From Desulfobacteraceae bacterium (lineage in GTDB: Bacteria > Desulfobacterota > DSM-4660 > Desulfatiglandales > Desulfatiglandaceae), in NCBI GenBank assembly GCA_030613055.1, contig JAUWMR010000020.1, positions 1-64,000 of the forward strand: DNA of 64,000 nucleotides, in the 5' to 3' direction. Positions within the stretch are counted from its first letter, which is position 1. Each line of letters begins with the position of its first letter. The notes beneath the pieces are model-generated. The model was not told the origin of the DNA. It did no database searches and saw nothing but the letters and a program-made list of their open reading frames with translations. This document shows positions 1 through 64,000 of this stretch, piece after piece. Position numbers and translations under genes: made by a program.

Positions 1-191
1 TGATTTACTAGATTTCACTTGCGGTGACCTCCTGGATTGGGTTAATTTTGTTTGTCAAACTCAATTATAACCTTTATCCATAGGGTCCCGCAAGCCCTTT
101 ACTTCGTAAAATACCGATTTTTTATGCAACTACAGGGTTAACACAGGACGCAGGAGAATATTTAGACTTTTTCCGAGGTTATCAAATTTGG

Positions 192-528
192 GTGATTAAA
201 TTGAAAGAAATTTTTGAGAAAATCTGGGCGTTGGCGAGACCATACCTCAACACTCGAAGAAATGACATTCATACTGAGATGTCTACAGAGCTTGCATATA
301 TGTTATTAGAAAAGATAGGCGGAGATGAAGATATAGTGATTCCGGCGATTATATTACACGATGTTGGATGGAAAAAAGTTCCGGAGAATCTTCAACTTAG
401 GGCATTCGGCCCCAAATCCACATCTCGAGAATTCAACCGTATGCATGAAGTGGAGTGAGTGAAAATAGCATATTGATCATGTGCCGAAATATTAGGAAAT
501 ATATTGTAAGAAAAGTTTGGGCGAAGAG
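192..528 (+). pseudogene. decayed HD-domain phosphohydrolase
   Basis: The open part encodes 88 residues with an HD-domain start: a helical N-terminus, the phrase DEDIVIPAIILHDVGW (metal-binding His-Asp) and a trailing HEVE. The frame is then cut by TGA at 456-458. Reading through it gives VKIA, a second stop, and EILGNIL before TAA near 528, which resembles the next helix of the same fold. The N-terminal half resembles the intact HD protein at 14240-14842 (DEEIVIPTLYLHDIGW), so this looks like a degraded paralog. Family assignment is good; that it is non-functional is inferred from the two stops and the missing C-terminal half. Confidence 0.7.
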
Positions 529-618
529 CCGGGAAAATTACGAGAACTGTAAAGGCAATATTTGACCCAGTTTTGCATTTTGACTTGACCCGTTCTCTCT
601 TCTGTTATTCTCTATGGT

Positions 619-2061
619 ATGGCTGAATTTACAGAATCCATGAAACACGCCTCCGCAAGTGACCTCGCGACCAGACGGGCCGCATTAGTCGTTGCTACGT
701 TGACCTCTTTCATGACCCCCTTTATGGGCTCTTCCATAAATATAGCTCTTCCAGCCATTGGAGAAAGTTTTCGAATAAATGCCGTCGTTTTGAGCTGGGT
801 AGCAACTTCATACATCCTGGCAGCGGCCGTGTTTTTGGTGCCCTTCGGAAGACTGGCGGACATCTGCGGGAGAAAGAAAATATTTGCTTACGGTGTCGTG
901 ACCTTAACCGTTTCGTCCTTTCTTTCAGGGATTTCCGTCTCTGTTTTCATGCTCATCGTGTTCAGGGTCCTCCAGGGAATGGGAAGCGCCATGATCTTTG
1001 CCACCGGCATTGCCATACTGGCTTCCGTATTTCCTGCTGAAGAAAGGGGCAGGGCTTTGGGGATCAACGTGGCCGCGGTCTATATAGGTTTGTCTCTCGG
1101 GCCGTTTTTGGGTGGGCTTTTGACACAGCATCTGACATGGAGAAGCGTTTTTCTCATCAATGTTCCTTTCGGCGTGATCATCATTTTAATCGTCCTCTGG
1201 AAACTGAAGGCGGAGTGGGCTGAGTCAAAAGGAGAGGTTTTTGATATTTTGGGCGCGCTTATTTACGGAATGGCCCTTGTCGCCATCATGTACGGCGTCT
1301 CCCTTTTGCCTTCCGGTAGAAGCCCCTGGATCATTTTTTTTGGCTTTTTGGGGATTGCAGCCTTTGTTATATGGGAGAAGAGAGTAAAATATCCCGTTTT
1401 TAATATGACGCTTTTCACCAGCAACAGGGTATTTGCCTTTTCATGTCTGGCCGCGCTTATCCACTATAGTGCTACATTCGCGGTGACATTTCTATTGAGC
1501 CTGTATTTGCAGTATGTCAAGGGTGTCAGCCCCCAGTGGGCCGGATTGATGTTGATCGCTCAGCCCGCCGTGATGGCGATATTTTCGCCTTTTGCCGGAA
1601 GGCTTTCAGACAGGATTGAACCGCGAATCGTTGCCTCATTAGGCATGACCCTCACAACTCTGGCGCTGGTTCCTTTTATTTTTCTGACAAAGGATTCAAC
1701 GGCTGGATTTATTATAGCCAATTTGCTGGTGCTGGGCTTTGGCTTTGCGCTGTTTTCGTCTCCCAATACAAATGCCATCATGGGCTCTGTTGATAAGAGG
1801 TTTTACGGCCTGGCATCAGGATCAGTGGGGACCATGCGCCTGTTAGGCATGATGATCAGCATGGGAATTGTCACCGTTATATTTACGCTGTTTATTGGTA
1901 GGGTTCAGGTCATCCCCGAATACTATCCGGCTTTTATCAAGAGTGTCCGGGTTGCTTTCGTGATCTTTTCGGTCCTTTGCTTTTTTGGTATATTTTCATC
2001 GATGGCAAGGGGCCGGTTACGGGAAAGCTCCAGGAAGAATGTAGAGGGTGAATCTTTATAA
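619..2061 (+). CDS. MFS drug/solute exporter, DHA2 (EmrB/QacA) type
   Basis: A 480-residue protein made almost entirely of hydrophobic segments, about 13-14 by eye. That fits the 14-TM drug:H+ antiporter-2 branch of the major facilitator superfamily. Between TM2 and TM3 it has the MFS motif A-like GRLADICGRKK (about residues 75-85), and after TM4 a GRALGIN loop and the LGPFLGGLL segment typical of antiporter motif C. It would sit in the inner membrane and export a hydrophobic compound by proton exchange; the substrate cannot be read from sequence. No clear ribosome binding site precedes the ATG; an ATG seven codons in is an alternative. It stands alone and converges with the sensor kinase gene. 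Confidence 0.85.
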   Translation: MAEFTESMKHASASDLATRRAALVVATLTSFMTPFMGSSINIALPAIGESFRINAVVLSWVATSYILAAAVFLVPFGRLADICGRKKIFAYGVVTLTVSSFLSGISVSVFMLIVFRVLQGMGSAMIFATGIAILASVFPAEERGRALGINVAAVYIGLSLGPFLGGLLTQHLTWRSVFLINVPFGVIIILIVLWKLKAEWAESKGEVFDILGALIYGMALVAIMYGVSLLPSGRSPWIIFFGFLGIAAFVIWEKRVKYPVFNMTLFTSNRVFAFSCLAALIHYSATFAVTFLLSLYLQYVKGVSPQWAGLMLIAQPAVMAIFSPFAGRLSDRIEPRIVASLGMTLTTLALVPFIFLTKDSTAGFIIANLLVLGFGFALFSSPNTNAIMGSVDKRFYGLASGSVGTMRLLGMMISMGIVTVIFTLFIGRVQVIPEYYPAFIKSVRVAFVIFSVLCFFGIFSSMARGRLRESSRKNVEGESL

Positions 2062-2089
2062 ATCAATTGTTTGCCTGGAAGATGTTGTT

Positions 2090-3766
2090 TTAAGGGAATT
2101 GATTCGGTATATGCACGTTCACCTTACCAACGTGAACAGGGTCAGGGTTTATGGCCTCGAAAATAACTCTGTCCAGTTCACCCATTCTATATGGCTTGGC
2201 AATGGCGCCGCTGAATCCGAATTTTCTAAAATCAGTAATTGTGGGGTCATCAGAATAGCCGCTTGAGATAACGGCTTTGACTTCGGAATCTATTTCAAGA
2301 AGTTTCTGAATGGCTCTCTTGCCTCCCATGCCGCCTTTTACTGTCAAATCCAGGATAACCGCGTCAAAGGGCTTTCCTGCATTCATTGCTTTTTCATATG
2401 CCTCTATTGCCTCATCGCCATCTCTGGCAGATGATACATTATAGCCTAAGCGATTAAGCATCTGGCCCGCAACGTCCCTGATCATTTCTTCGTCATCCAT
2501 CACAAGAATCCACCCTTTGTTAGCCACGGGCTTTTCCGTTACAGGGGACTCCTCAATTACATCTTTTTCTGAGGCAGGCAGGTATATATGGAAGGTTGTT
2601 CCGGCCCCTGAAGCAGATTCTGCAGAGATATGCCCACCGTGCTTGTTGATTATAGAATGGCAGATAGAAAGCCCAAGGCCCATTCCTTTCTGTGTGCTTC
2701 TCTGTTTTGTGGAAAAATATGGGTCGAATATTTTTTCCAGATATTCATCAGGTATGCCGCTGCCCTGATCCTTAATGGAAATTTTTACATACCTGCCTTT
2801 TTTCAGCAGAAGTCCGCTTTTTTCATCCAGGCTAAGGTTCTCAGCATTAATCTCGATTGTCCCTCCTTCAGGCATTGCATCCTTAGCGTTGACAACAAGG
2901 TTGTTAATTGCCTGGCCGATCTGGGCCTCATCAATTTCAACCGGCCAGAGGTCATCAACAATAGAACACTCACACTTAATATTAGAGCCACTCAAGGCGA
3001 ACTCGGTTGCACTCTTCAGTAGTGGGGAAATGGGAGCGGTTTTTTTAACAGGCGCTCCGCCTTTGGAGAAGGTGATCAATTTTTGGGTCAAATCTTTTGC
3101 CCCCATTGAAGCCTTTTGTGCCTCACTCAACAGCTTATAAGCTTCATCCTCAGGATTCATATGTAACTGTGCAAGAGACATATTACCTATAATTGATGTC
3201 AGGAGATTATTGTAATCATGGGCAATACCACCGGCGAGAACACCTATGGATTCAAGCTTTTTTGATTTTAGGAGTTCCTCCTCCATTTTCTTTCGCTCAG
3301 TAATGTCCCTTCCAGTCAGGAGAACACCGGATGGGTTGCCGTCCTTAATAATCAGCGACGAACTCACTTCAACCGGGATCAGTTTGCCGGATTTGTTGAT
3401 AAATGCCGACTCGTAAAGGAAATGTTCCCTGTCGCCGGCGGAACGTCTTGTTAGGCGTTCCTTCAATTCCGGGAGTTGATCCGGGGGAAGTACGTCTGAG
3501 AGAACTCCTCCTATCACTTCCTCTTTGCTGAAACCGCTGATTTCCAATGCTGCCCTGTTTGCGTAAGTAATTCTTCCGTTAAAATCAAAAGCTATTATTA
3601 TGTCCCTTGCGGTCTCGGCAAGCAGCCTGTATTTCTCTTCACTTTCCTTAAGCGCATCCTCTGTCTGTTTTCCGCCGGTTTCTAATGCCTCCAGTTCAGC
3701 ACCATGCCGGCGCATATCCTCCAGTTCGTTTATGAGTTGCTTTTTGGTCTTGTTTCCATCCTTCAT
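2090..3766 (-). CDS. PAS hybrid sensor histidine kinase with C-terminal receiver
   Basis: The start is placed at 3766 because a strong GGGAGGT lies a few bases upstream; a longer reading frame to 3874 lacks one. The 558-residue product has an N-terminal coiled stretch (MKDGNKTKKQLINELEDMRR), a PAS domain (roughly 45-165, with ITERKKMEEELL leaving it), a HisKA helix with the phospho-acceptor His in GGIAHDYNNLLTS, and a HATPase domain with N box (NLVVNAKDAMPEGG), G1 (DQGSGIPD) and G2 (GMGLGLS). A C-terminal receiver follows (MDDEE, acceptor Asp in VILDLT, Lys in IAKPYR). There are no membrane segments, so it is a soluble sensor. No dedicated response regulator adjoins it. Confidence 0.9.
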   Translation of the reverse strand: MKDGNKTKKQLINELEDMRRHGAELEALETGGKQTEDALKESEEKYRLLAETARDIIIAFDFNGRITYANRAALEISGFSKEEVIGGVLSDVLPPDQLPELKERLTRRSAGDREHFLYESAFINKSGKLIPVEVSSSLIIKDGNPSGVLLTGRDITERKKMEEELLKSKKLESIGVLAGGIAHDYNNLLTSIIGNMSLAQLHMNPEDEAYKLLSEAQKASMGAKDLTQKLITFSKGGAPVKKTAPISPLLKSATEFALSGSNIKCECSIVDDLWPVEIDEAQIGQAINNLVVNAKDAMPEGGTIEINAENLSLDEKSGLLLKKGRYVKISIKDQGSGIPDEYLEKIFDPYFSTKQRSTQKGMGLGLSICHSIINKHGGHISAESASGAGTTFHIYLPASEKDVIEESPVTEKPVANKGWILVMDDEEMIRDVAGQMLNRLGYNVSSARDGDEAIEAYEKAMNAGKPFDAVILDLTVKGGMGGKRAIQKLLEIDSEVKAVISSGYSDDPTITDFRKFGFSGAIAKPYRMGELDRVIFEAINPDPVHVGKVNVHIPNQFP

Positions 3767-3989
3767 ATTCAGGACCTCCCATGATGAGGATATGACACTT
3801 TTGTGTGTGGGTGTTTCATAAATGCGAAGATCAACGCGATTTGGAAGGATCAATTTCAGGACTAAAAAAAACAACAGGAATGCAGGAAGGATATGAGCTT
3901 CACAAGAATGAAATATTAATTCAAAATATTTAATTTTGCCAGAAATTTTAATAAATAAATTGCGCCAGCCGGGTATTCAAAACTTTAAA

Positions 3990-4949
3990 TCAGTTTTCGT
4001 TTGTTTGCTTGCGCTTTGCCTGCATCTTTGCCATAAGCCAACCGATGCCTTGAGGGGTCATGTCCGGGGAGCGCAGCTTTTTAAGGGTATCCAGAAAGGC
4101 CCTGGCTGAAGGCGAAAGATGCTGGTTTTTCAGGTATGCGATACTGACATCTAAGAAGATATCCTTTTTCATGGGAACGGTAGCCAGTTTTTTTTCCCTG
4201 AGCTCACTCGCAACCGCCTCTCTTACCAGGAAGGAGATGCCGTCACCGCGTTGCACTAATTGCTTGATGAATTCTGCATTGCTTGTCTCCATCAGGACAT
4301 TTGGCGTGCAGTTATTTTGGGCAAATAATTCGTTTATGAGCTTCCGTGTTCCCGAACCTGTCTCCTTCATAATGATTGGCTCTTCAGCTAATTCCTTGAA
4401 AAAAACGGCCTTTTTTCGAGCCAGATGGTGATCCGGGGCCACTATGAGCACCATTTCTTCCTGGCTGAAGGGAGTAAAATAGACATCAGGGTGATCTTCT
4501 GCCACGGCGATAATCGCCACCTCTATCTTTAAGTCAAGCAGGCTGTGGATCATGTCTAAGGAACTTCCTTCACTTAAGTGTATTTTGATCTGGGGATATG
4601 CCTCACGGAAGCCTGTGATCAGGAAGGGCATAAAGTAACGGGCATACGCCTTTGTGGTTCCCAGGCGGAGGACGCCACGTTTTAGTTCTCTCATGTCCTC
4701 GATTAAATCTTCTATCTCTTTTTCATATTTAAAGATCTTGTGCGCGTAGTCATAAAGGGCCTTTCCTTCATCTGTCAGATAAATTGTGCGCCCTCTTTTT
4801 TTGAAAAATTTCAGGTTGCAATTATCTTCAAGGGATTTAACCTGGGCTGTCACGGCGGGCTGGGTGATGAAGAGATCCCTTGCAGCCATGGTGAAGCTCA
4901 GGTTTTTTGCGGTATGATAAAAGTTTCGGAGTTGATTAAAATTTATCAT
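3990..4949 (-). CDS. LysR-family transcriptional regulator
   Basis: A 319-residue LysR protein. The N-terminal winged helix-turn-helix (about residues 1-60) contains NFYHTAKNLSFTMAARDLF and TQPAVTAQVKSLED. The effector-binding domain follows from about residue 90 (GVLRLGTTKAYARYFMP). The fold resembles the CysB/CbbR branch, but the co-inducer is unknown. It is divergent from the aromatic carboxylation genes that begin at 5621, as is common for LysR genes and their targets. The 670-bp gap filled with palindromic repeats makes a direct link only plausible. Start at 4949 fits the family's usual MxxxQLRxF beginning. Confidence 0.88.
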   Translation of the reverse strand: MINFNQLRNFYHTAKNLSFTMAARDLFITQPAVTAQVKSLEDNCNLKFFKKRGRTIYLTDEGKALYDYAHKIFKYEKEIEDLIEDMRELKRGVLRLGTTKAYARYFMPFLITGFREAYPQIKIHLSEGSSLDMIHSLLDLKIEVAIIAVAEDHPDVYFTPFSQEEMVLIVAPDHHLARKKAVFFKELAEEPIIMKETGSGTRKLINELFAQNNCTPNVLMETSNAEFIKQLVQRGDGISFLVREAVASELREKKLATVPMKKDIFLDVSIAYLKNQHLSPSARAFLDTLKKLRSPDMTPQGIGWLMAKMQAKRKQTNEN

Positions 4950-4973
4950 CTTCTATAGGCCCCCACTCGTAAC

Positions 4974-5350
4974 ATCTCAATAAATCATGGTAACGATTCC
5001 TGGATTCCCGCCGCAGTTTATCCCGCACTTGATGTGGGGCGGGAATGACGAATTAACGTAAGCGCCTGTCATTCCCGCGAAGGCGGGAATCCATAAAACT
5101 TGTCCCCGAGAAGGCGTGAAGTGGCTTTGCAAGGTGATTATTATTACCGGTTAAGGAATTTTTATAGATAATTATTACTTATAAGATAATTTTATAGATA
5201 GCATAAAAAAAATGAAATTGACAGATTTATATTAATAGGTAAATGTCTTGTTTTATTAACCTGGCAATTTAATATACGAAAACCGTCATACCGGACTTGA
5301 TCCGGCATCCAGTGCAATTCTGGATTCCCGCCTTCGCGGGAATGACGTTC
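4974..5350. repeat. cluster of palindromic GGGAAT..ATTCCC repeats in the 4950-5620 gap
   Basis: The gap between the LysR gene and the Pps-like operon has no gene. It starts with CTCAATAAAT, the terminal motif of the mobile-element-like repeats at 14971 and 23712. It contains at least three hairpin-forming units with the core ATTCCCGC..GCGGGAAT (near 5002-5047, 5069-5093 and 5320-5345) and a weaker GTCATACCGGACTTGATCCG unit at 5285. The rest, 5110-5280 and 5350-5600, is AT-rich sequence where the operon promoter must lie, but no convincing -35/-10 pair was picked. Confidence 0.75.
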
Positions 5351-5620
5351 TTTAGTGTATTTAGTTGCCGGAGTAATATATTTACATATCCGTCCTGAAT
5401 TACAGATCATATTCGTGTATTTGATTATAGATATCGTGCTGTCCTTTATAGCGATTTTTAATTCAGTTCTTTTTATTTAAACCGTTCATTTTCATCTTTT
5501 CACCGTGTTACCCGAAGCAATTAAAATCGTTTAATGATTTTATATACTTTTTTGTGATTTTTTTAGGCCGGTTCAATTATTTTCCATTTAACCTGTAACA
5601 TTTAAAGGGAGGGTAAAAAA

Positions 5621-7477
5621 ATGGCTGACGAAAAGGCAGGAAGATTTCCGGATCCGCACGAGTATCAGGTTCCCCCGGAACTTGAAGGCTGGGAGGAGAT
5701 GTACCCATCACATTATCTGTTTTCCAAAGAGAGGGGGGAATGGGAAAAGAACCAGTTCTGGTATCTGGACAAGATTCATGCACCAGAACCCATGCCGCCA
5801 TTAGACCTGCTCTTCCAGGAGGCATGGCAGATTTCCCTTTCCCAATACACAACGAGGGTATTTTGCATACCACCTGCCCAGGGGATAGCCCAGAGGATGG
5901 TCGGGCCATACATGTACATCTGCGCTATTGCGCCCCCGCCGGATGAGGTAATAGGCGAAAAGGCCCAGCTATTTGAGAAGCGGGTCTTTTATGTGTTTGA
6001 GCATTACAATGAGTTGTGGGACAAGTGGCTGGTTAAATTCAAGGCCCTTGGCAAAGAAATGGAAGCGGTTGAGGTCCCAAAAGAACTACCGAAATTTGTG
6101 CCCGAAGACCAGGTCCTGCCCGCACCCACAGGCTGCTATGTATCATATGACCTTATTGAGGCATTTGGTAAACTTGTCAATCAAATGTTTAAGGGATGGC
6201 AATACCACTTTGAGATGCTGAACCTGACCTACCTTGCCTACCTTATGTTTGGTGACGTTTGCAGGAAGCTCTTTCCAGGGATTAGCGAGAGCGCAATCGG
6301 CAAGATGGTGGCCGGTGCCTATGTGTCCATGTTCCGTCCTGAAGAGGAACTCTGCCAGTTGTCCAGATTAGCCACCTCTTTAAGTGGTGTGGCTGATATT
6401 CTTAAGAACGAGACGACGGCGGATCAGAAGATAGCAGAGCTCGGAAAGTCAGAGGATGGGAAGAAGTGGCTTGAGGCATTTGATAAGGCCAAAGACCCGT
6501 GGTTCTATGTATCATGCGGCAGCGGCTGGTTCCATTATGAAGGGAGCTGGATCAACAACTTAGACATTCCTTACAGCTATATCAAGAGCTATGTGGAACG
6601 GCTGGAAAAGGGCGAGACCATCGAGCGGTCTCTGGATAAGGTGGACAAAGAGAGAGAAGAGACCGTTGCCAAATACCGTGAATTGATGCAGACCGACGAA
6701 GACAGGGAATCCTTTGATGGCGCCTACAAAACCGTCAGGACTATTTACAAGTATGCCGAGGACCATCTCTTCTGGGTGGAGCACTGGTTCCATACCATAT
6801 GGTTTTCCAAGATAAGGGAGTTCGGCAGTCTCCTGGTAGATAACGGCATGATAAATGAAGTGGATGATATATATATGTTCAACCGCTACGAGATACCCGA
6901 GCTTCTCACCGAGGTGGCTACCGGTTGGGCCTTGGGGGTGGATATACCCGTAAGGGGCGACTATTACAAGGCCAAGGTTGACAAGCGAAGGAAGATCCTG
7001 AAGGCGGCAATTGAATGGAACCCGACCCCCGCCCTTGGCATTCCCCCAGAAGAGGTGGCAGAGCCTTTCACCATCATGTTATGGGGCGTTACCACCGATA
7101 GAGTCAAGGAATGGCTCGAAAGCATGGGGGAGGTTAGTGCTGAGGATGTGTCTGAGCTCAAGGGTTTTGCTTCTTCGGCAGGTGTTGTTGAAGGCCCGGC
7201 CCGGGTTCTCAAGCGCCTCAAGGAGATTGTGGACCTAAAAGAAGGAGAAATCATGGTTTGTCCCACCACTAACCCCTCCTGGGCGCCCGTATTTACCAAG
7301 ATCAAGGCGGCGGTCACTGACATCGGCGGGCTCACCAGTCATGCGGCGATTGTGTGCAGGGAATATGGTGTCCCCTCCGTTACCGGGACAGGGGTGGCCA
7401 CAACTGTCATTAAAACCGGAGATATTATCAAGGTTGACGGCGAAACGGGTGTGGTTACCATCGTAAAAAGAGCTTAA
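5621..7477 (+). CDS. PEP-utilising phosphotransferase, phenylphosphate synthase subunit A-like
   Basis: A 618-residue protein whose last ~95 residues form the PEP-utilising 'mobile' swivel domain: CPTTNPSWAPVFTKIKA, then GGLTSHAAIVCREYG with the phospho-carrier His at 574. The long N-terminal part (1-500) lacks an ATP-grasp domain; that domain lies in the next gene. The same split, a ~70-kDa His-bearing subunit followed by a ~40-kDa ATP-binding subunit, is known for phenylphosphate synthase of Thauera (PpsA/PpsB), which phosphorylates phenol with one phosphate of ATP. The size and His position match that arrangement. GGGAGGG sits just upstream of the ATG. The phenolic substrate is inferred from the UbiD, ligase and UbiX genes downstream; another aryl or enol acceptor is possible. 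Confidence 0.75.
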   Translation: MADEKAGRFPDPHEYQVPPELEGWEEMYPSHYLFSKERGEWEKNQFWYLDKIHAPEPMPPLDLLFQEAWQISLSQYTTRVFCIPPAQGIAQRMVGPYMYICAIAPPPDEVIGEKAQLFEKRVFYVFEHYNELWDKWLVKFKALGKEMEAVEVPKELPKFVPEDQVLPAPTGCYVSYDLIEAFGKLVNQMFKGWQYHFEMLNLTYLAYLMFGDVCRKLFPGISESAIGKMVAGAYVSMFRPEEELCQLSRLATSLSGVADILKNETTADQKIAELGKSEDGKKWLEAFDKAKDPWFYVSCGSGWFHYEGSWINNLDIPYSYIKSYVERLEKGETIERSLDKVDKEREETVAKYRELMQTDEDRESFDGAYKTVRTIYKYAEDHLFWVEHWFHTIWFSKIREFGSLLVDNGMINEVDDIYMFNRYEIPELLTEVATGWALGVDIPVRGDYYKAKVDKRRKILKAAIEWNPTPALGIPPEEVAEPFTIMLWGVTTDRVKEWLESMGEVSAEDVSELKGFASSAGVVEGPARVLKRLKEIVDLKEGEIMVCPTTNPSWAPVFTKIKAAVTDIGGLTSHAAIVCREYGVPSVTGTGVATTVIKTGDIIKVDGETGVVTIVKRA

Positions 7478-7642
7478 TAAACAGGGAACGGAGTTTGGGG
7501 GTAACGGAGTATTGATGGATTTGTAAAAATTCCCCCCTGATGTCCTTGCGTATCCGGCACTCAGATGCCATATCTGGTAAGACAGTACTATAATTATTAT
7601 GCTGAGTGCCGGACGAAGCTCCGTGGTTAGTTGGAGGAATGG

Positions 7643-8713
7643 ATGGACTACATCCTGAATTTTGAACTCCTGGACAAGGGTTCACTCCAGATGGTTGGGG
7701 GAAAAAATGCCAGCCTTGGAGAAATGATCAAGGCCGGCATCCGCGTCCCACCTGGATTTGCCGTGACTACTGACAGCTACTTAGGCTTCATAACCGGGAC
7801 GGGAATAAAGGATGCTATTTTTAAAATCCTTTCGAATCTGGCCCCGGATGATGTGGAAGACTTAAATAAGACCAGCGCTGAGATCCAGGAGTTAATCAAC
7901 AATGCCTCAATGCCAGTTAAAGTTCAGAAGGCGATAGGGGAGGGGTATTCCTTGCTTTGCGAGAAATGCTCAGTTGAAAATGTGCCCGCTGCGGTCCGGT
8001 CGAGCGCAACGGCCGAGGACCTGCCAACGGCAAGCTTCGCAGGGCAGCAGGACACATACCTTTGGGTTAAGGGAGAAGAGAAGATCATTAATGGTGTCCA
8101 GAAGTGTTGGGCCAGCCTGTTCACGCCGCGCGCCATAGATTACAGAAACAAGAAAGATTTCCCCCACGAAAAGGTACTGATAAGCGTTGGCGTGCAGAAA
8201 ATGGTCAATTCAAGGACGGCGGGTGTTTTGTTTACCATTAACCCGACCGATGGGGACCCGTCCAAGGTGGTCATTGAAGGGAACTGGGGGTTGGGGGAGA
8301 CGGTGGTGTCCGGTTCTGTAAATCCCGATAAATTTGTCGTGGATAAGGTGGTTATGGAGACCAGTGAAAAGACCATATCTGCCAAGCACATTGAATGCAT
8401 ATTCGACCCTGATAAGGGTGAAGTAATTGATGCGGAGATAGAAACTGACAGGCAAAAACAGTGCTGTTTGGAGGACCAGGAGATAAAAGAGCTGGTGAAA
8501 ATAGCCAAGGAGATCGAAAAACACTATGGCCGTGCCATGGACATAGAGTGGGCCATTGATAAGGACTTTTCTTTTCCGGAAAGTGTATTCATTGTGCAGG
8601 CCCGCCCGGAGACCGTCTGGAGCCAGCGCAAGAAGGAGTCTGTTATTGGGAAGAAGAGCGGTTACCAGTTGTTGATGGAACAGGCCATGAAACGAATAAA
8701 GATCCCCGGATAA
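7643..8713 (+). CDS. PEP synthase/PPDK ATP-grasp domain protein, phenylphosphate synthase subunit B-like
   Basis: The ATG at 7643 is chosen over an upstream TTG (7631) because GGAGGA at 7633-7638 is correctly spaced for it. The 356-residue product is the N-terminal ATP-binding half of a PEP synthase: VGGKNASLGEM near the start, AVRSSATAEDLPTASFAGQQ in the middle, and DIEWAIDK..VFIVQARPETVW at the end. It lacks the His swivel domain, which the preceding gene supplies. Together they would move a phosphate from ATP through His onto an acceptor. A third CBS-domain stimulatory subunit (PpsC) of the Thauera enzyme has no counterpart here. Gap to the upstream gene is 165 bp. Confidence 0.8.
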   Translation: MDYILNFELLDKGSLQMVGGKNASLGEMIKAGIRVPPGFAVTTDSYLGFITGTGIKDAIFKILSNLAPDDVEDLNKTSAEIQELINNASMPVKVQKAIGEGYSLLCEKCSVENVPAAVRSSATAEDLPTASFAGQQDTYLWVKGEEKIINGVQKCWASLFTPRAIDYRNKKDFPHEKVLISVGVQKMVNSRTAGVLFTINPTDGDPSKVVIEGNWGLGETVVSGSVNPDKFVVDKVVMETSEKTISAKHIECIFDPDKGEVIDAEIETDRQKQCCLEDQEIKELVKIAKEIEKHYGRAMDIEWAIDKDFSFPESVFIVQARPETVWSQRKKESVIGKKSGYQLLMEQAMKRIKIPG

Positions 8714-8832
8714 AATCGCTTCACGATTTTATGAAATGCGGCTTCGCCGCTCTGAAAAAGGTAGGGTTGTGTTCCTCTGTTAAATCAGCTGGTTATTCTG
8801 GCCTAATTATTTAAGACGCTAATAGTGACAAG

Positions 8833-8984
8833 CTCGAAAAAAGTCAGAAAGGCCCCGTTTTCGTCATTCCCGCGAAGGCGGGAATCTAGGAAAAGCAATC
8901 CCGCCGCGGCGGGAGACTCCCGCTGTAGTTTATCCCGCACTTGATGCGGGGCGGGAGTGACGGCTTTGGAAACTTTTTTACGAG
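8833..8984. mobile_element. MITE-like element, TIR CTCGTAAAAAGTC family, copy 1
   Basis: This 152-bp unit fills the gap before the UbiD gene. The left end is CTCGAAAAAAGTC and the right end ACTTTTTTACGAG, near-perfect inverted repeats. Between them are two GGGAAT-type palindromes and a GCACTTGATGCGGGGC unit. It has the same ends and layout as 62253-62401. Both copies are followed by ACCATAAA. No coding capacity. Confidence 0.75.
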
Positions 8985-9028
8985 ACCATAAATAGTAAAA
9001 TTTAAACATAGGGAGGTAATACATTAAG

Positions 9029-10435
9029 ATGAAAAGCATGAGGGATTTTATTGCCAAAGGTGAGGCGGAAGGTCTTTGTAAACGGATCACGGCGGAGGTT
9101 GACTGGAACCTGGAATTGTCCCATATCGCTAAACTCAACGAGGAAAAGCAGGGCCCGGCCCTCCTTTTTGAGAATGTAAAGGATTATGATACACCGGTCA
9201 TTACCAGCGTGTGCACGACAACGCAAAGGCTGGCCTTGATCATGGGTCTGCCCCTCGAATCCACTCTTGTAGATATGTACGAATCATGGGCCAAACTGGG
9301 TGAAAACCTGACACCGCCCAAGTGGGTGGATGCGGCCGGTGCTCCCTGTAAGGAAAACATCATAACGGGTGACGATATCGATCTTTATAAGTTCCCCGTG
9401 CCCCAGTGGTATCCCTTAGACGGCGGACGTTTTATCGGCACCGCTCATTTCATCATCAGCAAAGACCCTGATACCGGCTGGGTTAACCTGGGAACTTACC
9501 GGGGCCAGCTTCTTGGGAAAGACAAGATGGGGACCCAGTTCATCAAGGGAAAACACGCCGACATCATGCTCAAGAAATACCAGGCAATGGGTAAACCCAT
9601 GCCGGTAGCTTCAATTATCGGATGCGACCCCCTGTTGTTTATCCTGGGGGCGGCCCGTGTTTCAGCTTTTACATCGGAATATGATGTAGCCGGCGCACTT
9701 CGGGGCGAAGCCGTGGAAGTGGTCAAGGGAGAAACCGTGGATCTCCCCATACCGGCCCATGCGGAGATAGTGATCGAAGGCGAGGTGGATGCCGAAAAAT
9801 TTATGGAAGAAGGACCGTTCGGCGAATACACCGGCTATTATTCAGGGGTGGGGGCGGACCCGCGCAATTTTATCGACGTCAAATGCGTCACCCACAGGAA
9901 CAACCCGATTATGTGGGGAACCACCGTGGGCCGGGCCGTAACCGATACACACATGACCATGGCGCTCTCATACGGCGCCACCCTGTGGCAGCAGCTCCTG
10001 GCCATGAAGATACCCGGATTGAAGGCGGTTTACTGCCCGCCGGAAGGTTCCGGTAGATTCCTGGCCATCATCTCCGTGAAGCAGATGTACCCGGGACACG
10101 CCGACCAGGTGCTGACAGCCGCCATCTCTACCGAGATGGGGGCCTATGGTCTAAAAACGGTTATTGTTGTGGACGAAGATATTGATCCATGGGATATCCC
10201 CCGTGTCATGTATGCATTAAGCTTCAGATTCCAGCCTAACAGGTCCCAGGTCATCAAACGGGGAAGATCTACCCCGCTAGATCCTTCACTCCCCATAGAC
10301 GCAAGGGAGATAACAGGCAGGTTGCTTTTGGATGCAACCATTCCCTATGATTGGAAGGAAAAGCCCGTACCCATTGAGCTGGATCCGGAAATAGTCAAGA
10401 AAGTCGAAGCCAGGTGGTCGGAATTAGGGTTTTAG
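9029..10435 (+). CDS. UbiD-family prenyl-FMN-dependent (de)carboxylase
   Basis: A 468-residue UbiD-family enzyme with GGGAGGT upstream of its ATG. UbiD enzymes use prenylated FMN to remove or add CO2 on aromatic or unsaturated substrates. The catalytic Glu-Arg-Glu set is visible: Arg158 in WVNLGTYRG and Glu261/Glu266 in EGPFGEYTG, with Asn153 five residues before the Arg as in characterised members. In the context of the split kinase upstream and the acyl ligase downstream, it could be the carboxylating subunit acting on an aryl phosphate (phenylphosphate carboxylase type). A simple hydroxybenzoate decarboxylase running the other way cannot be excluded. Only one UbiD paralog is present, while phenylphosphate carboxylase of Thauera uses two plus small subunits. 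Confidence 0.88.
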   Translation: MKSMRDFIAKGEAEGLCKRITAEVDWNLELSHIAKLNEEKQGPALLFENVKDYDTPVITSVCTTTQRLALIMGLPLESTLVDMYESWAKLGENLTPPKWVDAAGAPCKENIITGDDIDLYKFPVPQWYPLDGGRFIGTAHFIISKDPDTGWVNLGTYRGQLLGKDKMGTQFIKGKHADIMLKKYQAMGKPMPVASIIGCDPLLFILGAARVSAFTSEYDVAGALRGEAVEVVKGETVDLPIPAHAEIVIEGEVDAEKFMEEGPFGEYTGYYSGVGADPRNFIDVKCVTHRNNPIMWGTTVGRAVTDTHMTMALSYGATLWQQLLAMKIPGLKAVYCPPEGSGRFLAIISVKQMYPGHADQVLTAAISTEMGAYGLKTVIVVDEDIDPWDIPRVMYALSFRFQPNRSQVIKRGRSTPLDPSLPIDAREITGRLLLDATIPYDWKEKPVPIELDPEIVKKVEARWSELGF

Positions 10436-10477
10436 AACTACAAAATCGCACAAGCGATTTTATAAGGAGTTGTTAAC

Positions 10478-11005
10478 ATGGCCGACAGCAGTTTGTTAGA
10501 TGGTAAAAAGATTCTCGTAGTGGATGATGAACATGATATTTTAGAAGCACTGGAAGAGTTACTGTCTATGTGTGACGTTGTAAAGGTATCCACATTTGAT
10601 AAAGCCAAAGACCTGTTGGAATCCCAGGATTTTGATATAGCAATTCTGGATATTATGGGAGTTGACGGCTATCGCCTGTTAGACATTGCTAACCGGAGAA
10701 ATATAACTGCCGTCATGTTGACAGCCCACGCGTTTACTCCTGACAATCTCGTGAAATCCATCAAAGAAGGAGCTGCTTCGTATCTCCCTAAGGAAGAACT
10801 AACGAATATTGAAACTTTCTTGAATGATGTATTGGAGGCCAAGAAAAAGGGAGAAAACACCTGGGGTCCCTGGCAGGAGAGATTGCCTACATCCTATTTT
10901 GAAAAGAGATGGGGCGCTGCCTGGCAGGATACGGACAAGGAGTTCTGGGAAAGATTCAGGGCCAGCATTAAAGACAGGATAGCTCAATCAAAAAAAAGCG
11001 ATTAG
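10478..11005 (+). CDS. receiver-domain protein with Trp-rich C-terminal tail
   Basis: A 175-residue protein with AAGGAG upstream. Residues ~10-125 are a CheY-like receiver: VVDDEHD acidic pocket, phospho-acceptor Asp in AILDIMGVDGY, Thr in MLTAHA and Lys in YLPKEE. The remaining ~50 residues hold no known output domain; they contain WGPWQERLPTSYFEKRWGAAW and WERF, five Trp in a short span. It lies between the UbiD and ligase genes on the same strand, 43 bp after UbiD, so it is probably co-transcribed with the degradation genes. No histidine kinase is adjacent. It may regulate an enzyme by phosphorylation-dependent binding rather than act on DNA; this is inference. Confidence 0.8.
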   Translation: MADSSLLDGKKILVVDDEHDILEALEELLSMCDVVKVSTFDKAKDLLESQDFDIAILDIMGVDGYRLLDIANRRNITAVMLTAHAFTPDNLVKSIKEGAASYLPKEELTNIETFLNDVLEAKKKGENTWGPWQERLPTSYFEKRWGAAWQDTDKEFWERFRASIKDRIAQSKKSD

Positions 11006-11126
11006 TTGAATCCCAATCGAACTAAAAATTACCCTGAAATTTGCATAAACCCTTAACAATAATGAGTCAAAACGACTCATATTGAAAAATCAAGATGCCA
11101 TTATAGATGAAATGTAAACCCTCATT

Positions 11127-11197
11127 TTGTCATTCCCGCGAAGGCGGGAATCCAGATGTCAGCATTACTGGATACCCGCCTGCGCGGGTATGACGGG
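11127..11197. repeat. paired palindromic GGGAAT/GGGTAT repeats
   Basis: Two adjacent hairpin units lie between the receiver gene and the ligase gene. One is ATTCCCGCGAAGGCGGGAAT near 11132-11151; the other is a variant with GATACCCGCCTGCGCGGGTATG near 11169-11190. In the variant both arms have changed together (CCC/GGG kept, T to A compensated), which suggests the fold itself is maintained or copied. Same family as at 5002, 8863 and 15014. Confidence 0.8.
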
Positions 11198-11287
11198 GCC
11201 AAAAAAGAAAGGCAAAAAATTGTACCTAATCAAATGAATTTTTTTCGCTCAATTAGGGTTGAAATAAAATCGATAAGGAGGGCTTAA

Positions 11288-12943
11288 GTGAAACCGATTC
11301 GTTACACAAAAGAGATGATTGATGAGTTCGTAAAAGATGGTTACTGGACCAATGAACTGTTTTACGACTTCTATGAGAGGAATGCCCGTAAATATGGAGA
11401 CAAAGAGGCCCTGGTGGACTCGAAATACAGGGTCACCTGGGCAGAGGCCAAGCAGCTTGTGGATGCCATGGCTATTTCCTGGGTGGAATTGGGCATCCCC
11501 AGGCATTCCCGTATTATTATTCAGTCTCCGAACAGTGTGTACGGCTTCCTGGCAAGGATTGCCAGTGAGAGGGCCGGTATCATCAGCCTGACCGTGTATC
11601 CATATCTCAGACAAAGGGAACTGGAATACATGGTAGAACAGACTGAAGCAACCGCAGTGGTCATTCCTCATGTATATCGGAAATTCGACTACCTGGAAAT
11701 GTATAAGGGCCTCCAGGGACAGTTCCCCCACTTAAAATATATCTTCCTCTTTGATGATGTGGTGCCCGATTCAGCCCCCGAAGGGACGTATTCACTTACA
11801 AAAATGGTCCGGGAACGTGCAGAGCAGCCCGTTGATGAATCCGTGCTTGCAGAAAGAAGGCTGGATCCCATAGGCAACGTGGCGCTCCTGACCACGACGA
11901 GCGGAACCACCGGAATACCTAAACTGGTGGAATGGCCCACGGCCTCAAGGGTTTGCACATCCAAGGGGAGGGTCGATATCTGGGGCCTTAACAAGGATGA
12001 CATTACCATGGCTATTGCCCCGCATGCCGGGGGGGCCGCCGGGACACTCACCTATTTTGCCGCTCCCATAGCGGGCGCAAAAACGGTCATGTTAGAGGAG
12101 TTTACTCCCGAGGGCGCTTTGGCATTAATTGAAAAAGAAAAGGCCACTGCCATTGGCGTGGTGCCCACCCATTTAGTAAGAATGTTGGAAGTGGATACTT
12201 CCAAATATGATTTGAGTTCTCTCCGTTTTATCCGTTCAGCAGGCGGGTATCTCTCTCCCCAGGTTGCAGAGGAGGCGGAAGAGGCATTCGGGGCCTCCAT
12301 CACAAGCGACCTTGGCACCCAGGATATGGGTTCTGTCTCGGGATGTCGGGTTGACGATTCCAAGGACCTGCGCCGCAGGACAGTGGGCAGGATGCTGCCC
12401 GGAAACAAGGTGCGGCTCATGGATGAAGAGGAAAAAAATAAGGTCCCGGATGGTGAACCCGGCATCCTCTTTTTTAGAGGCCCACACGCCCCTGCCGGTT
12501 ATTACAGAGACGAGGAACTCACCGCGACCGTCTTCGACCCGGATGGATGGACCTCTACCGGGGATATTGTCAAGTTTGATCAGGAATGTCTCTGGATCTT
12601 GGGACGCTCCAAGGACATGATCATACGTGGCGGCCAGAATATTTATCCTGCGGAAGTTGAGGGTCTTTTAAACGACCACCCCAAGGTGGCGTCCGTTGCC
12701 ATCGTGGGATACCCGGACAGGGAGATGGGGGAGAGGTGCTGCGCCTATGTGATTCCAAAGCAGGGACAGGAATTTACCTTTGAGGAGATGGTGGAATTTC
12801 TGAAGGGAAAGCAGTTGGCCATGTTCAAGCTCCCGGAGCGACTGGAAATCGTGAGTGAGTTTCCTGCGGTCGGGGATTCCGGAAAGGTCAACAAAGAGAC
12901 ATTGAAGAAGGATATTGCGGAAAAAGTCGGAGCAGGAAAGTAG
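11288..12943 (+). CDS. AMP-forming acyl/aryl-CoA ligase, EntE/hydroxybenzoate-CoA ligase-like
   Basis: A 551-residue ANL-superfamily adenylate-forming enzyme that activates a carboxylate as acyl-AMP and passes it to CoA. GTG start with AAGGAGGG upstream. It carries the P-loop TTTSGTTGIPK (about 202-212), the STGDIVKFD and GRSKDMIIRGGQNIYPAEVE hinge motifs, and the C-terminal catalytic Lys in DSGKVNKETL (about 533). The N-terminal section (DGYWTNELFYDFYERNARKYG) resembles 2,3-dihydroxybenzoate-AMP ligases. In context it would activate the aromatic acid made by the UbiD enzyme, for instance 4-hydroxybenzoate; the exact substrate is not determinable. A 280-bp repeat-bearing gap separates it from the receiver gene. 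Confidence 0.85.
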   Translation: MKPIRYTKEMIDEFVKDGYWTNELFYDFYERNARKYGDKEALVDSKYRVTWAEAKQLVDAMAISWVELGIPRHSRIIIQSPNSVYGFLARIASERAGIISLTVYPYLRQRELEYMVEQTEATAVVIPHVYRKFDYLEMYKGLQGQFPHLKYIFLFDDVVPDSAPEGTYSLTKMVRERAEQPVDESVLAERRLDPIGNVALLTTTSGTTGIPKLVEWPTASRVCTSKGRVDIWGLNKDDITMAIAPHAGGAAGTLTYFAAPIAGAKTVMLEEFTPEGALALIEKEKATAIGVVPTHLVRMLEVDTSKYDLSSLRFIRSAGGYLSPQVAEEAEEAFGASITSDLGTQDMGSVSGCRVDDSKDLRRRTVGRMLPGNKVRLMDEEEKNKVPDGEPGILFFRGPHAPAGYYRDEELTATVFDPDGWTSTGDIVKFDQECLWILGRSKDMIIRGGQNIYPAEVEGLLNDHPKVASVAIVGYPDREMGERCCAYVIPKQGQEFTFEEMVEFLKGKQLAMFKLPERLEIVSEFPAVGDSGKVNKETLKKDIAEKVGAGK

Positions 12944-13013
12944 GGTAAAGACATGGCGGAGGCGGGGAACCTCTGAACGTTGAACTTGAGCAGTTACAAT
13001 TGTGATAGTAAAA

Positions 13014-14240
13014 ATGAGCGAATCGATAATAATACTGGTAATGGCTGAAGAAAAGTGGGAAGAGGCTGATTTCCTGCGCAGTCAGATAGAATCACGTGGT
13101 CATATAGCAAGAATTCTGGATATGGGCTTGCTTGAAAAAGCCAGGGGAGCCTGTGATATTACGCGTGAAGAGGTTATCTTAGCCAGTGGGCGGAGTCTTG
13201 AGGAAGTAGCGCTCATATCTGACAGGGGTAAGCGAATGCCCGTCATGGTGGATGGGGCCAGGCAGAAAGTCCGGGAACTGTTTTCTAATAGCGAATTATG
13301 CGGGATAATAAGTGTAGGCGGCACCACTGGGACCCGGATGGGAACAGGTATTATGAAATCCCTCCCCTTTGGAGTCCCAAAGTTGGCTGTCTCCAGCACA
13401 GCAGCACTTCCGGGGCTTGCTTCAAGGTATATTGGTACAGCAGATATTACACTGATGCATTCGGTAGTGGAGATCGCCGGTCTTAATAACATGATGAAAA
13501 ATGTTTTAGCCAGAGCTGCGGGGGCCATTTGTGGAATGGTTGAAGGTTCAGACAGCGTGCCTATATCTCTCGACACCGGAGGTAAAAAGCCTTTAATTGC
13601 AATGACACATTTTGGGCCTTGTGAAGAGTGCGCCGTAAGTGTCAGAGAGCAACTTGAGGAAAAGGGGTGCCAGGTTATCGGTTTCTCTGCCGCCGGTATT
13701 GGTGACAGGGCTATGGAAGAAATAATTGAAGCACAGAATATTTTTTCTGCTGTTGTTGACCTTGCTCCGGGTGGAGTAGGTGAGGAGTTGCTTGGATTTA
13801 CAAGGGCTGCCGGTCCCACCAGACTTGAAGGGGCCTGCAAGAAAAGTATACCACAAGTTATTGCCACGTGCGGGATAAATTTTGGGTCTCCGCTCAAACG
13901 CAAGTATAAACAGGAGTACGTGTCGCGAAAGAAGTATGACTATGACGCGGCACGCACCTTTTTGAGATTGTCTCATGAAGAGCTGATAATGGTGGCGGAT
14001 ACCATTGCAGGCAAACTGAACAGGGCCCGCGGTCCGGTTAAGGTGCTTATTCCCTTAGGCGGGTGGTCGTCGGTTGATAAGAGAGGAACCTACTTCTACG
14101 ATGGGGAAGCAGATAGGGTATTCGTCACTCAGCTAAAAAAACAGTTGAAGCGGGATATTGAGGTTAGAGAGGTAGACGCCGACTTAGAGACCCCTGAATT
14201 TGCCGGTGCAGTTGTCGGGGCTTTAATGGAAATTCTTTAA
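13014..14240 (+). CDS. Tm-1-like ATP-binding (UPF0261) protein
   Basis: About 408 residues from the ATG at 13014 (a GTG four codons upstream at 13002 is also possible; neither has a strong ribosome site). It matches the UPF0261/Tm-1 family: an N-terminal nucleotide-binding half starting SESIIILVMAEEKWEEADFL, the GGTTGTRMGTGIMKSLPFGVPKL segment split around residue 110, and a C-terminal half with VLIPLGGWSSVDKRGTYFYD. The plant member Tm-1 binds ATP; bacterial functions are largely unknown, but such genes occur in catabolic clusters. Its stop overlaps the start of the following HD gene by one base, so the two are translationally coupled and probably work together. Confidence 0.75.
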   Translation: MSESIIILVMAEEKWEEADFLRSQIESRGHIARILDMGLLEKARGACDITREEVILASGRSLEEVALISDRGKRMPVMVDGARQKVRELFSNSELCGIISVGGTTGTRMGTGIMKSLPFGVPKLAVSSTAALPGLASRYIGTADITLMHSVVEIAGLNNMMKNVLARAAGAICGMVEGSDSVPISLDTGGKKPLIAMTHFGPCEECAVSVREQLEEKGCQVIGFSAAGIGDRAMEEIIEAQNIFSAVVDLAPGGVGEELLGFTRAAGPTRLEGACKKSIPQVIATCGINFGSPLKRKYKQEYVSRKKYDYDAARTFLRLSHEELIMVADTIAGKLNRARGPVKVLIPLGGWSSVDKRGTYFYDGEADRVFVTQLKKQLKRDIEVREVDADLETPEFAGAVVGALMEIL

Positions 14241-14842
14241 TGGATAAAGCACTTGAGGAGAGTATTAAGAATAGTGTAAAACCTTTGCTCGAAAAAGCCA
14301 GGGACGGCGACTGGGAACACACACTGCGAGCGATTGAATATGCAAGATATCTGTTACAGTATGAAGAGGGGGATGAAGAAATTGTGATCCCGACTCTGTA
14401 TCTCCATGACATCGGATGGAGCAGGGTCAATTTTGATGATTTCAGGGAAGCTTCCCCTGACAGGAAAAGAGAGACCCCCAGTCTTTCTCTGCATATGAAA
14501 TACGGTGCCGTGCTTGCGGGGGAGATATTGCGGGATGTAGGTTGTGAACCGGAAAAGATACGCTCTATCGTTTCCATCATTGCAATTCATGATGAGCCTG
14601 ATAAGGTCTTTGCCATGGAAAATCCCTCGGCAACCCTGATAGTAGAGGCAGACCGCATGGACCGGTACGGACCGGAAAGTATTGATAGGTTTAGAGCCAT
14701 GTTTGGAGGGAACTATCTTAAGGGGGATCAATGGCAAAAGGCGGCGGTCTACCTGCGTGAGGGGCTTGAGCTCTGGTTCAGGACCAAGACGGGAAAGGCG
14801 TTAGCCGAAAAACTTGCCCGGGATACGGGACTATACGATTGA
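14240..14842 (+). CDS. HD-domain metal-dependent phosphohydrolase
   Basis: A 200-residue HD-superfamily protein. The first His is in DWEHTLRAIEYARYLLQ, the HD pair in TLYLHDIGWSRV (about 54-60), a His in LHMKYGAVLAGEIL and a late Asp in LIVEADRMDRYG. These are the usual metal ligands for hydrolysis of phosphoesters or nucleotides. It begins within the stop codon of the UPF0261 gene (TAATG), which argues for a joint function. The decayed gene at 192-528 looks like a paralog. The substrate is unknown. Confidence 0.85.
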   Translation: MDKALEESIKNSVKPLLEKARDGDWEHTLRAIEYARYLLQYEEGDEEIVIPTLYLHDIGWSRVNFDDFREASPDRKRETPSLSLHMKYGAVLAGEILRDVGCEPEKIRSIVSIIAIHDEPDKVFAMENPSATLIVEADRMDRYGPESIDRFRAMFGGNYLKGDQWQKAAVYLREGLELWFRTKTGKALAEKLARDTGLYD

Positions 14843-14970
14843 ATATTTTCTATTGAAGATTGAATATTTAAGGAATTCTTCCTATTTGTCGCATTATTAC
14901 TCAAATTAAACAGTGAAGCGAACTAAGTTCGTTTGTTTGTATAAATATCGGTGGAAGAGAAATTGTATCT

Positions 14971-15128
14971 GCACAATAAATCGGGGTAGTGCCTTTGCGT
15001 ACCAACCTACTGGATTCCCGCCCCGCCTGCCGTCCGGCGGGCAGGTTTCGCGGGAATGACAGGCACTTATCCCACTCCGTCATTCCCGCGTAGGCGGGAA
15101 TCCATGAGCTATACCCCTAAATATTGAG
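14971..15128. mobile_element. MITE-like element, CTCAATA-ended family, copy 1
   Basis: A ~158-bp unit with inverted ends (CACAATAAATCGGGGTA at left, TACCCCTAAATATTGAG at right). It has internal palindromes: a GC-rich GCCTGCC..GGCGGGCAGG hairpin inside ATTCCCGC..GCGGGAAT, and a second GTAGGCGGGAAT unit. The inverse complement is almost identical to 23712-23871. Its right end abuts the start of the LpdD-like gene, so it supplies that gene's immediate upstream sequence. Confidence 0.75.
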
Positions 15129-15533
15129 ATGATACGAAAAATGACGAATACTGAGTTAAAAGTAAAGACTAATGAAGGCGCATACGACCTGGAGGCGTCT
15201 GTCAAATTAATCGGGCAGGATCTGTTAGTGGCCATATGGGGTGGGGAAAAGCCTCACATAGGAGCGGTCTCCGTGGCACAACCACGCCCGAGCCTTAGAG
15301 ACCCGAAAGTTACGAGCGCCACGGCCTCGGTCATCTGTTTGCCGGGGCACAAGGAAGACGAACTTGCCAAGGCCACTTCGGAAGTCCTGTCCGCGGCTTT
15401 TAATACCCAGGTAGTTGTCACCGCGGGAATACACTGGGAAGATATCAGCGAAGAAGGAATTCAGAAGGTCATCCGGAACAGTGAAATTCTTATTGATCTG
15501 ATCCTGGACAAAATTGTATCTTTGTATCCGTAA
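15129..15533 (+). CDS. LpdD-like prenyl-FMN chaperone/accessory protein of UbiD enzymes
   Basis: A 134-residue protein resembling LpdD, the small partner of the gallate decarboxylase LpdC (a UbiD enzyme), thought to help deliver or mature prenylated FMN. Visible family-like segments are DLLVAIWGGEKPHIGAVSVAQPRPSL, split around residue 45, CLPGHKEDELAKATSEVL, and VVVTAGIHWEDISEEGI. It sits 77 bp before UbiX and in the same cluster as UbiD, as expected for an accessory. Start could also be the ATG at 15141; no strong ribosome site precedes either, and the upstream DNA belongs to a repeat element. Assignment is from memory of the family. Confidence 0.7.
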   Translation: MIRKMTNTELKVKTNEGAYDLEASVKLIGQDLLVAIWGGEKPHIGAVSVAQPRPSLRDPKVTSATASVICLPGHKEDELAKATSEVLSAAFNTQVVVTAGIHWEDISEEGIQKVIRNSEILIDLILDKIVSLYP

Positions 15534-15610
15534 GCATGAAAAACTTTTTGGACACAGATGAACGCTGAATTTAAGGATTTTAACAATCTGCGTCCCAATA
15601 AAGGAAACCC

Positions 15611-16189
15611 ATGTCAAAACGAATCGTAATTGGAATTGCAGGTGCAAGCGGCGTGATCTACGGCGTGAGAATGCTCAGCCTGCTTAAGGAAAAGGATTTT
15701 GAGACCCATCTCATAATATCCGATGCAGGAAAAAAGAACATCGAGATTGAGACAAGTTATGAGGCAAGTGAAGTTGCGGCCATGGCCACATACGCTTATG
15801 ACAACAGGGATGTGGGAGCGTCCCTGGCAAGCGGCTCGTTTTTAACTTGGGGTATGGTGGTTGTGCCCTGCACCATAAAGACATTATCCGGAATCGCCAA
15901 TTCATATACCGACAATCTTCTTGTAAGGGCGGCCGATGTGACGTTGAAAGAAAAGCGTAAACTTGTCCTTGTTGTTAGAGAAACCCCTCTTCATAAAGGA
16001 CATCTCAGGCTTATGACCATGGCCACAGATATGGGAGCTCATATCCTGCCGCCAATACCCTCGTTCTATCATCAACCAAAGACAATTGATGATATCATCA
16101 ATCAAACCATTGGAAAAATATTTGATTACCTTGGCATAGAGCACGATCTATTCAGACGCTGGGAAGGCAAATTAAACCTTCCCGCCTGA
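15611..16189 (+). CDS. ubiX: UbiX-family flavin prenyltransferase
   Basis: A 192-residue flavoprotein that attaches a dimethylallyl group to FMN to make the prenyl-FMN needed by UbiD enzymes. The family signature is clear: GIAGASGVIYGVRML at the N-terminus (FMN phosphate binding), VPCTIKTLSGIANSYTDNLLVRAADV in the middle (split here around residue 92), RETPLHKGHLRLM, and an IPSFYHQPKTIDD tail. AAAGGAAACC precedes the ATG. It is the last gene of the + strand aromatic cluster and would make the cofactor for the UbiD protein at 9029. Confidence 0.92.
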   Translation: MSKRIVIGIAGASGVIYGVRMLSLLKEKDFETHLIISDAGKKNIEIETSYEASEVAAMATYAYDNRDVGASLASGSFLTWGMVVVPCTIKTLSGIANSYTDNLLVRAADVTLKEKRKLVLVVRETPLHKGHLRLMTMATDMGAHILPPIPSFYHQPKTIDDIINQTIGKIFDYLGIEHDLFRRWEGKLNLPA

Positions 16190-16305
16190 GGCGGATCAAC
16201 CTGGCCCAGTTTCTGAATCCCAAAGAATAGTTATCGGCTATTGGCCGCCGGCCACACCCCACAATTTCAGGGTTTTATCCCGGGACTTAAAAGATCAAAT
16301 AGCTT

Positions 16306-17364
16306 CTATTCTTTCTTAGGTTTCCATACAATTTTGCCTTTATTATTAATATACATTTTCTGGTTGTCTTCGGTTATAACCAACGCCAGCCCGTTTGAAA
16401 AGTCGAATGCGTTGAAATAGTTGACCGGTTTTACTACGTAATTACCGCTTTTATCTATGTAACCGAAATACATTTCGTATGTTTTCATATCTGTGATATA
16501 AACTACCGCAAGGCCTTCGGAAAAACCCAGGCCGCCATCGAACCTTGGACTGATAACCATTTCCCCGTTTTTATTGATGTATCCCCGTTCATCTCCGATT
16601 TCAACCGCGGCGAGGCCTTCGGAAAAGCCCAATGCAAAAGAGAAAGAAGGTTTAATGACGTATTCACCCATTTTGTTAATATACCCGCAATTTCCCCCCG
16701 TTACCGACGCTGAACCACTTTGGTCGTAACTGTAGCCAACTTCTTGTACCATGGCCAGCCCTTCGGAAAAATTCAATGCTTCATGAAACTGCGGTTCAAC
16801 AATAATACTGCCTTTTGGATCAATATACCCCCATTTATTGTCTATCTGAACGGCGGCCCGTTCCTCTTTAAATGGCCTTGCTGAGGTCATTTTAAACTGT
16901 GGAGCAACGACATAACTCCCTGTTTTGTTTATATAACCCCACTTAAATTTGGGCCAATCCCTAACCGCGGCCAGCCCTTCTGAAAAAGCGTACGCAAAAT
17001 CATATTTTGGCTCTATCACATATTTACCTGTTCTGTCGATATAACCCATGTAGATATCTTTCCCTCTCACGGCTGCAAGACCCTCTGAAAAATTACTTGG
17101 ATATCTAAAAGCAAAATCAATGATTTTTTTGCCGGTCGTGTCAATATACGTCCATAGATTGCCTCTTTTAACTGCGGCAAGGCCTTCCGAAAAACCCTTG
17201 GCGCCATCAAATGTAATTCCAATGACTACCTTCCCGGTTGAATTAATATATCCCCATTTTCCGTTTGCGTCCTGAACCGGAAACAGCTCGTTGCTCGCGA
17301 ACAAACTAGATGAAAAGATGAACAGACATATCAAGGCAATGAAAACAATAAATAATCTTTTCAT
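16306..17364 (-). CDS. exported WG-repeat protein
   Basis: Start at 17364 has AGGAG upstream and gives a signal peptide (MKRLFIVFIALICLFIFSS, then SLFA). The 352-residue product is built from about eight WG (KWGYINxxGKxVI...FSEGLAxV) repeats, for example NGKWGYINSTGKVVI, IDRTGKYVIEPKYDF and YINKNGEMVISPRFDG. The phrase FSEGLA recurs six times, with the variants FKEERA and FSNGLA. WG repeats fold as beta hairpins and are thought to serve binding or scaffolding; no catalytic function is known. It is the last gene of a - strand run of exported proteins that includes a serpin. Confidence 0.88.
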   Translation of the reverse strand: MKRLFIVFIALICLFIFSSSLFASNELFPVQDANGKWGYINSTGKVVIGITFDGAKGFSEGLAAVKRGNLWTYIDTTGKKIIDFAFRYPSNFSEGLAAVRGKDIYMGYIDRTGKYVIEPKYDFAYAFSEGLAAVRDWPKFKWGYINKTGSYVVAPQFKMTSARPFKEERAAVQIDNKWGYIDPKGSIIVEPQFHEALNFSEGLAMVQEVGYSYDQSGSASVTGGNCGYINKMGEYVIKPSFSFALGFSEGLAAVEIGDERGYINKNGEMVISPRFDGGLGFSEGLAVVYITDMKTYEMYFGYIDKSGNYVVKPVNYFNAFDFSNGLALVITEDNQKMYINNKGKIVWKPKKE

Positions 17365-17420
17365 TTTACACAGCTCCTTTCGAAACAACCTTTTTCATAC
17401 CATTGCCAGCTTTAAGTTAT

Positions 17421-18440
17421 TCAATCTACCGATTTAAACGACTTTACTACCTCTTTAAAAATAGCAAGATAATTGTCATAAAACTCCGTGGGGCTTTTAT
17501 AGGCCAGAACATAAAAACCATCCTTTGCCTTGACAATAATAAACTTTGCCTTCAGCCAATACTCTGTTGTAAATAGCGGACCTCTCGGTTTAGCCTGATA
17601 CACCTCATAAACATGCTCTTGTGCATCTTTACCATTAAATCTTATGTCCTTTGGTTTTTCGTATCGGGCTTTGTCACTACCCTGCCTTTTTTGGACCAGT
17701 TTCTCATAATCCATTATAAAGCTTTCATAAGTTTTGTTCTGATTGTTATTTTTGGTGAAATATCCTATATAAATAAAGGGATCAGGAAAGAAATACCTTT
17801 CGCCATCTTTCGGTTTTGCCTTATCCGGCTTTGTTAATTTGATCTCAAAAATACCGGCCTTTTCACCCCCTTCTTTATCCCTTTTCAACTTCCAATTGGC
17901 CGGTATCAAACAGGTAAAATAATCGTGCTCCATTACAAATGTCTCATAAGGCTCCGGCCTTACTTCTTTAATTTCTGGAAAGTCAAAAGTAAGGCATTTT
18001 TCAATAAGTGACCGTAAAGATTCTTCCGATAGCTTAACTCTGGATGATGAAAACACCCGGTTTGTTAAAGAATAGGTAAAATCGCCTTTTATTCCTAAAT
18101 CTTTTTTCATGTCAAATAAAATCAAAGTTCCATCATCGACAATCGCTTTACATTCACCTGGTTTTATCCTTCTGATAGTGAGAACATAATGCGGCGCTTT
18201 TGGAGATAAACCTTCTTCCTTTTTTACATCTACTTTAAAAGAACCCTTGTCCGTACATCCGTTGCTTCCTACACGGACAACAAACCTGTTAGGTCCCATA
18301 AGGGCCTCATCTAAGACTGCTTCTCCTGTTTGCCGCGGGCCATGAGAATATTCGGCATAAGATTTTGGGGCTAAAAATAAAACACAAAAAACACAAAATA
18401 AAAAAATAGTCGCTTTAGATAGAACTGATATCAACCTCAT
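17421..18440 (-). CDS. exported two-domain protein: RVGSxGCT domain plus PsbP/DcrB-like domain
   Basis: The start at 18440 is set by AAGGAGGGAGT; a longer frame to 18509 lacks such a site. The 339-residue product begins with a signal peptide (MRLISVLSKATIFLFCVFCV..YA). Residues ~30-140 carry RVGSNGCTDKGSF, PHYVLTIRRIKPGECKA and FTYSLTNRV, a pattern shared with the 159-residue protein at 21330-21806. The C-terminal half (HDYFTCLIPANWKLKRD ... YVLAYKSPTEFYDNY) looks like a PsbP/DcrB-type beta domain, a fold often found in exported lipoproteins. Function unknown. It lies 55 bp downstream of the serpin gene, probably in the same transcript. Confidence 0.75.
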   Translation of the reverse strand: MRLISVLSKATIFLFCVFCVLFLAPKSYAEYSHGPRQTGEAVLDEALMGPNRFVVRVGSNGCTDKGSFKVDVKKEEGLSPKAPHYVLTIRRIKPGECKAIVDDGTLILFDMKKDLGIKGDFTYSLTNRVFSSSRVKLSEESLRSLIEKCLTFDFPEIKEVRPEPYETFVMEHDYFTCLIPANWKLKRDKEGGEKAGIFEIKLTKPDKAKPKDGERYFFPDPFIYIGYFTKNNNQNKTYESFIMDYEKLVQKRQGSDKARYEKPKDIRFNGKDAQEHVYEVYQAKPRGPLFTTEYWLKAKFIIVKAKDGFYVLAYKSPTEFYDNYLAIFKEVVKSFKSVD

Positions 18441-18495
18441 ACTCCCTCCTTTAAATATTAAAGAAAGTGTCTTGATAATCATCTTAATCTCCTCA

Positions 18496-19788
18496 TTATT
18501 TTTCTTCATTCGGATTCATTACCCGCCCGGTAAAGAGGATTGAATTGCTCGGCCTGTGACGGATCAGGAAGATAAAGGGATGATCGGCCTCGAATATAAC
18601 AACCGGCATTTCGGGAGCGCAGCTCACTCTTTTGCGCATGCCCACGACAGTGGCCGCTGCGGCCTCTGTGCCCTCCTCATTTACCTCTATGTCCGCCTGA
18701 TGGACCACCTGACTTATACAGAGGCCTTTCTTCACAGTCATGCCTGAAAAGTCCGCACGGCCACCGCTGAACGCCTCGCGCATGCCCATGGAATAAAGTA
18801 TATCTTTAAGATAGTACTTGGACTGGAACTTGAATTTGGGGAGATAGACTTCAACATCTCTTTGTCCAAGCCGGGAAAACCAGTCATTAAGAGTTTTTGA
18901 GCCTATAGAGGCTTCAATGCTTTCAAGTCCATTGCTGGAAAGCAGGACGACCATCGAAAGGTCGTCTCCTTTATAGGGAAGCTCCAGTATCTGAATCCCC
19001 TGGTTTTGCACGACGGGCCTCCCGATTCTCATCACCTTACTGTCCACCGGCTTTTCCGGTTTCTCGCTTGGCGCGTAGTACCTAAACTTGTCAGCCTTGA
19101 ACATCATCTGAACGTCCACCGCCTTTTCCGGTTCCACGTAGAACGGTCTTTTCTTTGTCGAATCCTTTTTGAACTGTGATGCCCAGTCCCCCTTGAAATA
19201 TATTGCGTTGGTGAGAAGCAGCTTTATATCCGTATCGATATTCCCTGCGCCGACAAGTTTTGTTATTTTCCCGGCGGTGTTTTTCATTACCCAATCGTTT
19301 ATCGTCTCTATGCTTTTCTCGGGCTTCCCGATGAAATCGACCTCGTTGAACCCACCGGAATAGTATCTCGCTATGAGATCCAGGAATTCCTTTCTGAACC
19401 GGTAATCCTGCTGGCCCCACAGGGCATTTGCCACATGCAATTGGCATCCTTCTCTCGTTGATTCCTCAATGCTCCTCGTAAGGATGTGAAATGCCTCGTG
19501 GACATTCTCCCCTGAAGCGGCGTAATGAAGAACAGCAGCCATTTCCTCCGCCGTACTGCCCCTGGTCCCTGCGTAAGCCATGGTAAGGGCGGTGGATATG
19601 CTGTATGGGGAAAGAAGGATGTTCTTGCCTTTATCCGTTGCCATAATCTTTTTGAGCAGATCAAAGGCAAAGGCATTGTTGGCTGCGGATGCGTTGGGCA
19701 GTTCCGGCTGAGCAGAGAAAACACCATTTGCCGATATAACCAAAGACAACACGATTGAACATGCAATGACGATCCGTAATTTCTTCAT
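18496..19788 (-). CDS. serpin (serine/cysteine protease inhibitor), exported
   Basis: A 430-residue serpin with an N-terminal signal sequence (KKLRIVIACSIVLSLVISAN). Family features are unmistakable: NILLSPYSISTALTMAYAGTRGSTAEEM, LLLTNAIYFKGDWASQFK, ELPYKGDDLSMVVLLS, and the C-terminal FEADHPFIFLIRHRPSNSILFTGRV, each a standard serpin block. The hinge EEGTEAAAAT (residues 371-380) has the small residues required for the inhibitory loop insertion. Counting from P17 Glu371 puts P1 at Arg387 (context GMRKR/VSC), predicting a target of trypsin-like or other Arg-specific proteases. Serpins are sparse in bacteria. Co-oriented with four other exported-protein genes. Confidence 0.93.
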   Translation of the reverse strand: MKKLRIVIACSIVLSLVISANGVFSAQPELPNASAANNAFAFDLLKKIMATDKGKNILLSPYSISTALTMAYAGTRGSTAEEMAAVLHYAASGENVHEAFHILTRSIEESTREGCQLHVANALWGQQDYRFRKEFLDLIARYYSGGFNEVDFIGKPEKSIETINDWVMKNTAGKITKLVGAGNIDTDIKLLLTNAIYFKGDWASQFKKDSTKKRPFYVEPEKAVDVQMMFKADKFRYYAPSEKPEKPVDSKVMRIGRPVVQNQGIQILELPYKGDDLSMVVLLSSNGLESIEASIGSKTLNDWFSRLGQRDVEVYLPKFKFQSKYYLKDILYSMGMREAFSGGRADFSGMTVKKGLCISQVVHQADIEVNEEGTEAAAATVVGMRKRVSCAPEMPVVIFEADHPFIFLIRHRPSNSILFTGRVMNPNEEK

Positions 19789-19805
19789 ATCAATAACTTC
19801 CATTC

Positions 19806-21278
19806 TTATTTAAAATCTTCAATATAGACATAATAGCTCGGAAACGGGTAATCCCTCGGATACACCGGATCTATCCACACTCGATACGTCTCATTGGGTT
19901 TTAGGGATTTGTAATCATCTCCCTTTATTCCCGCCACGTGATAGAAGGGGCCAGAGCGCGTCATATCCACAAGCTCAAGGAGCGAGCCCTGTGCGTATTG
20001 GTGCGTAACCTTCACCCAGACGGTCTTTTCCTCCGGCAAAGAGTAACCGAAAGTTGCGAAGCGATGTTTTTTAAGTCTTTCACGTTCGGTACGGAGTTTT
20101 TCAATGCGTTTTTCAAAGTCAGGAATGTTTTGAGGATCACCCGGCCCTTCCTTTGCGGCCCTGAGCCTCTGTTCAAACCGTTCTATCTCCATTTCTATGG
20201 CCGACATGGTCGCCTGTTTCTTATTATATCTCATAGATAAATGCCTATAATCACTTGGGCTGAGCTCACCGGGGGGCACATAGACGTCCGGCTCACCAAT
20301 AATAGGCCTCGGTGGTGCCGGCAAGATATCGATGAGGAGATCATCATCGAAATTGTATTCTCCGTAATAGCTGATGAGCTGCATGAAAATGGATTCTTTT
20401 TCGGGAAAGAATTTCCCGACAGGAGCATAAATAGAATCTGCCTCCGCAATGGAAATCTCTGCCGATGTGCTCGCCCGAACGGCATTTGAATTTCTCGTGC
20501 TGAGTGGATTCATGCAAAAGTTGCGGGCAGAAAATGATTTTGACCTGATGTAGAGGGCTTTATTATTCGACGGATCGCACAATGTTCCCGGCGCGATAAT
20601 GATCAGGTCTATCCCGCCGGAGCCGCCGAAGGTATTGGATGTCTTGAGGGGATAATACATAAGCTTGCTTTTGAACCTGTATACCAGCGGTTTCACTGAC
20701 TGTGCCCCCGGTTTTAAATCTACAAGATCAAAGACGAAATAATTTATGCCTCTTTTTACATAATCAGATGCTACCGCCTCCACATCGTGGTAGTCGGCGC
20801 CTGGTGACAGACCCTTGCTCCCAAGAAACGTCTTAACCCATTTGCTGAATCCCGTGATATCATCGATCCTGGTAACGGTTACATCATGTGCCCCCAATCG
20901 GGCACTGTGTACAATCTCAACCGGAGTCTCGGATGACATCCCGCCACTTCCCTTGGAATGCCCATAATGAATAAAGACCAGTTTGTGCTTCCCAATCAAT
21001 TCGGAGACCCGCTGGAACGGTTCGCCTTCTGCAAGGGTAACAATCGGTTGCGAAGGGAAGGGGATAAACTCCAAGATGGTGGTCGCCCTGTCTGCCTGAA
21101 GGTCTGTCCCCAGAATCAGCACCTCTTCCTCAAAATTGTGAAAGATGATTGCCTTTTGGGAAGTCTCGCGAACATCTGCGTCTGTATCATATGTAAGAAT
21201 CCGGCCCTTGTCTCCATAGGCTGGACATACATACAGCGACAACAAAACAAGTGCGCCTGTCATTATTCGCTTTACCAT
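19806..21278 (-). CDS. exported DUF2330-like protein with coiled-coil segment
   Basis: A 490-residue protein with AAGGAGGAAAA upstream and a signal peptide (MVKRIMTGALVLLSLYVCPAYG). The N-terminal third resembles DUF2330 (QKAIIFHNFEEEVLILGTDL, FIPFPSQPIV, followed by FQRVSELI), a family of exported bacterial proteins of unknown role. Residues ~370-430 are highly charged with heptad-like spacing (MEIERFEQRLRAAKEG, FEKRIEKLRTERERLKK), a likely coiled coil. The C-terminal ~60 residues are rich in aromatic residues and Pro. It is 17 bp from the serpin start, so the two genes are almost certainly co-transcribed. The DUF2330 match is by eye. Confidence 0.65.
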   Translation of the reverse strand: MVKRIMTGALVLLSLYVCPAYGDKGRILTYDTDADVRETSQKAIIFHNFEEEVLILGTDLQADRATTILEFIPFPSQPIVTLAEGEPFQRVSELIGKHKLVFIHYGHSKGSGGMSSETPVEIVHSARLGAHDVTVTRIDDITGFSKWVKTFLGSKGLSPGADYHDVEAVASDYVKRGINYFVFDLVDLKPGAQSVKPLVYRFKSKLMYYPLKTSNTFGGSGGIDLIIIAPGTLCDPSNNKALYIRSKSFSARNFCMNPLSTRNSNAVRASTSAEISIAEADSIYAPVGKFFPEKESIFMQLISYYGEYNFDDDLLIDILPAPPRPIIGEPDVYVPPGELSPSDYRHLSMRYNKKQATMSAIEMEIERFEQRLRAAKEGPGDPQNIPDFEKRIEKLRTERERLKKHRFATFGYSLPEEKTVWVKVTHQYAQGSLLELVDMTRSGPFYHVAGIKGDDYKSLKPNETYRVWIDPVYPRDYPFPSYYVYIEDFK

Positions 21279-21329
21279 TTTTCCTCCTTCGGCCTATTTA
21301 TTGGTTTTCCAAAATGTCCGCTGCCGGTA

Positions 21330-21806
21330 TCATTTATTCAAAGAAACACCAACCTCAACCCTGTTGGTTACCAAGTACGTGAACAAATCCGGAAGGCCCA
21401 GCTCTTCTCTTAAATTGAATTTAATAAGAACGCCGGACGGGTGAAAAGCCTTGCATTCGTCTTTCCGCATCCGATATATGGTAAGCACATAGTGTGGAGG
21501 TCCACTTTTGGATTCTTCGTCATAATGACACCAAATCCAAAAATCCTCTTTTTTGGTACAGCCGCCGCTTCCAACCCTGATGGCAAGTTCATTACGGTTG
21601 GCAAAAAGACCCATCAAAACCTCTTCAGTCCAATCAGGGGGTGGACCAGTCAAATCAATCACCGGAGCGGAACCATTCTCCTTCATTGCCGCGTTTCTGC
21701 TATTGGCTTCTTCCTGAGCCTTCTTGTAGTTGGAATACAAAGCACCAGAAGAAAGCCCAACCAATGCGATAATAACCAGGCAACAAATAAGTGTTTTTCG
21801 CTTCAT
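21330..21806 (-). CDS. small membrane-anchored protein with RVGSxGCT domain
   Basis: Start at 21806 (AGGG upstream) gives 158 residues: an N-terminal hydrophobic anchor (KRKTLICCLVIIALVGLSSG), a short linker, and a domain with LAIRVGSGGCTKKEDFW, PPHYVLTIYRMRKDECKA, LIKFNLREELGLPDLFTY and LVTNRV. The same series appears, similarly spaced, in the 339-residue protein at 17421-18440, so the two are paralogous over about 100 residues. No named family is recognised. It is the first gene of the serpin run, 51 bp upstream of the DUF2330-like gene. The two Cys conserved between the paralogs could form a disulfide outside the cytoplasm. Confidence 0.7.
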   Translation of the reverse strand: MKRKTLICCLVIIALVGLSSGALYSNYKKAQEEANSRNAAMKENGSAPVIDLTGPPPDWTEEVLMGLFANRNELAIRVGSGGCTKKEDFWIWCHYDEESKSGPPHYVLTIYRMRKDECKAFHPSGVLIKFNLREELGLPDLFTYLVTNRVEVGVSLNK

Positions 21807-21946
21807 CGTTTTCCCTCGCATATTATTCAATTTTCAAGATAACCAAGATCACCATTTTTCCTGCATTATCTCCGCCCGCTTTTCGCGACTCCTTCAACGG
21901 CGATTATCCGGCTTTTCCCGGTTGAACAGGCAGATAAAGCCATCAG

Positions 21947-22150
21947 CTATGTGCTTTCCTTCTGCTTTTTTCCTATGGCAAAATAGGCTATCGGCCCGAT
22001 TACGGGGACAACCAATACGACCAGAAGCCATATTATTTTGTAGTTGCCCACAAATTTGCTCCTCAGGATGCGTATCGTCGCGATAACCCACAGAACAAAA
22101 TGGAATACCACCAGTAAAATAATGAGTTCCGATAAACCAATCCCAATCAT
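21947..22150 (-). CDS. small membrane protein, PLDc_N (phospholipase D nuclease N-terminal) type
   Basis: A 67-residue protein with GAGAGGAGG upstream. It has two hydrophobic segments: LSELIILLVVFHFVLWVIAT and IIWLLVVLVVPVIGPIAYF. The second, ending in GPIAYFAIGKK, is the hallmark of the PLDc_N family of two-TM proteins, found alone or ahead of cardiolipin-synthase-like enzymes. No enzyme domain follows here. It is on the same strand as the serpin run but 140 bp upstream of it. Function unknown. Confidence 0.75.
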   Translation of the reverse strand: MIGIGLSELIILLVVFHFVLWVIATIRILRSKFVGNYKIIWLLVVLVVPVIGPIAYFAIGKKQKEST

Positions 22151-22369
22151 ACAATCCTCCTCTCATCATGGCAGTTATCTGCCTGTTAAATTTATCATGT
22201 AGGACATTTTCTTTATTTTCAGGTGGGTCCCGTACGCCTTTATTTGTCCACCATTTCACTTTATAGTTGATAAGAAGTCGCTTTTTCGGGAGGGAGTTTA
22301 GACAGATTTTGCCTTGTGTGTCAAGGGAAATTAAACCTTCCCACCTTTGGCGGGATTGGGAAGTGCGCT

Positions 22370-22601
22370 GATGCCAAGACAGTGAATCGGGGGCTTGATC
22401 TTGCCGGGAGAGCTGAAAATAGAGGGTATTCGCGTAATCGGTACAATTGGAATTCTTCTTCAAGCGACAAAAAAGTCTATTCTGTCAGCAGGAAATGCGG
22501 TGGATCTACTTAACCGGCTTGTTGAAGAGCACAACTTCAGAATTAGTATACGCGTCTACGAGGCTGCCCGAAAAGCAATTCTTGCCATTCAAGTGGATTG
22601 A
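22370..22601 (+). pseudogene. remnant of a DUF3368 (PIN-like) toxin gene
   Basis: The frame at 22395-22601 encodes KIEGIRVIGTIGILLQATKK and, further on, LLNRLVEEHNFRISIRVYEAARKA. This looks like the C-terminal third of DUF3368 PIN-like proteins, which are usually toxins of type II systems. In the +1-shifted frame just upstream, DAKTVNRGLDLAG resembles the preceding D-x-K/R helix, so a frameshift near 22400 is likely. The N-terminal two thirds and any antitoxin are absent. Confidence 0.5.
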
Positions 22602-22713
22602 CAGTATATCTTTATATGAAAAACAATGAGTTGACTGATCGGATCAAAGATCTGGTTCCTTTTTGTACAGGGAATTGATTTGTCCTGTAAGGGGTGTAAA
22701 TGGGCTTGGAGGT

Positions 22714-23643
22714 ATGGTGATATTTGATCTCAAATCAAAGTTTATAGGTGGTATGATTGGCAGCGCCTTGGGTGATGCCATCGGAGAACTGGCTTTTATG
22801 TTCCCGCATGAGGAGCTTCTGCGCTCTGAGATGGTGCAGCTTTCCGAAGTTCGTTATACGGATGATACGGCCATGGCCATCGGGCTTGCCGAATCCATCA
22901 TTAAATCAGGCGGACTTGATCAGCAACACCTTGGCAAGACATTTGCGGATAACTTTACACGTGAGCCGTGGCGGGGCTACGCATCCGGTCCGCCAACAAT
23001 ATTTTCCAGGGTGGAAAAAGGCGGGATCACATATGTGGACGCGGCACAGACCCTGTTCGGGGGGCAGGGATCATTAGGAAATGGCGCGGCCATGAGAATC
23101 GTGCCTCTGGGCCTGTTTTATCATGATTCTCCTAATATTTACGACCAGGCATGTGGCTCCGCACGAGTGACCCACGCACACCCGGTGGGAATGGACGGTG
23201 CGGCTGTACAGGCATTTGCCGTGAGCCAGGCCGTAAAACTTTACCCACAGCAGGAGTTTCCATTTGAAACTTTCACGGAGGCCTTGATCGGAATAGCAAG
23301 GACACCTGAAGTACGCGCAAAGATGGAACTCGTTCAAAAACTGGTATCTGAAGACGTGACCCCTGATGCGGCTGCGCGCGGCATAGGGCGCACAGTGGCC
23401 GTGCATGAATCCATGCCTTTTGCTGTTTATTCCTTTTTGTGTCATGTTAGGTCATTTACGGATTGTATTTTTTGCGCCATCATGAACGGTGGTGATCGGG
23501 ACACCCTGGGAGCCATGGCCGGAGCCATATCCGGCGCGTATCTTGGCATTGACGCCATACCGAAGGTTTGGCGGGAGAAGCTGGAAAACCGCATCTATAT
23601 AGAGCATCTGGCTGCCAGCCTGGCAAAGATGGTTGCGGTATAA
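22714..23643 (+). CDS. ADP-ribosylglycohydrolase family protein
   Basis: About 309 residues. The family uses two Mg ions to remove ADP-ribose from proteins or small molecules. Both metal-binding blocks are visible: YTDDTAMAIGLAES (about 45-58) and GGDRDTLGAMAGAISGAYLG near residue 265, together with the N-terminal IGGMIGSALGDAIGE. The exact start is uncertain: GGAGG lies almost directly before the ATG at 22714, which would suit a start at the GTG of 22717 equally well. There is no mono-ADP-ribosyltransferase gene next to it, so its substrate is not suggested by context. Flanked by a toxin remnant and a repeat element. Confidence 0.88.
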   Translation: MVIFDLKSKFIGGMIGSALGDAIGELAFMFPHEELLRSEMVQLSEVRYTDDTAMAIGLAESIIKSGGLDQQHLGKTFADNFTREPWRGYASGPPTIFSRVEKGGITYVDAAQTLFGGQGSLGNGAAMRIVPLGLFYHDSPNIYDQACGSARVTHAHPVGMDGAAVQAFAVSQAVKLYPQQEFPFETFTEALIGIARTPEVRAKMELVQKLVSEDVTPDAAARGIGRTVAVHESMPFAVYSFLCHVRSFTDCIFCAIMNGGDRDTLGAMAGAISGAYLGIDAIPKVWREKLENRIYIEHLAASLAKMVAV

Positions 23644-23711
23644 ACAGTAATTGCAGGAAAAATTATTGACAGGACAATAGGGTAGACATGATATGAATCC
23701 GGTTGGTAATA

Positions 23712-23871
23712 GCTCAATATTTAGGGGTATTACTCATGGATTCCCGCCTACGCGGGAATGACGGAGTGAGATAAGTGCCTGTCATTCCCGCGAAACCTGC
23801 CCGCCGGACGGCAGGCGGGGCGGGAATCCATGAGGTTAATATGCAAAGGCACTTACCCCTATTTATTGAGC
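23712..23871. mobile_element. MITE-like element, CTCAATA-ended family, copy 2 (inverted relative to copy 1)
   Basis: A 160-bp unit with ends GCTCAATATTTAGGGGTA and TACCCCTATTTATTGAGC, inverted repeats of each other. The interior has the same two GGGAAT palindromes and the GCCTGCCCGCCGGACGGCAGGC hairpin, split around its loop, as 14971-15128, but in the opposite orientation. It fills most of the 376-bp gap before the nitroreductase gene. The last part of the gap (23890-23945) is a degenerate run of CTAAAGT motifs. Confidence 0.8.
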
Positions 23872-24020
23872 AGATACTCCGGTTAATCATAAGAAGTGAC
23901 TAAAATGTCTAAAGTGATCTAAAGCCCCTAAAGTTAGAAATTCCAATCGCTTGTTTTAAAAGGATGATAGTGGAGATTACAGTCGTAAATCGAGATATTT
24001 AACATGAAGGAGGGAACTGT

Positions 24021-24560
24021 ATGACAGATCTAATGGAGATAATCAAGGGAAGGCGCAGTATTCGTAAATACGAGGATAAGGAGGTTACGGAGGAGCAACT
24101 CAATCAGATCCTGGAATCAGTTAAATGGGCTCCCTCATGGACCAACAGCCAGTGCTGGGAAGTGATTGTGGTAAAAGACCCGGCCATAAAGGAGCAGCTA
24201 CAGGGAACCCTGATCAAGAACCCGTCCACCAAGGCCATGGTCCAGGCCCCTGTTGTACTTGTTCTCTGCGGGAAACTGAAAAGCTCGGGATATTATAAGG
24301 ACCAGGTCACAACAAAGTTCGGGGATTGGTTTATGTTTGATTTGGGGATTGCCAACCAGAACATCTGCCTGACCGCATATTCTCTTGGATTGGGGACCGT
24401 GATTGTGGGACTCCTTGATCACAATAAGGCTAAAGAGATTTTAGGGGTTCCGGATGATTACGAAGTCGTAACGATGATTCCCCTGGGCTATCCCGCAAAG
24501 GAACCCGAAGCGCCCAAACGTCGGGAGATCAGCGAATTTACCCATTTGAATAAGTTTTAA
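24021..24560 (+). CDS. nitroreductase-family FMN oxidoreductase
   Basis: A 179-residue protein with AAGGAGGG upstream. It has the nitroreductase start [21 protein letters not shown] (FMN phosphate-binding Arg/Ser/Arg), [17 protein letters not shown], and a C-terminal [37 protein letters not shown], split here, which lines the flavin pocket. Such enzymes reduce nitroaromatics, quinones or other electron acceptors with NAD(P)H; the physiological substrate is not evident. It appears to stand alone between repeat elements. Confidence 0.9.
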
Positions 24561-24598
24561 ATTCTTTTTCTTTATTTTTCCCAGAGATGTCATATCTA

Positions 24599-24772
24599 CT
24601 CAATAAGTTGCGGCAACCTCTTCAGTACACAGACTTCTATAGATTCCCGCCCCGCCTGCCGGCAGGCGGGGCGGGAATGACAGGTGCTTAGTCCATCACC
24701 CCCTTTGCGGGGACATGTTTCGTCATTCCCGCGTAGGCGGGAATCCATATCCCAATGCACGGTATATTGAGC
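24599..24772. mobile_element. divergent CTCAATA-ended repeat element
   Basis: The left end CTCAATAAGTTG and right end GGTATATTGAGC bracket two GGGAAT-type palindromes (one with the CCCGCCTGCCGGCAGGCGGG hairpin) in 174 bp. The layout matches the elements at 14971 and 23712, but internal spacers differ. It separates the nitroreductase gene from the AOR gene's 3' end. Confidence 0.55.
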
Positions 24773-24805
24773 CGTTACGCTAAGGCGGTGAATATGAAAA
24801 CAGAA

Positions 24806-24849
24806 AGGCCTCACAGGGAATACCTTTTCGGTTTTCCCCGGAGGCCTTT
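24806..24849 (-). terminator. probable Rho-independent terminator of the AOR gene
   Basis: On the - strand the sequence reads AGGCCTCCGGGGAA, a loop, then TTCCCTGTGAGGCCT followed by TTCTGTTTT. This stem-loop with a T-rich tail sits 55 bp past the aldehyde oxidoreductase stop. Confidence 0.65.
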
Positions 24850-24903
24850 AATCGCAATGTGACGCGTGAGTTCCCCTGTTCAGAGGATCAGGTGTTCCGG
24901 TTT

Positions 24904-26634
24904 CTAAAAATCAAAAACAGTATCCAGTTCCTCATCGGGCACATCAAAAACTTCGTTATGCGGCCCGAGTTTTTCAAGTTTGAAAAACTCGGGCAGACGG
25001 TCATCTGCCGGAGTGAAGCCAGCCCGCGTGTTAAAATCCCTTTCCATTGTCAGCACACGTTGACCTAAGGCCCCGACATCGTCACCTGTCAGGGACAGGC
25101 CGTATTTGGCATTTACCATATCCACGACAGCAACGAAGGCATCCGGGATGTCAAGAACCGGAAAGGCCACAAACAGGCAAAGGCCGCATGTATCAATGGC
25201 TGCGGTGGCAATCTGTAAATCCCTGGATAATTTCACCTGTCCTTCGGCTTTCAGGGGGTCTACATCGCCTCCCACCTTCATTATGTTTGTTGCCACGGCA
25301 TATCCGGCCGTATGGTCCGCGCCCATTGTCGAGGTGGCGTAGGTTACACCGACACCCTTGACGGCACGTGGGTCATATGCCGGCAGGGCCTGGTTTTTGA
25401 CCACTGGGACCCGTCTTACACCGAATGCCTTGCCCACGACTGCTGCCCCTGAACCTAAGATCCGGCCCAGAGGTGTGCCTTTAGCCACCTCTGCTATGAG
25501 TTCTTCTGCGGCCGCTGCATCTCCGAACTCCTTGACCCCGCCATCCATTGCCACAGCCACCGAATTACCGAGTTCGATGGTATCAACACCGATGTCATCG
25601 CATACACGGTCTATTCGTGCTATGGCGTCAAGGTCATCGATCTCGCAATTGGGACCCCAGGCCCAGACTGTCTCATACTCAGGCCACTTGGATACATATT
25701 CACCTTTTTTATCCAAGAAGATGCCTGAACAGCGAATAATGCAGCCGGTCATACATCCGTGTGTGGGCTCTCCCTTTCGCTCAACTGTGATCTTATTGAG
25801 GGTTTCCCCGCCCACCTTATCGGCATTTTCAAAGCGTCCCGATCTGAAGTTTCGGGTGGGAAGACCACCGGCCTCGTTAATAATGTTAATCAACACATCT
25901 GTTCCATAGGTTGGAAGACCCTGGCCTGTAACAGCATGCTCGCTTAAGGCCTTGGCAAAGCGCTTGGCAGCTTCCTTAAATGCGTCTTTATCTGCCAGAG
26001 GGGCTGTCTCCCCATCTGAGGGATCGATAATAATTGCCTTGAGGCCCTTGGAGCCCATGACAGCGCCTAATCCGCCGCGGCCTGCATGGCGCGTAGGCCT
26101 TACATCCACGTCTGAAAACGCAACACTGGCGGCCGCCAGTTTCCATTCACCGGCCTGGCCAATGCTTGCAAACCCAACCTTATCGCCAAACTCGGCCTTC
26201 AGTTTATCCACAGTGGCATAATTACCAAGGCCCTTAAGATCATCGGCAGGGGACAACTCATACTTGTCTTTGCCGATAAACAGCTTATGCAGCTTCCCAT
26301 CTTGAGGCAGGTCCTCAATTACAATAGCGGCGATTCCCAGCTTGGCCAAATACTGACCAGCCTGTCCTCCTGAATTGGATTCTTTAATAGTTCCGGTAAG
26401 CGGACTTTTTGCTCCTACAGAGATACGGCCGGAATTGGCGCAGTTGGTTCCTCCCAAAAGGCCGGGGGCAAATATCAGTTTGTTGTTCGGACCGATAGGG
26501 GAGCAGGTCGGCTCCACTTCCTTGTTAACAATAGCGGAGGTCAAACCCCTTCCCCCGAGCCCCTGATAAGCCTCGGGGATTTCTTCACTTTTGACCGATA
26601 GGTCAGACATGTTGACTCTCAGGATCTTGAACAT
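24904..26634 (-). CDS. tungsten aldehyde:ferredoxin oxidoreductase family protein
   Basis: A 576-residue AOR-family enzyme, slightly shorter than the ~600 usual, with AAGGAGAATACT upstream. These enzymes oxidise aldehydes to acids (or the reverse) with a tungsto-bispterin cofactor and one [4Fe-4S] cluster. Visible are the N-terminal GGRGLTSAI and GPNNKLIFAPGLLGG (pterin-binding region), AGRGGLGAVMGSKGLKAI (about 180-197), the cluster Cys in THGCMTGCIIRC (about 290), and a later Cys pair in DTCGLCLF (about 485). Substrate unknown; an aromatic aldehyde is attractive given the cluster upstream but unproven. Divergent to two ThiS-like and one ThiF-like genes, a known neighbourhood for AORs. Confidence 0.92.
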   Translation of the reverse strand: MFKILRVNMSDLSVKSEEIPEAYQGLGGRGLTSAIVNKEVEPTCSPIGPNNKLIFAPGLLGGTNCANSGRISVGAKSPLTGTIKESNSGGQAGQYLAKLGIAAIVIEDLPQDGKLHKLFIGKDKYELSPADDLKGLGNYATVDKLKAEFGDKVGFASIGQAGEWKLAAASVAFSDVDVRPTRHAGRGGLGAVMGSKGLKAIIIDPSDGETAPLADKDAFKEAAKRFAKALSEHAVTGQGLPTYGTDVLINIINEAGGLPTRNFRSGRFENADKVGGETLNKITVERKGEPTHGCMTGCIIRCSGIFLDKKGEYVSKWPEYETVWAWGPNCEIDDLDAIARIDRVCDDIGVDTIELGNSVAVAMDGGVKEFGDAAAAEELIAEVAKGTPLGRILGSGAAVVGKAFGVRRVPVVKNQALPAYDPRAVKGVGVTYATSTMGADHTAGYAVATNIMKVGGDVDPLKAEGQVKLSRDLQIATAAIDTCGLCLFVAFPVLDIPDAFVAVVDMVNAKYGLSLTGDDVGALGQRVLTMERDFNTRAGFTPADDRLPEFFKLEKLGPHNEVFDVPDEELDTVFDF

Positions 26635-26791
26635 AGTATTCTCCTTTCATAGGCTTGTGTTAATAAGGCATTAAAAACATCATTACTATGTAATAACAAC
26701 ACACAGAAATCAAGTAAAATTTATTGAAGATTCAATAGGTTAGGTCAGTATTGACATAAGGGTAGATAGATTATGTGTTTGACATATCTGC

Positions 26792-26820
26792 TTATTTTCA
26801 CGATAATTTCGGCGTATAAT
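26792..26820 (+). promoter_or_regulatory. candidate sigma-70-type promoter for the ThiS/ThiF operon
   Basis: TTATTT at 26792-26797 and TATAAT at 26815-26820, separated by 17 bp, lie 50 bp before the first ThiS-like gene. The -10 is perfect and the -35 weak. Confidence 0.4.
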
Positions 26821-26869
26821 GCTCGTATCCTGGAAAATTTCATGAGGCAAATTTTAGAGTACACCGCGC

Positions 26870-27109
26870 ATGCCACTTAAAATACTTTTGAGTACAACAC
26901 TAAGGAAATACTGTATGGGCTATGATCCTGTAAAAGGGCTGGATCTGTCTGTTGATGGGGAAACAACAGTTGCTGAGGTTTGCAGGAAAATAAATATTCC
27001 GGCAGAAAAAATAAAAATCGTTATGATAAACGGGAAGAGTGAATCCCTGGATTACGTATTAAAGGGATCTGAACGGGTAGGTCTTTTTCCACCTGTAGGA
27101 GGGGGATAG
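26870..27109 (+). CDS. ThiS/MoaD-family sulfur-carrier-like protein
   Basis: A 79-residue beta-grasp protein with the C-terminal GG tail (FPPVGGG) that is adenylated by an E1-like enzyme and then carries sulfur as a thiocarboxylate. MoaD/ThiS spacing is seen in TTVAEVCRKINIPAEKI and VLKGSERVGLFPP. It abuts the second ubiquitin-like gene (stop TAG followed directly by ATG). With the ThiF-like gene and AOR opposite, it probably supplies sulfur for the tungsten-pterin cofactor of the AOR; this is known for MoaD in general and inferred here. Confidence 0.82.
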   Translation: MPLKILLSTTLRKYCMGYDPVKGLDLSVDGETTVAEVCRKINIPAEKIKIVMINGKSESLDYVLKGSERVGLFPPVGGG

Positions 27110-27511
27110 ATGAATTCGGAATGGGGAGAGACTCCTTTCCCCATAAAAAGGGTGTGTGACATGGCTTATGCAAATGATCGGAACATAGTCAATATCAGCG
27201 TATATGGCTTTCTCAGGCGGCATATGGACGAGCAGGGGCTTCCTTATGTTATTAAAAAAGAGATTGCGAGCAAAGGTGAGGCCGCCTATGATATTGCCAG
27301 GGGACTTCAGATTCCTCCAAAGGAAATCGAGGCCGTTTTTTTAAACGGAAAGGTAACAAATATCTATGATCCTGTGTTTCCCGGGGATCGGGTTGCGTTT
27401 TTCCCTTTTGGAACCCCGGGGCCTTACCGTGTTTTTTTAGGCATGGCCAGGGAAAATGTTAAACGTGAGCGCCGGGAGAAAAAAGGCGTGGAAAAGGGAG
27501 ACCAAAAGTGA
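27110..27511 (+). CDS. second ThiS/MoaD-like beta-grasp protein, no GG tail
   Basis: 133 residues; AGGAGGGGG precedes the ATG. The core (VYGFLRRHMDEQG, a VI..EI strand, AAYDIARGLQIPPKEIEAVFLNG, DPVFPGDRVAFFPFGTPGPYR) parallels the ThiS/MoaD fold of the preceding protein. It then ends in a charged tail (ENVKRERREKKGVEKG) rather than Gly-Gly. It therefore cannot be charged at a C-terminal glycine as is; it may be a structural partner or be processed after GTPG. It overlaps the ThiF-like start by four bases, so the three genes form one operon. Confidence 0.6.
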   Translation: MNSEWGETPFPIKRVCDMAYANDRNIVNISVYGFLRRHMDEQGLPYVIKKEIASKGEAAYDIARGLQIPPKEIEAVFLNGKVTNIYDPVFPGDRVAFFPFGTPGPYRVFLGMARENVKRERREKKGVEKGDQK

Positions 27512-28398
27512 GCGAGGATGCAGGCCCAAATATGCGTCAACTGCTGCATGAAAGCTCAAAAAAGATCAAAGATGCGGCGGCACGCAAAGTGCTCGTCCTT
27601 GAGGATTGCCAGGCCTTAAAAATAGTTAAGGAATGCGGCAGTACAGTTCATGACGTTTATTGTGAGGCCCTGAAGGCAGGTATTTACCCATACCGATATC
27701 TGCGTAACAGGGAGAGCATATCCATTGAAGAACAACTCAGCCTGGCAGAGTCCCGTGTTGCAGTGGTAGGCGCAGGGGGCCTGGGCGGACATGTTATCTT
27801 GCTGCTGGCAAGGATCGGAATCGGTCAATTAGTCGTGGTTGATCGTGATGTTTTTGATGAAACCAACCTGAATCGCCAGGCCCTGTGCAGTGATAAGGCG
27901 CTTGGCAAGCCCAAGGCTGAAGAGGCAGTCCTTGTGGTAGGATCAATTAATCCGGGGGTTGAGGTATTACCCTACAAGGTGAAACTGGATGTCTCCAATG
28001 CATCTGAAATACTGGCCGGTTCAGATGTGCTTGTAGATGCTTTAGATAACGTACCGGACAGGTTTGTCCTGGAAAATGTGGCGAAGAGGCTTGGTATCCC
28101 GCTTGTACACGGCGCAGTAGCCGGTTTTGAGGGCAGGGTAATGACAATTTTTCCCGATGATCCGGGTCTGGAGTATCTTTATGGAAATAAAGGGGCAAGT
28201 GGAGACAAGTCAAAAAGGCCCGAATCCATCCTCGGTGTCCCCACTTTCACGCCTTGTATAATCGCAACGCTGCAGGCCATGGAGGTTTTTAAGACTATTT
28301 TGAATCGGGGAAAAACTTTTCAAAACGTAATGGTGCATGTAGATCTGGAGACCGGAGAGATTAAGGAGTTTGTTTTTCAGGATCATAAACATAAATGA
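27508..28398 (+). CDS. ThiF/MoeB/HesA-family E1-like adenylyltransferase
   Basis: 296 residues, GTG start overlapping the preceding stop by 4 bp, GGGAG upstream. The nucleotide-binding VAVVGAGGLGGHVILLLAR (about 87-105), the VVDRDVFDETNLNRQ motif (Asp and Arg for ATP), DVLVDALDNVPDR, and VPTFTPCIIATLQAMEVFK near the end are classic for the MoeB/ThiF fold. The ~85-residue N-terminal extension is unassigned. No CxxC zinc pairs are seen. It should adenylate the C-terminus of the GG-tailed ThiS-like protein encoded two genes upstream. Confidence 0.88.
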   Translation: MSEDAGPNMRQLLHESSKKIKDAAARKVLVLEDCQALKIVKECGSTVHDVYCEALKAGIYPYRYLRNRESISIEEQLSLAESRVAVVGAGGLGGHVILLLARIGIGQLVVVDRDVFDETNLNRQALCSDKALGKPKAEEAVLVVGSINPGVEVLPYKVKLDVSNASEILAGSDVLVDALDNVPDRFVLENVAKRLGIPLVHGAVAGFEGRVMTIFPDDPGLEYLYGNKGASGDKSKRPESILGVPTFTPCIIATLQAMEVFKTILNRGKTFQNVMVHVDLETGEIKEFVFQDHKHK

Positions 28399-28445
28399 AA
28401 TGATTCCACCATCTCCAGACAGAGATTAGGGAGCAGGGAGGGTTC

Positions 28446-28491
28446 AAAAAACTTTGGTCAGCTTTCAGTGATTTGCGACTGAAAGCTGACC
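28446..28491 (-). terminator. Rho-independent terminator of the ZraP-like gene
   Basis: A perfect 14-bp stem, GGTCAGCTTTCAGT / ACTGAAAGCTGACC, with an 8-nt loop. On the - strand it is followed by AAAGTTTTTTG, so it ends transcription of the periplasmic-protein gene (stop at 28519). It may also block read-through from the ThiF operon. Confidence 0.75.
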
Positions 28492-28518
28492 GATCAAGAG
28501 GACTTTTCGAGGTTGATT

Positions 28519-28986
28519 TTATTTCTGGACCATGCCTTGTCCCTGACCCTGACCACGGAAACCACGCCTGCCCGCTTTGGCGACACAGCCCTTTCCACCG
28601 CCCTGGGCAAGATACTGGGATAACTGCTCAGGGGTCAGTATCGTTCTGAAGGCCAGCCGGAGGTCCGTGTTTTTTTCCTGGACTTGCTCCCTCAATTTGC
28701 TGAGTTCTTTTTGCTTGGCCTTAATCTTGGCAGCGTCAGGATTTGTCTGCATCCACAACAACCTCAGTTCGGCCCGCTTGCTGTATAACTGGGTTCGAAC
28801 AGGTATCATCTCTTTCATGTGTGCCTCACGCATGGCCCTGATTTTTTCGTACTGATCGGCTGTCAGGTTCAGGTTGGAAATTGTACGTGCTCCAATCCCC
28901 GCTCCTTTACCTTTGGGTTGGGCCATGGCCATATTGGCCGAAGCGACAAAGAGAAACAATGTTGCAAGAATAATTGTTTTTTTCAT
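28519..28986 (-). CDS. periplasmic Spy/CpxP/ZraP-type stress protein
   Basis: The ATG at 28986 follows AAAGGGAGGTAC and begins a signal peptide (MKKTIILATLFLFVASANMAMA), giving 155 residues. The mature part is helical and charged with LNLTADQYEKIRAMREAHMKEM, split here, and FRTILTPEQLSQYLAQ, the paired LTxxQ motifs of the Spy/CpxP/ZraP family. These are periplasmic chaperones or metal-responsive regulators. The tail is Gly/Arg/Gln-rich (RRGFRGQGQGQG). The gene is divergent from a ZraS/ZraR-like kinase and sigma-54 regulator pair and has its own sigma-54 promoter, the zraP-zraSR layout of enterobacteria. Confidence 0.82.
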   Translation of the reverse strand: MKKTIILATLFLFVASANMAMAQPKGKGAGIGARTISNLNLTADQYEKIRAMREAHMKEMIPVRTQLYSKRAELRLLWMQTNPDAAKIKAKQKELSKLREQVQEKNTDLRLAFRTILTPEQLSQYLAQGGGKGCVAKAGRRGFRGQGQGQGMVQK

Positions 28987-29039
28987 TTTTTTGTACCTCC
29001 CTTTCATTTTGTTGTTATTGTATTTTTGTGATTTTATTC

Positions 29040-29055
29040 TGCACGATGTGTGCCA
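29040..29055 (-). promoter_or_regulatory. sigma-54 promoter of the ZraP-like gene
   Basis: On the - strand the sequence is TGGCACACATCGTGCA. It matches the sigma-54 consensus TGGCACG-N4-TTGCA with the invariant GG and GC correctly spaced. It lies 53 bp upstream of the ATG at 28986, and a sigma-54 activator gene is next door. Confidence 0.75.
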
Positions 29056-29173
29056 GGATTGTGCTCTTTGCGACAACACCTTGATAGTATTGATATTTTT
29101 AAAGAAAGATGAAAAGATTTTCCGGTATATGACGGTTTTGTTGGGCAGAATTTGTCGAAAAAGGAAAGAGGGG

Positions 29174-29191
29174 TTCGACATATTTGTCGAA
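29174..29191. promoter_or_regulatory. palindromic upstream activator site (candidate)
   Basis: TTCGACATATTTGTCGAA is a perfect 7-bp inverted repeat with a 4-bp spacer, about 120 bp upstream of the sigma-54 promoter. A second half-site, TTTGTCGAA, occurs at 29151-29159. This is the position expected for NtrC-type activator binding and could serve both divergent genes. Confidence 0.6.
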
Positions 29192-29373
29192 ATGTGCTAT
29201 CGTTTACTTCGTCATAATTTGGAGCATTGTAACAGCTCAATAAGTCGGTGTATAATTTTTACCACGAAGGACACGAAGAGGGGCAGCACCCTCGACTTTT
29301 GCAACGTTAGGGGGTAGTTTTTCGGTGAACCTCTGAACCCGTGAACGGTTACATATGTACTAATTGCATAAAC

Positions 29374-31119
29374 ATGAAAAAGGGAAAACAATATAATAGT
29401 ACTGAGGGTGACAGGACGTTGGCCAGGCCGTTTCTACAGCCTCTGGCATTGGCCCTTGTGTGTATCGTATTTATTTCCCTCGTACTAACTATGGGGCTTG
29501 TTGACTTAAGGACACTTGATAACACCCTTGCCGGCTATATGCGGGACAGGGGTCTGGCCATTATAAGAAATGTTCATCAGGTCGCGGAACATCATTTTCA
29601 ACGGTTGACGCAATCTCAAATGGCAAGACTGGAAGTTGCAACCGGGCCTTCCATTTCAGATGAAGACTTTTCCTTGCAGGAATCATTAATCATTAACCTT
29701 GTGGAACTGGCCCGGGAGATTGATTCTGAATGGGAGACAGGCAAGTATAGTTCTGAACAATTAGCATTTTTTGCTGCAAGAGAGGAACTGAGGCTGATTG
29801 CCTTCGTAAATGACCAGGGAATCGTTACTTACAAGAGCAGGGTAGTTCCGTCAGAGCTTTTAGGGCTTGTCGATGCCGTAGTGCGGGGACGTGAGGAGAT
29901 CAAGGTCAATATTTATAACAGGGGTGGGTCCAAAGACGGATTAGGTTTTATAGCGCTTCGTCGAAAATCGGGGAGAGGAACCATTATCCTGGCCCTGGAT
30001 CATCAGAACATCGTTTCATGGAGCCTGAGGCTTTGTATACAGAAGGCGATTTATGAGGTCGGGCAAAGTCCAGACACTTTCTACTTTATTGTACAGGATC
30101 AAGCCGGCAGAACCTTGGGGCAGGCAGGGGAGATGCTTGAGGGCCGCAGAGAAAAACCTGAAATTGTGAGTACTGAAAAGGATACATCAGGTGTAGTGAG
30201 CAGGAAGATCATTTTGGCCGGACAGCATGTTCTGGAAATTGAAGCACCCATCAGTTTTGGCAAGGGATTCGCTGGCGTGGCGCGAGTTGGTCTTAAAAGA
30301 GAGAGGGCTGATCAGGTTCTAAAAAAAGAACAAGGAAGATTATTGGTCTCCATGGGTTTTTTGGTTGTCATCACTTTTATTTCCATGTGGCTTCTTTACA
30401 AAAACCAGAACAGGCATCTGGCCAGGATGCAGGAAATTGAAAGGCAGCTACACCAGGCGGAAAGGCTTTCGGCATTGGGGCGTCTTGCTGCTGGCGTTGC
30501 CCACGAGATTAGAAATCCGCTCAACGCCATCAGTATGGCAAGCCAGAGGCTACAAAGGAATAATCCTGACCAACTTACAAGCGTGATAAGGGATGAAATC
30601 AGCCGGCTTAACCGGATAATTGAGGAGTTCCTTATTTTTTCAAAGAGCCGCAAGCTGGAATTTGGCCATCACGATCTAATAGAACTCTTAGGACAGATTG
30701 TTCTTTTGATAAATGAGGAAGCAGATTCAAGGGGGATAAAGGTCCTGACCCGCGGAGATTATACTTCTTTTATCGTATTGATGGATTTTGACAAGCTAAA
30801 GCAGGCTATTTTTAATATTGTCAAGAATGCAATGGAATCGATCTCAGGCAAGGGTTCGGTCACTCTTTCCGTGGAACCTGAAAGGAAAGGATGGATAAGT
30901 CTAAAGATTTTAGATACGGGAAGCGGCTTGACTGCCAATGAGATAGAACAGATTTTCAATCCGGATTATACGACCAAGGAGAAAGGATTGGGCCTGGGTC
31001 TTCCCCTTGCCTATGAGATTATCCGGGGGCATGGTGGGGAGGTCAAAGTGTGGAGTAAAAAAGGATCCGGGACTTCGTTTGAAATATTGCTGCCAGGAAG
31101 TGAGGGGCAAGAGAGGTAA
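29374..31119 (+). CDS. membrane sensor histidine kinase, ZraS/NtrB-like
   Basis: About 581 residues from the ATG at 29374; the frame extends to a GTG at 29341. Architecture: TM1 (LALALVCIVFISLVLTMGLV), an extracytoplasmic sensor region of ~280 residues, TM2 (LLVSMGFLVVITFISMWLLY), and a HisKA with His in AAGVAHEIRNPLNAIS. The HATPase follows, with NIVKNAMESI (N box), LDTGSGLTANEIEQIF (G1) and KGLGLGLPLAYEII (G2). This is the class that senses metal or envelope stress and phosphorylates an NtrC-type regulator; its partner is the next gene, 42 bp away. The signal itself is unknown. Confidence 0.88.
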   Translation: MKKGKQYNSTEGDRTLARPFLQPLALALVCIVFISLVLTMGLVDLRTLDNTLAGYMRDRGLAIIRNVHQVAEHHFQRLTQSQMARLEVATGPSISDEDFSLQESLIINLVELAREIDSEWETGKYSSEQLAFFAAREELRLIAFVNDQGIVTYKSRVVPSELLGLVDAVVRGREEIKVNIYNRGGSKDGLGFIALRRKSGRGTIILALDHQNIVSWSLRLCIQKAIYEVGQSPDTFYFIVQDQAGRTLGQAGEMLEGRREKPEIVSTEKDTSGVVSRKIILAGQHVLEIEAPISFGKGFAGVARVGLKRERADQVLKKEQGRLLVSMGFLVVITFISMWLLYKNQNRHLARMQEIERQLHQAERLSALGRLAAGVAHEIRNPLNAISMASQRLQRNNPDQLTSVIRDEISRLNRIIEEFLIFSKSRKLEFGHHDLIELLGQIVLLINEEADSRGIKVLTRGDYTSFIVLMDFDKLKQAIFNIVKNAMESISGKGSVTLSVEPERKGWISLKILDTGSGLTANEIEQIFNPDYTTKEKGLGLGLPLAYEIIRGHGGEVKVWSKKGSGTSFEILLPGSEGQER

Positions 31120-31161
31120 AGCAATATCCGTGTAGGTAAACCCTGGGATGAGCGGTTAAAG

Positions 31162-32526
31162 GTGATGAAAAATTTAAATATACTTGTTGTAGAAGACGGC
31201 AGGTCCCAGAGGGAAATGCTTAGAGATTTCCTCGTGGGTGAGGGATATGACGTTTCTGAAGCGGAAAGAGGGGACAAAGCCGTGGAGCTGGTAAAAGATG
31301 GCTACTTCGATTTGCTGCTTCTTGATTACAAGATGCCCGGTATGGATGGCATGGCCGTGCTCGAAGAGGTAAAACGCATAAACCCGGAGATTGATGTCAT
31401 CATGATGACTGCCTATGGCACGGTTGAGACTGCCGTAAAGGCCATGAAGACAGGTGCCGCCGACTACATCACCAAGCCGATAGAATTAGAAGAACTTTTG
31501 ATACTCATAGACCGGATTTCTGAGCGGCGGGTCCTTGTGAAAGAAAACAGGATCCTGCGGGAGGAGTTGAGAGAAAAAGAGGTTACTACTGATCAGATAA
31601 TCTATCAGAGCCAGGTTATGGGTGAATTGATCAACTTAGCTGGAAGGGTAGCGGGCAGCAATGCAACGGTATTGATCCAGGGTGAAAGCGGTACGGGAAA
31701 AGAACTTGTGGCCCGCCTGATCCATAACCTCAGTCCGCGTTCGGAAAAGCCTATGATTACCGTGAACTGCGCTGCGTTGTCTGAGAACCTGTTGGAAAGT
31801 GAACTTTTTGGCCATGAAAAAGGAGCCTTTACCGGTGCGGAAAGAAGGAGGATCGGGCGTTTTGAAGAGTCGGACGGAGGAACGCTCTTTTTAGATGAGA
31901 TCGGGGATCTTTCTCAGTCGGTTCAAGTGAAACTACTGCGGTTTCTGCAGGAGCGGGAGTTCCAGCGTGTGGGGGGAAACCAGACGCTTCGGACTGACGT
32001 TCGAATCATCAGTGCTACAAACCAGGATCTTCACGCGAGGGTAAAGGAAAGTAAATTCAGAGAGGATCTGTTTTACAGGCTGAATGTGGTTGGAATCGTT
32101 ATTCCTCCGTTAAAGGAAAGAAAGGAGGATGTGTCGCCATTGATTGACCATTTTCTGAGATATTTTGCCATTGAGAATGGGAAAGAGATCCAGGGAATCA
32201 GTGCCGAGGCAAGGGATCTTCTTCTGAAATACGATTTTCCGGGGAACGTGAGGGAGCTGGAAAACATTATTGAAAGGGCGGTAGTTATCGCACGCGGATC
32301 GGTTATTTCGAGCGCTGATCTTCCATTTACTGTGCCGCCCACGCTGTCCGATCAGGGCGAATTCAAAGCCAGTGGAACCCTGAAAGAATCGGTTGATGCC
32401 CTGGAACATCAGATGATCAGGGAGGCTATGGTAAAAACATCAAAACATCAAACCAGGGCCGCCAGCCTCTTAGGTATTAGCGAACGCACGCTCAGGTATA
32501 AACTAAAGAAATATGGACTTAAATGA
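31162..32526 (+). CDS. sigma-54-dependent response regulator, ZraR/NtrC-like
   Basis: 454 residues in three domains. The receiver (1-120) has VVEDGRSQ, acceptor Asp in LLLLDYKMPGMDG, MMTAYG and ITKPIE. The AAA+ sigma-54-interaction domain has Walker A GESGTGKE, the sigma-54-binding loop GAFTGAE, Walker B GTLFLDEIGDL, and the R-finger region NVRELENIIERAVV. The C-terminal Fis-type helix-turn-helix ends HQTRAASLLGISERTLRYKLKKYGLK (split here). Together with the upstream kinase it should activate the sigma-54 promoter at 29040. An upstream start at an in-frame codon is less likely. Confidence 0.93.
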   Translation: MMKNLNILVVEDGRSQREMLRDFLVGEGYDVSEAERGDKAVELVKDGYFDLLLLDYKMPGMDGMAVLEEVKRINPEIDVIMMTAYGTVETAVKAMKTGAADYITKPIELEELLILIDRISERRVLVKENRILREELREKEVTTDQIIYQSQVMGELINLAGRVAGSNATVLIQGESGTGKELVARLIHNLSPRSEKPMITVNCAALSENLLESELFGHEKGAFTGAERRRIGRFEESDGGTLFLDEIGDLSQSVQVKLLRFLQEREFQRVGGNQTLRTDVRIISATNQDLHARVKESKFREDLFYRLNVVGIVIPPLKERKEDVSPLIDHFLRYFAIENGKEIQGISAEARDLLLKYDFPGNVRELENIIERAVVIARGSVISSADLPFTVPPTLSDQGEFKASGTLKESVDALEHQMIREAMVKTSKHQTRAASLLGISERTLRYKLKKYGLK

Positions 32527-32625
32527 ATATTTTTAAAGAAGTGCTGTATGAGTAAGTACAATTGAAATGTATGTATCCGTACAATTACCCTTGACGAATC
32601 AGGCGAAAGAAGTAGAATCACTTAA

Positions 32626-32853
32626 ATGAAAAGGCGCCCATCTAAACCTCAAAATACCGAATCAGCCCAACTCCATTTGCACTTAGGCACTCTTTTTTCC
32701 CCGAAGCAAAAAGAGCTTGTCTTTAAAAGGCTTAACGGAGAGTCATTTACAAAGACAGAAAAGGAATATTATTCAAGGGTTGTCAAAAAGAAACTCCTGG
32801 CCCTTACAAACAGTGAAGTCAGGGAAATAGCTGTTATGCTTGTTAAAAAATAG
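32626..32853 (+). CDS. small conserved-looking protein of unknown function
   Basis: 75 residues, highly basic, predicted all-helical: LFSPKQKELVFKRLNGESFTK, split, then TEKEYYSRVVKKKLLALTNSEV. The pattern suggests a small nucleic-acid-binding or regulatory protein but no family is recognised. It lies 100 bp after the sigma-54 regulator on the same strand. No strong ribosome site is seen; coding status rests on the amino-acid composition. Confidence 0.45.
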   Translation: MKRRPSKPQNTESAQLHLHLGTLFSPKQKELVFKRLNGESFTKTEKEYYSRVVKKKLLALTNSEVREIAVMLVKK

Positions 32854-32901
32854 TCGTAACATTTTAGCTTCTTGAAAAAACCGATCATGGATTATAGGGT
32901 C

Positions 32902-33212
32902 GTGGGGATCTCTTTTTTAAATGCCGCATATGCTTACATTATTACATGGCACGGCAGTTAGGCCTTACAATTCAAGCAAAGGACAGCCCCATACGGAAAT
33001 CTTCATAATTAAGACCGCCATCCCTGCGTTTCGGAGCGTAGCGTAGATCCCGCTATCGGGGTTTCGAGCTCATGGTCAAAGCCCAGCCTCCGGCCCATAG
33101 GGCCTACCCTCCGGCCTGGAAGCCCTACGGGCTGGAAGCGGCCCCGGTGGGGGGGCGTGTTGCTGGCATTAGGTGAATTTGTGATGCGGCTTTCAAAAAA
33201 GAGATCCCCATG
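32902..33212. mobile_element. MITE-like element with ~28-bp terminal inverted repeats
   Basis: The left end GTGGGGATCTCTTTTTTAAA and the following ATGCCGCAT are mirrored at 33184-33212 by ATGCGGC, TTTCAAAAAAGAGATCC and CCATG. That is an inverted repeat of about 28 bp with few mismatches. The 250-bp interior contains GC-rich inverted segments (CCTCCGGCC, CCCTACGGGC) and no credible gene. It explains most of the 505-bp gap between 32854 and 33358. Only one copy was seen in the window. Confidence 0.6.
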
Positions 33213-33358
33213 TCTCGGTCCTGTTTTCAAAGGGCTAAACTATTACAAAAGCTGAAGTATTATAAATAGCCTACAAGCCGGTATGTATTTATTGCCAGAG
33301 ATGAAACGGATCTTTCTTTATTATACTTTGGGGAATTCAGCCCCCGGGAGACCTTGAG

Positions 33359-34117
33359 ATGGAAGATGAAGGAAAAACAAGAGATCAACTCTTAGATGAA
33401 CTGAAAGCATTACGCCAAAGAGCTGCTGAACTGGAAAGGTCAGAAGGCCAGAGAAAGCAGGTCGAGGACGACTTAATGGCCGCCAGGGAGTATGCCCGTA
33501 ATATCATAGACAGCTCCCACGATATGATCATTTCCGTGGATAATGACCGCAAGATAGTTGAGTTCAACCAGGCAGCAGAAAAAACTTTTGGTTACAGGAA
33601 GGAAGAGGTTTTAGGAAAACATGTCAATATGCTCTATCTTAACCCTGATGAAGGAGATATGGGGAGCAAGACAGCACGGGAAACAGGTGAAATGGTCAGC
33701 GAAGTAACGAACGTAAGGAAAGACGGCAGCACGTTTCCCGCCTTTCTTTCCGCTACGGTATTAAAAAACGCAATGGGAGAAACTATAGGAGTCATGGGTA
33801 TCTCCCGTGATATGACTGATCGCAGGCGTGCTGAGGAGGAAAGACTCAGACGTGAAAAAATGCAAGGAGTGCTTGAAATGGCGGGCGCCGCATGTCATGA
33901 ATTGAATCAACCGATGCAAACTATTTCAGCTTATTCAGAGCTTGGATTGAAGGAAATATCGGAGGATAGTCCGGTTTACAATAGATTAAAAACGATCAAA
34001 GAGCAGATTGTAAGGATGGCGGACATGACAAAGAAAATAAACAGAATCACCAAGTACAAGACACGTGACTATGTTGCAGGAATCAAGATAATTGATATCG
34101 ATAAGAGTTCAGAGTGA
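33359..34117 (+). CDS. PAS domain protein with orphan HisKA-like helix (truncated kinase)
   Basis: 252 residues: coiled-coil start (RDQLLDELKALRQRAAELE), a PAS domain (~40-160, SSHDMIISVDNDRKIVEFNQ, GVMGISRDMTDRRRAEEE), then a HisKA-type helix with the His in GAACHELNQPMQTISAYSEL and a second helix. The frame ends there; no HATPase domain follows in any frame before 34600. It is either a C-terminally truncated histidine kinase or a phosphotransfer/regulatory partner of another kinase. The N-terminal coiled start is like that of the kinase at 2090-3766. Confidence 0.7.
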   Translation: MEDEGKTRDQLLDELKALRQRAAELERSEGQRKQVEDDLMAAREYARNIIDSSHDMIISVDNDRKIVEFNQAAEKTFGYRKEEVLGKHVNMLYLNPDEGDMGSKTARETGEMVSEVTNVRKDGSTFPAFLSATVLKNAMGETIGVMGISRDMTDRRRAEEERLRREKMQGVLEMAGAACHELNQPMQTISAYSELGLKEISEDSPVYNRLKTIKEQIVRMADMTKKINRITKYKTRDYVAGIKIIDIDKSSE

Positions 34118-34160
34118 CGAGTATAAAGGTATTTATTTCGATTTTAAAACCATGTCCTTC

Positions 34161-34210
34161 CCCGCATAGTGGGATCTTCGATGGGCATGTCGAAGATCCC
34201 GTATTGCGGG
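34161..34210. repeat. long hairpin in the 34118-34615 gap
   Basis: CCCGCATAGTGGGATCTTCGA pairs (a few mismatches) with TCGAAGATCCCGTATTGCGGG around a 9-nt loop. It follows the truncated PAS/HisKA gene and could act as a terminator, though it lacks a T run. The rest of the gap (34260-34560) is low-complexity sequence with repeated CGATGTTCGA and CGTTCGATG units; no gene is seen. Confidence 0.6.
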
Positions 34211-34615
34211 GGTTAGAGCCAATCGGCTCTGCCTTGGAGTTTTGTGTCTAAAAATACAAATTTCAAGCACCAAAATACAAATAAATCTCAAACTCCAATA
34301 TTCAATGACCAAAACCGGATTAAATAACGAACGTCCAATCACGCCAGGGCGTGAAACATCGAACTTCCAACGTTGAATTATGGTACGCCTTCGGCGTTTC
34401 AATTTTATTGAAAAAACGGAGCGAAGCGACACCCACATTCGATGTTCGATGTTGAGCGTTCGATGTTCGACGTTCATCTTTTTCCTGTTTGGATTTTCGA
34501 ATTTTGGTCATTGGAATTTGTTTGATATTTGATATTTGGAATTTCAATAAGTCATTAAAACTCCAACAAAGCAAATCCCCTCTGGACCAGGCTTTTAAGC
34601 AACAGTAGGGTTTGC

Positions 34616-35302
34616 TTAGAAGGGGTATCTGGCAAAGATGTCCTTTATCCCGCCTTCTACCAGTTCTGTTGCGGAAAGCCACCTGCCACGCCTTTTTATA
34701 AAGGCCGGGGTAGCCAAAATATTTTCAGAAAGGGAACGCTGTGTTTCTTTGTATTGTGCTTTCCACAATAATCTTCCGTTGACTGTGTCAATCAGATAGA
34801 CTGCAAAGGCTACAGACGCCGGTCTTTCAGCGCCATATGAGCCCCCTATCCTTTCTCTGTACCGCCATACCATACCTATCATAATATTAGTGGCCTTTAG
34901 TTCAGCGCCCAGTTTTTGCGCAAGGACTCTGGGTGTATCCTTTGTTTCGTCTTTGGGAATCCGTTCATAAACTTCTTCAACTTCACGTAATCGAACGACC
35001 TTTGCCCCATGGCGTTCTCTAAGAGCTTCTTGTATATGCTGTGTCAGAATTCGATCCGCATCACTTGAGATGTTTTCGTAATTAAAATAGAACCGGGATA
35101 TAGGTGAATCCAGTGTCTCGGTTATATTTTCACCGGGAATCGCTTTAATAAAGGGCATAACGGCAATCCTTTCCATACTGGTTCCTTGAGCGCCAGGTCG
35201 TGATTGGCCGGTTGCTACTTGCGGCGATGCCCCTTCAACCAGGAGGCCGAAGACGAACAATATAGCTATCATCGCCAGAAAAGATATAATTTTACTTTTC
35301 AT
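34616..35302 (-). CDS. exported protein, possible LpoB/CsgG-like domain
   Basis: 228 residues, AAGGAGTTTGTT upstream, signal peptide MKSKIISFLAMIAILFVFG, then LLVEGASP. The mature part begins with ERIAVMPFIKA, has a long helix-rich central region (ADRILTQHIQEALRERHG), and ends with strands FAVYLIDTVNGRLLWKAQY. This alternation, especially VAVMPF near the start and 'D..TG.l.W' near the end, recalls the LpoB/CsgG/GNA1162 group of envelope proteins. The match is by eye and weak, and no lipobox Cys is present. Monocistronic. Confidence 0.55.
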   Translation of the reverse strand: MKSKIISFLAMIAILFVFGLLVEGASPQVATGQSRPGAQGTSMERIAVMPFIKAIPGENITETLDSPISRFYFNYENISSDADRILTQHIQEALRERHGAKVVRLREVEEVYERIPKDETKDTPRVLAQKLGAELKATNIMIGMVWRYRERIGGSYGAERPASVAFAVYLIDTVNGRLLWKAQYKETQRSLSENILATPAFIKRRGRWLSATELVEGGIKDIFARYPF

Positions 35303-35373
35303 AACAAACTCCTTTTCATAAAGCGTGATGTTTTTATCCCTATTGAAATTACGCTCAATTGGCGTATATCTCC

Positions 35374-35421
35374 TAGTGTCATGTCATCTAAATACGATAT
35401 TTCACGCATGACACGACACTA
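35374..35421. repeat. short palindromic element TAGTGTCATGTCAT...ATGACACGACACTA
   Basis: Inverted arms of 14 bp (one mismatch) separated by 20 bp lie in the 326-bp gap between two divergent genes. It could be a REP-like unit or a binding site; the remaining gap is AT-rich, with no gene. Confidence 0.55.
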
Positions 35422-35629
35422 ATTCAAGTGCATGTTGTCAGGCTCATAACTATGTTAAAATATTATTTTGTGATTTATATCTTATAGTTATATAATATCA
35501 TTATGAATAAAAACGCAAGGGTAATATAATCACAAAAAAACCCATAAAAGCACTGGATCAGATATATAAACAGGGTCAGGCATTTCATCCTTTTGAACAA
35601 AAAAAACATCAAAAGTACAGGAGGCTGCC

Positions 35630-36376
35630 ATGAAGGTTATTTTTCATGAAGATTTTTATCAGGTTTATGCTTCCGATCCTGCGGCCGCGCAAGGGCGTAT
35701 GGAGGCGATTGTGGAGGTAATTGGCCCGGCCGTGGATTTTATCACTGCCAAACCCGCTTCAAAGCAGGACATTTTACGGGTTCACGAAGAGCCTCATGTC
35801 GAGCATGTAAAGCGTGACGGTGTTTTTGAGGTAGCTGCACTTGCCGCAGGCGGCGCTATCCAGGCAGCAGAACTTTCACTCAAGGAACCCTGCTTCGGGC
35901 TTATTCGACCGCCCGGACATCATGCCTCTGCCGGTTCTGCCTGGGGATTCTGCTATTTCAACAATATGGCCATTTCCCTGGAATATCTGAAGCAAGAGCA
36001 AAAGATCGAGACTGCCTATGTGCTTGATATTGATCTCCATTTTGGGGATGGGAACGTGAATATCCTCAAAGGCAAGAACTATGTTACGGTGCATAATATT
36101 GCGGGCAGTAGCCGCGAGGCATACATGAATGAAGTTAAAGATGAAATGGAGAATTGCAGGGCGGATGTCATAGGGATCTCGGCAGGTTTTGATAACCATG
36201 AGGATGACTGGGGAGGCACGCTTGTTACAGAGGACTATCACGATATCGGCCGGATAGTATTAGATGCCTCAATACGTCATGGCGGGGGATGTTTTGCCAT
36301 TCTTGAAGGTGGCTATAACCATGAGGTTCTGGGTCATAATGTTATGGCCTTGATTCAGGGGTTATCCGGCAATTGA
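35630..36376 (+). CDS. histone-deacetylase-family (acetylpolyamine amidohydrolase-like) protein
   Basis: 248 residues with CAGGAGG upstream. It has the zinc-amidohydrolase motifs: RPPGHHA (about 100-106, catalytic His pair), DIDLHFGDG (zinc Asp and His), ISAGFDNHEDD (second Asp), and LEGGYN near the C-terminus. Bacterial relatives deacetylate acetylpolyamines or other acetylated amines. It is shorter than classical HDACs (~300-370 residues), lacking some loops. It converges with the Hdr-like gene with a 19-bp gap; no acetyltransferase is adjacent. Confidence 0.85.
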   Translation: MKVIFHEDFYQVYASDPAAAQGRMEAIVEVIGPAVDFITAKPASKQDILRVHEEPHVEHVKRDGVFEVAALAAGGAIQAAELSLKEPCFGLIRPPGHHASAGSAWGFCYFNNMAISLEYLKQEQKIETAYVLDIDLHFGDGNVNILKGKNYVTVHNIAGSSREAYMNEVKDEMENCRADVIGISAGFDNHEDDWGGTLVTEDYHDIGRIVLDASIRHGGGCFAILEGGYNHEVLGHNVMALIQGLSGN

Positions 36377-36395
36377 TTGACCACCACCTGCCGCA

Positions 36396-37400
36396 TCAGG
36401 GAAAGGAAAGCTCCCCTAAGGCCATGCGGACAAGCTGGGTGATGAAAATGGGTTTCATGCCCTTCTCACTGGCGGGTTTGGCAAGGCCACCCATGCAGAA
36501 TGGGCAGAGAAACACCATGGCCTCTGCCCCGGCTTCAACAGCGTCCCGGATGTTTGCGTCAATCAGAGGTTTAATTCTTTCAGGATAAATACGTGAGAAC
36601 AAAGAACCGCAGCATTGGGCTGATTCCCGATCATATGTTCTGGCCACCCGTTCCACGCCGATCAGTTCAACCATCTCATCCAAAATAGGCTCGATCTCGA
36701 CCGAATATCTGGAGGCACACGGCCTCTGATAGGCTATTTTGCGGTTTAGCGGTGTGATCCTGTCCGGGTGAGCTTTGAGGTAATCCCTCATATACTCGAT
36801 AATGTGCGTGGCCTTGAAAGGAATTTCAATGTCATATTCAAGAATTTTGGACATCATGGCATAACAGTCCGCATGGATGAATATGATTTCCTTTGCACCG
36901 ATGGCGGCAAGCGTGTCTATGAAGCCCTGGGCATGTTCCTTCAACGGACTATCCATGCCGATATGCACATAACCCAAGTAGCAGAAGTATTCGCCGCCCT
37001 TGGCAACGGTCATGCCATCGAACATCTGGCCTGCCACGGCATCGCCCGGCATGAAGGGCTCCATGACGCAAAGAGAAAGGGCCGGCCTGGAATCATCTCC
37101 CTTGATCAGGGCAGAGGGCATTGTCCCACCGGCATCCATAAATTGTCGCATTTTTTCAGGTATAGGCAGGGAATTGTGAAACTCCTGGAGCCTGTTAATA
37201 AGATCAAAAGGATTGGCGCCTGTAGGGCAGTATTCGTTGCACGCGCAGCAGGTAACGCATTCCTTGAGAATCTCAGCCGGCTTCTCCTCCATCAATTCCT
37301 TGATCTGCTGCACGGCCTTGTCCGTGTCGTAATCCACATACTGGCAGCGTACGAGACAATCCCCGCAAAGATCACATTTTTCTGCATCCCACATAATCAT
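36396..37400 (-). CDS. (Fe-S)-binding protein, HdrD/glycolate-oxidase-GlcF-like
   Basis: 334 residues. The N-terminus has two ferredoxin-type cluster motifs: CDLCGDCLVRC (about 9-19) and CVTCCACNEYCPTG (about 48-61). The C-terminal half has one cysteine-rich CCG domain (SAQCCGSLFSRI and FLCPFCMGGL) and a preceding RPCASRY. The first CCG-like region lacks its Cys pair (HADCYAMMSK). Such proteins pass electrons to disulfides or quinones in anaerobes, usually beside a flavoprotein partner; none is adjacent here. Product size and order fit a minimal HdrD-like subunit. Confidence 0.85.
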   Translation of the reverse strand: MIMWDAEKCDLCGDCLVRCQYVDYDTDKAVQQIKELMEEKPAEILKECVTCCACNEYCPTGANPFDLINRLQEFHNSLPIPEKMRQFMDAGGTMPSALIKGDDSRPALSLCVMEPFMPGDAVAGQMFDGMTVAKGGEYFCYLGYVHIGMDSPLKEHAQGFIDTLAAIGAKEIIFIHADCYAMMSKILEYDIEIPFKATHIIEYMRDYLKAHPDRITPLNRKIAYQRPCASRYSVEIEPILDEMVELIGVERVARTYDRESAQCCGSLFSRIYPERIKPLIDANIRDAVEAGAEAMVFLCPFCMGGLAKPASEKGMKPIFITQLVRMALGELSFP

Positions 37401-37426
37401 AACCTCCTTAATTTCTATTACAGGAT

Positions 37427-38278
37427 TTAAGGGGTCATTACCAGGCGGAAACCGACGGTGTTTTTTTTGCGCTTAGGAGAGATCCTGTTTCGATTCTCTA
37501 TTCGGCATACTCTGCCGCAGCCGCTCCAACCGCAGCCGCGAATAGTTCTAAGGGTGCCGAACTGGGGCAGAGGATCGGTGACATCTTCAGATGGGTATAC
37601 ATTATACCAGTCCTGGCACATTTCCGCGACATTGCCGAACATATCGTAAATACCCAGCAGGTTGGGTTTTTTCTGCGCAACAGGATGGGTTTTAATGTCT
37701 GAATTTTTGCAGAACCAGGCTGTTTCATCCAGATTCAGATCCTCTTTATTTACACGTATGGAGTTTTTTGAACCGTCATCAGGGGGAGGTAAAGGGATTC
37801 CAGTCCTGCAGACGTACTCCCATTCAGCCTCAGTAGGCAAGCGGTATTTATCTGTACCTTCCCGTTTGTTCAGTAAACGAATAAACTCCTGTACCTCATT
37901 CCAGGAAACGCGCTCAACCGGACAATTGTCCCCGCAACGCCAGAAATAGGAGGGATTCATCTCCGTGATCTTCTTCCACTGCCCCTCCGTTACGATCTTC
38001 TTCCACTGCCCCTGCGTTACCTCCGTGGTCTGAATATAAAACCCTCGAGTCAGGGTGACCTTGTGTTGTGTCTCATCATCATCCCGGCCCGGTACATCCG
38101 GCATGCTCCCCATCATAAAGCTACCAGGCGAGATGTACACAAATTTCATGCCCATAGGGGTAGTTATAGTTTTTCCTTTGGTGTCGCCTTCCTGCGCGTG
38201 TGCTGAGTGAAAAAAGAAAGCGAACAGAATTACGGAAACAGAAATTAGATAGATTGATCTTTTAAGTATCAGACGCAT
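37427..38278 (-). CDS. exported formylglycine-generating-enzyme (SUMF1)-family protein
   Basis: The ATG at 38278 has AAGGAG seven bases upstream and starts a signal peptide (MRLILKRSIYLISVSVILFA). About 283 residues in the FGE-sulfatase fold: MKFVYISPGSFMMGS, TRGFYIQTTEVTQGQWKK, CPVERVSWNEVQEFIRLLN, YRLPTEAEWEYVCR, NLLGIYDMFGNVAEMCQDW, and a C-terminal NTVGFRLV. The family contains the sulfatase-activating enzyme but also many non-catalytic members, and the catalytic Cys pair was not confirmed. No sulfatase gene is nearby. A 27-bp tandem duplication doubles GQWKKIVTE/GQWKKITE in the N-terminal region. Confidence 0.85.
   Translation of the reverse strand: MRLILKRSIYLISVSVILFAFFFHSAHAQEGDTKGKTITTPMGMKFVYISPGSFMMGSMPDVPGRDDDETQHKVTLTRGFYIQTTEVTQGQWKKIVTEGQWKKITEMNPSYFWRCGDNCPVERVSWNEVQEFIRLLNKREGTDKYRLPTEAEWEYVCRTGIPLPPPDDGSKNSIRVNKEDLNLDETAWFCKNSDIKTHPVAQKKPNLLGIYDMFGNVAEMCQDWYNVYPSEDVTDPLPQFGTLRTIRGCGWSGCGRVCRIENRNRISPKRKKNTVGFRLVMTP
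37967..38020. repeat. 27-bp in-frame tandem duplication
   Basis: The unit GATCTTCTTCCACTGCCCCT plus CCGTTAC (37967-37993) is repeated directly at 37994-38020 with one mismatch. It adds nine residues in frame to the FGE-like protein. Confidence 0.9.
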
Positions 38279-38421
38279 GGACAACTCCTTTGTAGATTAA
38301 ATTATTTAAAGGTTAAATGCTTAAATATTGATAATAAAAGGCAGAATAGTGACTTATATATTAGAGTATCCTTTAAAGCAAAGGGTTTTTATTGTTATAA
38401 TAATTATATTAATATTTTAGA

Positions 38422-38736
38422 GTGGTTACGTTGTCGGAGGGAAAAACAGCCATGCCGTTGCCGGCGCTGGCCGGTAAAAGGGGAACCCTTATCCCTTTGG
38501 ATGAAATATCTTTGCGAATAAATCTCAAATGCGATCCTGAACTTGCCTTGCACCTGAGGGCAGCTTATAATGCTGTTCAGCCTGGCTACCATATGAACAA
38601 AAAACACTGGAATACCATTATCGTGGATGGTTCCATTCCAAATGATGAATTATTATTCATGATCAATGACTCGTATGACCTGGTAACTAAAGGGCTGAAA
38701 AAAGCAGATAAGCTCAGGCTTGAGAGTTCGGAATAA
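38422..38736 (+). CDS. MmcQ/YjbR-family protein, N-terminus replaced or lost
   Basis: The 104-residue frame ends with a good MmcQ/YjbR domain C-terminal portion: RINLKCDPELALHLRAAY, VQPGYHMNKKHWNTIIVDGS and ELLFMINDSYDLVTKGL. The family's usual first ~35 residues (a YCLSLPG..E.FPFG stretch before the first strand) are missing, replaced by MVTLSEGKTAMPLPALAGK. The gene is probably 5'-truncated; the GTG start is arbitrary. Such proteins are small, DNA-binding-like and poorly characterised. Confidence 0.6.
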   Translation: MVTLSEGKTAMPLPALAGKRGTLIPLDEISLRINLKCDPELALHLRAAYNAVQPGYHMNKKHWNTIIVDGSIPNDELLFMINDSYDLVTKGLKKADKLRLESSE

Positions 38737-39115
38737 TAATGATAGAGACATGAGAACCTGGCTTTCAGGGTATTGGATCATTTTAAATACCGTGTTCAAT
38801 TAATTCAAAAAAGAAATCCACGTCCTCCAGGCGTGTTAGAGACAAATGGCTCTGCCTGCAAAAGAGTGGTTAAAGTTGTATAAAGTGCCTTAAGTTGTGG
38901 TGTCGCTCGCGCAGCGCAGGCGCTTGCGCCGCGTGTCGCTCCGTTTTTTTATAAATTAAAAGTGCCGAAGGCACATTCCGCAACTTTAGTTCACTTTAGT
39001 CACTTCAAACTTTAGTTCACTTTCCCTGGAGAACGGATAAAATACAGACAAGTCCCCTCTGGGGGAAAACAAAGCCAGGTCCTATGGACCTATATTTTTT
39101 ACTAAGGGAGTATTT

Positions 39116-39889
39116 ATGAGTTTTCATATTCCTACGAGAAAAAACAAAAGGCTGAAAATGCTGCTTAATAATATCAATGATGATGCAGAACTGCTTCAAT
39201 TGTGGAAGTGTGCCAATGTGAATGCGGTTGATCGCAGTGGAATCAATGATCATGGTGAAATTCATATCCGTATTGTTTCAAATGCGGCTTTGAAGATACT
39301 GCGCCTGCTGGTGAAAGGCGGCGTTGAACCCAGTGTGGTAAAAGATCACGGCATGACAATTGAAGATGCGGAGGTGATAGTAGTTCTTGCCGCATGTCTT
39401 CATGATATCGGCATTTCCGTTCATCGAGACGATCATGAGATATATAGCCTCTTTTTAGCTTATCCAAAATCCCGTGAGCTGTTGAGTGGCATTTATGAAG
39501 AACCGGACCTGACAACTATGACGTCAGAAGTGATGCATGCAATTATTGCACACAACGCAAAAGAGACCTGCCTGACAATTGAAGCCGGTGTCTTAAAGGT
39601 TGCTGATGCATTAGACATGACAGAGGGCCGGTCACGCATTCCGTTCGAGGCCGGTAAGGTAAATATTCACTCTGTATCGGCTCGGGCTGTTGACTCGGTT
39701 GATATTGAGGTGGGTGATGACCGGCCGGTCAAGTTAGTGATAACATTAGCCAACTCAGCAGGTATATTCCAGGTGGATGAACTGCTTCATCATAAGCTTC
39801 AAAACTCTACAATTGAAGACTATGTCGAAATCCTGGCCAAAATTGAGGGAAAGACGGAGCGCAGGCTCATTGAAAGCTATAAACTGTAG
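39116..39889 (+). CDS. HD-domain phosphohydrolase-like protein
   Basis: 257 residues with GGGAG upstream. HD-superfamily signature: HIRIVSNAALKILRLL (first His), VVLAACLHDIGISVHR (HD pair, ~95-110), HAIIAHNAKETCLTIEAGVLKVADALDM (late His and Asp, split here). The C-terminal ~70 residues form a separate alpha/beta segment (VNIHSVSARAVDSVDIEVG). It probably hydrolyses a phosphate ester or nucleotide; the substrate is unknown. It sits 52 bp ahead of tex on the same strand. The upstream gap (38737-39115) holds only GC-rich inverted segments and degenerate ACTTTAGTTC repeats. Confidence 0.82.
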   Translation: MSFHIPTRKNKRLKMLLNNINDDAELLQLWKCANVNAVDRSGINDHGEIHIRIVSNAALKILRLLVKGGVEPSVVKDHGMTIEDAEVIVVLAACLHDIGISVHRDDHEIYSLFLAYPKSRELLSGIYEEPDLTTMTSEVMHAIIAHNAKETCLTIEAGVLKVADALDMTEGRSRIPFEAGKVNIHSVSARAVDSVDIEVGDDRPVKLVITLANSAGIFQVDELLHHKLQNSTIEDYVEILAKIEGKTERRLIESYKL

Positions 39890-39941
39890 TAATGACCGAA
39901 ACTCTGGCATGTGAACGCCTGTAAAATATCAAAGGATAAAA

Positions 39942-42209
39942 ATGATAGAAAAATATATCACCCGGGTCGCTGAAGAGCTGAATCTCAAACCGCAACAGGT
40001 AACAGCCACGGCGAGACTATTCGAAGAAGGCGCTACAGTACCATTTATAGCCCGCTACAGAAAGGAGGTCACCGGAACTCTTGACGAAGTGGCCATAACA
40101 TCCATCCGTGACAGAATGGCCCAATTAGAGGAATTGGACAGACGGCGTGAGAGTATCATCAAATCGTTACAGGAGAGGGAAATACTTACAGAGGATTTGA
40201 AAGAAAAGATTCTCGCGGCCGAGACGCTGACCACGCTGGAGGATATCTACCTGCCATACAGGCCTAAACGGCGCACCCGTGCAACCATAGCACGGGAAAA
40301 GGGACTTGAGCCTCTTGCCAAAATTATCTTCGGACAACATGAGCACACGGATCCGCTTAAAGAGGCAGCCGCCTATGTTGACCCGGAAAAAGGGGTTAAA
40401 ACCGCGGAAGATGCACTTTTGGGCAGTCGTGATATTATGGCCGAATGGGTAAACGAAGCCCGGGAAGCCCGTGAAAAAATGCGGGCCTTCTATGCGAAGC
40501 AGGGTGTTTTTCGGGCGAAAGTAATACCAGGCAAAGAAGAAGAGGGCGCGAAATTCAGAGACTACTTCGATTGGGAAGAACCGGTTGCCACTGCACCGTC
40601 GCACAGGGTCCTGGCCATGCGGCGCGGGGAAAAAGAGGAGATTCTGGTCTTGCGTGTGATCGTCCCTGAAGAAGAGGCCCTGAAACTGCTTGAGGCGATT
40701 TTTGTAAAGGGAGATAGTCCCGCCTCCCTTGAGGTCAAGGAAGCAATCCGGGATTGCTACAAAAGGCTTTTTTCCCTTTCAATGGAAACAGAGATCCGAC
40801 TGGAAACCAAGAGGCGAGCCGACGTGGAAGCCATAAAAATCTTTACTGAAAACCTTAGAGAACTCCTTCTTGCAGCTCCCCTTGGCCAGAAAAATGTCAT
40901 GGCAATAGACCCGGGTATCAGGACGGGTTGTAAAATAGCCTGCCTGGACAGGCAGGGAAAACTGCTCAGCACGGAAATCATCTATATATCCGGATCCGAA
41001 GCTTCAAAGAAGGCTTCCGGTGAAAAGCTTAAGCCATTGATCCACAACTATCAGGTGGAGGCCATAGCCATAGGGAACGGAACAGGGGGGAGGGAAACCG
41101 TTGCTTTTGTTAAGAATCTTCATCTTCCACAAGATGTTCCGGTGGTGATGGTCAATGAGAGCGGGGCATCGATCTATTCAGCTTCAGAGGTGGCCAGGGC
41201 GGAGTTTCCTGATCTCGACATCTCCTTTCGAGGGGCGGTCTCAATAGGTAGACGCCTCATGGATCCTTTGGCTGAGCTGGTAAAGATTGATCCTAAATCC
41301 ATAGGCGTGGGGCAATATCAGCACGACGTGTACCAGCAGGATCTGAAAAACAGCTTAGATGACGTTGTAATAAGCTGCGTGAATGCCGTGGGCGTAGAGG
41401 TAAATACATCGAGTGAACAACTCCTCACCTATGTTTCAGGTCTCGGGCCTCAGTTGGCAAAAAATATTATTGCTTATCGAAACGAATATGGTGCGTTGAA
41501 ATCCAGAAAGGAACTCAAAAAAGTGCAGCGTCTTGGTCCCAGGGCATTTGAACAGGCCGCAGGTTTTCTCCGAATCAGAAATGGTAAAAACCCCCTTGAT
41601 GTCAGCGCGGTCCACCCGGAGTCCTATGGTATTATTGAGGCCATGGTTGCGGATTTAGGTTGCGAAGTAATGGATTTGATTGAGGATGAGGCACTCAGAG
41701 AAAAAATTGAATTACCGAGATACGTAACAGATAAGGTAGGCATGCCAACGCTCATGGACATCCTCGCAGAGCTTAAAAAACCGGGTCGTGACCCCAGGGA
41801 AAAGTTTGAAGGCTTCGGATTTGCAGATGGCATAGAAAAGATTGAGGACTTAGAGCCTGGCATGAGGCTTCCCGGTGTGGTTACCAATGTCACGGCGTTT
41901 GGTGCTTTTGTGGATATAGGGGTCCACCAGGATGGCCTGGTACATGTGAGCAAATTGATGGACAGGTTCGTGAAGGATCCCCATAAAGTGGTCAAAGTCA
42001 ACCAGAAGGTGACAGTGACAATCCTGGATGTGGACCTTGAAAGAAAAAGAATTTCATTATCCATGAGAGAGAAGTCGAATATACCTGATAAAGGGGCAAG
42101 AAAAACTCAGACGCAACACTATATAAAGGAAAGTAAACAAAGGCATAAAAAGAATGAGCGAGGTTCTTTCAATAGTCCTTTTTTAAAAGCATTCAATAAG
42201 AAACCTTAA
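39942..42209 (+). CDS. tex: Tex-family RNA-binding transcription accessory protein
   Basis: 755 residues with AAGGAT upstream. The domain order is characteristic: N-terminal helical region with ARLFEEGATVPFIARYRKE and LEDIYLPYRPKRRTRA, a YqgF/RNase-H-like domain (MAIDPGIRTGCKIACLD), helix-hairpin-helix (GLGPQLAKNIIAYR), and a C-terminal S1 RNA-binding domain (GVVTNVTAFGAFVDIGVHQDGLVH, split) from about 645 to 715. Tex is a conserved nucleic-acid-binding protein linked to transcription and RNA turnover. The tail past S1 is basic and repetitive. Likely core genome. Confidence 0.95.
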   Translation: MIEKYITRVAEELNLKPQQVTATARLFEEGATVPFIARYRKEVTGTLDEVAITSIRDRMAQLEELDRRRESIIKSLQEREILTEDLKEKILAAETLTTLEDIYLPYRPKRRTRATIAREKGLEPLAKIIFGQHEHTDPLKEAAAYVDPEKGVKTAEDALLGSRDIMAEWVNEAREAREKMRAFYAKQGVFRAKVIPGKEEEGAKFRDYFDWEEPVATAPSHRVLAMRRGEKEEILVLRVIVPEEEALKLLEAIFVKGDSPASLEVKEAIRDCYKRLFSLSMETEIRLETKRRADVEAIKIFTENLRELLLAAPLGQKNVMAIDPGIRTGCKIACLDRQGKLLSTEIIYISGSEASKKASGEKLKPLIHNYQVEAIAIGNGTGGRETVAFVKNLHLPQDVPVVMVNESGASIYSASEVARAEFPDLDISFRGAVSIGRRLMDPLAELVKIDPKSIGVGQYQHDVYQQDLKNSLDDVVISCVNAVGVEVNTSSEQLLTYVSGLGPQLAKNIIAYRNEYGALKSRKELKKVQRLGPRAFEQAAGFLRIRNGKNPLDVSAVHPESYGIIEAMVADLGCEVMDLIEDEALREKIELPRYVTDKVGMPTLMDILAELKKPGRDPREKFEGFGFADGIEKIEDLEPGMRLPGVVTNVTAFGAFVDIGVHQDGLVHVSKLMDRFVKDPHKVVKVNQKVTVTILDVDLERKRISLSMREKSNIPDKGARKTQTQHYIKESKQRHKKNERGSFNSPFLKAFNKKP

Positions 42210-42356
42210 AAAAAATGGTAACAGTTCACGGGTTCAAGGTTCGGAGATTCAAGGTTCGGGGTTAGTGAAGGTCAGTACAATAAAAGCAACCCTAAACCTC
42301 TAAATAGTTAAGGTTTGACCGTCTTTCTTGCACAAAAATGATAACAGAGGATATAT

Positions 42357-45300
42357 ATGAACACTGACCTATCATTTATTACGAACGAAGAAAAACAAAG
42401 TCTTAAAGAGCGGTTTGAAGTCCTTATTAAAGACACTTCATTCTTTGACTGCCTTGTTGGTTACTTCTATTCAAGCGGGTTTCACGCTATCTACACGTCC
42501 TTGGAAAATACAGAAAAAATCAGAATTCTTATTGGAATCAGCACAAGCAGACAAACTTACGAATTACTGGAAAACGCCAAAAAACAAAAACAGCAACAAA
42601 TTGATTTCTCGCATGCCGAAACCAAGCAGGAAATCGAAAATCTTGTTCAAAAAGAAATGGAGGATTCTGAGGACAATAGAAAAGTTGAAGAAGGCGTAAA
42701 AAAATTTATAGAATGGGCTAAAAGCGGCAAATTGGAAATAAAAGCTTATCCGTCACAGAACATACACGCCAAACTATATATTATGACATTTACTGAAGGC
42801 GACAGGGATGCCGGACGTGTTATTACAGGCTCCAGCAATTTTACTCAGGCCGGGTTGGTTGATAATCTTGAATTCAACGTGGAACTGAAAAACAGAAGTG
42901 ACTATGATTTTGCTATAAATAAATTTGAGGAATTATGGAAAAACGCTGTAGATGTCAGCGAAAAATATGTTCAGACAATTCAGGAAAAGACGTGGTTGAG
43001 TCAAAATATCTCACCATACCAGTTATACCTGAAATTTCTCTACGAATATTTCAAGGATGAACTTAGCCAGACAGATGAAGTATTTGTTAAGTATCTCCCG
43101 CAGGAGTTTAAAAAGCTTGAATATCAGGAGCAGGCGGTTTTAAACGCTAAAAAGATACTTCTGGAATACGGCGGTGTTTTTATCTCCGACGTTGTGGGCC
43201 TGGGAAAAACATACGTTTCAGCAATGCTGGCAGGTCAACTGGAAGGCAGAACACTTGTCATCGCCCCGCCGGTGCTTTTGGAAAAATCCAATCCAGGCTC
43301 CTGGCCGAATGTTTTTTCAGACTTCAGAGTTCCGGCTGATTTTGAATCTATCGGCAAACTGGACCATCTGCTGGCCAGAGGAACAGACAAATACACAAAT
43401 ATTATTATTGATGAGGTACACCGTTTCCGAACCGAAACAACAATTTCCTATGAGAAACTGGCGGAAATATGCCGCGGGAAAAGAGTTATCCTGGTAACTG
43501 CAACTCCTTACAATAACACCCCAAAAGATATCCTAAGTCTTCTTAAATTGTTTCAGAAAGCCAAAAAAAGCACAATTCCCAATCTGCCTGATCTCGAAGC
43601 ATTCTTTAGCAGGCTGGCCAAAAAACTTAAAAACCTGGACCGAAAGAAAGACTATACCGAATACATAAATACTGTAAGGGCAAACGCACGGGAAATACGC
43701 GATAAAGTGCTTAAATATTTAATGGTGCGCCGCACCAGGACCGAAATTGAAAAATATTTTAGCAAAGACATAAAAGAACAGGGTCTTAAATTTCCTGATG
43801 TTAAAAAACCGCAGCCGCTGTTTTATGAACTAAACGATGAAGAAGACGATATTTTTACTAAAACCATCGACATGATTGCCAATAAGTTCATATACGCCCG
43901 TTACATGCCCATGCTTTATTATGAAGGCAAAATTGACCAGCTTGAAGAGCAGTCCCAGAAAAACATGGGACGGTTTATGAAAATCCTGCTTGTCAAACGG
44001 CTGGAAAGCAGTTTCTTTGCCTTTAGAAATTCAGTTGACAGATTCCTGCATTCCTACGAAATGTTCATAAAAGAGTTGGATAGCGGCAATGTGTATGTAA
44101 GTAAAAAGCATACCAACAAGATATTTGAACTGCTGGAGAACGACGATGACGAGGCAGTTCAGCGCTTAATAGATGAAGGCAAGGCGGAAAAATATGAGGG
44201 CAAAGATTTCAGAAAAGAGCTCAGAATAGATTTGCAGCATGACCATGATATCCTATTGGAAGTCAAAAAGCTCTGGCAGAAGGTAAACCGTGACCCGAAG
44301 CTCATAAAATTCATAAACGATTTGTCAAAAAATGCAGTCTTAAAAAACAATCATCTTATTATTTTTACGGAATCAAAAGAAACAGCCAATTATCTGTTTA
44401 ATAACATAAATGATAAGTATCCTGACAAAGTGCTTTTGTTTACAGGTGGTTCAGGCGAGTCTGTGCGGGATAAAGTGATTGAAAACTTTGATGCCAGAGC
44501 CCGTCACCCAAAAGAAGATTATCGAATACTTGTGTCCACCGAAGTCCTGTCGGAAGGTGTAAACCTGCATCGTGCAAATGTAGTGATTAATTATGATATA
44601 CCCTGGAACCCAACCAGAATGATGCAGAGAGTGGGACGTATTAACAGAGTTGATACACCCTTTGATGTTATCCATACCTTCAATTTTTTTCCAACCAAAC
44701 AATCTAATGACGAGATAAAGCTGAAAGAAGCAGCAGAAGCAAAAATCAATGCCTTTTTAACCCTGCTTGGCGGCGATGCGGAGCTTTTAACCGAAGGAGA
44801 GCCTATAGGTTCACATGAGCTATTTGATCGCTTGACTTCAAAGAAAACACTGGAAGGCGAGGATGAAACTGAGTATAGCGAACTTAAATATCTTCAGGTT
44901 ATCCGGGATATCCGTGAAAAGGAACCTGACCGTTTTGAAAAAATTAAACGCCTGCCCAAAAAAGCACGCACAGCAAAGCTTAACAATGATTTTGCGAAGT
45001 CGCTTATAACCTACTTCAGGCGCGGGAAACTGCAGAAGTTTTTCAGGGCAAAGGACAAAAAGGCAGCAGAAGAACTTGATTTTATATCAGCGGCAAAACT
45101 GCTTGAAAGCTCGCCTGATGAAAAAAGGAACAAGCTTCCCGGAGAGATTTATGATCTCCTGGATAAAAACAAGGAAGCCTTTATTATTGCTACTACCGAA
45201 GAAATGGCTGAACCTCAAAAAAGAAGAGGGCGTGACAGTGCTGCAAGGATACTGAGAATTATAAAAGCAACCATGAAAAACACGCAGAAACTCACCGATG

Positions 45301-45548
45301 ACCAGGAATTTTACCTTAAAAAGGTATTGACCCAGCTCGAAGAAGGCGGGCTGCCCAAACAAACGGCAAAAAATACATTAAAAGCATTGAATGCGCTTAA
45401 TAATGAACTGATAAATCCTTTTAAAGTATTGGCCGTTCTCCAGACTCATATCCCGTCAAAACTGTTGGAAAGCCATTATGCCGAGCAGAATCCCGCAGTA
45501 TTCGGTAAACGTGAAGTAATACTCTCATTATATCTGACAGGTGTATAA
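42357..45548 (+). CDS. PLD-like/SNF2-type helicase (restriction-like defence protein)
   Basis: 1063 residues with GAGGATATAT upstream. Residues ~20-215 form a phospholipase-D-like nuclease-type domain with one HxK motif (NIHAKLYIM, His137/Lys139) and GSSNFTQAG. The SNF2/helicase core follows: Walker A VVGLGKTYV (~278), DEVH box (IIIDEVHRF, ~350), LVTATPYNN (motif III), and motif VI MMQRVGRINRVD (~756). The C-terminal ~250 residues are charged and helical. Such fusions belong to restriction-like antiviral loci, where the helicase moves along DNA and the PLD domain may cut. The next gene starts one base past its stop, and an Eco57I-type enzyme follows. Confidence 0.9.
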   Translation: MNTDLSFITNEEKQSLKERFEVLIKDTSFFDCLVGYFYSSGFHAIYTSLENTEKIRILIGISTSRQTYELLENAKKQKQQQIDFSHAETKQEIENLVQKEMEDSEDNRKVEEGVKKFIEWAKSGKLEIKAYPSQNIHAKLYIMTFTEGDRDAGRVITGSSNFTQAGLVDNLEFNVELKNRSDYDFAINKFEELWKNAVDVSEKYVQTIQEKTWLSQNISPYQLYLKFLYEYFKDELSQTDEVFVKYLPQEFKKLEYQEQAVLNAKKILLEYGGVFISDVVGLGKTYVSAMLAGQLEGRTLVIAPPVLLEKSNPGSWPNVFSDFRVPADFESIGKLDHLLARGTDKYTNIIIDEVHRFRTETTISYEKLAEICRGKRVILVTATPYNNTPKDILSLLKLFQKAKKSTIPNLPDLEAFFSRLAKKLKNLDRKKDYTEYINTVRANAREIRDKVLKYLMVRRTRTEIEKYFSKDIKEQGLKFPDVKKPQPLFYELNDEEDDIFTKTIDMIANKFIYARYMPMLYYEGKIDQLEEQSQKNMGRFMKILLVKRLESSFFAFRNSVDRFLHSYEMFIKELDSGNVYVSKKHTNKIFELLENDDDEAVQRLIDEGKAEKYEGKDFRKELRIDLQHDHDILLEVKKLWQKVNRDPKLIKFINDLSKNAVLKNNHLIIFTESKETANYLFNNINDKYPDKVLLFTGGSGESVRDKVIENFDARARHPKEDYRILVSTEVLSEGVNLHRANVVINYDIPWNPTRMMQRVGRINRVDTPFDVIHTFNFFPTKQSNDEIKLKEAAEAKINAFLTLLGGDAELLTEGEPIGSHELFDRLTSKKTLEGEDETEYSELKYLQVIRDIREKEPDRFEKIKRLPKKARTAKLNNDFAKSLITYFRRGKLQKFFRAKDKKAAEELDFISAAKLLESSPDEKRNKLPGEIYDLLDKNKEAFIIATTEEMAEPQKRRGRDSAARILRIIKATMKNTQKLTDDQEFYLKKVLTQLEEGGLPKQTAKNTLKALNALNNELINPFKVLAVLQTHIPSKLLESHYAEQNPAVFGKREVILSLYLTGV

Positions 45549-45549
45549 T

Positions 45550-46878
45550 ATGACGAATAAAGAATCTCAAACTGTTGAATATAAACAAAACTGGCGTGAT
45601 GACTGCCTTAAGGCCATTTCCGCATTTGCAAACAGTGATGGCGGAAATTTGATTATCGGATTGGATGACAAGGGAAAACCTTCAGGATTGAAAAATGTAA
45701 AGAGACAACTTGAGGATATACCAAATACAATCAGGAATAAACTTGGTATCATTCCATCTGTTGAACGGAACAAGAAAAACAAGAAAGATATAATCAAGAT
45801 CACAGTTACACCATGTTCTGTTCCCATTTCTTACAATGGCAAATATTATCTTAGAAGCGGAAGCACTTTGCAGGAATTAAAGGGAAAATATCTGGCAGAT
45901 TTCCTTATGAAGAAATCAGGCATCACATGGGATGATATTGTTGAAGAAAGAGCCGGTTTTAATGAGACAGATAATGATTCCATAGAAAAATTTAAAAAGT
46001 ATGCTGTTGATAGAATTCCCTCAATTATTAAAGAAACAGACAATACCACACTTCTGCAAAAATTAAATCTGATTGATGACGGAGATTTAAAAAGAGCAGC
46101 AGTTCTTCTTTTCGGAAATGACCCGCAGAAATTTTTCCGCCAGTCTGTGGTCAGAATCGGTAAATTCCTGTCAGACACAGAAATTCAAACAACCGATATT
46201 ATCAAAGGGAATCTTTTTGCACAACTGGAAAGCGCCCTGGAAATCCTGCGGACAAAATATCTGGTCAGCAATATACAATATGAAGGTATTCACCGCCGCG
46301 ATATTCTTGAATATCCTTACGAAGCCTTAAGAGAAGCGATCATTAATGCTTTGATTCACCGGGATTATTCCGGTAATTCACAAATCCAGATACGGGTTTA
46401 TTCTGATAAATTGATTATCATGAATGAAGGCAAGCTCCCGCCTGAAATACCTGTGGAAAAATTGAAAACCAACCATTTATCCATACCGAAGAACACACTC
46501 CTTGCTAAAATTTTCTATTATGCCGGATTTATTGAATCATGGGGGCATGGGACCATAAAAATTGTAGAAAACTGTATAAAACAGGGACTGCCGGAACCGG
46601 ATTTTATGGAAGAAAATGGTGTTATGACGGTCGTTTTTTATAAAGATAAATGGACTGAGGAAAATCTGAAGAAATTGGAGTTGAATGACAGGCAGATTAA
46701 AGCGGTGACGTATGTAAAGGAAAAAGGGGGAATTACCAACAGAGAATATCAGAATATAAACACTGTCTCTAATAAAACTGCTTATCTGGAATTATCAAAT
46801 CTTGTTAAAAAAGATATTTTTAAAGTTTTGGGCAAAGGCAAATCCGTATCTTATACACTGAAAGTAACGGAAAGGTAA
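45550..46878 (+). CDS. Schlafen-AlbA_2 / HATPase_c_4 ATP-binding regulator
   Basis: About 442 residues from the ATG at 45550, one base past the helicase stop (an in-frame GTG at 45541 would overlap it). N-terminal Slfn/AlbA_2 domain: ESQTVEYKQNWRDDCLKAIS, FANSDGGNLIIGLDDKG, YYLRSGSTLQ. Middle: an ATPase-like domain with PYEALREAIINALIHRDYS (N box) and FIESWGHGTIKIVE. C-terminus: a winged helix (ITNREYQNINTVSNKTAYL). Members are commonly called transcriptional regulators or helicases; function is poorly known. It may control or assist the flanking restriction-like enzymes. The 397-bp gap after it has only short repeats (GTAATGAAAGTAATG; GACGCCAAA) and no gene. Confidence 0.85.
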   Translation: MTNKESQTVEYKQNWRDDCLKAISAFANSDGGNLIIGLDDKGKPSGLKNVKRQLEDIPNTIRNKLGIIPSVERNKKNKKDIIKITVTPCSVPISYNGKYYLRSGSTLQELKGKYLADFLMKKSGITWDDIVEERAGFNETDNDSIEKFKKYAVDRIPSIIKETDNTTLLQKLNLIDDGDLKRAAVLLFGNDPQKFFRQSVVRIGKFLSDTEIQTTDIIKGNLFAQLESALEILRTKYLVSNIQYEGIHRRDILEYPYEALREAIINALIHRDYSGNSQIQIRVYSDKLIIMNEGKLPPEIPVEKLKTNHLSIPKNTLLAKIFYYAGFIESWGHGTIKIVENCIKQGLPEPDFMEENGVMTVVFYKDKWTEENLKKLELNDRQIKAVTYVKEKGGITNREYQNINTVSNKTAYLELSNLVKKDIFKVLGKGKSVSYTLKVTER

Positions 46879-47275
46879 CAAAAGGGTAATGAAAGTAATG
46901 CAATAGTAATGAATAGTAAATTCATTATATTATCCGGGATAAATGATGGAATAAAAAAATAGCATTAATAATTATCATTAAGCAAAAGACGCCAAAGGCG
47001 CAACAAACACGCCATAAAGACGCCAAAAGGAAAAAAGCTCACAAACGGCTCAAGGGGCGCTAAAGGAGTACCAAAGAGGCGAAGGGACAATATCTTAAGG
47101 ACATAACGGACACATTTCAGCATTTGTCAGACATTGTCATTAATATGAAATGGGCAATAATTGGGCAATGGTGAGTCAAAAAAGCGCCGGAGAGTTTTAT
47201 TTATTTGCGCTAATTGCACCATTAATGCGTCATAATTGCGGAAAAGACGCTGAAAGCTATATTAAAGAATAGTCT

Positions 47276-50200
47276 ATGGATAAACAGCAGGCACAAGAGA
47301 TCATTAAAGACACCTTTGAAAGCTCTTTTGACAAGGTGCGTTTTACTAATTTCATCAAAAATCTTTTGAACAACATTGATGAATCAAAAGCATTCCATGC
47401 TCACGGTTATGTAAAGGAAGGGTTCCGGGGTATTATCAAAACATACGAACGTATTGGAACTTATAATTCAGCCGATGATAAAAAGGTTGATATCATTGTT
47501 GCTTATCTGCAAAAAGGATTTTCACTCGATCATGCCCGGGTAACACAAAGAAATTTTGCTGGTAGATATCTTGTTGAAAGAGGTGAAAAAGACGTCGGAT
47601 TATTTGCTTTTGTTTCGCCCGAAGAATCAGACTGGCGGTTTTCTCTGGTCAAGATGGATTATAAGTTTGAGCAAACGAAATCCGGCAGAATGAAGGTGAA
47701 GGAAGAATTCACTCCTGCCCGGCGCTGGTCGTTCCTGGTAGGTGGAAACGAAAAAAGCCACACCGCGCAAAGCCGTCTTGTGAAAATACTGGCAAATGAT
47801 GAACAAGCCCCAACCCTGCAAGAGCTCGAAAAAGCCTTTGATATTGAAACTGTCACCAAAGAGTTTTTCCTCAAATACCGTGAACTTTTCCTGCGCACCA
47901 AGGAAGAGCTGGACAGGGTTGTTAAAAAAGATCCAAAAATCAAGGCTGATTTTGAGGCCAAGGGCGTTGATACAGTAAACTTTGCAAAGAAACTACTGGG
48001 ACAAATTATATTCCTTTATTTTTTGCAAAAAAAGGGCTGGTTCGGCGTTGGCCGCGATGATGACTGGGGTACCGGCACAAAGCATTTCCTTCGCGAACTG
48101 TTTGAGAAAAAACATGCTGATTATAGCAATTTCTATAACGACATTCTGGAACCGCTCTTTTATGAAGCCCTGCGCATTGACCGTAGCCATGACGATGGTT
48201 ATTACAGCCGGTTCGACTGCAAAATCCCCTTCCTAAACGGAGGCCTTTTTGATCCCATCGGCAACTACGACTGGGTGCATACCGATATACTTATTCCAGA
48301 CAAACTCTTTTCCAACAATGTAAAGACAAAAGAGGGCGATACCGGAACAGGCATACTCGATGTGTTTGACCGCTACAACTTTACGGTAAAAGAGGATGAA
48401 CCGCTGGAAAAGGAAGTTGCCATCGACCCGGAGCTTCTGGGAAAATCCTATGAAAAATTCAACGCCATACGGCCGGATAACTTTGCTGAATTCAAAATAG
48501 CATTAAAGAGCGGCAAGAAAGGCGAGGAAAACAAGTTCAATAAAAAATTCGGCGTCTATTACACCCCCCGCGAGATTGTCTACTACATGTGCCAGCAAAG
48601 CCTGATAAACTACCTTCATACTGAAGTCATTGCGAGCGAAGCGAAGCAATCTCTAATTCCTTCCAAAGAAGATATCGAAACCCTGATCCATACCGGCGAG
48701 CAGGTCAGCGAAAATGAAGCAATCTTTTTAGAAAAAGAACAAAAGATTAAAAAAGGGGAGCAAAAGACTACCAGTATAAAATTGATACTGCCTGACAGCA
48801 TCCGAAAAAACGCGAAACTGATTGATGGTAAACTGGCGGAAATAACGGTCTGCGACCCAGCCGTAGGATCAGGTGCATTTCCGGTAGGCATGATGAGTGA
48901 GATTGTAAAGGCCAGAAATGTGCTTACGCCTTTCTTGTCATTGCGAGGAGCGCAAGCGACGAAGCAATCTCAATTCAATGACAACCGCACGCCTTATGAA
49001 TTCAAACGCCGCTGTATTGAGCATTCCCTTTATGGCGTGGACATCGATCCAGGCGCCGTTGAGATTGCCAAACTGCGGCTGTGGCTGTCGCTGGTAGTGG
49101 ATGAGGATGACATTGAAAATATAAAGCCGCTGCCGAACCTTGACTATAAGATCGTCTGCGGGGATTCACTATTGGGATACCCCTATGAACCAATAGGACT
49201 GGAAGCGATTGAAAAATTGAAACAACAATTTTTTAATGAGATACATCCCAAGGAAAAGCAACGATTACATAAAGAGATTGATGATGCCATTTATGGACTT
49301 TACAAAAATACTGAACAAAGCCTTGGATACAAAGTTACAATAGATTTTCAAATCAATTTCTCCGAGGTATTTCGTAACCAAGGTGGCTTTCATGTCGTGA
49401 TTGCCAATCCTCCCTATGTTCGTCAGGAAGCGATCAGGCATCTTAAACCTCATTTAGCCAAGGCCTACGGCAATTTCTACTGCGGCACGGCAGACATCTA
49501 TACCTATTTCTATAAACGCGGGATCGACCTGTTGAAGACCAGTGGCCATCTGTGCTTCATTGCGCCCAACAAGTTCATGCGCGCCGGCTATGGAAAAAAC
49601 ACGCGCGTTCTGTTGACCACCGTGGTTACGCCAAAACTGGTCATCGACTTCGGCGACCTGCCTATATTTGACGCCACAACATATCCTTCAATCCTCCTTG
49701 TTGCAAAACAGAGGCCCGATGAACACGATAAGGCAGCAGCCGCCACTTTCACCGAGGCAGATCAGCTTGAAAGACTGGAAGAAACCCTCAACCGGATAGG
49801 TTTCCCAATAGCCGTTGCCTCTCTCAAGAAAGAGGGCTGGAATCTGGAACGGCCGGAGGTACTGGCCCTTATGGAAAAGTTCAGGTCATCCGGAATTCCT
49901 TTGGGTGAGTATGTCCATGGACGATTTTACCGAGGTGTATTGACCGGTTTCAACGAGGCCTTTGTCATTGACGCCGCCGGGCGTAAAAGGCTGATTGCCG
50001 AAGACGCGGCCAGTGCCGAGTTGATTAAACCCTGGCTCAGGGGACGTGATATCTGCAAATGGAAAGCGGAGTGGGCCGGATTATATCTTATCAATATCCC
50101 CAGCAGCGCCAACCGCCAATGGCCCTGGTCGTATGCAAAATCCGAATCAGAAGCCGCCCGCTTGTTTGAGCAAATCTATCCCGCTGTTTACAGACATTTG

Positions 50201-50689
50201 TCTCAATGGGAAAAGCAATTGCATAAACGGGACGACCAGGGGAAATTCTGGTGGGAGCTGCGTTCGTGCGTATATTATGAGGCTTTTGAATGCCCGAAAA
50301 TTGTTTATCCAAACATTACAAAAACAAATATCTTTGCCTTTGATGCAACCAGTATTTTGACAAACCAGAAATGCTTCATCATACCTGTTGATGATCTCTA
50401 TCTCCTGGCTGTTCTGAATTCTAAAATGGCTACCAGGTGGTTTCGCTCAACACTACCTCTTCTTCGCGGCGGATATTTTGAACCGAGCGCCATTTTCATG
50501 GAGAAATTTCCTGTTTTCCCTTCAACCGACGCCCAGAAAGCGCCCATAATCGAACTTACCCGCACCATCCTCGCCGAACCCGACAGCCCCGACGTTCCTC
50601 GCCTAGAAGACGAGATCAATAATCTTATTTACAGCCTCTACGGCCTGATAGATAAAGAAACTGTTATAATCATGGAGAAAAGAGGATAG
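47276..50689 (+). CDS. Eco57I-type (type IIG-like) restriction-modification enzyme
   Basis: 1137 residues. The N6-adenine methyltransferase core contains motif I CDPAVGSGAFPVGM (~525-538), LYGVDIDPGAVEIAKLRLWL (split) and motif IV VIANPPYVRQE (~709-719). The N-terminal ~450 residues would hold a nuclease/helical region (FGVYYTPREIVYYM ends it), and the C-terminal ~350 residues a TaqI-like specificity domain (YLLAVLNSKMATRWFRSTL). A catalytic nuclease motif was not confirmed. Two palindromic intergenic-type repeats are inserted in frame, at residues ~451-460 and ~554-566. Third gene after the PLD-helicase; the start has no strong ribosome site. Confidence 0.88.
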   Translation: MDKQQAQEIIKDTFESSFDKVRFTNFIKNLLNNIDESKAFHAHGYVKEGFRGIIKTYERIGTYNSADDKKVDIIVAYLQKGFSLDHARVTQRNFAGRYLVERGEKDVGLFAFVSPEESDWRFSLVKMDYKFEQTKSGRMKVKEEFTPARRWSFLVGGNEKSHTAQSRLVKILANDEQAPTLQELEKAFDIETVTKEFFLKYRELFLRTKEELDRVVKKDPKIKADFEAKGVDTVNFAKKLLGQIIFLYFLQKKGWFGVGRDDDWGTGTKHFLRELFEKKHADYSNFYNDILEPLFYEALRIDRSHDDGYYSRFDCKIPFLNGGLFDPIGNYDWVHTDILIPDKLFSNNVKTKEGDTGTGILDVFDRYNFTVKEDEPLEKEVAIDPELLGKSYEKFNAIRPDNFAEFKIALKSGKKGEENKFNKKFGVYYTPREIVYYMCQQSLINYLHTEVIASEAKQSLIPSKEDIETLIHTGEQVSENEAIFLEKEQKIKKGEQKTTSIKLILPDSIRKNAKLIDGKLAEITVCDPAVGSGAFPVGMMSEIVKARNVLTPFLSLRGAQATKQSQFNDNRTPYEFKRRCIEHSLYGVDIDPGAVEIAKLRLWLSLVVDEDDIENIKPLPNLDYKIVCGDSLLGYPYEPIGLEAIEKLKQQFFNEIHPKEKQRLHKEIDDAIYGLYKNTEQSLGYKVTIDFQINFSEVFRNQGGFHVVIANPPYVRQEAIRHLKPHLAKAYGNFYCGTADIYTYFYKRGIDLLKTSGHLCFIAPNKFMRAGYGKNTRVLLTTVVTPKLVIDFGDLPIFDATTYPSILLVAKQRPDEHDKAAAATFTEADQLERLEETLNRIGFPIAVASLKKEGWNLERPEVLALMEKFRSSGIPLGEYVHGRFYRGVLTGFNEAFVIDAAGRKRLIAEDAASAELIKPWLRGRDICKWKAEWAGLYLINIPSSANRQWPWSYAKSESEAARLFEQIYPAVYRHLSQWEKQLHKRDDQGKFWWELRSCVYYEAFECPKIVYPNITKTNIFAFDATSILTNQKCFIIPVDDLYLLAVLNSKMATRWFRSTLPLLRGGYFEPSAIFMEKFPVFPSTDAQKAPIIELTRTILAEPDSPDVPRLEDEINNLIYSLYGLIDKETVIIMEKRG
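48626..48653 (+). repeat. palindromic repeat inserted in frame, copy 1
   Basis: GTCATTGCGAGCGAAGCGAA plus GCAATCTC lies inside the Eco57I-type gene and encodes VIASEAKQS without disrupting the frame. This sequence is familiar as a short intergenic palindromic repeat of many bacterial genomes. Copy 2 (48937-48971) is similar but longer. Confidence 0.7.
48937..48971 (+). repeat. palindromic repeat inserted in frame, copy 2
   Basis: GTCATTGCGAGGAGCGCAAG plus CGACGAAGCAATCTC encodes LSLRGAQATKQSQ between methyltransferase motif I and the GVDIDP acidic strand. It shares GTCATTGCGAG...GAAGCAATCTC with copy 1. Confidence 0.75.
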
Positions 50690-50762
50690 CACGGAGACCA
50701 GTCAATGAATAAATCAGGAAAAGCATTATGAACCTCATGACACATCTGTAAAGGGGGCCGTT

Positions 50763-50941
50763 GGTTCCAAAACGACTTACGAATAAAGAAATCTGTTCAA
50801 TATGGTTCAGTGCAAAATGATTATATTCGGTTGATGCGTTTTACTGAAATAGAATAGTATGCCACAAATTTTCACATTATCAGGAGCGATTTGCAACATA
50901 ATTAGATCTTATAGTATTTAACAGTATATCGTTTTGGAATC
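50763..50941 (+). mobile_element. MITE, GGTTCCAAAACGA family, copy A
   Basis: 179 bp. The left end GGTTCCAAAACGACTTACG and right end CAGTATATCGTTTTGGAATC are inverted repeats. No coding capacity. Preceded by GTAAAGGGGGCC. Full-length copy, with small differences from B and C. It accounts for the gap 50690-50983. Confidence 0.88.
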
Positions 50942-50983
50942 AACATCCCGTTTTAGGAAGCCTTTAAAATAAGACTCAAAAAA

Positions 50984-51946
50984 TTACTTAGAAAAAATGG
51001 CTATAACTTCGGCAAAGGGTATACTCAAACTAAATTTTGTTGGGTTTCCAAAAATCCCCTTGGCAACGTCCAGTTTGAATGATTTTGCTTTGCTTATGAT
51101 CTTGTCTTTTGTCTTTATTGTAAACCTTTTCACTTCAGCAGGACGAATTTTTCCCTTTGCAGACTCTATAAACTCCGGCTTTACCTCAATCCTATAAGGA
51201 TTGGCAAAATTATCTTTCAGACTGAAACCCTTAGGGGTTAGTGCTAAGCGTTCCCCACCCTGTTCAGTAGGAACAAAAAATGCCCTATGGGTTTTTACAT
51301 ATAGGAACTTATTTATTTTCAAATTTATTACATTCAAAAATAGATATAGATATTCGTGTTTGTAATTCACATCCGTTAATTCAATTGATACTACCCCAGG
51401 GAAAGTACTTTTAAGTTGTCCTGTTCTACGTTGTGCCTTCATTATCTTCCCCAGATTTAGTAAATGCCTATAGTCAGTTTTTATACTGTCGTGACGGTTC
51501 TTTTTTTTATTCAGATACTCATCACGCCATATTTGATGTGAACGTATTAGCTTGGATGCTTTATAACAATGTCTATTATTCTCTAAGTCATTTAGAAACT
51601 CATTCATTCTTTGGCATAGAGTTTCAAAATAAAGTTTAAGAGCCGAAAGTTTCTGTTCAATCTTTGCTTTGTCCCTTATAGTTAGAGCGGAAGCCCCCGT
51701 ATTCATTAAGTGGTTGATATCACTCTGCACATCGATTTCCATGGAACCCAGTTCGGCGATCTTGGAACGAATAATAAGGCTGGCATTTTCTTTCTGGAAA
51801 TACCAGGAAAACTTTGTGCAGGGGTCAACGGTTTTAGGTTTGGAGGATGGAAGCCTTGCTTCCTCGGCAATGGTAGCACAACCAAACAGAACGAGCATAG
51901 GTATAATCGCAAGCTGAACGACTGACATTTTCTCTTTTTTTCTCAT
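50984..51946 (-). CDS. putative lipoprotein of unknown function
   Basis: 320 residues. Lipoprotein signal: KMSVVQLAIIPMLVLFGCAT with the lipobox LFGC (Cys ~22). The body has a helical coiled region (~70-160, IEQKLSALKLYFETLCQRM) and a C-terminal beta-rich half (VSIELTDVNYKHEYLYLFLN, FFVPTEQGG). No family recognised. Start could be the Met six residues in (51928). Flanked on both sides by MITE copies or mobile-element-rich DNA, so it is probably accessory. Confidence 0.65.
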   Translation of the reverse strand: MRKKEKMSVVQLAIIPMLVLFGCATIAEEARLPSSKPKTVDPCTKFSWYFQKENASLIIRSKIAELGSMEIDVQSDINHLMNTGASALTIRDKAKIEQKLSALKLYFETLCQRMNEFLNDLENNRHCYKASKLIRSHQIWRDEYLNKKKNRHDSIKTDYRHLLNLGKIMKAQRRTGQLKSTFPGVVSIELTDVNYKHEYLYLFLNVINLKINKFLYVKTHRAFFVPTEQGGERLALTPKGFSLKDNFANPYRIEVKPEFIESAKGKIRPAEVKRFTIKTKDKIISKAKSFKLDVAKGIFGNPTKFSLSIPFAEVIAIFSK

Positions 51947-52087
51947 TTTTCAAACCTGCCTATTTTATGTTTTCATGTTGGATAAAAACGACATATGGCT
52001 GTTTGAGTCAAGCTAATTGAGCGACAACATAACATGGCCTGTTGGTGTTGAGGACTAGCGAAACACCAACCAGAGTCAATTAGATTG

Positions 52088-52885
52088 TTATGTTCGTCTC
52101 TTCGATTTTTTACACGACAATCGGGTTAAATCCTTTTCCATTATTTCAAAATAGAAAACCGTATTAAAATAGGACTCATAAGTATATTGTTTTGTTGCTT
52201 GGTTGATTTGAAAAGATTGCGAGGGTTTTGAACGATCAGCCACTATAAGCAACCAACACTCTTGGCACTTTTCAAGATATTCAAAATGTTTCTTGTTTTT
52301 TTCATTAATACGTTCCTGCATTTCTTTAATGAAATCTTTGCGTGGCCATCCTGGTGAAACTGATTTCCACTGATGAGTTTTTAGGACACTTTTCCCTTGC
52401 TGAATTCCTAAATTAATAAAAACCTTATTTATTCCTTCAATATCACAATTAAGCGTAAATAATTCAGAAGATTCCTTCTTATTTGAATTTTTATTATAAT
52501 ATTGGATAATGCAGCTGGCTAATTCGCTACTAATATAATTAATTTCTTCTCTTTTAAAATTTATCGTTTCGAGGACAGATTCGCTATTAAACCGTTTCTT
52601 ATTATCGAAAATAACATGGGCAATGACAGGCGGGATGTTTGTTTTATTGCAAATTATCTGAGCCTTCTTCAATATTTTATTTTGGGTACCTTCTATTGCT
52701 TGCTGAGGCGCCACACGCTTTATTGGCTCTTTGAAAAGTAAAGTATGTTCGATCCCGAGTGTATGCTCTGGCGTATGTATTAAAAAATCAGGAGCGTCGA
52801 GATGCTCAACTCTACCAACGAGAAACTCGCAATGGCATTCCTGAAATAGATTAAAATGATAAGACTCTAATTCTTTGTTTTTCAT
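52088..52885 (-). CDS. hypothetical protein, possible PD-(D/E)XK-type nuclease
   Basis: 265 residues, not recognised as a named family. Early in the sequence, EFLVGRVEHLDAPDFLIHTP followed by LGIEHTLLF has the PD...ExH layout of the PD-(D/E)XK nuclease core, with His in the place of Lys. The preceding HFNLFQECHCEFL helix would be motif 0. The rest is mixed alpha/beta with a WLLIVADRSKPSQSF strand. If correct, it would be an orphan restriction-like nuclease within the defence island. Very AT-rich, bracketed by MITE copies at the 5' end. No ribosome site is obvious. Confidence 0.55.
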   Translation of the reverse strand: MKNKELESYHFNLFQECHCEFLVGRVEHLDAPDFLIHTPEHTLGIEHTLLFKEPIKRVAPQQAIEGTQNKILKKAQIICNKTNIPPVIAHVIFDNKKRFNSESVLETINFKREEINYISSELASCIIQYYNKNSNKKESSELFTLNCDIEGINKVFINLGIQQGKSVLKTHQWKSVSPGWPRKDFIKEMQERINEKNKKHFEYLEKCQECWLLIVADRSKPSQSFQINQATKQYTYESYFNTVFYFEIMEKDLTRLSCKKSKRRT

Positions 52886-52913
52886 ATCAACGGGTATTTA
52901 AAGGAGGGAATTT

Positions 52914-53093
52914 GATTCCAAAACGACTTACGAATAAAGAAATCGGTTCAATATGGTTCAGTGCAAAATGTTTTTATTCGGTTGATGCGTTTTAATGAAA
53001 TAGAATATTATGCCATTAGACTTTCTCATTATCAGGAGCGATTTGTAACATAATTAGATCTTATAATATTTAACGGTAAATCGATTTGGAACC
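52914..53093 (+). mobile_element. MITE, GGTTCCAAAACGA family, copy B
   Basis: 180 bp, left end GATTCCAAAACGACTTACG, right end GGTAAATCGATTTGGAACC. The interior has >90% identity by eye to copy C. It lies immediately upstream of the gene at 52088-52885, so may carry its promoter. Confidence 0.88.
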
Positions 53094-53171
53094 AACGTTT
53101 TACTTTTAAAAATCATCCTTGATAGTTTAGCGGACAGACTGGAATTTTAATACTGTCAAATCATTACCAGC

Positions 53172-53681
53172 TCATATGCCTTTATTTAAAGGAGGCAAGC
53201 ACCCTTTCGCTTTATAATAACAGGCTAATAAATATTTTTCTACGACCTCTGGATTAAATTCTTTTGGAGAAATTTTAATAGTGTAAACGACGAGATCACC
53301 ATTCGATATGGAGCCCCTTATTTTAGGATCTGCAGAATTATCTTCTGACCAATCGTTATATTTAAATCTTGGGTTACATTTTTCTTTAGTTTCAGGTTCA
53401 TACATAAGGCCCATATGTGCCCATACTCGACCACCTATATCACCAGCACTTTTGCCGATATACCAAATATCTGAATTATTATCTTCAATGTTTACCTCCC
53501 AGGTTCCTTCATTAGGCTGTGTATAGATGTATATTCCAGATTCAGATCCCAAAGGCACCCTGGGAACGATATCTGGTTTATTGAAATGCCATGGGTTACT
53601 ACACACAAAATCAAAAGCAACTCCCTCTTTGAATATCTCTTGATAATGAAATAAACAACTAACAATTTCTTTAACCTTCAT
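53172..53681 (-). CDS. GIY-YIG-like nuclease domain protein
   Basis: 169 residues with AAGGA upstream. The GIY strand is SGIYIYTQPN (~48-57) and the YIG strand is DIWYIGKSAGDIGGRVWAHMG (~70-90, split) with the catalytic Tyr/Gly/Arg in place. A Glu in PEVVEKYLLACYYKAKG is well placed as the metal ligand. The long insert between strands (PETKEKCNPRFKYNDWSED) is not typical. GIY-YIG nucleases occur in repair, homing and restriction; the surroundings (restriction-like genes, MITEs) favour defence or mobile-element function. Family call is from motifs only. Confidence 0.65.
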   Translation of the reverse strand: MKVKEIVSCLFHYQEIFKEGVAFDFVCSNPWHFNKPDIVPRVPLGSESGIYIYTQPNEGTWEVNIEDNNSDIWYIGKSAGDIGGRVWAHMGLMYEPETKEKCNPRFKYNDWSEDNSADPKIRGSISNGDLVVYTIKISPKEFNPEVVEKYLLACYYKAKGCLPPLNKGI

Positions 53682-53747
53682 AGTCTATCCTTTCGTTTGG
53701 ATTGAATAATCACAGGTGTTGTAAATGGGGACGTAAAGGGGGACATT

Positions 53748-53927
53748 GTTTCCAAAACGACTTACGAATAAAGAAATCGGTTCTATATGGTTCAGTGCAA
53801 AATGGTTATATTCGGTTGATGCGTTTTACTGAAATAGACTAATATGCCACTAAACTTTCTCATCATCAGGAGAGATTTGCAACATAATTAGATCTTATAA
53901 TATTTAACGGTAAATCGTTTTGGAACC
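53748..53927 (+). mobile_element. MITE, GGTTCCAAAACGA family, copy C
   Basis: 180 bp. Left end GTTTCCAAAACGACTTACG, right end GGTAAATCGTTTTGGAACC. Preceded by GTAAAGGGGGACATT and followed by AACGTTTTAC, so an outer imperfect inverted repeat (GTAAA..GTTGG) may extend the element. Confidence 0.9.
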
Positions 53928-53933
53928 AACGTT

Positions 53934-54120
53934 TTACAGTTGGGCTTCCATCCTTTCTTTTATACGTTTAGCCACATCCTTACCTATTTCCATGACCTCC
54001 TGGGGTGCACGTACCTTATCACCCAAAAAGATTTTTAGACCTGTTATAAGTGGTTCCATAACTTTTTGTATATTAGTCTGCTCCAATATCTTAAGACTTT
54101 CATCAGCATATCCGGCAGTA
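53934..54120 (-). pseudogene. gene fragment between MITE C and a GTAAAGGGGGAC repeat
   Basis: The - strand frame encodes AGYADESLKILEQTNIQKV and GLKIFLGDKVRAPQEVMEIG before stopping at the MITE flank. It reads like a real protein C-terminus, but its N-terminal part would lie inside the repeat at 54121-54166, so it is cut off. The parent family is not recognised. Confidence 0.4.
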
Positions 54121-54166
54121 GTAAAGGGGGACGTCCTTAAATAATTCAATAACTCAACACGGCCAG
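54121..54166 (+). repeat. 46-bp GTAAAGGGGGACGTCC repeat, copy 1
   Basis: GTAAAGGGGGACGTCCTTAA followed by ATAATTCAATAACTCAACAC and GGCCAG occurs identically at 55692-55737. It begins with the same GTAAAGGGGGAC that precedes the MITE copies, and contains the palindrome GGACGTCC. No gene is seen between 54167 and 54386. Confidence 0.85.
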
Positions 54167-54386
54167 CATCAATAGGATTGGCGATTGACTATTGAAGATT
54201 GTTGATTGTTGGAACGAAGCGGAAATCCCGATGTATAGGGGAAGAACAGCAGAAAAATGATAAAACACATGCGAGGGTGCTGGAAAGAAGATCTTGATTG
54301 CGAAAGATACTACAAAAGGGGAGGGAAGCGAGGACTGGCCGGCACGGATCGCGCGATATCCAGAGAGATTTCGGTGAGAAGAATAG

Positions 54387-54683
54387 CTATTTGCTTGAGA
54401 CCCCCTTATTTTCCTTCCTGATGAGACGGTAGGTCTCTTCATATATTCGCTCCCGCGGCCCGATTGCAATAATCTGAATCTCCCTTGGCTCGGCTATTCG
54501 ATAAACGATTCTAAACCTGCTCACCCGGAAGCTTCTTAGCCCTTCTAATTCTTCTTTCAGAGGCTTTCCAGAGTTGGGTTCAGTGGCAATATTCTTGAGC
54601 GAGCCCTTGATCTTCCTCTTTATTTCAGGGTGGAGGCCCCGAATAAATTCGGCCAGGTGATCGGGTACTCTAAGCTTATACAT
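54387..54683 (-). CDS. RelE/ParE-type toxin
   Basis: 98 residues with the RelE/ParE fold pattern: DHLAEFIRGLHPEIKRKIKG helix hairpin, GKPLKEELEGLRSFRVSRFRIVYRI strands (split) and IIAIGPRERIYEETYRL. RelE toxins cut mRNA on the ribosome; ParE toxins poison gyrase; the two cannot be told apart here. It follows the Phd-type antitoxin gene by 11 bp, with GGGAGG directly before the ATG, so the pair is one operon. Confidence 0.88.
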   Translation of the reverse strand: MYKLRVPDHLAEFIRGLHPEIKRKIKGSLKNIATEPNSGKPLKEELEGLRSFRVSRFRIVYRIAEPREIQIIAIGPRERIYEETYRLIRKENKGVSSK

Positions 54684-54694
54684 AGCCTCCCGGC

Positions 54695-54958
54695 TTATTC
54701 CTTGAAAAGTTCTTCAAGGGTGTAGAGTTTTGCCTTGTTTTGCTTTAACGTTCTGATACCTTTCTTGATCTCTTTTAGAAAACCAGGATCGGAACGGATG
54801 AAAAGGGTCTCATTCCAACCCTCAAATTCATCCGGGCTGACAAGGACCGCAGCGGGACGACCGTTCTTTGTAATAACGATCTCCTCATCGGTAGTGTTGA
54901 CCTTATCTACAAGCCGACTAAGTTTCATCTTTGCCTCAGAAAGGGATAAAGTCTCCAT
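54695..54958 (-). CDS. Phd/YefM-type antitoxin
   Basis: Start at 54958: GGAGGT lies 8 bp upstream. 87 residues beginning METLSLSEAKMKLSRLVDKV, then EEIVITKNGRPAAVLVSPDEFEG: the N-terminal DNA-binding domain of Phd/YefM antitoxins. The C-terminal ~35 residues (IKKGIRTLKQNKAKLYTLEELF) would wrap the toxin. It presumably neutralises the RelE-like toxin and represses the operon. Confidence 0.9.
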   Translation of the reverse strand: METLSLSEAKMKLSRLVDKVNTTDEEIVITKNGRPAAVLVSPDEFEGWNETLFIRSDPGFLKEIKKGIRTLKQNKAKLYTLEELFKE

Positions 54959-55188
54959 TTTACAGACCTCCATTTTGGTCGACCAGAATTTAGACTATTT
55001 TAAGCCCTCATATTCTTATTGTCAAGTCGGATCGTAAAGGACTTGGGGTGTCAGCCTTTGACATATGACGTTTTATGGTCTACGGGACGTCCAGAAAGCG
55101 CCAGCGTAGTGAGTTGGGATCGAGATGGCTTATCCTGAACAAATAGTTTAAAATCATGGTTTCATTCCGGGGGATATGGAGAACGGTC

Positions 55189-55695
55189 ATGATTCGTCAA
55201 TGTAACGAAACCGACTTTGAAGCGATATACGCCATTATCAACGATGCTGCCGAAGCGTATAGTGGTGTCATCCCCGAAGACCGTTGGAAGGAACCCTATA
55301 TGTCAAGGGAAGAGCTTCAGCATGAAATAGATGCCGGGGTAGTGTTCTGGGGATATGAAGAAGATGAAGAAATGGTCGGAGTGACAGGCGTTCAAGACGT
55401 TCAGGATGTCACTCTCATCAGACACGCCTATGTACGCAGGGCGTGGCAGAAAAAAGGCATCGGTGGAAAACTATTATCTGAACTTCGAAAAAAAACCTTT
55501 CGCCCGATTCTGATTGGCACCTGGGCGGATGCTCTATGGGCCACTCGCTTCTATGAAAAACACGGCTTCAAGTTGGTCTCCACAGAAGAAAAGAACCGCC
55601 TTTTGAAAAAATATTGGTCCATCCCCGAACGTCAGACAGAGACCTCCGTAGTACTGGTGGAACAGAAGTGTGTGACTGCGTCCATAAATAAGTAA
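55189..55695 (+). CDS. GNAT-family N-acetyltransferase
   Basis: 168 residues from the ATG at 55189 (GGAGAA upstream). GNAT fold: IRQCNETDFEAIYAIINDAA, EMVGVTGVQDVQDVTLIRHAYV and the acetyl-CoA loop RAWQKKGIGGKLLSEL (Q/RxxGxG), ending with WATRFYEKHGFKLV. The acceptor is unknown. A 46-bp repeat follows directly, one base after its stop region. Confidence 0.85.
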   Translation: MIRQCNETDFEAIYAIINDAAEAYSGVIPEDRWKEPYMSREELQHEIDAGVVFWGYEEDEEMVGVTGVQDVQDVTLIRHAYVRRAWQKKGIGGKLLSELRKKTFRPILIGTWADALWATRFYEKHGFKLVSTEEKNRLLKKYWSIPERQTETSVVLVEQKCVTASINK

Positions 55696-55737
55696 AGGGG
55701 GACGTCCTTAAATAATTCAATAACTCAACACGGCCAG
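55692..55737 (+). repeat. 46-bp GTAAAGGGGGACGTCC repeat, copy 2
   Basis: Identical in sequence and orientation to 54121-54166. It overlaps the last bases of the acetyltransferase gene, so it may provide that gene's stop codon. Confidence 0.85.
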
Positions 55738-55755
55738 TATTAAGCTGATTATGTG

Positions 55756-55920
55756 ATGGAATTAGCCGGACAGCCAATGCACACACTGCACCACACTTAT
55801 GGCATTGATTTTAGCGGAGCTCAAGACGCAGGCAAGAAGATCTGGATTGGGAAAGCCCTTAGTCTGGAACAGGGGATTTCCTTTCCTGGTCTATTTTTTC
55901 ATGTAGCCAGAGAGCCATGA
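55756..55920 (+). pseudogene. N-terminal fragment of a DUF429-like gene
   Basis: The frame encodes TYGIDFSGAQDAGKKIWIG, resembling the N-terminal 'GIDFSGA' strand of DUF429 proteins (RNase-H-like fold). It then runs into an unrelated tail overlapping the antitoxin gene on the other strand. The rest of the gene is missing. Confidence 0.5.
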
Positions 55921-56149
55921 GTTGGGTGTGGGGAATCCCTTTTTTGCGGGCAAGACGTTTTATCATTGAAATATCAAATGGGTCCAGACGAAGGGAGATA
56001 GGCTGACGGGGAGGTCGTTGAGCCTTAAACACCTCTGCATCATCGAGCAGCTTTTGAACATCCTCGATACTCTCTCCGGCAATAGTTGTATCCCATTCTT
56101 TAGCTTCTTCCTGGATCTTGTTTCTCATTTCTTTTGGCAGTCTGCTCAT
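55859..56149 (-). CDS. CopG/BrnA-like antitoxin
   Basis: 96 residues. The C-terminal half (PPRQPISLRLDPFDISMIKRLA, split, then RKKGIPHTQLMALWLHEKI) is a ribbon-helix-helix-like DNA-binding domain as in BrnA/CopG antitoxins. The N-terminal half would contact the toxin. Its ATG overlaps the toxin stop by 4 bp (56146-56149), a typical toxin-first operon. Confidence 0.8.
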   Translation of the reverse strand: MSRLPKEMRNKIQEEAKEWDTTIAGESIEDVQKLLDDAEVFKAQRPPRQPISLRLDPFDISMIKRLARKKGIPHTQLMALWLHEKIDQERKSPVPD

Positions 56150-56466
56150 TTTTTAACCCTCTTGAGATAGATTTTTTTAGTGGAATCTGACATGGGAAAT
56201 GCTGTTACACATCGCCACAAACCATGCTTGGGATACGGGGCTACAATGGCTTCAATGCAGAGACCAGAGGCATCTGTACCCCATAGGCGATATCTATATT
56301 CGGTAGATCCTCCTCGCTTCTTCTTGTTTTTAATAGCAAAGGTCGGAAACGGTCCTTCGCTGTAATAAACTTCCTCCACCTGGTCGGGGTGTATTCCATG
56401 AACCGCAATGTGATTTATGTTATCCTCGTCCCAATCAGGCTTAAGAGATGGGTCCAGTCTAATCAT
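56146..56466 (-). CDS. BrnT-like toxin (DUF497 family)
   Basis: 106 residues: PDWDEDNINHIAVHGIHPDQVEEVYYSEG is the family's 'WD..N..KHGI..eeveev' start (shown split by its 20-residue limit: WDEDNINHIAVHGIHPDQ). It is followed by EYRYRLWGTDASGL and WRCVTAFPMSDSTKKIY. BrnT toxins are RelE-like ribonucleases. Toxin before antitoxin is the usual brnTA order. The basic KNKKKRGG loop is unusual. Confidence 0.82.
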   Translation of the reverse strand: MIRLDPSLKPDWDEDNINHIAVHGIHPDQVEEVYYSEGPFPTFAIKNKKKRGGSTEYRYRLWGTDASGLCIEAIVAPYPKHGLWRCVTAFPMSDSTKKIYLKRVKK

Positions 56467-57452
56467 TTGAGGAAGATAACGTAATTTTTTGATTACGTCA
56501 AGTTGGTCCCGGGTCGGACCAAGGCAACAGATTGAAATGGTTTAAGAAGTCATGGAAAAGGAACCCCAAATGGGGCTTATAACCTCTTTTTTGACCCGTA
56601 AATGAGCCGTTTAAGGTTGTGAAAGGGAGACTGTAACGTCGGGATTGATATAGCCTCTGTCATAGTCCTTGCTTTTGGCCCCGTTGATTTTTGGATACCT
56701 CATAGAGATCATACTTACCGCCAATTCTGTGATAAGAGAGTGATTTCTAAATTCTTTGTGCCACTAAGTCGCGTTACCCTAATTTGTTGTATCTGCTACT
56801 TATCGCAAACGTATCGGCCTTAAAAAGACTTGTGATACTTAATCTGTATGGCAGTGCGCAGCCCAGGCCGCGAGCAAATTATGGCTAATGGAACAGGATG
56901 CTGCGGCACGACCGAGGTATTGAAACCAGGGCCAGCGTATGGGTGTTGCCCCCTTACCCGCTGAACACAGCGCACCGGAAAAGGATTGTGCCCGTCCCAG
57001 ATGAGTTCCGTCTTCATCTGCGAAAAAGGATGCGGGTTATCCAGCCCCCAACGAATGTTGTTAGCCATGAAGTCTCTCCGTTACCGGTAGGCAATGTGCG
57101 CCTAACTTCCTCTTTTCATATATAGTCGGCATATCATCCCATGTTCGACCATCCAACAAACGCCCCGCCTTATTCTTGTTGAATCCTCCCCATTGCTTGA
57201 AGAAGAAAGGGACACCAGCGTCGAAGCACTGATCTCGAAAATTGGGCGCAATGACATTTCTATATCAATATTTTACCTTTTTAGGGCCTCGGAAAAAATA
57301 TAATGTTCAATCTAAATCATTCTACAAGCCCTTTGTAAGCCCTTTATTAGCCCTTTGACCGTCCACTAAGTATTTTATAACACCCTTATTTCACTATGTA
57401 TTATATGATGTGCTTTTCGTCATTAGTCAATTATTAGTCAATTATTAGTCAA
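56467..57452. other. gene-poor interval with a duplicated ~150-bp segment (copy 1 at 56848-57000)
   Basis: No convincing gene is seen in 986 bp. The part from 56848 to 57000 recurs at 57962-58110 with about 90% identity by eye (shared core CCGAGGTATTGAAACCAGGG). Both copies are preceded by GTGATAAGAGAGTGAT-like phrases. Open frames across it exist on both strands but look like chance. Confidence 0.6.
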
Positions 57453-57456
57453 TTAA
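57424..57456. repeat. 11-bp tandem repeat (TAGTCAATTAT x3)
   Basis: Three head-to-tail copies of TAGTCAATTAT overlap the 3' end of the regulator remnant (stop at 57453). Confidence 0.85.
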
Positions 57457-57794
57457 GGCAATTGATAGGCAATTCCCTTGCCGGCCTTGCCTATCCTCTC
57501 TAACACACTTTTCTTGACCATCTTGGTTAAATCGATTGTTGCCATTTGGCGTGATACATTAGTCAATTCCTGATATTCTTTATTTGTTATTTTTCCTTTT
57601 TCCTTTACATATGCCACGGCATTGATCTGCCTTTCATTCAACCCAAGTTTGCGTAAATATTCCTCCGTGTAAATATCTTTTCTAAATTCCACAAGGAAGC
57701 CGCTCTGATATTCTTCGAAATGAGGCACCGGAATATCTGCCAAAGAGCAAAGATTCAGGATCTTTCCGATGCCGCTGCCCCATTTCTCTATCAT
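57453..57794 (-). pseudogene. C-terminal remnant of a Schlafen-AlbA/HATPase_c_4 regulator
   Basis: 113 residues matching the last quarter of the protein at 45550-46878: IEKWGSGIGKI (cf. IESWGHGTIKI), LGLNERQINAVAYVKEKGKIT (cf. LELNDRQIKAVTYVKEKGGIT, both split here), TNKEYQ and VSRQMATIDLTKMVKK. The AlbA and most of the ATPase domain are missing; a decayed GGACGCCCTTAAG repeat lies at the break (57796-57815). Confidence 0.8.
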
Positions 57795-57961
57795 AAAGCA
57801 GGACGCCCTTAAGTTTTTCAGTTTCTATGAATTGACCCATAACATGCCGATTATCCTACTATGTCCAATTGAGACACCTTCTGGAGAACACACTTACGAC
57901 CAATCCTTTGATAAGAGAGTGGTATCTCAAGGCCAAGAAAAATTGTGATAAGAGAGTGATA

Positions 57962-58110
57962 GCAGTGCACACCACAGGCTGCGAGCAAATTATGGTGAGT
58001 GGCACAGGATGCTGCGGCGCGACCGAGGTATTGAAACCAGGGCCAGCGTATGGGTGTTGCCCCCTTATCCGCTGAACACAGCGCACCAGAAAACGATTGT
58101 GCCCGTCCCA
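57962..58110. repeat. duplicated ~150-bp segment, copy 2
   Basis: Same orientation as 56848-57000; the shared stretch ends at GGATTGTGCCCGTCCCAG (copy 1) / CGATTGTGCCCGTCCCAG (copy 2), after which the two diverge. The reverse strand contains GTGCGCTGTG near its start. Identity unknown. Confidence 0.75.
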
Positions 58111-58300
58111 GTATGTGTCGTTTACGCGCTTCCCTTGGTCTTCACCGCTGCAAAGAAGCTCGGCTCGGCCAGTTAAAAGAGAGACCCGTGTAAAATGCGA
58201 CAGAAAACAAAAAAAGTCATGCCCCATCCCTGGAAGCATGACCTTATATATTCTCGGATCCATATCTTTTAATCACTTGATTAACGAAAGAGGGGACATT

Positions 58301-58457
58301 GGTTCCAAAACGACTTACGAGTAAAGAAATCGGTTCTATATGGTTTAGTGCAAAATGTTTTTATTCGGTTGATGCGTTTTACTGAAATAGAATAGTATGC
58401 CATTAGACTTTCTCATTATCAGGAGAGATTTGTAACATAATTATATCTTATAATATT
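58301..58457 (+). mobile_element. MITE, GGTTCCAAAACGA family, copy D (right end lost)
   Basis: Left end GGTTCCAAAACGACTTACG intact and interior typical; similarity stops after TTATAATATT at about 58456, so the right terminal repeat is missing. The remaining gap 58458-58868 contains a run of GGATTCAAGG/CAAGGATTCC direct and inverted repeats and AT-rich DNA, no gene. Confidence 0.85.
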
Positions 58458-58868
58458 GGATCATCTCCAAATTGGTTGGTGATTCTGAGAGGATTCAAGG
58501 GGCCAAGGATTCAAGGATTCCAGTGAAATGCTCAGAATTTCAAATAAAAATCGGTGAGGTTGAAAAGATGCTTAATGCCTCGACCCCTTGACTCCTCGAA
58601 TCCTGGAACCCTTTCTCCCAACGGCTTATCAAATCTTTAGTCCGATTTAAGATATCGGGCCAATCTAAGCAATTAATACTTGTTGATATATATCTAAAAG
58701 GCTGTAATATTGACCCTAAAATGACCTCTTCAGGGGTAAGAAGATCGATTGAGCTACTGCACATGCCAAGGGAAAAGTGTTAATTAGAATATTTTCCCTG
58801 ACATATCATTATGATAGCTTGGCCCGGCAACAGATCAAAATCAACAAATCACAATCAAAACTCTGAAA

Positions 58869-60404
58869 ATGATTGAGTTGTCTAAAAACAAAAAAATTCT
58901 AATCGTTGAAGACGATGAGATACTACGTGAATCATTAGGGGAAATGGTATCTTTGCTTTATGACTTCGAAGTGGACCTGGCTGAGGATGGATCAGTCGCC
59001 TTGGAAATGATTCGCAACGACCCAGATGGCTACGGTGTTGTCCTGAGCGATCTTAAGATGCCAAATCTTGATGGGCTTGAACTGATTAATAAAGCGAAGA
59101 AGATAAACCAGGACATAGTATTTGTCGTAATTACCGGATATGCCACAAGAGACAACGCAGTTTCTGCATTGAAACAAGGTGCATATGATTTTGTTCAGAA
59201 GCCGTTTGAATCGAACGAATTCAGCGCTGTTTTTGGAAGGGCTGTAGAAAATTATCTATTGATTGAAGAGAATCGTAAATACCAGGAAGACCTGGAAAAT
59301 TTAGTCAGAAAGCGAACCAGCCAATTACAATCCTTGAATGATGACCTGCGCAGCCTGCTTGCGCTCGACCAAAAAACTAACAAAATGATACTGTTCGATG
59401 AACGGATAAAGGAATATCAGTCGAGCATATTGTCGCGCTTCAAGCCGGATACGGCGATTTTACTCCTGTACGACAACCTGAGCAACTTTTTTGCAAAACC
59501 GCGGATATTTTCAAAAGATGTAATAAACGCTTGTCTTCCGGAAGATGATACTCTGTTATCCCATCAGAAATTCTATTGGAGTAATAGCGCCAGCAAAGGA
59601 GATATTGATGAGAAACTTCGCCTGAACCGAAACGATATTTCTTTCTTTTTTAGTCGGTTGGAACACGAGGTTTTTTTAGGCTATTTCTACCTTGGATACA
59701 AAAAAGATATTTCATCGGAATTTGAAAACCCGCTAAAAATCTACACTGCCAGCCTTGAGACGATGCTATACGGTAACTATCTTGTGACATTTCACCAGCG
59801 TGAGATGGAGACTATGTTCCTTTCCGGTATAAAAACAATAGCCGATACAGTAGAAGCTACCAGACCGTTTACTCGGAAACACAGTGACAGGATGGTAAAT
59901 GTGGCCGTGATGTTGGCGAACAAGCTCAATTTTTCGTACGAACGAATATACATTTTGAAGATTGCCTGCATATTGCATGACATTGGCAAGGTGGGGATAG
60001 AAAAGAAAATTTTAAACAAGCCGGGAGAGCTTTCGGCAGATGAAAAGAAAGCTCTGCAGCAGCACCCCGTTGTGGGAGCTAACATTGTAAAGGGGTTGTA
60101 CGGCTTCAAGATAGACCATATCGTCCGAAGCCACCACGAACGATGGGACGGCACCGGATATCCGGATGGATTAAGGGGGGAAGACATTCCTCTCGAATCG
60201 AGAATTATTGCGATAGCCGATTCCTTTGATGCAATGGGATTTGCGCGACCCTACAGCCAAGGAGAGCCCTTCTCGAGGGTGATCTTAGAGCTTGAGGAAA
60301 ACGCGGGGACTCAATTTGATCCCGAACTTGTTGACAAATTCGTTGAATGCAGTGATGAGCAATCGTCCATGTTACAGGAGATTGAAGCGAATATGGGGCC
60401 ATAA
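58869..60404 (+). CDS. receiver-HD-GYP response regulator (c-di-GMP phosphodiesterase type)
   Basis: 511 residues: receiver (~8-125; IVEDDE, Asp in VVLSDLKMPNLDG, VITGYA, VQKPFE), a coiled linker (ENLVRKRTSQLQSLNDDL), a ~160-residue GAF-like middle region without a clear match, and a C-terminal HD-GYP domain. In the last, HD is in CILHDIGKVGIEKK and the GYP part is HHERWDGTGYPDGLRGE with the third-metal motif KPGELSADE. HD-GYP proteins hydrolyse cyclic-di-GMP, so phosphorylation would control this signal. No kinase is next to it. The ATG has no clear ribosome site. Confidence 0.92.
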   Translation: MIELSKNKKILIVEDDEILRESLGEMVSLLYDFEVDLAEDGSVALEMIRNDPDGYGVVLSDLKMPNLDGLELINKAKKINQDIVFVVITGYATRDNAVSALKQGAYDFVQKPFESNEFSAVFGRAVENYLLIEENRKYQEDLENLVRKRTSQLQSLNDDLRSLLALDQKTNKMILFDERIKEYQSSILSRFKPDTAILLLYDNLSNFFAKPRIFSKDVINACLPEDDTLLSHQKFYWSNSASKGDIDEKLRLNRNDISFFFSRLEHEVFLGYFYLGYKKDISSEFENPLKIYTASLETMLYGNYLVTFHQREMETMFLSGIKTIADTVEATRPFTRKHSDRMVNVAVMLANKLNFSYERIYILKIACILHDIGKVGIEKKILNKPGELSADEKKALQQHPVVGANIVKGLYGFKIDHIVRSHHERWDGTGYPDGLRGEDIPLESRIIAIADSFDAMGFARPYSQGEPFSRVILELEENAGTQFDPELVDKFVECSDEQSSMLQEIEANMGP

Positions 60405-60433
60405 TAAGCGTTTAGGGACGTAAAGGGGACATG

Positions 60434-60522
60434 GGTTCCAAAACGACTTACGAATAAAGAAATCGGTTCAATATGGTTCAGTGCAGAATGGTTATATTCG
60501 GTTGATGCGTTTTACTGAAATA
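60434..60522 (+). mobile_element. MITE, GGTTCCAAAACGA family, copy E (left half only)
   Basis: Left end GGTTCCAAAACGACTTACG through GCGTTTTACTGAAATA, then divergence. Preceded by GTAAAGGGGACAT. The right half and terminus are missing. Confidence 0.85.
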
Positions 60523-60596
60523 TGATAATTTACTGAAATCAGGGAGCCATTTAAAACGCTTGATAGACTGGCAAGAGTACCAGGTATCAAACCGTG

Positions 60597-61919
60597 CTAT
60601 CTCACTTGTAAATCAACTTTACCTCCGGTTGCAGAAAACGCATAATATAAAGGCACAAAGGAGATACGTTCTTCAGCTAATTCCCTATAGGGCCCTGTAG
60701 AAAAAACGATTCCCTTCGGGCAGTTCTGATAGGTCTCTAAAAAGATGTGCAGGCTTTTAAGTCTTCCGGAAGGCCCGCTTTTTACCTCAATCGGATAGAT
60801 TTTTCCGTCAATAATGGCCAGATAATCGACTTCCGCGGAACTGCTTTTTGCTTGTCTTGACCAATAATGAAGACTGCCATTTTGGGACAAAAGCATCTCC
60901 TGGCCGACAAATTGTTCTGCCATGCCGCCTTGATAAATATTGAGTAATTCCGCCTTTTGGTATTCGACATCTATAGGCATCCCTGTAAGATAACGCATTA
61001 GACCTATATCCACCATCAGGCCTTTAAATACTTTATAGGAAGATGAAGCGCCAAGGGGCAAGCCCGAAGGGTCAGCAGAAGGGATCTTCGCAGTAATCTT
61101 TGCCATAGCAAGCAGATCAAATGCCTTTTTTAAAGTCGGGTTTGAAAAGTCGGTAGCGAGTCTCGAATACTTTATCTGCTGTCCCACGTTTTGTGATATG
61201 GATGTTAATACTGAGTTCAGACAATCTTTGTTGACCTGCGGACGGTATTTTGCGAAATCCATCCGATATGTTTCACAGATCTCAACCTGAACCTCAAACG
61301 CCTCCTGCATGGATCCTGATTCTACATAAGAGAGGACACTTTCCGGCATTCCGCCAATAAAAAAGTACTTCCTGAGTTCTTCACACATAAACTCATGCAC
61401 TGACTCTGAAACCGCTTTTGGGGGTTCAAGAAGGATTCCTGCTGCTTCGTTATGACCGATTGCTAAAAGATATTCAACAAAGCAAAGGGGGTACAGTTGA
61501 ACGAACTGTATCCTTCCAACAGGGAATGAGATGTCTTTCATGGCAAATTCAAGGAGAGAACCGGCAGCAATCACATGCAGATCAGGTATCTCCTCATACA
61601 GGTAACGAAGGGCGGTAATCGCCCTTGGACACGCCTGAATTTCATCAAAAAAAAGCAGGGTTTTCCCGGGTTGAATTTTCTGCCTGAGGAGGATTTCCAG
61701 GTCCGCGATGATCTGCTTCGCGTCTAATTTGCCGCTAAATATGTGGTGCAGCTCCGGGTTTCGTTCCAGGTCCGCCAGTGCGAACATATCGAAATGGGTC
61801 TCCCCAAAAGACCTTATGGAATAGGTCTTGCCGACCTGCCTGGCGCCACGGACTATAAGAGGTTTTCGTCTCTTACGATGTTTCCATTTTAATAATTCTT
61901 GATCGATGAAGCGTTTCAT
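60597..61919 (-). CDS. AAA_14/DUF4143 family ATPase
   Basis: 440 residues, AAGGAT upstream. Walker A VRGARQVGKTYS (~24-35), Walker B KTLLFFDEIQACP (~88-100), sensor AAGSLLEFAM. The C-terminal DUF4143 domain has EVDYLAIIDGKIYPIEVKSG, a PD-(D/E)XK-like nuclease core (D..EVK) common in this family. Cellular role is poorly understood; such genes are mobile and duplicated in many anaerobes. It shares nothing with its neighbours and sits at the island's right edge. No frame disruption. Confidence 0.9.
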   Translation of the reverse strand: MKRFIDQELLKWKHRKRRKPLIVRGARQVGKTYSIRSFGETHFDMFALADLERNPELHHIFSGKLDAKQIIADLEILLRQKIQPGKTLLFFDEIQACPRAITALRYLYEEIPDLHVIAAGSLLEFAMKDISFPVGRIQFVQLYPLCFVEYLLAIGHNEAAGILLEPPKAVSESVHEFMCEELRKYFFIGGMPESVLSYVESGSMQEAFEVQVEICETYRMDFAKYRPQVNKDCLNSVLTSISQNVGQQIKYSRLATDFSNPTLKKAFDLLAMAKITAKIPSADPSGLPLGASSSYKVFKGLMVDIGLMRYLTGMPIDVEYQKAELLNIYQGGMAEQFVGQEMLLSQNGSLHYWSRQAKSSSAEVDYLAIIDGKIYPIEVKSGPSGRLKSLHIFLETYQNCPKGIVFSTGPYRELAEERISFVPLYYAFSATGGKVDLQVR

Positions 61920-61952
61920 GTAGTCAAATATCCTTGTGACTCAGGTACATAG

Positions 61953-62075
61953 ACTGAAGGCCGAAGGCTGAAAGTAAATAAACAGCGGCACAGCCACTGA
62001 TATATTTTCGAGTGGAAAACATCTCATTATCTGTTGGGAGCAGCTGACTTTTCCTTCAGTCTTCAGCCTTTTACC
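61953..62075. repeat. inverted CTGAAGGC/GCCTTCAG-type repeats
   Basis: GACTGAAGGCCGAAGGCTG near 61953 and CAGTCTTCAGCCTTTTACC near 62060 are partly inverted copies. They form loose stem-loops in the 816-bp gap before marR. No gene is seen in 61920-62736. Confidence 0.5.
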
Positions 62076-62252
62076 TGAACACCTGATCAGTTACATATCC
62101 TTTAACAATATAAAGAAATGCGGAAAATTAACAGGTGATTTAAAATTACAAGGCTAATATAAAGGAATTAATTTAAAAAGGAAAGGTTTATTTGTAAAGG
62201 TGCCTGAACTGCTAATCCGGTTTTTACCCTTCAAAACGTTAACCTTGATAAA

Positions 62253-62401
62253 CTCGTAAAAAGTCAGAGAACACCCGTTTTTGTCATTCCCGCCCCGCAT
62301 CAAGTGCGGGGTAAACTACGGCGGGAATCAAGTAATCCCGCCTATGGCGGGACTGGACTCCCGCCTTCGCGGGAGTGACGGCCTTGGAGACTTTTTACGA
62401 G
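62253..62401. mobile_element. MITE-like element, TIR CTCGTAAAAAGTC family, copy 2
   Basis: 149 bp with perfect 13-bp inverted ends CTCGTAAAAAGTC / GACTTTTTACGAG, and internal CCCGCC..GGCGGG palindromes. Related to 8833-8984. Confidence 0.85.
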
Positions 62402-62524
62402 ACCATAAAAGTGAGATACGAACGAAAATGCAGAAGTATGGGGTCAGATTTGAATTAGTGAAATTTCTGAATTAATTCCGGTGGGAAGTTATAAGTCTCT
62501 GCATACATTTCATGACTCCGAAAA

Positions 62525-62592
62525 ATGAACTACCTCGCAGCCCCGCTCAGGCGGGATCTCCGTTACTCTCCGACAAGCTACGAGGTATCAAG
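62525..62592. repeat. imperfect CTACCTCGCAGC / GCTACGAGGTATC hairpin
   Basis: ACTACCTCGCAGC and AAGCTACGAGGTATC form inverted arms around a 40-nt GC-rich loop; no gene. Confidence 0.5.
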
Positions 62593-62678
62593 ACCAAAAA
62601 ATGTAACGCAGCAATCTGCGGGGAATTAACCCTTGTCCGCCTTTGGCGGATTAAATATGGGCTTGATTTTTTCGTCAA

Positions 62679-62696
62679 TAGGTGTATATACTCCTA
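62679..62696. promoter_or_regulatory. candidate MarR operator upstream of marR
   Basis: TAGGTGTATATACTCCTA is an 18-bp near-perfect palindrome (one mismatched pair) 40 bp before the marR start. It shares GTGTATATAC with the palindrome before the next gene. Confidence 0.6.
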
Positions 62697-62736
62697 TGTG
62701 CTGATCAAAGAAATCCTAAAACGGATATAGTTTTAT

Positions 62737-63204
62737 ATGACTAAAAAGCAGTTAAAAGACCTGGACATGGACAGGTGTGTCGAAATGGGCAGGATGTGTG
62801 CATGTGCCAATCTTAGGAGGGCCGCCCGTGCGGTTACACAGGTGTACGACCGGAGCCTTCGCCCGTCAGGCTTGAGGGCCACCCAGTTTGCCCTGCTGAT
62901 GGCCGTGAGGGTTCTCGGCCCTTTGCCTGTGACAACCCTTGCGAAAAATACGCGCATGGACCGAACCACCCTGGGAAGGAATCTGAAGCTTCTTGAAAAC
63001 AGGGGAATGATCAGGATCACACAGGGCGATGATCAGCGGGTTAGAGAGGTATCCCTCACGGACGATGGTAAGGAAGCGATCATAAAGGCCATACCTTACT
63101 GGAAAGAGGCCCAGGGCCGAATGGAGAGTGGACTCGGTGAAGAAGGCATGGAAAATCTGCTGAGCAATCTCTCAGCCGTTACCTCCCTGGTTCGGAAACT
63201 ATAA
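62737..63204 (+). CDS. MarR-family transcriptional regulator
   Basis: 155 residues. Winged helix: LRATQFALLMAVRVLGPLPV, then TTLAKNTRMDRTTLGRNLKLLENRGMI (recognition helix, split here), and the wing ITQGDDQRVREVSLTDDG. The N-terminus with GRMCACANLRRAARAVTQVYD carries two Cys in a MCACAN context, possibly redox- or metal-sensitive; this is inference. MarR proteins usually repress adjacent genes until a phenolic or other ligand binds. The palindromes at 62679 and 63221 fit autoregulation and control of the downstream Fe-S gene. Confidence 0.92.
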   Translation: MTKKQLKDLDMDRCVEMGRMCACANLRRAARAVTQVYDRSLRPSGLRATQFALLMAVRVLGPLPVTTLAKNTRMDRTTLGRNLKLLENRGMIRITQGDDQRVREVSLTDDGKEAIIKAIPYWKEAQGRMESGLGEEGMENLLSNLSAVTSLVRKL

Positions 63205-63220
63205 TTTTTTATGCGAAACA

Positions 63221-63232
63221 GTGTATATACAC
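63221..63232. promoter_or_regulatory. candidate MarR operator upstream of the Fe-S gene
   Basis: GTGTATATACAC is a perfect 12-bp palindrome 46 bp before the ATG at 63279. It shares its core with the site before marR. Confidence 0.6.
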
Positions 63233-63278
63233 ATTTTAAATCCATGATCATAATCAACAATTCAAGAAGGAGGGAAAA

Positions 63279-64000
63279 ATGGCAGAAGAGGCATATAAGC
63301 AACTGATTGAAACCATGGCAAAGAGGGGAGGTATGTATCCGGGAGTGGACATACCCGAGTTCTATGAACTGGTTCAGGAACTTTTCAGCCCTGAGGAGGC
63401 GGCCATCAGCAATTCCCTGCCCCGGGGCTTTAACACGGCGAGCGCAATTGCAGAGGCCGTGGGCAAGAGCGAGGAGGAGATTTCACCGCTTCTTGAGGAG
63501 ATGGCCAATAAAGGGATCTGCATGTCCGGAAGAAAGGGTGATGTTGCCGTTTACGCGGGACCTCCGTTTGTCCCTGGAATCTTTGAATACCAGTTCATGA
63601 GAGGGACCAATACGGAAAAGGACAGGGCACTTGCCAGGCTCATCCACGAATACAAGGTGGCGTTTGACAGGAATCGGACGTTGCGCGAGGATGCCTTTCC
63701 GAGCATGCGCGTCATTACAGTGGACCGGACTATCAAAGCGGAAAACCAGATCCACACATACGATCAGGTAAAGTCATACATCGAAAGCTATGAACCACTG
63801 GCCGTGAGCACGTGCTACTGCAGACACCAGGCGAGGTTAATCGATGAGGAAAGTCACTGCGGTAATCCGGATGACGTGTGTCTCCAGTTCGGCAGAGGCG
63901 CCCAGTTTGTCATTGACAGGGGTATGGGACGAAAAATCAACAAAGAGGAGGCCGTGGGGATCCTGGATCGATCGGAAGAGGCCGGACTGGTTCACTGCAC
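63279..64000 (+). CDS. 4Fe-4S ferredoxin-type protein with N-terminal winged helix (partial at window end)
   Basis: The ATG follows AAGAAGGAGGG. The frame is open to the window edge, so at least 240 residues. The start (EEAYKQLIETMAKRGGMYPG) leads into a helix-turn-helix-like section (TASAIAEAVGKSEEEISPLLEEMANKGI, split). Later come YEPLAVSTCYCRHQARL and HCGNPDDVCLQFGRGAQFVI, then KINKEEAVGILDRSEEAGLVHC. This CxC...CG...C pattern followed by 'EEAGLVH' is typical of a class of anaerobe proteins in which 4Fe-4S clusters follow. The remaining cluster Cys would lie beyond 64000. Probably controlled by the MarR protein upstream. Function not known. Confidence 0.8.
   Translation, partial: MAEEAYKQLIETMAKRGGMYPGVDIPEFYELVQELFSPEEAAISNSLPRGFNTASAIAEAVGKSEEEISPLLEEMANKGICMSGRKGDVAVYAGPPFVPGIFEYQFMRGTNTEKDRALARLIHEYKVAFDRNRTLREDAFPSMRVITVDRTIKAENQIHTYDQVKSYIESYEPLAVSTCYCRHQARLIDEESHCGNPDDVCLQFGRGAQFVIDRGMGRKINKEEAVGILDRSEEAGLVHC

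What the first reader, a model, noticed from the sequence alone, without database searches (positions are those of the whole stretch)
48626..48971. Two intergenic-type palindromic repeats inserted in frame into an Eco57I-type enzyme
GTCATTGCGAGCGAAGCGAA... (48626) and GTCATTGCGAGGAGCGCAAG... (48937) are versions of a repeat normally intergenic. Here both are translated (VIASEAKQS; LSLRGAQATKQSQ), the second between methyltransferase motif I and the GVDIDP strand. This resembles palindromic-element-derived peptides known in Rickettsia, but with two insertions in one restriction enzyme.
Basis: partly seen in the sequence, partly recalled or inferred. Interest (0 to 1): 0.7.

Follow-up and report, generated by a model that had tools for sequence, protein, structure and literature searches.

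The report
Genome repeats lodged inside restriction enzyme
Two short DNA repeats that are otherwise found only between genes in this bacterium sit in frame inside one bacterial defence enzyme, and relatives of that enzyme show that the same two loops have repeatedly taken in unrelated repeats and even whole transposase genes without losing the reading frame.

Summary
Confirmed and extended. ORF 47276-50689 (1137 aa, intact) is a type IIG restriction-methyltransferase carrying two single CGTC-type REP units in frame (48626-48653, 48937-48971), read in different frames. In this genome they are the only 2 of 27 strict copies well inside a long ORF. Of about 55 aligned homologues, none has these residues except one that carries the same DNA. 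The two positions are insertion hotspots: other homologues hold unrelated palindromic repeat families there, in frame, and some hold a complete REP-associated tyrosine transposase (RAYT) gene flanked by its repeats. A third hotspot lies in the partner SNF2/PLD helicase; it is empty in this window. Supported branches of the tree force at least 4 and 6 changes at sites 1 and 2. Some copies travelled with the gene by horizontal transfer. In-frame REPs are already known (Rickettsia RPE; Di Nocera 2013). I found no report of the shared cross-phylum hotspots, or of in-frame RAYTs in defence methyltransferases, a helicase, AlaRS and FabZ. Most likely they are selfish insertions kept where a flexible loop tolerates them. 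Mobilisation by RAYT is well supported for the CACARRCA families but not shown for the CGTC units in this window.

The parts
47276..50689 (+). Type IIG restriction-methyltransferase (Eco57I + TaqI_C), 1137 aa, host of both repeats
   Evidence: Pfam PF07669 and PF12950; PADLOC REase_MTase_IIG PDLC03596, 1302 bits over residues 1-1132
48626..48653 (+). REP unit 1 (site 1), single CGTC-type unit read as VIASEAKQS
   Evidence: sequence; genome repeat family; other repeats at this position in homologues
48937..48971 (+). REP unit 2 (site 2), single CGTC-type unit read as (L)SLRGAQATKQSQ
   Evidence: sequence; identical unit in L102 and a dimer at the same nucleotide in L066
48851..48880 (+). Methyltransferase motif I (CDPAVGSGAF, residues 526-535), between the two units
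   Evidence: translation; invariant residues in alignment A1
42357..45548 (+). Partner SNF2 helicase with N-terminal PLD domain, no insert in this window
   Evidence: Pfam PLDc_2, SNF2, Helicase_C; syntenic in most homologue loci
44976..45005 (+). Helicase site H (KLNNDFAKSL), empty here; holds REPs or a RAYT in other loci
   Evidence: alignment of helicases
45541..46878 (+). AlbA_2 / RecG-like regulator between helicase and IIG gene
   Evidence: Pfam PF04326 and PF13749

Best explanation
Two REP-like mobile units (28 and 35 nt cores) are inserted in the coding sequence of a type IIG restriction-methyltransferase, at two loops that tolerate extra residues. The frame survived because the net insert is a multiple of three and has no stop in the frame used, and selection on the enzyme removed other outcomes. 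The same loops, and one loop of the partner helicase, have been hit independently many times by unrelated palindromic repeats and, in some lineages, by autonomous REP-RAYT elements that are translated as part of the host protein. The genes then move between phyla with the inserts inside. Shown: the insertions, the hotspots, their recurrence and the in-frame RAYTs. Strongly indicated: horizontal transfer with the inserts. Inferred: neutrality, loop tolerance as the cause of the hotspots, and RAYT as the mobilising enzyme (well supported for CACARRCA-type repeats, unproven for CGTC units).
For: Repeat family dispersed in own genome, 0 in controls; only 2 of 27 strict copies intragenic; empty sites and other fillers in homologues; hairpin scan peaks only at the two sites, 10 and 11 genes per 25-codon bin against a median of 1; at least 4 and 6 forced changes on the tree; RAYT (PF01797 / NF047646) in frame at the same sites; solo and RAYT-flanking copies of one composite in the same gene, L100; helicase hotspot; both sites in coil between helices in the model.
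Against: No RAYT in the own genome is flanked by CGTC units, so the mobilising enzyme for this window's units is unknown. Enzyme activity with the inserts is untested. The structure model is of modest quality (pTM 0.42). Identity of the site 2 unit in query and L102 reflects shared descent or recombination, not a second insertion.
Confidence: 0.85

Rival explanations
1. The inserts are adaptive: the added segments tune the enzyme (domain spacing, partner contact, or an mRNA hairpin), and repeat acquisition at these sites is selected.
For: Two sites in the enzyme and one in its helicase recur across phyla; the site 2 unit of query and L102 is identical while conserved residues nearby keep only 65% third-position identity.
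Against: Fillers are unrelated in sequence and length, from about 10 aa to about 250 aa; most homologues do well with none; the high-identity tract also includes the flanks.
Confidence: 0.12
2. The hotspots reflect a target-sequence preference of the mobile elements, not loop tolerance.
For: Several empty sites read CTTAATGACAA, and AATGAC is the reverse complement of the GTCATT end of the CGTC unit; query, L102 and L066 have the unit at the same nucleotide.
Against: Unrelated repeat families with other ends use the same loops, and no such match was seen at site 1 or in the helicase. Not tested systematically.
Confidence: 0.15
3. Assembly artefact or pseudogene.
For: Most sources are metagenome assemblies, and repeats can cause misjoins.
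Against: Intact 1137-aa frame; the same sites are filled in many independent assemblies, including the complete genome of Ca. Brocadia pituitae, L066.
Confidence: 0.02

Closest known systems
Rickettsia palindromic elements (RPE-4, RPE-6, RPE-1)
   Same: Palindromic repeats inserted in frame in coding genes; RPE-4 and RPE-6 are counted as CGTC-type repeats (PMC3733652).
   Different: Scattered over many genes of one genus; here recurrent use of the same loops of one mobile defence system by unrelated families across phyla.
Intragenic GTAG/CGTC REPs of Di Nocera et al. 2013 (PMC3733652)
   Same: In-frame REPs in free-living bacteria, many in DNA-repair genes, some with two inserts, and one shared site (recB of two Xanthomonas).
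   Different: The passages read name no restriction enzyme and no in-frame RAYT; sites in other related genes were said to differ.
REPtrons / RAYT (TnpA_REP) elements
   Same: Y1 HUH transposase with flanking palindromes; solo repeats as non-autonomous copies.
   Different: Here the transposase lies in frame inside host proteins. PMC6006769 discarded unusually long TnpA proteins as fusions or annotation errors, and noted in-frame REPs inside tnpA_REP itself.
Inteins
   Same: In-frame residents at conserved positions of host proteins, spread by gene transfer (general knowledge).
   Different: No splicing domain was found in the long inserts; they sit in variable loops and are expected to stay in the protein.

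Membership tests
CGTC-type REP (RPE-like) element | Short palindromic unit, dispersed and mostly intergenic in the genome | tested here: met
   27 strict and 208 superfamily copies, 0 in controls; 25 of 27 not inside long ORFs
CGTC-type REP (RPE-like) element | CGTC tag at one end | tested here: inconclusive
   Many genomic copies are preceded by C (..GTACGTCATT), but the two intragenic units read AGTC and TGTC
CGTC-type REP (RPE-like) element | In-frame insertion shown by empty homologues | tested here: met
REP-RAYT (REPtron) element, for the units in this window | Cognate RAYT flanked by the same repeat | tested here: not met
   8 Y1_Tnp genes in the own genome, none with a CGTC unit nearby in the stretch held
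REP-RAYT (REPtron) element, for the in-frame elements in relatives | RAYT domain with HUH and flanking palindromes | tested here: met
   PF01797 and NF047646 hits (most NF047646 scores are near or below its cut-off of 80), NHVH motif, flanking repeats
REP-RAYT (REPtron) element, for the in-frame elements in relatives | Transposition activity | not testable with these tools
   needs ssDNA cleavage or transposition assay
Type IIG restriction-methyltransferase | Eco57I-type methyltransferase with target-recognition domain in one chain | tested here: met
Type IIG restriction-methyltransferase | Restriction and methylation activity | not testable with these tools
   no bench data
Intein | Splicing (Hint) domain in the insert | tested here: not met
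   only Y1_Tnp / REP_Tyr_transpos found in the long inserts

The most novel reading that the evidence does not exclude
A group of REP-RAYT elements has an ORF-resident life style: the transposase lives in frame inside host proteins, notably methyltransferases and helicases of anti-phage systems and, in Planctomycetota, AlaRS and FabZ, is made as part of the host protein, and seeds solo repeats at equivalent loops of the same and partner genes.
Probability: 0.45. Interest if true: 0.82.

Novelty: new variant of a known kind. Interest (0 to 1): 0.64.

Why it matters
In-frame REPs are usually treated as scattered curiosities of single genomes. Here the same loops of a mobile defence system collect unrelated repeats across phyla, which gives a natural map of insertion-tolerant sites in type IIG enzymes and SNF2 helicases. 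The in-frame RAYTs suggest a way, without splicing, for a transposase to persist inside conserved and even essential genes, and show an autonomous element and its solo repeats within one protein. It also warns annotators: such proteins may be named transposases or taken for fusion artefacts, and long ones were discarded in an earlier survey.

Tried and rejected
Chance: rejected by shuffles, reversed-pattern controls and homologues. Pseudogene: no sign, intact full-length ORF. Local origin of the units from other copies in the genome: not supported, since neither exact strict variant recurs among the 27 copies, whereas unit 1 is common in other genomes such as G178 and G174. Fold of the L094 fusion: mean pLDDT 51.5, uninformative. 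Plasmid collection (all under 60% identity) and viral contigs (one hit, L120, with the same length and match as L093) added little. Literature searches for RAYT with methyltransferase, RAYT in Planctomycetes, transposase with AlaRS, and REP with restriction enzymes found no prior report in the held library.

Full report
Observation. The window ORF 47276-50689 encodes 1137 aa with Eco57I and TaqI_C domains and matches a PADLOC type IIG model over residues 1-1132 with 1302 bits. It holds GTCATTGCGAGCGAAGCGAAGCAATCTC at 48626 and GTCATTGCGAGGAGCGCAAGCGACGAAGCAATCTC at 48937, read in two different frames as VIASEAKQS and (L)SLRGAQATKQSQ. The strict pattern occurs 27 times in the 4.26 Mb genome and never in the reversed control. 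Of the 27, only these two lie well inside a long ORF; all 10 other CGTC-type copies in the window lie outside ORFs of 150 aa or more. Many of the other genomic copies have conserved flanks and form convergent pairs, so they look like arms of a larger dimer; the two intragenic ones are single units with gene flanks.

Insertion test. 62 named homologue loci were fetched and 55 sequences aligned. At site 2, empty homologues such as L085 read VFLNDNSRTAYEFK; the query reads PFLSLRGAQATKQSQFNDNRTPYEFK. At site 1, short homologues read LATELDGKASKEDIE, others carry a longer non-repeat segment, and the query reads LHTEVIASEAKQSLIPSKEDIE. The only homologue with the query's site 2 residues, L102, has the same DNA unit, with two mismatches over the 67 nt from CTTACGCC to AACCGCAC.

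Hotspots. The same two positions are filled in other homologues by other repeats, in frame: GTCATTCCC..GGGAATCC types (L065, L112, L085, L068), GTCATTCCGAGCGAAGCGAGGAATC (L111), AACCCTGACAGGGTT dimers (L066, L109, L110), CAGGCTTCC/CACAGGCA/CACAAGCA types (L081, L074, L100), and single cases such as CAATGGGCTTAAGCCCATTG (L095) and a GGGTTTGCAACCC hairpin (L089). A hairpin scan along all 55 genes peaks at exactly these two places. Hairpins are not independent within a gene, so the per-gene count is the fairer figure: 11 and 10 genes against a median of 1 per 25-codon bin. The parameters matter: with 6-base arms the peaks are lost in background. On a tree built without the insert columns, site 1 filling needs at least 6 changes (4 forced by supported branches) and site 2 at least 9 (6 forced); the gene is mosaic, so these are rough, but the fillers are also unrelated in sequence. 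Host genomes carry dispersed copies of the fillers in several cases (G172, G156, G191, G192). In G155 (L065) and G173 (L111) the unit in the IIG gene is the only clear copy, which points to transfer of the gene with the repeat inside. The partner helicase is 75 to 95% identical across phyla in many loci, consistent with a mobile system.

Whole transposases at the same sites. L100 (Ca. Brocadia sp. WS118) has a Y1_Tnp transposase in frame at site 1 within a 1367-aa open frame; L094 and L110 have one at site 2. The transposase is flanked by palindromic composites. Solo copies of the L100 composite lie in frame at site 2 and in the N-terminal half of the same gene, and in its helicase. In G192 and G181 the CACAGACA-type repeats occur only at the embedded RAYT. 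The embedded transposases keep NHVH and in most a Y motif could be matched. L100, L188, L189, L194, L201 and L202 have no ATG, GTG or TTG within 37 codons before the conserved LPH block, whereas short stand-alone copies mostly have one 8 to 19 codons before it. This suggests, but does not prove, production as a fusion.

Breadth. In 294 genomes of the phylum of L100's genome, 59 matches include in-frame RAYTs in PglX (L189, L201), DUF1156 methyltransferases (L194, L202), a IIG relative (L188), AlaRS (L190, L191, L195), FabZ (six loci) and a bifunctional hydroxylase (L193). In 395 genomes of the window's own phylum, 7 full-length matches of this RAYT were found and 6 lie in open frames of 900 to 1337 aa: four methyltransferase-like genes that read as DUF1156 type, one IIG gene at site 2 (L231) and one SNF2 helicase of this very system (L228). 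The calls for L194, L229-L231, L233 and L234, and FabZ for L197, L198, L200 and L203, rest on reading the sequence beside relatives, not on a profile search. The helicase site is itself a hotspot: AACCCTGACAGGGTT dimers in L110, L101 and L066, a CGTC-type unit in L061, CAGGC-type repeats in L059 and L070, RAYTs in L081 and L228; the window's helicase is empty there. RAYTs cluster by host gene more than chance but not perfectly, so several lineages are involved; the three site 2 RAYTs of IIG genes form one supported group, and the L100, L228 and L081 RAYTs another.

Mechanism. The best reading is selfish insertion with survival where loops tolerate extra residues. The model places both inserts in coil between helices, site 2 at low confidence, and the whole model is modest. 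RAYT action is well supported for the CACARRCA families because autonomous and solo copies share one gene. For the CGTC units of this window no cognate transposase was found, in line with PMC3733652. I do not claim that the inserts are functional.

Known background. In-frame REPs are described in Rickettsia and other bacteria, including double inserts and one shared recB site (PMC3733652). REPs inside tnpA_REP and discarded long TnpA proteins are noted in PMC6006769. No report of the hotspots or of RAYTs in frame in these genes was found in the library searched; papers outside that library, and the supplementary gene lists of PMC3733652, were not seen.

Noticed in passing
50750-50952, 52901-53103, 53735-53937, 58288-58490, 60421-60623: Five copies of a 203-nt element, 61-92% alike, with inverted ends (TAAAGGGGG..TTCCAAAACGACTTACGAATAAA), MITE-like, clustered downstream of the IIG gene.
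   Followed up: no
L190, L191, L195 (AlaRS); L196-L200, L203 (FabZ): RAYT genes in frame inside alanyl-tRNA synthetase and FabZ-type dehydratase of Planctomycetota, at about the same site in each gene.
   Followed up: partly
42357-50689: SNF2/PLD helicase, AlbA_2 protein and IIG enzyme form a syntenic block; the helicase is 75-95% identical across several phyla, suggesting a widely transferred defence system.
   Followed up: partly
L134, ORF on + strand from position 2 (G187): A histidine kinase-like ORF with repeated VERSATSL-type peptides, probably clusters of in-frame REPs.
   Followed up: no
16376-17258: Tandemly related 27-37 nt repeats at spacings that are multiples of three, probably a repeat protein on the minus strand.
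   Followed up: no
site 2, empty homologues L085, L075 and others: The empty site reads CTTAATGACAA; AATGAC is the reverse complement of the GTCATT end of the inserted unit, a possible target match.
   Followed up: no
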